This document shows, one piece after another, positions 1 through 11,103 of a stretch of DNA of 11,103 nucleotides; the first letter of the stretch is position 1; every line of letters starts with the position of its first letter. The notes under the pieces were generated by a model. It made no database searches and was not told the origin of the DNA. It saw only the letters and a list, made by a program, of their open reading frames with translations. Both the position numbers and the translations under genes were made by a program. Source of the stretch: Anaerolineae bacterium (GTDB lineage: Bacteria; Chloroflexota; Anaerolineae; Anaerolineales; UBA11858); contig RFKO01000226.1 of assembly GCA_003694235.1 (NCBI GenBank), positions 1-11,103 on the forward strand. Reading direction: 5' to 3'.

Positions 1-16
1 GCAAAAAGGGTCTTTG

Positions 17-46
17 TTGACATGAGATACAAATGACGGCTATAAT
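17..46 (+). promoter_or_regulatory. Sigma70/sigmaA-type promoter of the ABC importer operon
   Basis: A perfect -35 hexamer TTGACA (17-22) and a perfect -10 hexamer TATAAT (41-46) are separated by 18 bases. Transcription should begin near 52-54, giving a leader of about 115 bases before the binding-protein start codon at 169. Both hexamers match the housekeeping consensus exactly, so the basal promoter is probably strong. No clear operator dyad is visible around it. The start site itself is inferred. Confidence 0.8.
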
Positions 47-154
47 TATCCTTGCTGTTTTGTAAGAGGTGATGACGGGAAGGAGGTGAGTGAGAAGAGT
101 TCGGGCCAAACACCACAAACTTTTGTTCAAGGGTTAGTCTTCGAAAGTCTCGTT

Positions 155-161
155 AAGGAGG
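155..161 (+). promoter_or_regulatory. Ribosome binding site of the solute-binding protein gene
   Basis: AAGGAGG lies 7 bases before the ATG at 169. It is a near-perfect Shine-Dalgarno sequence and fixes the start of the lipoprotein gene. It agrees with high expression of the binding component of an ABC importer. Confidence 0.8.
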
Positions 162-168
162 AAGGAAT

Positions 169-1821
169 ATGAACCGCAAGACCCTGTTGATTTTGCTTGC
201 CCTGTTTGTCGTGGCCAGCCTGGCCTTTGCGGCCTGCAAGCCGCAACCGGCTGAAGAGGCCGCTCCTGCTGAGGAAGCCGCTCCTGCTGAGGAAGCCGCC
301 CCTGCTGAGGAGGCCGCTCCTGCTGAAGAGGCCGCGCCGGCAGAGGAGGCCGCTCCCCTGGTAATTGGCACAACGGATAGCTGGTCCAGTTTTGAAGCGG
401 CCTGGGTTTACAGTTTCCACGATTGGGAATTGTTCCACCAATGTGCGGATGGCCTGTTGAACAATAAACCTGGTACGGCTGGTGAGGTGGTGCCGGCTCT
501 GGCTGAATCCTATGATGTCAGTGAGGATGGCAAGACCTACACATTCCACCTGCGCCCCGGCGTGGTATTTCCCAACGGGGATCCGCTGACAGCGGATGCA
601 GTGGTATGGTCCCTGCAGCGCGTTTACACTATTCAGGATATTGAAGGTGATAACGCCAACTTCTTGCTGACGGCATATGTGGAAAGCAAGGACGCCATCA
701 AGAAAATTGATGACATGACTGTTGAGGTCACGTTTGCCGAGCCCTATGCCTTCGCTCCCCAGCTTGTGGCGACCAACCCGTGGAAGATTCTCAACCCCAA
801 TCAGTGGACGGATACCGAGGCCAACACCACCAATACAGCCTGCGGTATCGGCCCGTACGTGTTGGAGTCTTTCACCGAGGGAGAGGAGGCCGTCTTTGTA
901 GCCAATGATACTTACTACGGCGAACCACCTAAGACGAAGAAAGTGATCGTTCGTTACTTCGCCGATTCGCCCACCATGTCCCTGGCTTTGCAGAACGGCG
1001 AGATCGACGTTGCCTGGAAGCAACTCGCGCCTGCCGATCTGGAAGCCTTGCGCAGCGCTGACGGCATCGTGGTAGAGCAATCTGGTGGTACTGAGATTCG
1101 CTACATTGTCTGGAACACCAAGATTCAGCCCTTCGATGATGCCCGCGTACGCAAAGCGCTTTCGATGATGCTCGATCGCCAGGAACTGACTGACCTCGGA
1201 TGGCAGGGGATCAAGGTCCCGCTGTATTCCATGGTACCGCCTGGATTCCTCGGGCATAAGCCCACTTTCGAGGGCACAGAGGACATGGAAGCGGGCAAGG
1301 CGTTGCTGGCCGAAGTAGGATATGACGAGAACAATCCGCTCGAACTCGACCTGTGGTACAGCCCGACACACTATGGCGACACCGAGGCGGATGTAGCCGC
1401 GGTGATCAAGCAGCAATGGGAGTCCAGCGGCGTGGTCAAGGTCAACCTCAACTTCGCAGAGTGGGCTGCTTACCGCGATGCCGGCCGCAATGGCGAACTG
1501 CCGGTCTCGCTGCTGGGATGGTACCCGGACTATCTCGACCCGGATAACTACACCAATGTCTTCGCCCACAGCCCTGCCGCCTGGTCTGGCTCCTTCTACA
1601 GCAATCCCGAAATGGATGCGCTGCTGGATGCTCAGGCAGCGGAGCGTGACGAAGCCAAGCGCGTGCAATTGCTTGAGCAGATTCAGGACCTGTGGGTGGA
1701 TGAAGTGCCCTTTACACCGCTGGCACAGGGCTCGCTTTATGTTGCCTACCGCGATAACGTTTCCAACGTTGTCCTGGACCCGCTGGGGCTGTTCCACTAC
1801 TTCTTGATTGAGAAGAAGTAG
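169..1821 (+). CDS. Peptide/nickel-type ABC importer substrate-binding lipoprotein (SBP_bac_5 family)
   Basis: This is the extracytoplasmic receptor of a Dpp/Opp-type ABC importer; it captures substrate and delivers it to the permeases encoded downstream. The 550-residue product starts with a typical lipoprotein signal: basic MNRK, a hydrophobic stretch at about residues 5-21, and a lipobox-like FAAC with the lipidated cysteine at 23. Phe at the -3 position is less usual than Leu. Residues 28-63 form a flexible linker of six identical AEEAAP units, followed by the mature family-5 domain from about 64 to the C-terminus. Family hallmarks include the SYDVSEDGKTYTFHLRPGV region, the FPNGDPLTADAVVWSL region and a VRKALSMMLDR motif near residue 327. 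Length is normal for the family. The start is set by a strong RBS. The substrate cannot be told from sequence: oligopeptides, dipeptides, nickel chelates and sugars are all carried by this family. Confidence 0.93.
   Translation: MNRKTLLILLALFVVASLAFAACKPQPAEEAAPAEEAAPAEEAAPAEEAAPAEEAAPAEEAAPLVIGTTDSWSSFEAAWVYSFHDWELFHQCADGLLNNKPGTAGEVVPALAESYDVSEDGKTYTFHLRPGVVFPNGDPLTADAVVWSLQRVYTIQDIEGDNANFLLTAYVESKDAIKKIDDMTVEVTFAEPYAFAPQLVATNPWKILNPNQWTDTEANTTNTACGIGPYVLESFTEGEEAVFVANDTYYGEPPKTKKVIVRYFADSPTMSLALQNGEIDVAWKQLAPADLEALRSADGIVVEQSGGTEIRYIVWNTKIQPFDDARVRKALSMMLDRQELTDLGWQGIKVPLYSMVPPGFLGHKPTFEGTEDMEAGKALLAEVGYDENNPLELDLWYSPTHYGDTEADVAAVIKQQWESSGVVKVNLNFAEWAAYRDAGRNGELPVSLLGWYPDYLDPDNYTNVFAHSPAAWSGSFYSNPEMDALLDAQAAERDEAKRVQLLEQIQDLWVDEVPFTPLAQGSLYVAYRDNVSNVVLDPLGLFHYFLIEKK
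250..357 (+). repeat. Six tandem 18-bp units encoding (AEEAAP)6 linker
   Basis: Six head-to-tail 18-base units each encode Ala-Glu-Glu-Ala-Ala-Pro, just after the lipidated cysteine of the binding protein. The units differ only at third codon positions (GAA/GAG, GCT/GCC/GCG/GCA, CCT/CCG/CCC), and all six give the same peptide. Units 2 and 3 differ by a single base, which suggests a recent duplication. The acidic linker probably tethers the binding domain away from the membrane. Copy number may vary between strains. Confidence 0.95.
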
Positions 1822-1857
1822 GGCAGAGGGATACGTTATCGTGTTTGTGTGAATTGC

Positions 1858-1895
1858 AAAGGGGCTTGAACGCGAGTTAGCGTCCGAGCCCCTTT
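1858..1895 (+). terminator. Intra-operon stem-loop between binding protein and permeases (partial terminator or mRNA stabiliser)
   Basis: The left arm 1858-1873 starts AAAGGGGCT and the right arm 1880-1895 ends AGCCCCTTT, with a 6-base loop GAGTTA. The 16-bp stem has one G-T wobble and one A-C mismatch. The stem ends in only three T before ACACATCG, so read-through is likely. No convincing promoter is visible between it and the next gene. Such a hairpin after the binding-protein gene is a common way to keep that transcript more abundant than the permease and ATPase part. Confidence 0.75.
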
Positions 1896-1926
1896 ACACA
1901 TCGTTGCACATTTCATCGAGGTGCAT

Positions 1927-2943
1927 ATGTCTCCAGCCTTGAGGCGGTACATCCTGGTACGCGTGTTGCTCACCATTCCGATGGTGTTGATTCTCGTTTC
2001 TCTTGTGTTCCTCGTTTTACGGGTTTTACCCGGCGATCCGGCGCTGGCCATATTAAGGGAGGGAGCTTCCGAAGAGCAGTTAGCCTCCTTTCGGGCGGCT
2101 CTTGGATTAGATAAGCCGCTTCACGTCCAGTATGTTGAATTCATTAAGGGCGTGTTGCGCTTCGACTTTGGATCTTCCATGACGCGTAAAATCCCGGTTA
2201 CGCAAGAGATCAAAACGTTTTTCCCGGCAACTGTTGAGCTTGCACTGGCCAGCATGTTTGTAACCGGCGTAGTGGGGGTGTTTTCTGGCGCGTTTGCCGC
2301 CCAGCATCGAAAATCCGCTGCTGATTACACCATCCGCATCCTCAGTATTCTCCTATACTCTCTGCCTATATTCTGGTTAGGGTTGATGTTGCAGATGACC
2401 CTGGGGAAAGGGGCAGGATGGTTCCCTGTGTCTAATCGTTTAAGCCCCGGCATGACGCCTGACAAGATCATCACCGGCATGTACACGGTTGACGCCCTGC
2501 TTACCGGCAACTGGCCTTTATTCAAGGACGCTGCCTGGCATCTAATCCTGCCGTCCATCACGCTGGGGCTGGTTTTGGCCGGGATCTTTACTCGCCTGAC
2601 ACGGGCTAACATGCTGGATATCCTGGAGCAGGATTTCATTACCGCGGGGCGGGCTCGCGGCCTGCGTGAACGGACGCTGGTTTACAGACACGGTTTGCGT
2701 AATGCTTTCATCCCTATTGTTACGCTACTGGGACTGCAATTCGCTTTGCTTCTCGCAGGCGCTATACTCACAGAGACCACATTTTCGTGGCCTGGTATGG
2801 GACGGCTGGTAGTGGATCGGATCTATGACCGCGATTTCACCACCGTGCAAGGTGCGATCCTCTTCTTTGCCCTGCTTGTGGCGGGCATCAGTTTATTTGT
2901 AGATATTCTCTACGGATTTCTGGACCCTCGAATAAGATACTGA
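1927..2943 (+). CDS. ABC importer inner-membrane permease, DppB/OppB type
   Basis: This is the first of two transmembrane subunits forming the translocation pore of the importer. The product is 338 residues from the ATG at 1927. It has an N-terminal membrane segment (about 8-28), then the conserved ...RVLPGDPA motif, a long extracytoplasmic loop to about residue 90, and a BPD_transp_1 domain with several membrane segments. The cytoplasmic EAA loop that docks onto the ATPases is visible at about residues 240-262 (AGRARGLRER followed by HGLRNAFIPIV). The C-terminus ends in YGFLDPRIRY, typical of DppB. A GTG at 1921 in the same frame could add two residues, but it lies inside the GAGGTG Shine-Dalgarno sequence (1918-1923) serving the ATG at 1927, so the ATG is preferred. 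The next gene begins one base after this stop codon. Confidence 0.93.
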   Translation: MSPALRRYILVRVLLTIPMVLILVSLVFLVLRVLPGDPALAILREGASEEQLASFRAALGLDKPLHVQYVEFIKGVLRFDFGSSMTRKIPVTQEIKTFFPATVELALASMFVTGVVGVFSGAFAAQHRKSAADYTIRILSILLYSLPIFWLGLMLQMTLGKGAGWFPVSNRLSPGMTPDKIITGMYTVDALLTGNWPLFKDAAWHLILPSITLGLVLAGIFTRLTRANMLDILEQDFITAGRARGLRERTLVYRHGLRNAFIPIVTLLGLQFALLLAGAILTETTFSWPGMGRLVVDRIYDRDFTTVQGAILFFALLVAGISLFVDILYGFLDPRIRY

Positions 2944-2944
2944 C

Positions 2945-4117
2945 ATGGCAGAGATACAAACACCCTCATCTACTGTTGAAGCCGAAAAGATCGGCCTTTT
3001 GGGGCGTTTCTGGCGCGGGCGCATCTGGTACGGAACGGAGTGGTATATCACCACGTTGGGCGGGTTGATTCTCATTGCCATGATATTGATGACCATCTTC
3101 GCTCCCTGGCTGGCGCCTTTTGATCCCAACGCCTTCATTGGTGCTCAGTTCACGCCGCCGGGATGGGGGAAACAGACCTTGCTGGCACGCTCCGGGGAGG
3201 CTCCCGACATCTCACTGGACAACCTCGCTGGTGTAATGATCGGTGTGCAGCGTAACCGCAATGGGGCAAATCTGGCAAAAGAGCTGCACGCCCAGGGCAA
3301 ACGCTACCAGACGCAGGAAGATTTACTGGCGGCCCTGCTCGACGGGGAGGTAGACCTGATCTTTGTAGACCAAAAACTGACAGAGGAGATCCTTGCACAC
3401 TACGAGGGTCTGGAGATTGTGGCCGAAGGGCTGGGGCGCAATTATCCATTAGGAACCGATAATCTGGGGCGGGATATTGTCAGTCGCCTGATTTGGGGAG
3501 CGCGTACCGTGCTCGGTGTAGCGTTGACCTCGGCGCTTTTCTCCTCGGTGATCGGCATTACGCTAGGTTTGATCTCCGGTTTTGTCAGCGGCGTCCTGGA
3601 TCGGGTGCTTTCCCTGGTGATGGACAGCATTTATTCTTTCCCCGGCCTGTTACTGGCGATTGCTATGGTGGTCATGTTGGGGCCGGGATTGATCAATGTG
3701 GCGATTGCCGTCTCGGTGATTTATGTGCCTACTTTCTTTCGGGTAGTGCGCGGCCAAGTGTTCTCCATCAAGGAAGAACTATACGTCGAAGCCGCGCGCA
3801 GCCTGGGCGCCAAGCCGTTGACCATTCTGACGCGTTATATCTTTCCTAATGTGATCCCCTCGGTGGTTGTAGTCTTCTCCCTGAACGTGGCAGATGCGAT
3901 TCTGACGGAGGCCGGACTTTCGTTCGTGGGCCTGGGGCTACCGCCAGATGTCCCCGATTGGGGATACGATCTCAGCAAAGGGCAGTCATTCCTGGTGGCG
4001 GGGCAATGGTGGCCAATCACCTTCCCCGGCATTATGATTACGCTGGTTGCAGCAGGTTTTAGTCTGCTGGGAGAAGGGCTGAGTGAAATTCTCAACCCTC
4101 GTCTGGTAAAGGGATAG
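2945..4117 (+). CDS. ABC importer permease, DppC/OppC type, with an extracytoplasmic SBP-like insert
   Basis: This is the second transmembrane subunit, pairing with the DppB-like protein. The 390 residues comprise a cytoplasmic N-terminus (1-33), TM1 (about 34-58), the FAPWLAPFDPNAF motif of the OppC N-terminal domain, a non-canonical insert (about 76-165), the hallmark YPLGTDNLGRD (167-177), and a BPD_transp_1 domain with about five membrane segments. The EAA loop is at about 279-302 (YVEAARSLGAKPLTIL then RYIFPNV). The C-terminal LNPRLVKG is typical of DppC. Usual family members run about 280-310 residues; the excess is largely the insert. The gene starts one base after the dppB-like stop with no good Shine-Dalgarno sequence, so translation is probably coupled. 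Family identity is secure. The insert's origin is inferred. Confidence 0.92.
   Translation: MAEIQTPSSTVEAEKIGLLGRFWRGRIWYGTEWYITTLGGLILIAMILMTIFAPWLAPFDPNAFIGAQFTPPGWGKQTLLARSGEAPDISLDNLAGVMIGVQRNRNGANLAKELHAQGKRYQTQEDLLAALLDGEVDLIFVDQKLTEEILAHYEGLEIVAEGLGRNYPLGTDNLGRDIVSRLIWGARTVLGVALTSALFSSVIGITLGLISGFVSGVLDRVLSLVMDSIYSFPGLLLAIAMVVMLGPGLINVAIAVSVIYVPTFFRVVRGQVFSIKEELYVEAARSLGAKPLTILTRYIFPNVIPSVVVVFSLNVADAILTEAGLSFVGLGLPPDVPDWGYDLSKGQSFLVAGQWWPITFPGIMITLVAAGFSLLGEGLSEILNPRLVKG
3170..3439 (+). other. Domain insert in the DppC-like permease resembling one lobe of an SBP_bac_3 receptor
   Basis: Residues about 76-165 of the permease replace the short link that normally joins the PPxW segment after TM1 to the YPLGTDxLGRD motif. 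Within it, the order DISLDNLAGVMIGVQ, then YQTQEDLLAALLDGEVDLIFVD, resembles the second lobe of family-3 solute-binding proteins. There a L-x-G-x-x-I/V-G-V-Q strand is followed by a T/S-x-E-E-A-L-x-A-L-x-x-G-x-V-D-A-x-x-x-D segment. With the N-terminus in the cytoplasm, the insert should lie outside the membrane, where the substrate-binding protein docks. The similarity is judged by eye. Only half of a Venus-flytrap fold would be present. Confidence 0.6.
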
Positions 4118-4125
4118 GTGTGAAG

Positions 4126-5130
4126 ATGACAACCACAGATATCCTGTATCAAATTCGCGATCTGGTGGTGGAATACAACACACGCGCTGGCGTACTGACG
4201 GCGGTAGATCATGTCTCCTTTGATATCCACCGCGGTGAGGTGCTTGGATTGGTGGGAGAGTCTGGATGTGGGAAGTCCACCCTGGGCAAAGCCTTGATGC
4301 GCATGATCCAGGAACCGGGACGCATCACCGGGGGAGAACTCTGGTTCGATGGGGTTGACTTGATGCAACTATCGCCAGGCGAAATGCGCAAGCTGCGCGG
4401 TAGCCGCATCAGTATGATTTTCCAGGATCCGATGACCTCTCTCAATCCCGTGCAGCGCGTAGTGGAGCATATCACGGAGACCATTCGTGTACATGAACCA
4501 CACGTCAGCATAAAAGCAGCCCGTGCCCGGGCAGCAGAACTGGTGGACCGGCTGGGGATCAATCGCAACCGTCTGGACGATTATCCTCACCAGCTCTCCG
4601 GTGGGATGCGCCAGCGCGTTATGATTTCTCTGGCGCTGGCTTTGCGCGCCGATCTGGTGATCGCCGATGAGGCAACCACGTCACTGGATGTGATCGTTGA
4701 GGCCCAATTCCTCGACTTGTTGAAGGAGTTGCGCGAGGAATTCAATCTTACGATTCTGTTGATTACCCACAGTATCGGGCTGGTAGCCGAACTGGCCGAC
4801 CGGGTGGCCGTGATGTACGCCGGGCGCATGGCCGAACTGGCCGACATCCACGAGTTGTTTGAGCAACCCCAGCACCCCTACACTCGCGGATTGTTACGGG
4901 CCGTGCCCAATATTCGGCTGGAAGATGATGAATTATATAAAATGCCCGGCTCGCCCCCTGACCTGGTTTCCCCACCCTCGGGATGCCGGTTTCATCCACG
5001 CTGCCCGGAAGCAAGCGAAATCTGTTCCCGCCAGGCGCCCACGTTCCATGAGCATCGTCCAGGCCATTTCATCAATTGCTGGCTGTACCAGGAACAAGAA
5101 GAATCGGTTTCTTTGGAGGCGTCTTCATGA
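4126..5130 (+). CDS. ABC importer ATPase, DppD/OppD type
   Basis: This is one of two cytoplasmic ATPases powering the importer. From the ATG at 4126 it is 334 residues; a GTG at 4120 would add two. The ATG is favoured because AGGTG (4116-4120) serves as its Shine-Dalgarno sequence. Numbered from the GTG: Walker [10 protein letters not shown] (46-54), Q-loop [10 protein letters not shown] (101-110), signature LSGGMRQ (159-165), Walker B VIADEA (180-185) and H-loop ITHS with His217. The catalytic Glu is present. The following Pro of DEP is Ala, and the residue after the H-loop His is Ser rather than the usual Asp. The C-terminal OligoHPY region (QHPYTRGLL, then GCRFHPRCP) has four cysteines at 289, 295, 302 and 320. 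In some OppD/DppD proteins these hold a [4Fe-4S] cluster. The stop overlaps the next start as ATGA. Confidence 0.93.
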
Positions 5131-6155
5131 ACTCATCACCCTCTTCCCTGCCCGCAGTAGATTCTCCTCTGGTGCAGGTCATGGATCTGCAAAAGTGGTT
5201 TCCTGTGCAACAAGGGTTTTTGGAGCAACTGTTTGCCGGGCACAAAGACTATGTGCGCGCTGTGGATGGTGTTTCATTCACCATACAGCGCGGCGAGGTG
5301 TTGGGGTTGGCCGGAGAAAGTGGAAGTGGAAAAACCACGATCGGTCGTCTGGTGCTACGTTTGCTAGAACCCACCGACGGTCAAATTTTATTCGATGGAC
5401 AGGATATCACCCATCTGGAGGGCGAGGCGCTACGTCGCCTGCGGAGCCGCATGCAGGTTGTTTTTCAGGACCCCTTCGCCTCCATGAACCCACGCATGCG
5501 CGTGGGAGAGCAAATCGGGCATCCGCATCAGATCCATATCCCTGCCACGCCGGAAGAACGGCGAGCAGTCGTGGAAGAGATTATGGAGCATGTTGGCCTG
5601 ACCCCCGCCAGGCAGATTTATGACAAATATCCGCATCAACTGTCCGGCGGCATGCGACAGCGAGCTGTGCTGGCCCGCGCTTTGGTCACACACCCTGACC
5701 TTGTGGTAGCGGATGAACCGATTGCTATGGCGGATGTCAGTGTGCGGGCATTGCTTCTGGACCTGATGAAGCGCCTGAAAGATGAATTCAATCTCACCTA
5801 TCTTTTCATCACCCATGATTTGGCTACCGCCAAATATATCTGCGACCGCATCGGTATTTTATATCTGGGACGCATGGTGGAGATTGGCCCTCTGAAAGAA
5901 GTATATGGAATGCCTCTCCATCCCTACACCCAGGCGTTATTGGAAGCAGTACCTGTGCCAGACCCTCGCCATCGGCGCACCCTCGCTATGCCGAAAGGGG
6001 AGATTCCCAATCCTATCAACCCGCCCACCGGCTGCCGCTTCCATCCGCGTTGCCCCGTGGCGCGGGATCACTGCGCTCAGGAAGAACCCGAACTGCGCGA
6101 ACTGCGCCCGGATCACCTGGTGGCCTGCCACTACGCCGAGGACTATCTGACCTGA
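5127..6155 (+). CDS. ABC importer ATPase, DppF/OppF type
   Basis: This is the second ATPase of the importer and should form a heterodimer with the DppD-like subunit. The start at 5127 is chosen over an upstream in-frame ATG (5076) because GGAGG (5115-5119) sits 7 bases before it and ATGA overlaps the previous stop, giving 342 residues. It shows Walker [10 protein letters not shown] (63-71), Q-loop [10 protein letters not shown] (113-122), signature LSGGMRQ (172-178), Walker B VVADEP (193-198) and H-loop ITHD (His230). It ends in an OligoHPY tail ([18 protein letters not shown]) with four cysteines (303, 309, 316, 334). The extension before Walker A ([22 protein letters not shown]) is usual for OppF. 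The D-loop reads AMAD instead of the common SALD. It is the last gene of the operon, followed by a strong hairpin. Confidence 0.93.
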
Positions 6156-6176
6156 GCAGATCGCTTGTTGAACCCG

Positions 6177-6210
6177 GAAGCGAAATTTCCCCCCGAAATT
6201 TCGCTTCTTT
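6177..6210 (+). terminator. Transcription terminator of the ABC importer operon
   Basis: A perfect 13-bp inverted repeat, GAAGCGAAATTTC (6177-6189) and its complement (6195-6207), has a CCCCC loop and is followed by TTT. It lies 21 bases after the last importer gene and directly before the next promoter. The T tract is short, so it may be an inefficient intrinsic terminator. The stem itself is unambiguous. Confidence 0.8.
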
Positions 6211-6237
6211 GACATTCCGCCCTCCCCCGGCTAAAAT
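6209..6237 (+). promoter_or_regulatory. Sigma70/sigmaA-type promoter of the coaE-cdaA-cdaR-der operon
   Basis: TTGACA (6209-6214) and TAAAAT (6232-6237) are separated by 17 bases: a perfect -35 and a five-of-six -10. The -35 begins in the T tail of the preceding terminator, so one short stretch ends one unit and starts the next. The expected start near 6243-6245 leaves about 30 bases of leader and makes the in-frame GTG at 6242 an unlikely start codon. Confidence 0.75.
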
Positions 6238-6274
6238 GTGAGTGCACATTATTCGAAACCCTTCGGGAGACCGT

Positions 6275-7408
6275 ATGAGCAGATGGCCAGGTAAATACGT
6301 GATCGGGTTGACCGGCAATATCGCCACCGGCAAGAGCGTGGTGCGCAAGATGCTGGAACACTTGGGCGCATACGGCATTGACGCCGATGCCCTCAGCCAC
6401 CGGGCGATCGCTCCGGGAGCGCCGGGCTACCAAAAAGTGCTGGACACCTTTGGCAAGTGGATCCTCACGCCCGAGGGGGAGATCGACCGCGCCAAGCTCG
6501 GACGAGTGGTTTTCCCCGACCCGGAAGCGATGGCTACCCTGGAGGCCATCATCCACCCCCTGGTGCGCCAGGCGATTGACATATTGGTAGAGCGGACGCA
6601 ATCACCGGTGATTGTCATCGAGGCGATCAAACTGCTGGAGGGAGAGCTGAAGTCGTGGTGTGATGCCATCTGGGTGACTCACGCCTCTCCTGAATTGCAG
6701 CTCGAGCGTCTGACAACGCGCCGACAATTGAGCGCGGAGGAAGCCAAAGCCCGCATCGCAGCACAGGGCGATCCACAGGCAAAGATTGATGCCGCAGACG
6801 TGGTGATCTTCAACGAAGCCACCTTCGAGAAAACCTGGGAGCAGGTGCTGGAAGCCTGGAAGCGAACTGTGCCCCGCATGAAAGCAGCGCCCCAAGCGGC
6901 TGCTACGGGAGCGGCGGGAGAATTGCATGTGCGTCGCGCCGGGCCTGCTCAGGCCGAGGCAATTGCCCGCTTCATCAGCCGGGTCAGCAATGGCCGGCGG
7001 GCCATGACGCGCATGGATGTGATGGCCGCTTTTGGAGAGAAAGGTTACTTGTTGCTGATGAACGGTGATGAGATCGTCGGCGTGCTCGGCTGGCAGGTGG
7101 AAAACCTGGTCGCGCGCGTCGATGACCTTCTGCTGGACGAGCGCGCACCGCTGGAGGAGGGGCTTTCGCTGTTGATGTCCACCGTGGAAGAGGCCGCCAC
7201 CGAACTGCTCTCCGAAGCTTTATTGGTGTTCCTCCCACCGGAACTGGCGCGACATCATACTTTATGGGAGAAGATGGGCTACGCCCCGCGCACAGTGAAA
7301 GAATTGGGGGTCAGCGCCTGGCAAGAAGCCGCGATGGAATCCATGCCATCGGGCACGGTATTGTTCTTCAAACAACTGCGCAAAGACCGCGTCTTGCGGC
7401 CGGTGTAA
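6275..7408 (+). CDS. coaE: Dephospho-CoA kinase fused to a C-terminal GNAT-like domain
   Basis: CoaE phosphorylates the 3'-hydroxyl of the dephospho-CoA ribose, the last step of coenzyme A synthesis, in the cytoplasm. The 377-residue product carries the kinase in residues 1-198: P-loop GNIATGKS (14-21), IDAD (35-38), the EGEIDRAKLGRVVF region, IIHP (92-95), the LERLTTRRQLSAEEA lid region and ADVVIFN near 174-180. The usual VPLLFE-type motif reads IKLLEGEL here. After an Ala-rich linker (200-216), residues 217-370 look like a GNAT N-acetyltransferase fold: LHVRRAGPAQAEAIARF at the start, DEIVGVLGW, and WEKMGY. The acetyl-CoA-binding Q/RxxGxG/A loop is not recognisable. CoaE alone is about 200 residues, so this is a fusion. 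GGGAG (6265-6269) precedes the ATG at 6275; an in-frame GTG at 6242 is disfavoured by the promoter position. The stop directly abuts the cdaA start. Confidence 0.88.
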   Translation: MSRWPGKYVIGLTGNIATGKSVVRKMLEHLGAYGIDADALSHRAIAPGAPGYQKVLDTFGKWILTPEGEIDRAKLGRVVFPDPEAMATLEAIIHPLVRQAIDILVERTQSPVIVIEAIKLLEGELKSWCDAIWVTHASPELQLERLTTRRQLSAEEAKARIAAQGDPQAKIDAADVVIFNEATFEKTWEQVLEAWKRTVPRMKAAPQAAATGAAGELHVRRAGPAQAEAIARFISRVSNGRRAMTRMDVMAAFGEKGYLLLMNGDEIVGVLGWQVENLVARVDDLLLDERAPLEEGLSLLMSTVEEAATELLSEALLVFLPPELARHHTLWEKMGYAPRTVKELGVSAWQEAAMESMPSGTVLFFKQLRKDRVLRPV

Positions 7409-8269
7409 ATGGATTACTTGCTTTTCGTCTTCGAGCGGTTGGACTGGCTGGGATTTGTGGACATCCTGCTGGTCACCCTCGTTTTCTACGGCATCCTGCT
7501 GGTACTGCGCGATACGCAGGCCATCGTATTGCTGCGCGGCGGGCTGCTGTTGATCGCCGTGCTGGGCCTGCTGACCAGCCTGGAGGTGCTGCCGGCCTTC
7601 TCCTGGCTGGTGAGCAATACCCTGCCAGCTCTTCTGCTGGCCATCCCGGTCATCTTCGCGCCCGAGATTCGCCGCGCCCTCGAGCGGCTGGGACACACCG
7701 GTTCGCTGATGCAAACCACGCAACGCGGCGATACCGCGCTGACAATTTCAGAGATCGTCAGCGCGGTTTCCCGTCTGTCCGACCGAAAACATGGCGCGCT
7801 GATCGTTTTGCAGCGTGCCGACACACTACAGGAGTATATCCAGACCGGTGTGTTGCTGAACGCCCGCGTCTCGGCGGAACTGCTGCTGCAGATCTTCTAT
7901 CCCAACACCCCTTTGCACGATGGTGCGGTGATCCTCCATGGAGATAGAATCGTGGCCGCCTCATGCGTGATGCCGCTTTCGACCAGCGGCAGCCTGATCA
8001 CCTCGCCGGAACGTCAGATGGGACTGCGTCACCGGGCCGCCCTGGGCACCTCGGAAGTGTCCGACGCCGTCGCGGTTGTGGTTTCCGAGGAGACCGGTGC
8101 GATTTCCATCGCGCACCGCGGCCGCATGATCCGCAATCTGACGGATGAGCGCCTGCGCGCTATTTTGCTCACCTTCTTCCAGCCGCGGCAACGGCGCAAT
8201 TTTCTGGCTTCGTTGCTCGCGACACTGTTCCCCACCCGCGATGGCCGTACCTGGGAGGAACGATCATGA
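7409..8269 (+). CDS. cdaA: Membrane-bound diadenylate cyclase CdaA
   Basis: CdaA joins two ATP molecules into c-di-AMP, a second messenger that controls potassium and osmolyte balance and cell-wall homeostasis in bacteria that have it. The 286-residue protein has three N-terminal membrane segments (about 16-33, 38-57, 66-84) and a cytoplasmic DAC domain (about 88-255). Active-site motifs are intact: DGA at 171-173 (LHDGAVIL) and RHR at 207-209 (GLRHRAALG), followed by SEETGAIS. The C-terminal tail is short and basic. Length matches the family (about 270-290). The ATG follows the coaE stop with no gap and lacks a clear Shine-Dalgarno sequence, which suggests translational coupling. The next gene encodes its usual partner CdaR. 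Confidence 0.95.
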   Translation: MDYLLFVFERLDWLGFVDILLVTLVFYGILLVLRDTQAIVLLRGGLLLIAVLGLLTSLEVLPAFSWLVSNTLPALLLAIPVIFAPEIRRALERLGHTGSLMQTTQRGDTALTISEIVSAVSRLSDRKHGALIVLQRADTLQEYIQTGVLLNARVSAELLLQIFYPNTPLHDGAVILHGDRIVAASCVMPLSTSGSLITSPERQMGLRHRAALGTSEVSDAVAVVVSEETGAISIAHRGRMIRNLTDERLRAILLTFFQPRQRRNFLASLLATLFPTRDGRTWEERS

Positions 8270-9522
8270 CGGCAGGGCGTTCGCGCGGCCTGTTGCGCAA
8301 CCTGGGCACACTGCTGCTGGCCTTCGTGCTCGCCGTGGTGGTGTGGGTTTCAGCGGTCACCTCGGCCGACCCTAACCAGGAACAGACCTTTGTGGTGCCG
8401 GTGGAGATCATCGGCGAAAAGGAAGACCTGGAGATTCTGACGCCCCTGCCGGATACGTTGGAGGTCACTTTACTGGCGCCGCGCAGCATCCTGGAGCAAA
8501 TACAGGAGGACGCCGGGGCGCTGAGCGCGTGGATGGATTTTTCGCACACCGGCGCGGGCCGTTATGTGGTGGCCGTGCAGTATCACATTGCCGAGCAATA
8601 TCGGCCGGTGCGCGTGGTAAAGGTCAACCCCCAGAACGTAGAAGTCACCCTGGAAGCGTTGGTGAGCCGCATGCTGCCGATTGAAACCCGTGTGACGGGC
8701 GAACCGGCGCTGGGATATCAGGCCGCGCCGCCGGAATGGAGTCTGCAGCAAGTGACCGTCTCGGGCCGCGTCTCGCAGGTCGAGAAGGTGGACAAAGTGG
8801 TGGCGGAATTAAACATCGAGGGGGCGAACGAAACCATAGAGCGCTCCGTGCGCCTCGTCCCGCTGGACGCCAACGGCAACCGGGTGGATGAGGTCACCCT
8901 TGAACCGGACGAAGTGAACGTGGTGCAGACGATTACCCTGCGCGGCGGCTATCGCAATATGGTGGTCAAAGTGGTGACGACAGGACAGGTGGCCGAAGGG
9001 TATCGCCAGACCAGCATCTCGGTTTCGCCGCCCAATGTGATGGTCTTCTCCGCCGACCCCCAAATCGTCAATCAGCTGCCGGGATATGTGGAAACCCAAC
9101 CGCTCGATTTGAGCGGAGCAGTGGACGATATCGAGACCATTCTCAGCCTCAACCTGCCGGAGGGCGTCTCGGTCATCGGAGACCCCAATGTGCTGGTGCA
9201 GGTCGGCATCGCCGCCATGGAGGGCAACGCCAAGGTGATCCGCGTGGTCGAGGTGATCGGCTTGCTGCCGGAAATGGAAGCGCAGGTGGCTCCCGATGCC
9301 GTAGATGTGATCCTCTTCGGTCCGTTGCCGGTGCTCGATAGCCTGGCAGATACGGATGTGCGCGTGCTGGTGGACCTGAGCGAGCTGGAACCGGGAGTAC
9401 ACCAACTCTCCCCGCAGGTGATCGTGCTGCCAGAAGGCATCCGCGTGGAGGCGATTGTGCCGGAAAGCATCGAGGTCAACATCCAGCCGGTGAGCACCCC
9501 CACACCAACAGCCACTCCCTGA
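8266..9522 (+). CDS. cdaR: YbbR-domain protein CdaR, membrane-anchored partner of diadenylate cyclase
   Basis: CdaR is the extracytoplasmic regulator encoded next to CdaA; in Firmicutes it binds CdaA and modulates c-di-AMP production. The 418-residue protein has a short basic N-terminus (GRSRGLLRN), one membrane anchor (about 12-31, ending VVVWVSAV as in YbbR proteins) and then beta-rich YbbR repeats. Repeat boundaries are approximate: about 38-120, 128-225, 232-320 and 325-412. Each holds a stretch such as PDTLEVTLLAP, PQNVEVTLEAL, PPNVMVFSADP or PDAVDVILFGP. The Pro/Thr-rich C-terminus (STPTPTATP) may be a flexible tail. The ATG overlaps the cdaA stop as ATGA and has its own GGGAGG seven bases upstream. 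Sequence divergence is high, as is usual for this family, but context and topology make the call firm. Confidence 0.88.
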   Translation: MTAGRSRGLLRNLGTLLLAFVLAVVVWVSAVTSADPNQEQTFVVPVEIIGEKEDLEILTPLPDTLEVTLLAPRSILEQIQEDAGALSAWMDFSHTGAGRYVVAVQYHIAEQYRPVRVVKVNPQNVEVTLEALVSRMLPIETRVTGEPALGYQAAPPEWSLQQVTVSGRVSQVEKVDKVVAELNIEGANETIERSVRLVPLDANGNRVDEVTLEPDEVNVVQTITLRGGYRNMVVKVVTTGQVAEGYRQTSISVSPPNVMVFSADPQIVNQLPGYVETQPLDLSGAVDDIETILSLNLPEGVSVIGDPNVLVQVGIAAMEGNAKVIRVVEVIGLLPEMEAQVAPDAVDVILFGPLPVLDSLADTDVRVLVDLSELEPGVHQLSPQVIVLPEGIRVEAIVPESIEVNIQPVSTPTPTATP

Positions 9523-9534
9523 AATGATGACGCC

Positions 9535-10914
9535 ATGAGAAAACCCGTCGTTGCTCTTGTGGGACGCCCCAATGTAGGCAAGAGTACCCTGTTCAACCGC
9601 CTGGTGCAATCGCGGCTGGCAGTGGTGGATGACATCCCCGGCACCACCCGCGATCGCCTGATGGCTGAAGCCGAGTGGGCCGGCTATCTCTTCGATGTGG
9701 TGGACACCGGCGGGATCGATCCCACCCAGGTCAGCGGGGGGAAACAGAAAATGCCGCTCTCGATAGGGTCGGCGGAATTTATCGAAGAAATCCGCACTCA
9801 GGCCGAGATCGCCATCCGGGAAGCGGATGTGGTTCTCTTCCTGACCGATGTGCAGGCTGGAGTCACACCGGCGGATGAGGAAGTCGCCCAGATTTTGCGC
9901 CGCTTGCAGCGTGAAGAGGAGGGTAAACGCTGGCCGCCGGTGATCCTGGTAGTCAACAAGTGCGAGAGCGAGATGCAGCGCGCCGAAGCAATGCAGTTCT
10001 ACGAATTGGGCATGGGAGATCCTTACCCGATTTCGGCGCTGCACGGCAAGGGCACGGGCGATTTGCTCGATGCGGTGGTAGCGACTTTCTCCTCCTGGGT
10101 GGGCGAGCAGGAAGAAGATGACTCGGTCAAAGTGGCTATCGTAGGAAAACCGAATGTAGGCAAATCCACGTTGCTAAACCGTTTGTGCGGGCAGCCGCGC
10201 GCCATCGTCAGCCCGATTGCCGGCACCACGCGCGATGCTGTGGATACTCGCCTGACGGTAGAGGGCGTGCCGGTCACCCTGATTGATACCGCCGGCATCC
10301 GGCGACGCGGCAAAATCTCCCCCGGCGTCGAGAAATACAGCGTGCTGCGCTCAATGCAGGCGATCCGGCGTGCCGATGTGGCCTTGTTGTTGATCGACGC
10401 CACCCAGGGCGTGACGGCGCAGGATACCCATATCGCCGGCTACATCCTGGATGAATGGAAGAGCGTGGTGGTGGTGGTCAACAAATGGGATGCCATTCCC
10501 AAAGACACCTATACCATGAACGAATACACCGCCCACGTGCGGCACGAGCTGAACTTCATGGATTATGTGCCGGTGCTGTTTATCTCGGCCAAAACCGGTC
10601 AGCGCGTTCATCGCGTGCTACCCACCGCTCTGCAGGTGCAGCAAGAACGCCTGGTACGCATCACCACCGGTCAGTTGAACCGCCTGATTCGTGAGGCGGT
10701 GGACCGTCATCCGGCGCCTTCAAAAGGGGGAAAGCACCTCAAAATTTACTATGCCTCCCAGGTCAGCAGCGATCCACCCACCATTGTGCTGCATGTGAAC
10801 GACCCCGAACTGGCGCACTTCACCTATCTGCGCTACCTGGAGAACCGCATTCGAGAGAAATACCCCTTCATGGGTACGCCGATCCGCCTGGTGCTGCGCG
10901 GGCGCAGGGAGTGA
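9535..10914 (+). CDS. der: Ribosome biogenesis GTPase Der (EngA)
   Basis: Der is an essential double GTPase that helps mature the 50S ribosomal subunit. The 459-residue protein contains two Era-like G domains and a C-terminal KH-like domain (about 370-459, ending GTPIRLVLRGRRE). Domain 1 has G1 GRPNVGKS (10-17), DIPGTTRD (33-40), G3 DTGG (57-60), G4 NKCE (141-144) and G5 SALHG (167-171). Domain 2 has G1 GKPNVGKS (204-211), AGTTRD (229-234), G3 DTAG (251-254), G4 NKWD (316-319) and G5 SAKTG (351-355). G4 of domain 1 has Glu where NKxD expects Asp. Domain 1 also carries extra residues (about 62-83) after DTGG. The gene starts 12 bases after cdaR with no clear Shine-Dalgarno sequence, and is probably transcribed with it. 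Confidence 0.96.
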   Translation: MRKPVVALVGRPNVGKSTLFNRLVQSRLAVVDDIPGTTRDRLMAEAEWAGYLFDVVDTGGIDPTQVSGGKQKMPLSIGSAEFIEEIRTQAEIAIREADVVLFLTDVQAGVTPADEEVAQILRRLQREEEGKRWPPVILVVNKCESEMQRAEAMQFYELGMGDPYPISALHGKGTGDLLDAVVATFSSWVGEQEEDDSVKVAIVGKPNVGKSTLLNRLCGQPRAIVSPIAGTTRDAVDTRLTVEGVPVTLIDTAGIRRRGKISPGVEKYSVLRSMQAIRRADVALLLIDATQGVTAQDTHIAGYILDEWKSVVVVVNKWDAIPKDTYTMNEYTAHVRHELNFMDYVPVLFISAKTGQRVHRVLPTALQVQQERLVRITTGQLNRLIREAVDRHPAPSKGGKHLKIYYASQVSSDPPTIVLHVNDPELAHFTYLRYLENRIREKYPFMGTPIRLVLRGRRE

Positions 10915-10958
10915 TTGCGCCTTTTCTGCTTTGTCAAGAGGGGAGAACAAAAAAGACA

Positions 10959-10988
10959 TTGACGCGCGCGGCGCGCGGGTGCTATAAT
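10959..10988 (+). promoter_or_regulatory. Extended -10 promoter with a GC-only dyad in the spacer
   Basis: TTGACG (10959-10964) and TATAAT (10983-10988) are 18 bases apart, and TGC directly before the -10 gives a TGn extended element. The spacer is mainly alternating C and G. A 7-bp inverted repeat (10963-10969 and 10971-10977, one central base) overlaps the end of the -35 element. Transcription should start near 10995 and read into the partial gene at 11042. The dyad could be an operator or only a structural feature. Confidence 0.78.
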
Positions 10989-11004
10989 GACCCCAGATGT
11001 TGGC

Positions 11005-11020
11005 ACCTGTTGGTACAGGT
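11005..11020 (+). promoter_or_regulatory. Dyad ACCTGT-N4-ACAGGT, possible operator or leader hairpin
   Basis: A perfect 6-bp inverted repeat with a 4-base centre (TGGT) lies about 10 bases after the predicted transcription start of the right-edge gene. The placement suits a repressor operator that blocks promoter clearance. As RNA it could also form a small 5'-UTR hairpin. No regulator can be assigned. Confidence 0.45.
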
Positions 11021-11041
11021 CGGGCCGCCTGGAGACTCCCC

Positions 11042-11103
11042 ATGCACACCGATTCCCCGGCCAAACCCCTTTATCAGGCGTTGGTCGAAACCATTCTGGA
11101 GCA
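11042..11103 (+). CDS. Start of an unidentified gene, cut by the window edge
   Basis: An ATG at 11042 opens 20 codons before the window ends: MHTDSPAKPLYQALVETILE. GGAGA (11031-11035) lies 6 bases upstream, and a strong promoter precedes it, so this is likely a real gene start. The PLYQALVETIL stretch faintly recalls the opening of GntR-type regulators (PLYxQIxxxI). That reading would also fit the nearby dyad, but twenty residues are too few for an assignment. Confidence 0.6.
   Translation, partial: MHTDSPAKPLYQALVETILE

Follow-up and report, generated by a model that had tools for sequence, protein, structure and literature searches.

The analyzed window (the whole stretch of 11,103 nucleotides, contig RFKO01000226.1) belongs to the draft genome of an Anaerolineae bacterium (344 contigs, 81% complete) and carries on its forward strand a five-gene Dpp-type importer in the order family-5 receptor, DppB, DppC, DppD and DppF. 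The product of the receptor gene (169..1821) matched PF00496 in Pfam (E 6.6e-91) and contains a FAAC motif, which we take to be a lipobox, followed by an (AEEAAP)n linker; no SBP_bac_3 domain was found in this protein by Pfam. Downstream lie a dppB-like permease gene (1921..2943; Pfam PF00528 at E 4.2e-42 and PF19300 at E 3.7e-12), a dppC-like permease gene coding for 390 aa with an embedded half binding protein (2945..4117; the embedded part is hereafter called the insert), and two ATPase genes whose best NCBIfam models, both under their cut-offs, were PRK09473 (OppD) for the dppD-like gene (4120..5130, E 1.1e-98) and PRK11308 for the dppF-like gene (5127..6155, E 1.2e-107). The in-frame ATG at 5127 was chosen as the start of the latter (the list of open reading frames has a TTG at 5076). 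The DppB and the receptor of the window are both plain. In DppB, 64 residues separate PGDP from FPATxEL, and the TM1–TM2 loop holds no added domain. In this loop, the region matching the E. coli scoop motif was placed by eye at 2029..2130 (+ strand), according to the accessible part of PMC12136057. An Rfam search of the whole window gave no match. The genes located 3' of the importer presumably code for CoaE, DisA, YbbR, and Der. In a genome of the same genus (G670), an insert-free Dpp operon (L115:1029-7122) that is 26–51% identical to positions 169–6155 of the window occupies the same site before these four genes, which suggests that operons were exchanged or that one of two was lost.

The insert-bearing permease has a predicted DppC fold and passes the Pfam cut-offs of both BPD_transp_1 (97.5 bits, cut-off 26.4) and OppC_N (27.9 bits, cut-off 23.9). 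No substrate-specific NCBIfam equivalog (dipeptide, nickel, oligopeptide, etc.) scored over its cut-off (the best, Opp2C, reached 220.7 bits vs. 300). After TM1 (residues 31–51, helix by DSSP of the predicted model, 3035..3097), the insert is flanked by PPG (residues 71–73) and LGTDNLGRD (residues 169–177, 3449..3475), where the ordinary permease core begins and where G170, T171, and D177 were invariant in 48 rows. The compared stretch measures 105 residues in the window and 101–128 in 41 insert-bearing rows vs. 14 in seven relatives without the insert, namely four Spirochaetes, one Actinomycetes, one Chloroflexi, and one archaeal MAG. The window permease has thus gained about 91 residues net, in agreement with the roughly 90 extra residues that the earlier note placed between the PPGWG segment and YPLGTDNLGRD. 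The insert is located exactly at the point where the seven relatives have their 14 residues, and both its edges continue directly into permease sequence. It also contains the two motifs that had been quoted from it (L-x-G-x-x-I-G-V-Q and E-D-L-L-A-A-L-L-D-G-E-V-D-L-I-F-V-D), and the originally proposed boundaries (3170–3439, residues 76–165) fall within the embedded lobe, which extends slightly further on both sides, over approximately residues 74–169 (3164..3451, + strand).

Three types of insert were distinguished: type A (the window's, approximately 95 residues), type B (approximately 95), and type C (approximately 120). In Pfam, PF00497 (SBP_bac_3) was absent at E up to 10 for both the window permease and the insert alone, and the other weak matches of the insert, DUF7432 (E 0.0056) and 2-Hacid_dh (E 0.031), scored below their own cut-offs; with Pfam as the sole search, the domain would have gone unnoticed. 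In NCBIfam, TIGR01096 (an SBP_bac_3-type receptor family) matched the insert alone with an E-value of 6.3e-5 (22.6 bits, curated cut-off 256), and the sequence search against the PDB returned BvgS at the top (E 0.0078) and ArtJ next (E 0.01). An SBP_bac_3 HMM based on 30 proteins from the same phylum as the window matched the window insert at model positions 177–257 (E 1.4e-6) and type A and B relatives down to E 8.2e-20; no type C permease was matched by it at E 1e-3. When a profile of 24 inserts was compared by hhalign with the 30 SBP_bac_3 proteins, a probability of 97.1 was obtained (E 6.7e-11, score 67.3), the controls scoring 22.3 (best of 100 column shuffles) and 13.7 (reversed SBP alignment). 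The corresponding values were 99.1 for type B (nine rows, E 5.2e-19, score 117.5; maximum of 60 shuffles 19.2) and 92.3 for type C (11 rows, E 5.4e-7, score 48.7; maximum of 60 shuffles 18.9), and two single type C sequences reached probabilities of only 80 and 55, which makes type C, as judged from the profiles, the weakest case for homology with SBP_bac_3. Searching 301 genomes of the phylum with the insert profile gave 76 matches, and the 30 loci that were read comprised 27 with an SBP_bac_3 protein (127–335 bits) and three with a permease motif (L051, which is the window, L073, and L075); thus, the insert profile alone leads to SBP_bac_3 proteins. Sequence homology with lobe 2 of SBP_bac_3 proteins was therefore found, at scores below the curated Pfam cut-off.

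The fold of the insert, read from a predicted model of the whole permease chain (pLDDT 86–94 for the insert blocks), is that of lobe 2 of SBP_bac_3. It runs from a first hinge strand (residues 77–82, 3173..3190), which aligns to QIIVVRS in an SBP_bac_3 protein, to a second one (residues 156–163, 3410..3433), and its QRNRNG loop (residues 102–107, 3248..3265) takes the place of the SBP_bac_3 Q-x-G-T-T. Lobe 2 alone is present, and the two-lobed hinge-and-cleft architecture of SBP_bac_3 was not found in the window permease. We are nearly certain that the insert represents lobe 2 of an SBP_bac_3 protein in full and, as the profile comparisons and the predicted model show, it was captured hinge to hinge into the extracytoplasmic TM1–TM2 loop of DppC. 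The earlier note had read the sequence as half of such a protein (lobe 2, with its segments in the right order, in the loop after TM1), and this reading is borne out by the profile match (NCBIfam, hhalign, and our own HMM, though not Pfam) as well as by the structure prediction, which returned a periplasmic-binding-protein lobe of the SBP_bac_3 type.

The spread of the insert, whose mapping had been proposed in the same note, was assessed with a profile of the insert plus flank (E 1e-12) in 396 genomes of the class, 43 of which matched. At least 20 of them, the window's included, hold the insert, a number that is a lower bound because 10 candidates were scored per genome; in the family, it was found in one of 21 genomes. 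The insert-bearing loci of the class are L081–L099 and L101 (L097 is cut by the contig end), the matches at L100 and L102–L110 lack the insert, and in 13 more the match fell on the profile's flank end. In one insert-bearing permease from a MAG (L006:7839-9152), an in-frame stop right before the GTD motif points to a broken gene or a sequence error. In the lobe tree, 28 inserts were split from 36 SBP_bac_3 lobes by one branch (support 92/90, just short of the tool's star), a topology that favours a single capture; an earlier lobe tree, whose test did not reject one clade (p-AU 0.356), was set aside because several type A rows were misaligned. For the permease trees, 36 of the 120 listed homolog proteins were combined with the loci, without L005, L006, L012, L020, L082 (= L007), L097 (contig end), and L103–L110 (eight ordinary permeases); L102 was kept in the first tree and left out of the second together with L018 and L019 (long branches). 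The distribution of the insert requires four or more changes on the first tree and three or more on the second, well-supported branches force two of these changes, and the insert rows formed a single clade in 0 of 200 bootstrap trees (one-clade test p-AU 0.061, second permease tree). As insert-bearing permeases are not grouped in the tree, a single capture would imply losses or transfer; these trees do not decide between one gain and several, and several captures are possible. A type C insert also occurs in a MAG named as Actinobacteria (L014:814-2067) that the trees group with L101, a genome of the window's order, a placement explained by either transfer or misbinning.

Additional extracytoplasmic parts were found in related operons. 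Between two fixed motifs, the TM1–TM2 loop of DppB measures 469 residues in L118 and 461 in L119 vs. 64–66 in plain permeases, which corresponds to about 400 extra residues (genes L118:5704-8064 and L119:6098-8524). Pfam identified Reg_prop (two-component regulator propeller) in the DppB of L118 and no propeller in that of L119; among the 120 relatives listed for the L118 segment, 62 also have PF00528, one of them being the same protein, so permeases of this kind are numerous. Enlarged DppB loops are likewise present in L116:8810-10561 (203 residues), L120:13-1512 (188), and L016:6389-7966 (187), with SH3 matches in Pfam for L116 and L120; the loop ends of L016 resemble those of L120, and its DppC is insert-free. 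The receptor gene is in view in 17 insert-bearing operons (it is out of view in L005, L014, L120, and L121), and three of these, L116, L118, and L119, have fused receptors of 809–840 residues containing both SBP_bac_3 and SBP_bac_5 (Pfam), encoded upstream of the insert-bearing DppC (L116:10354-12780 and 13133-15652, L118:3238-5685, L119:8548-10974). In the other 14, including the window's, no SBP_bac_3 receptor domain was found (the L007 gene is cut by the contig end); weak SBP_bac_3 matches in several receptors (model positions approximately 15–103) lie at the N-terminal end, with its signal and linker, and were not accepted as domains. An origin of the insert as a copy taken from the fused receptors is unsupported, as the lobe tree does not group the two. 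Two separate SBP_bac_3 genes adjoin a type C operon (L123:2359-4418). Taken with the fused receptors, the SH3 and propeller matches in DppB indicate that the complex gained extracytoplasmic parts more than once. The insert-free relatives L009, L011, and L016 have the same five-gene make-up.

Conservation was calculated on the best 120 of 5572 homologs, window included, all of which keep the insert. In these rows, variability is far higher in the insert (mean entropy 1.84 bits, 50% average identity to the window) than in the permease core (0.47 bits and 85%), and a few polar residues stand out: R103 (120/120), N104 (117/120), N106 (111/120), and G107 (114/120), together with R120 (111/120, 3302..3304), R82 (106/120), and D142 (100/120, 3368..3370). 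Residues 102–107 lie at what we take to be the ligand-loop positions of SBPs, where the window's type has N-x-N instead of G-T-T, and Asp142 is located in the place of an SBP_bac_3 Asp (present in 25 of 30 SBP_bac_3 rows) that is presumably ligand-binding. In type A, the two lowest entropies among the 90 six-residue segments of the insert belong to those that start at residues 99 and 102. Only in this type does conservation peak at the former ligand loop, which ranks 20th of 90 segments in type B and 16th of 111 in type C; the peaks of types B and C are at the second hinge (VGxPFG) and at RYETLE, respectively. Of 11 pairs, eight gave computable dN/dS ratios for the insert (0.02–0.38) and ten for the permease core (0.014–0.105); these values are rough since synonymous sites are near saturation.

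By analogy with the E. coli importer, we tentatively propose as the most likely role, at somewhat less than an even chance, that the lobe is a folded module on which the anchored family-5 receptor docks and which seals the cavity. In E. coli, a scoop in the DppB TM1–TM2 loop sits in the cleft of DppA and was proposed to seal the cavity, with DppA capping both permeases (accessible part of PMC12136057). The lobe occupies the DppC loop that corresponds to this DppB loop and would be the DppC-side counterpart of the scoop, placed on the permease mouth beside the docking site of the receptor, where it would hold the receptor and form a wall of the cavity for the substrate. In type A, the main contact would be made by the former ligand face, with either the receptor or the permease mouth as partner. 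Its retention in many relatives makes a role in the cooperation of the importer with its own binding protein probable, and with lobe 1 missing, the lobe alone should not capture ligand. Many type II binding proteins concentrate almost all of their binding residues in a single lobe, for the most part the discontinuous lobe (PMC10601554, accessible part); the lobe captured in the window DppC is not the discontinuous one, which is lobe 1. The fold and homology of the insert, its persistence in all of the best 120 of 5572 rows, the low (if rough) dN/dS values, the polar loop R103-N104-x-N106-G107 with R120 and D142 standing out in the otherwise fast-evolving type A domain, the location of the lobe in the DppC loop equivalent to the scoop-bearing loop of DppB, the DppB loop domains and fused receptors added in related operons, and the precedent of the MalF P2 region, which touches its receptor (PMC3150292, accessible part), all argue for docking and sealing. 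Against it stand the variability of the insert relative to the permease core and the moderate conservation of the former ligand loop in types B and C, and a ligand could equally be served by Asp142 and the polar loop. Moreover, insert-free relatives share the five-gene make-up and insert-bearing ones are a minority, so the insert is not required by such importers as a rule.

The same polar residues may instead belong to a hinged lid or sensor, in which the permease replaces lobe 1 and the lobe shuts over released substrate or a small ligand, thereby gating transport. Since the hinge strands lead to TM1 and TM2 and not to lobe 1, the former cleft face may be turned toward the mouth of the permease; both the hinge-to-hinge boundaries and the conserved type A residues at former ligand positions, the SBP Asp included, would fit such a role; the fast evolution of the domain, the replacement of G-T-T by N-x-N in the window's type, and a loop without special conservation in types B and C make it unlikely in our view. 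A more specific version, which we regard as speculative and rather improbable, is a hybrid Venus flytrap with the permease as lobe 1 and the hinged lobe 2 closing over the channel mouth, whose conserved QRNxNG/Arg120/Asp142 face would handle the substrate between its release by the family-5 receptor and its entry. If true, this flytrap would join a lineage of peptide importers that keeps adding extracytoplasmic domains, such as the DppC lobe, the SH3 or propeller domains of DppB, and the fused receptors.

The lobe could also be a structural spacer or stabilizer, a compact domain that the loop tolerates and that aids the folding or stability of the permease with no specific partner. Its faster evolution compared with the permease and the relatives that manage without it are consistent with such a role, as is the stability of the isolated domain 2 of T. 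maritima ArgBP, which denatures only at 102.6 °C (accessible part of PMC11328109); we nevertheless consider a spacer doubtful, as the invariant polar-loop residues (R103 in all of the best 120 of 5572 rows) exceed what it needs and the lobe was kept across three diverged types. Pairing of the lobe with an SBP_bac_3 protein or domain, such as those in the fused receptors, so that a second receptor class feeds the importer, appears distinctly improbable: the receptors of L116, L118, and L119 and the two genes beside the L123 operon would provide partners, but most operons in view (14 of 17) yielded no SBP_bac_3 receptor domain, and inserts and fused receptors are not grouped in the lobe tree. 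The earlier note had also considered a relic of domain capture, and the patchy spread in class and family would suit a functionless, decaying one. This is the least likely reading and a very remote one, given an insert present in all of the best 120 of 5572 rows, with invariant residues, computable dN/dS below 0.4 (rough values), and a confidently predicted fold. The two other roles suggested in the earlier note, a docking surface for the lipoprotein and a substrate sensor or gate, are both more probable than this relic.

Permeases with whole binding-protein domains attached are already known, and no description of a permease with exactly one hinge-cut lobe in its receptor-side loop was found in an open-licence full-text library. 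Such a permease is a natural experiment on the role of a single lobe beside a translocator and on how importers acquire gates and docking surfaces, and the relatives with SH3 or propeller domains in DppB and with fused receptors make the question testable comparatively. The DppC of E. coli DppBCDF (8z1w_B) and the DppC/OppC of M. tuberculosis have about 280 residues in all vs. 390 in the window and, to our knowledge and as their chain lengths imply, no such folded domain in the TM1–TM2 loop. The insert resembles lobe 2 of SBP_bac_3 proteins, of T. maritima ArgBP (domain 2, 6gpm), and of the GluR0 ligand core (1ii5), and differs from SBP_bac_3 proteins in lacking lobe 1, in being embedded in a membrane protein, and, in type A, in the change from G-T-T to N-x-N. 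The substrate-binding domains of GlnPQ and OpuA are whole and two-lobed. As far as the accessible descriptions go, they are linked to the transmembrane domain and form, as here, a covalent part of the translocator, whereas the window DppC carries half a domain inside a loop and no complete two-lobed one. MalF P2 of the maltose transporter is located in another loop, has another fold, and is not known to derive from a binding protein. It is likewise a large extracytoplasmic permease region that contacts the receptor (accessible part of PMC3150292). The DppB scoop likewise lies in the TM1–TM2 loop, that of the paired permease, and docks on the receptor (accessible part of PMC12136057), but it consists of two short helices and a loop, while the insert of the window is a full alpha/beta lobe in DppC.
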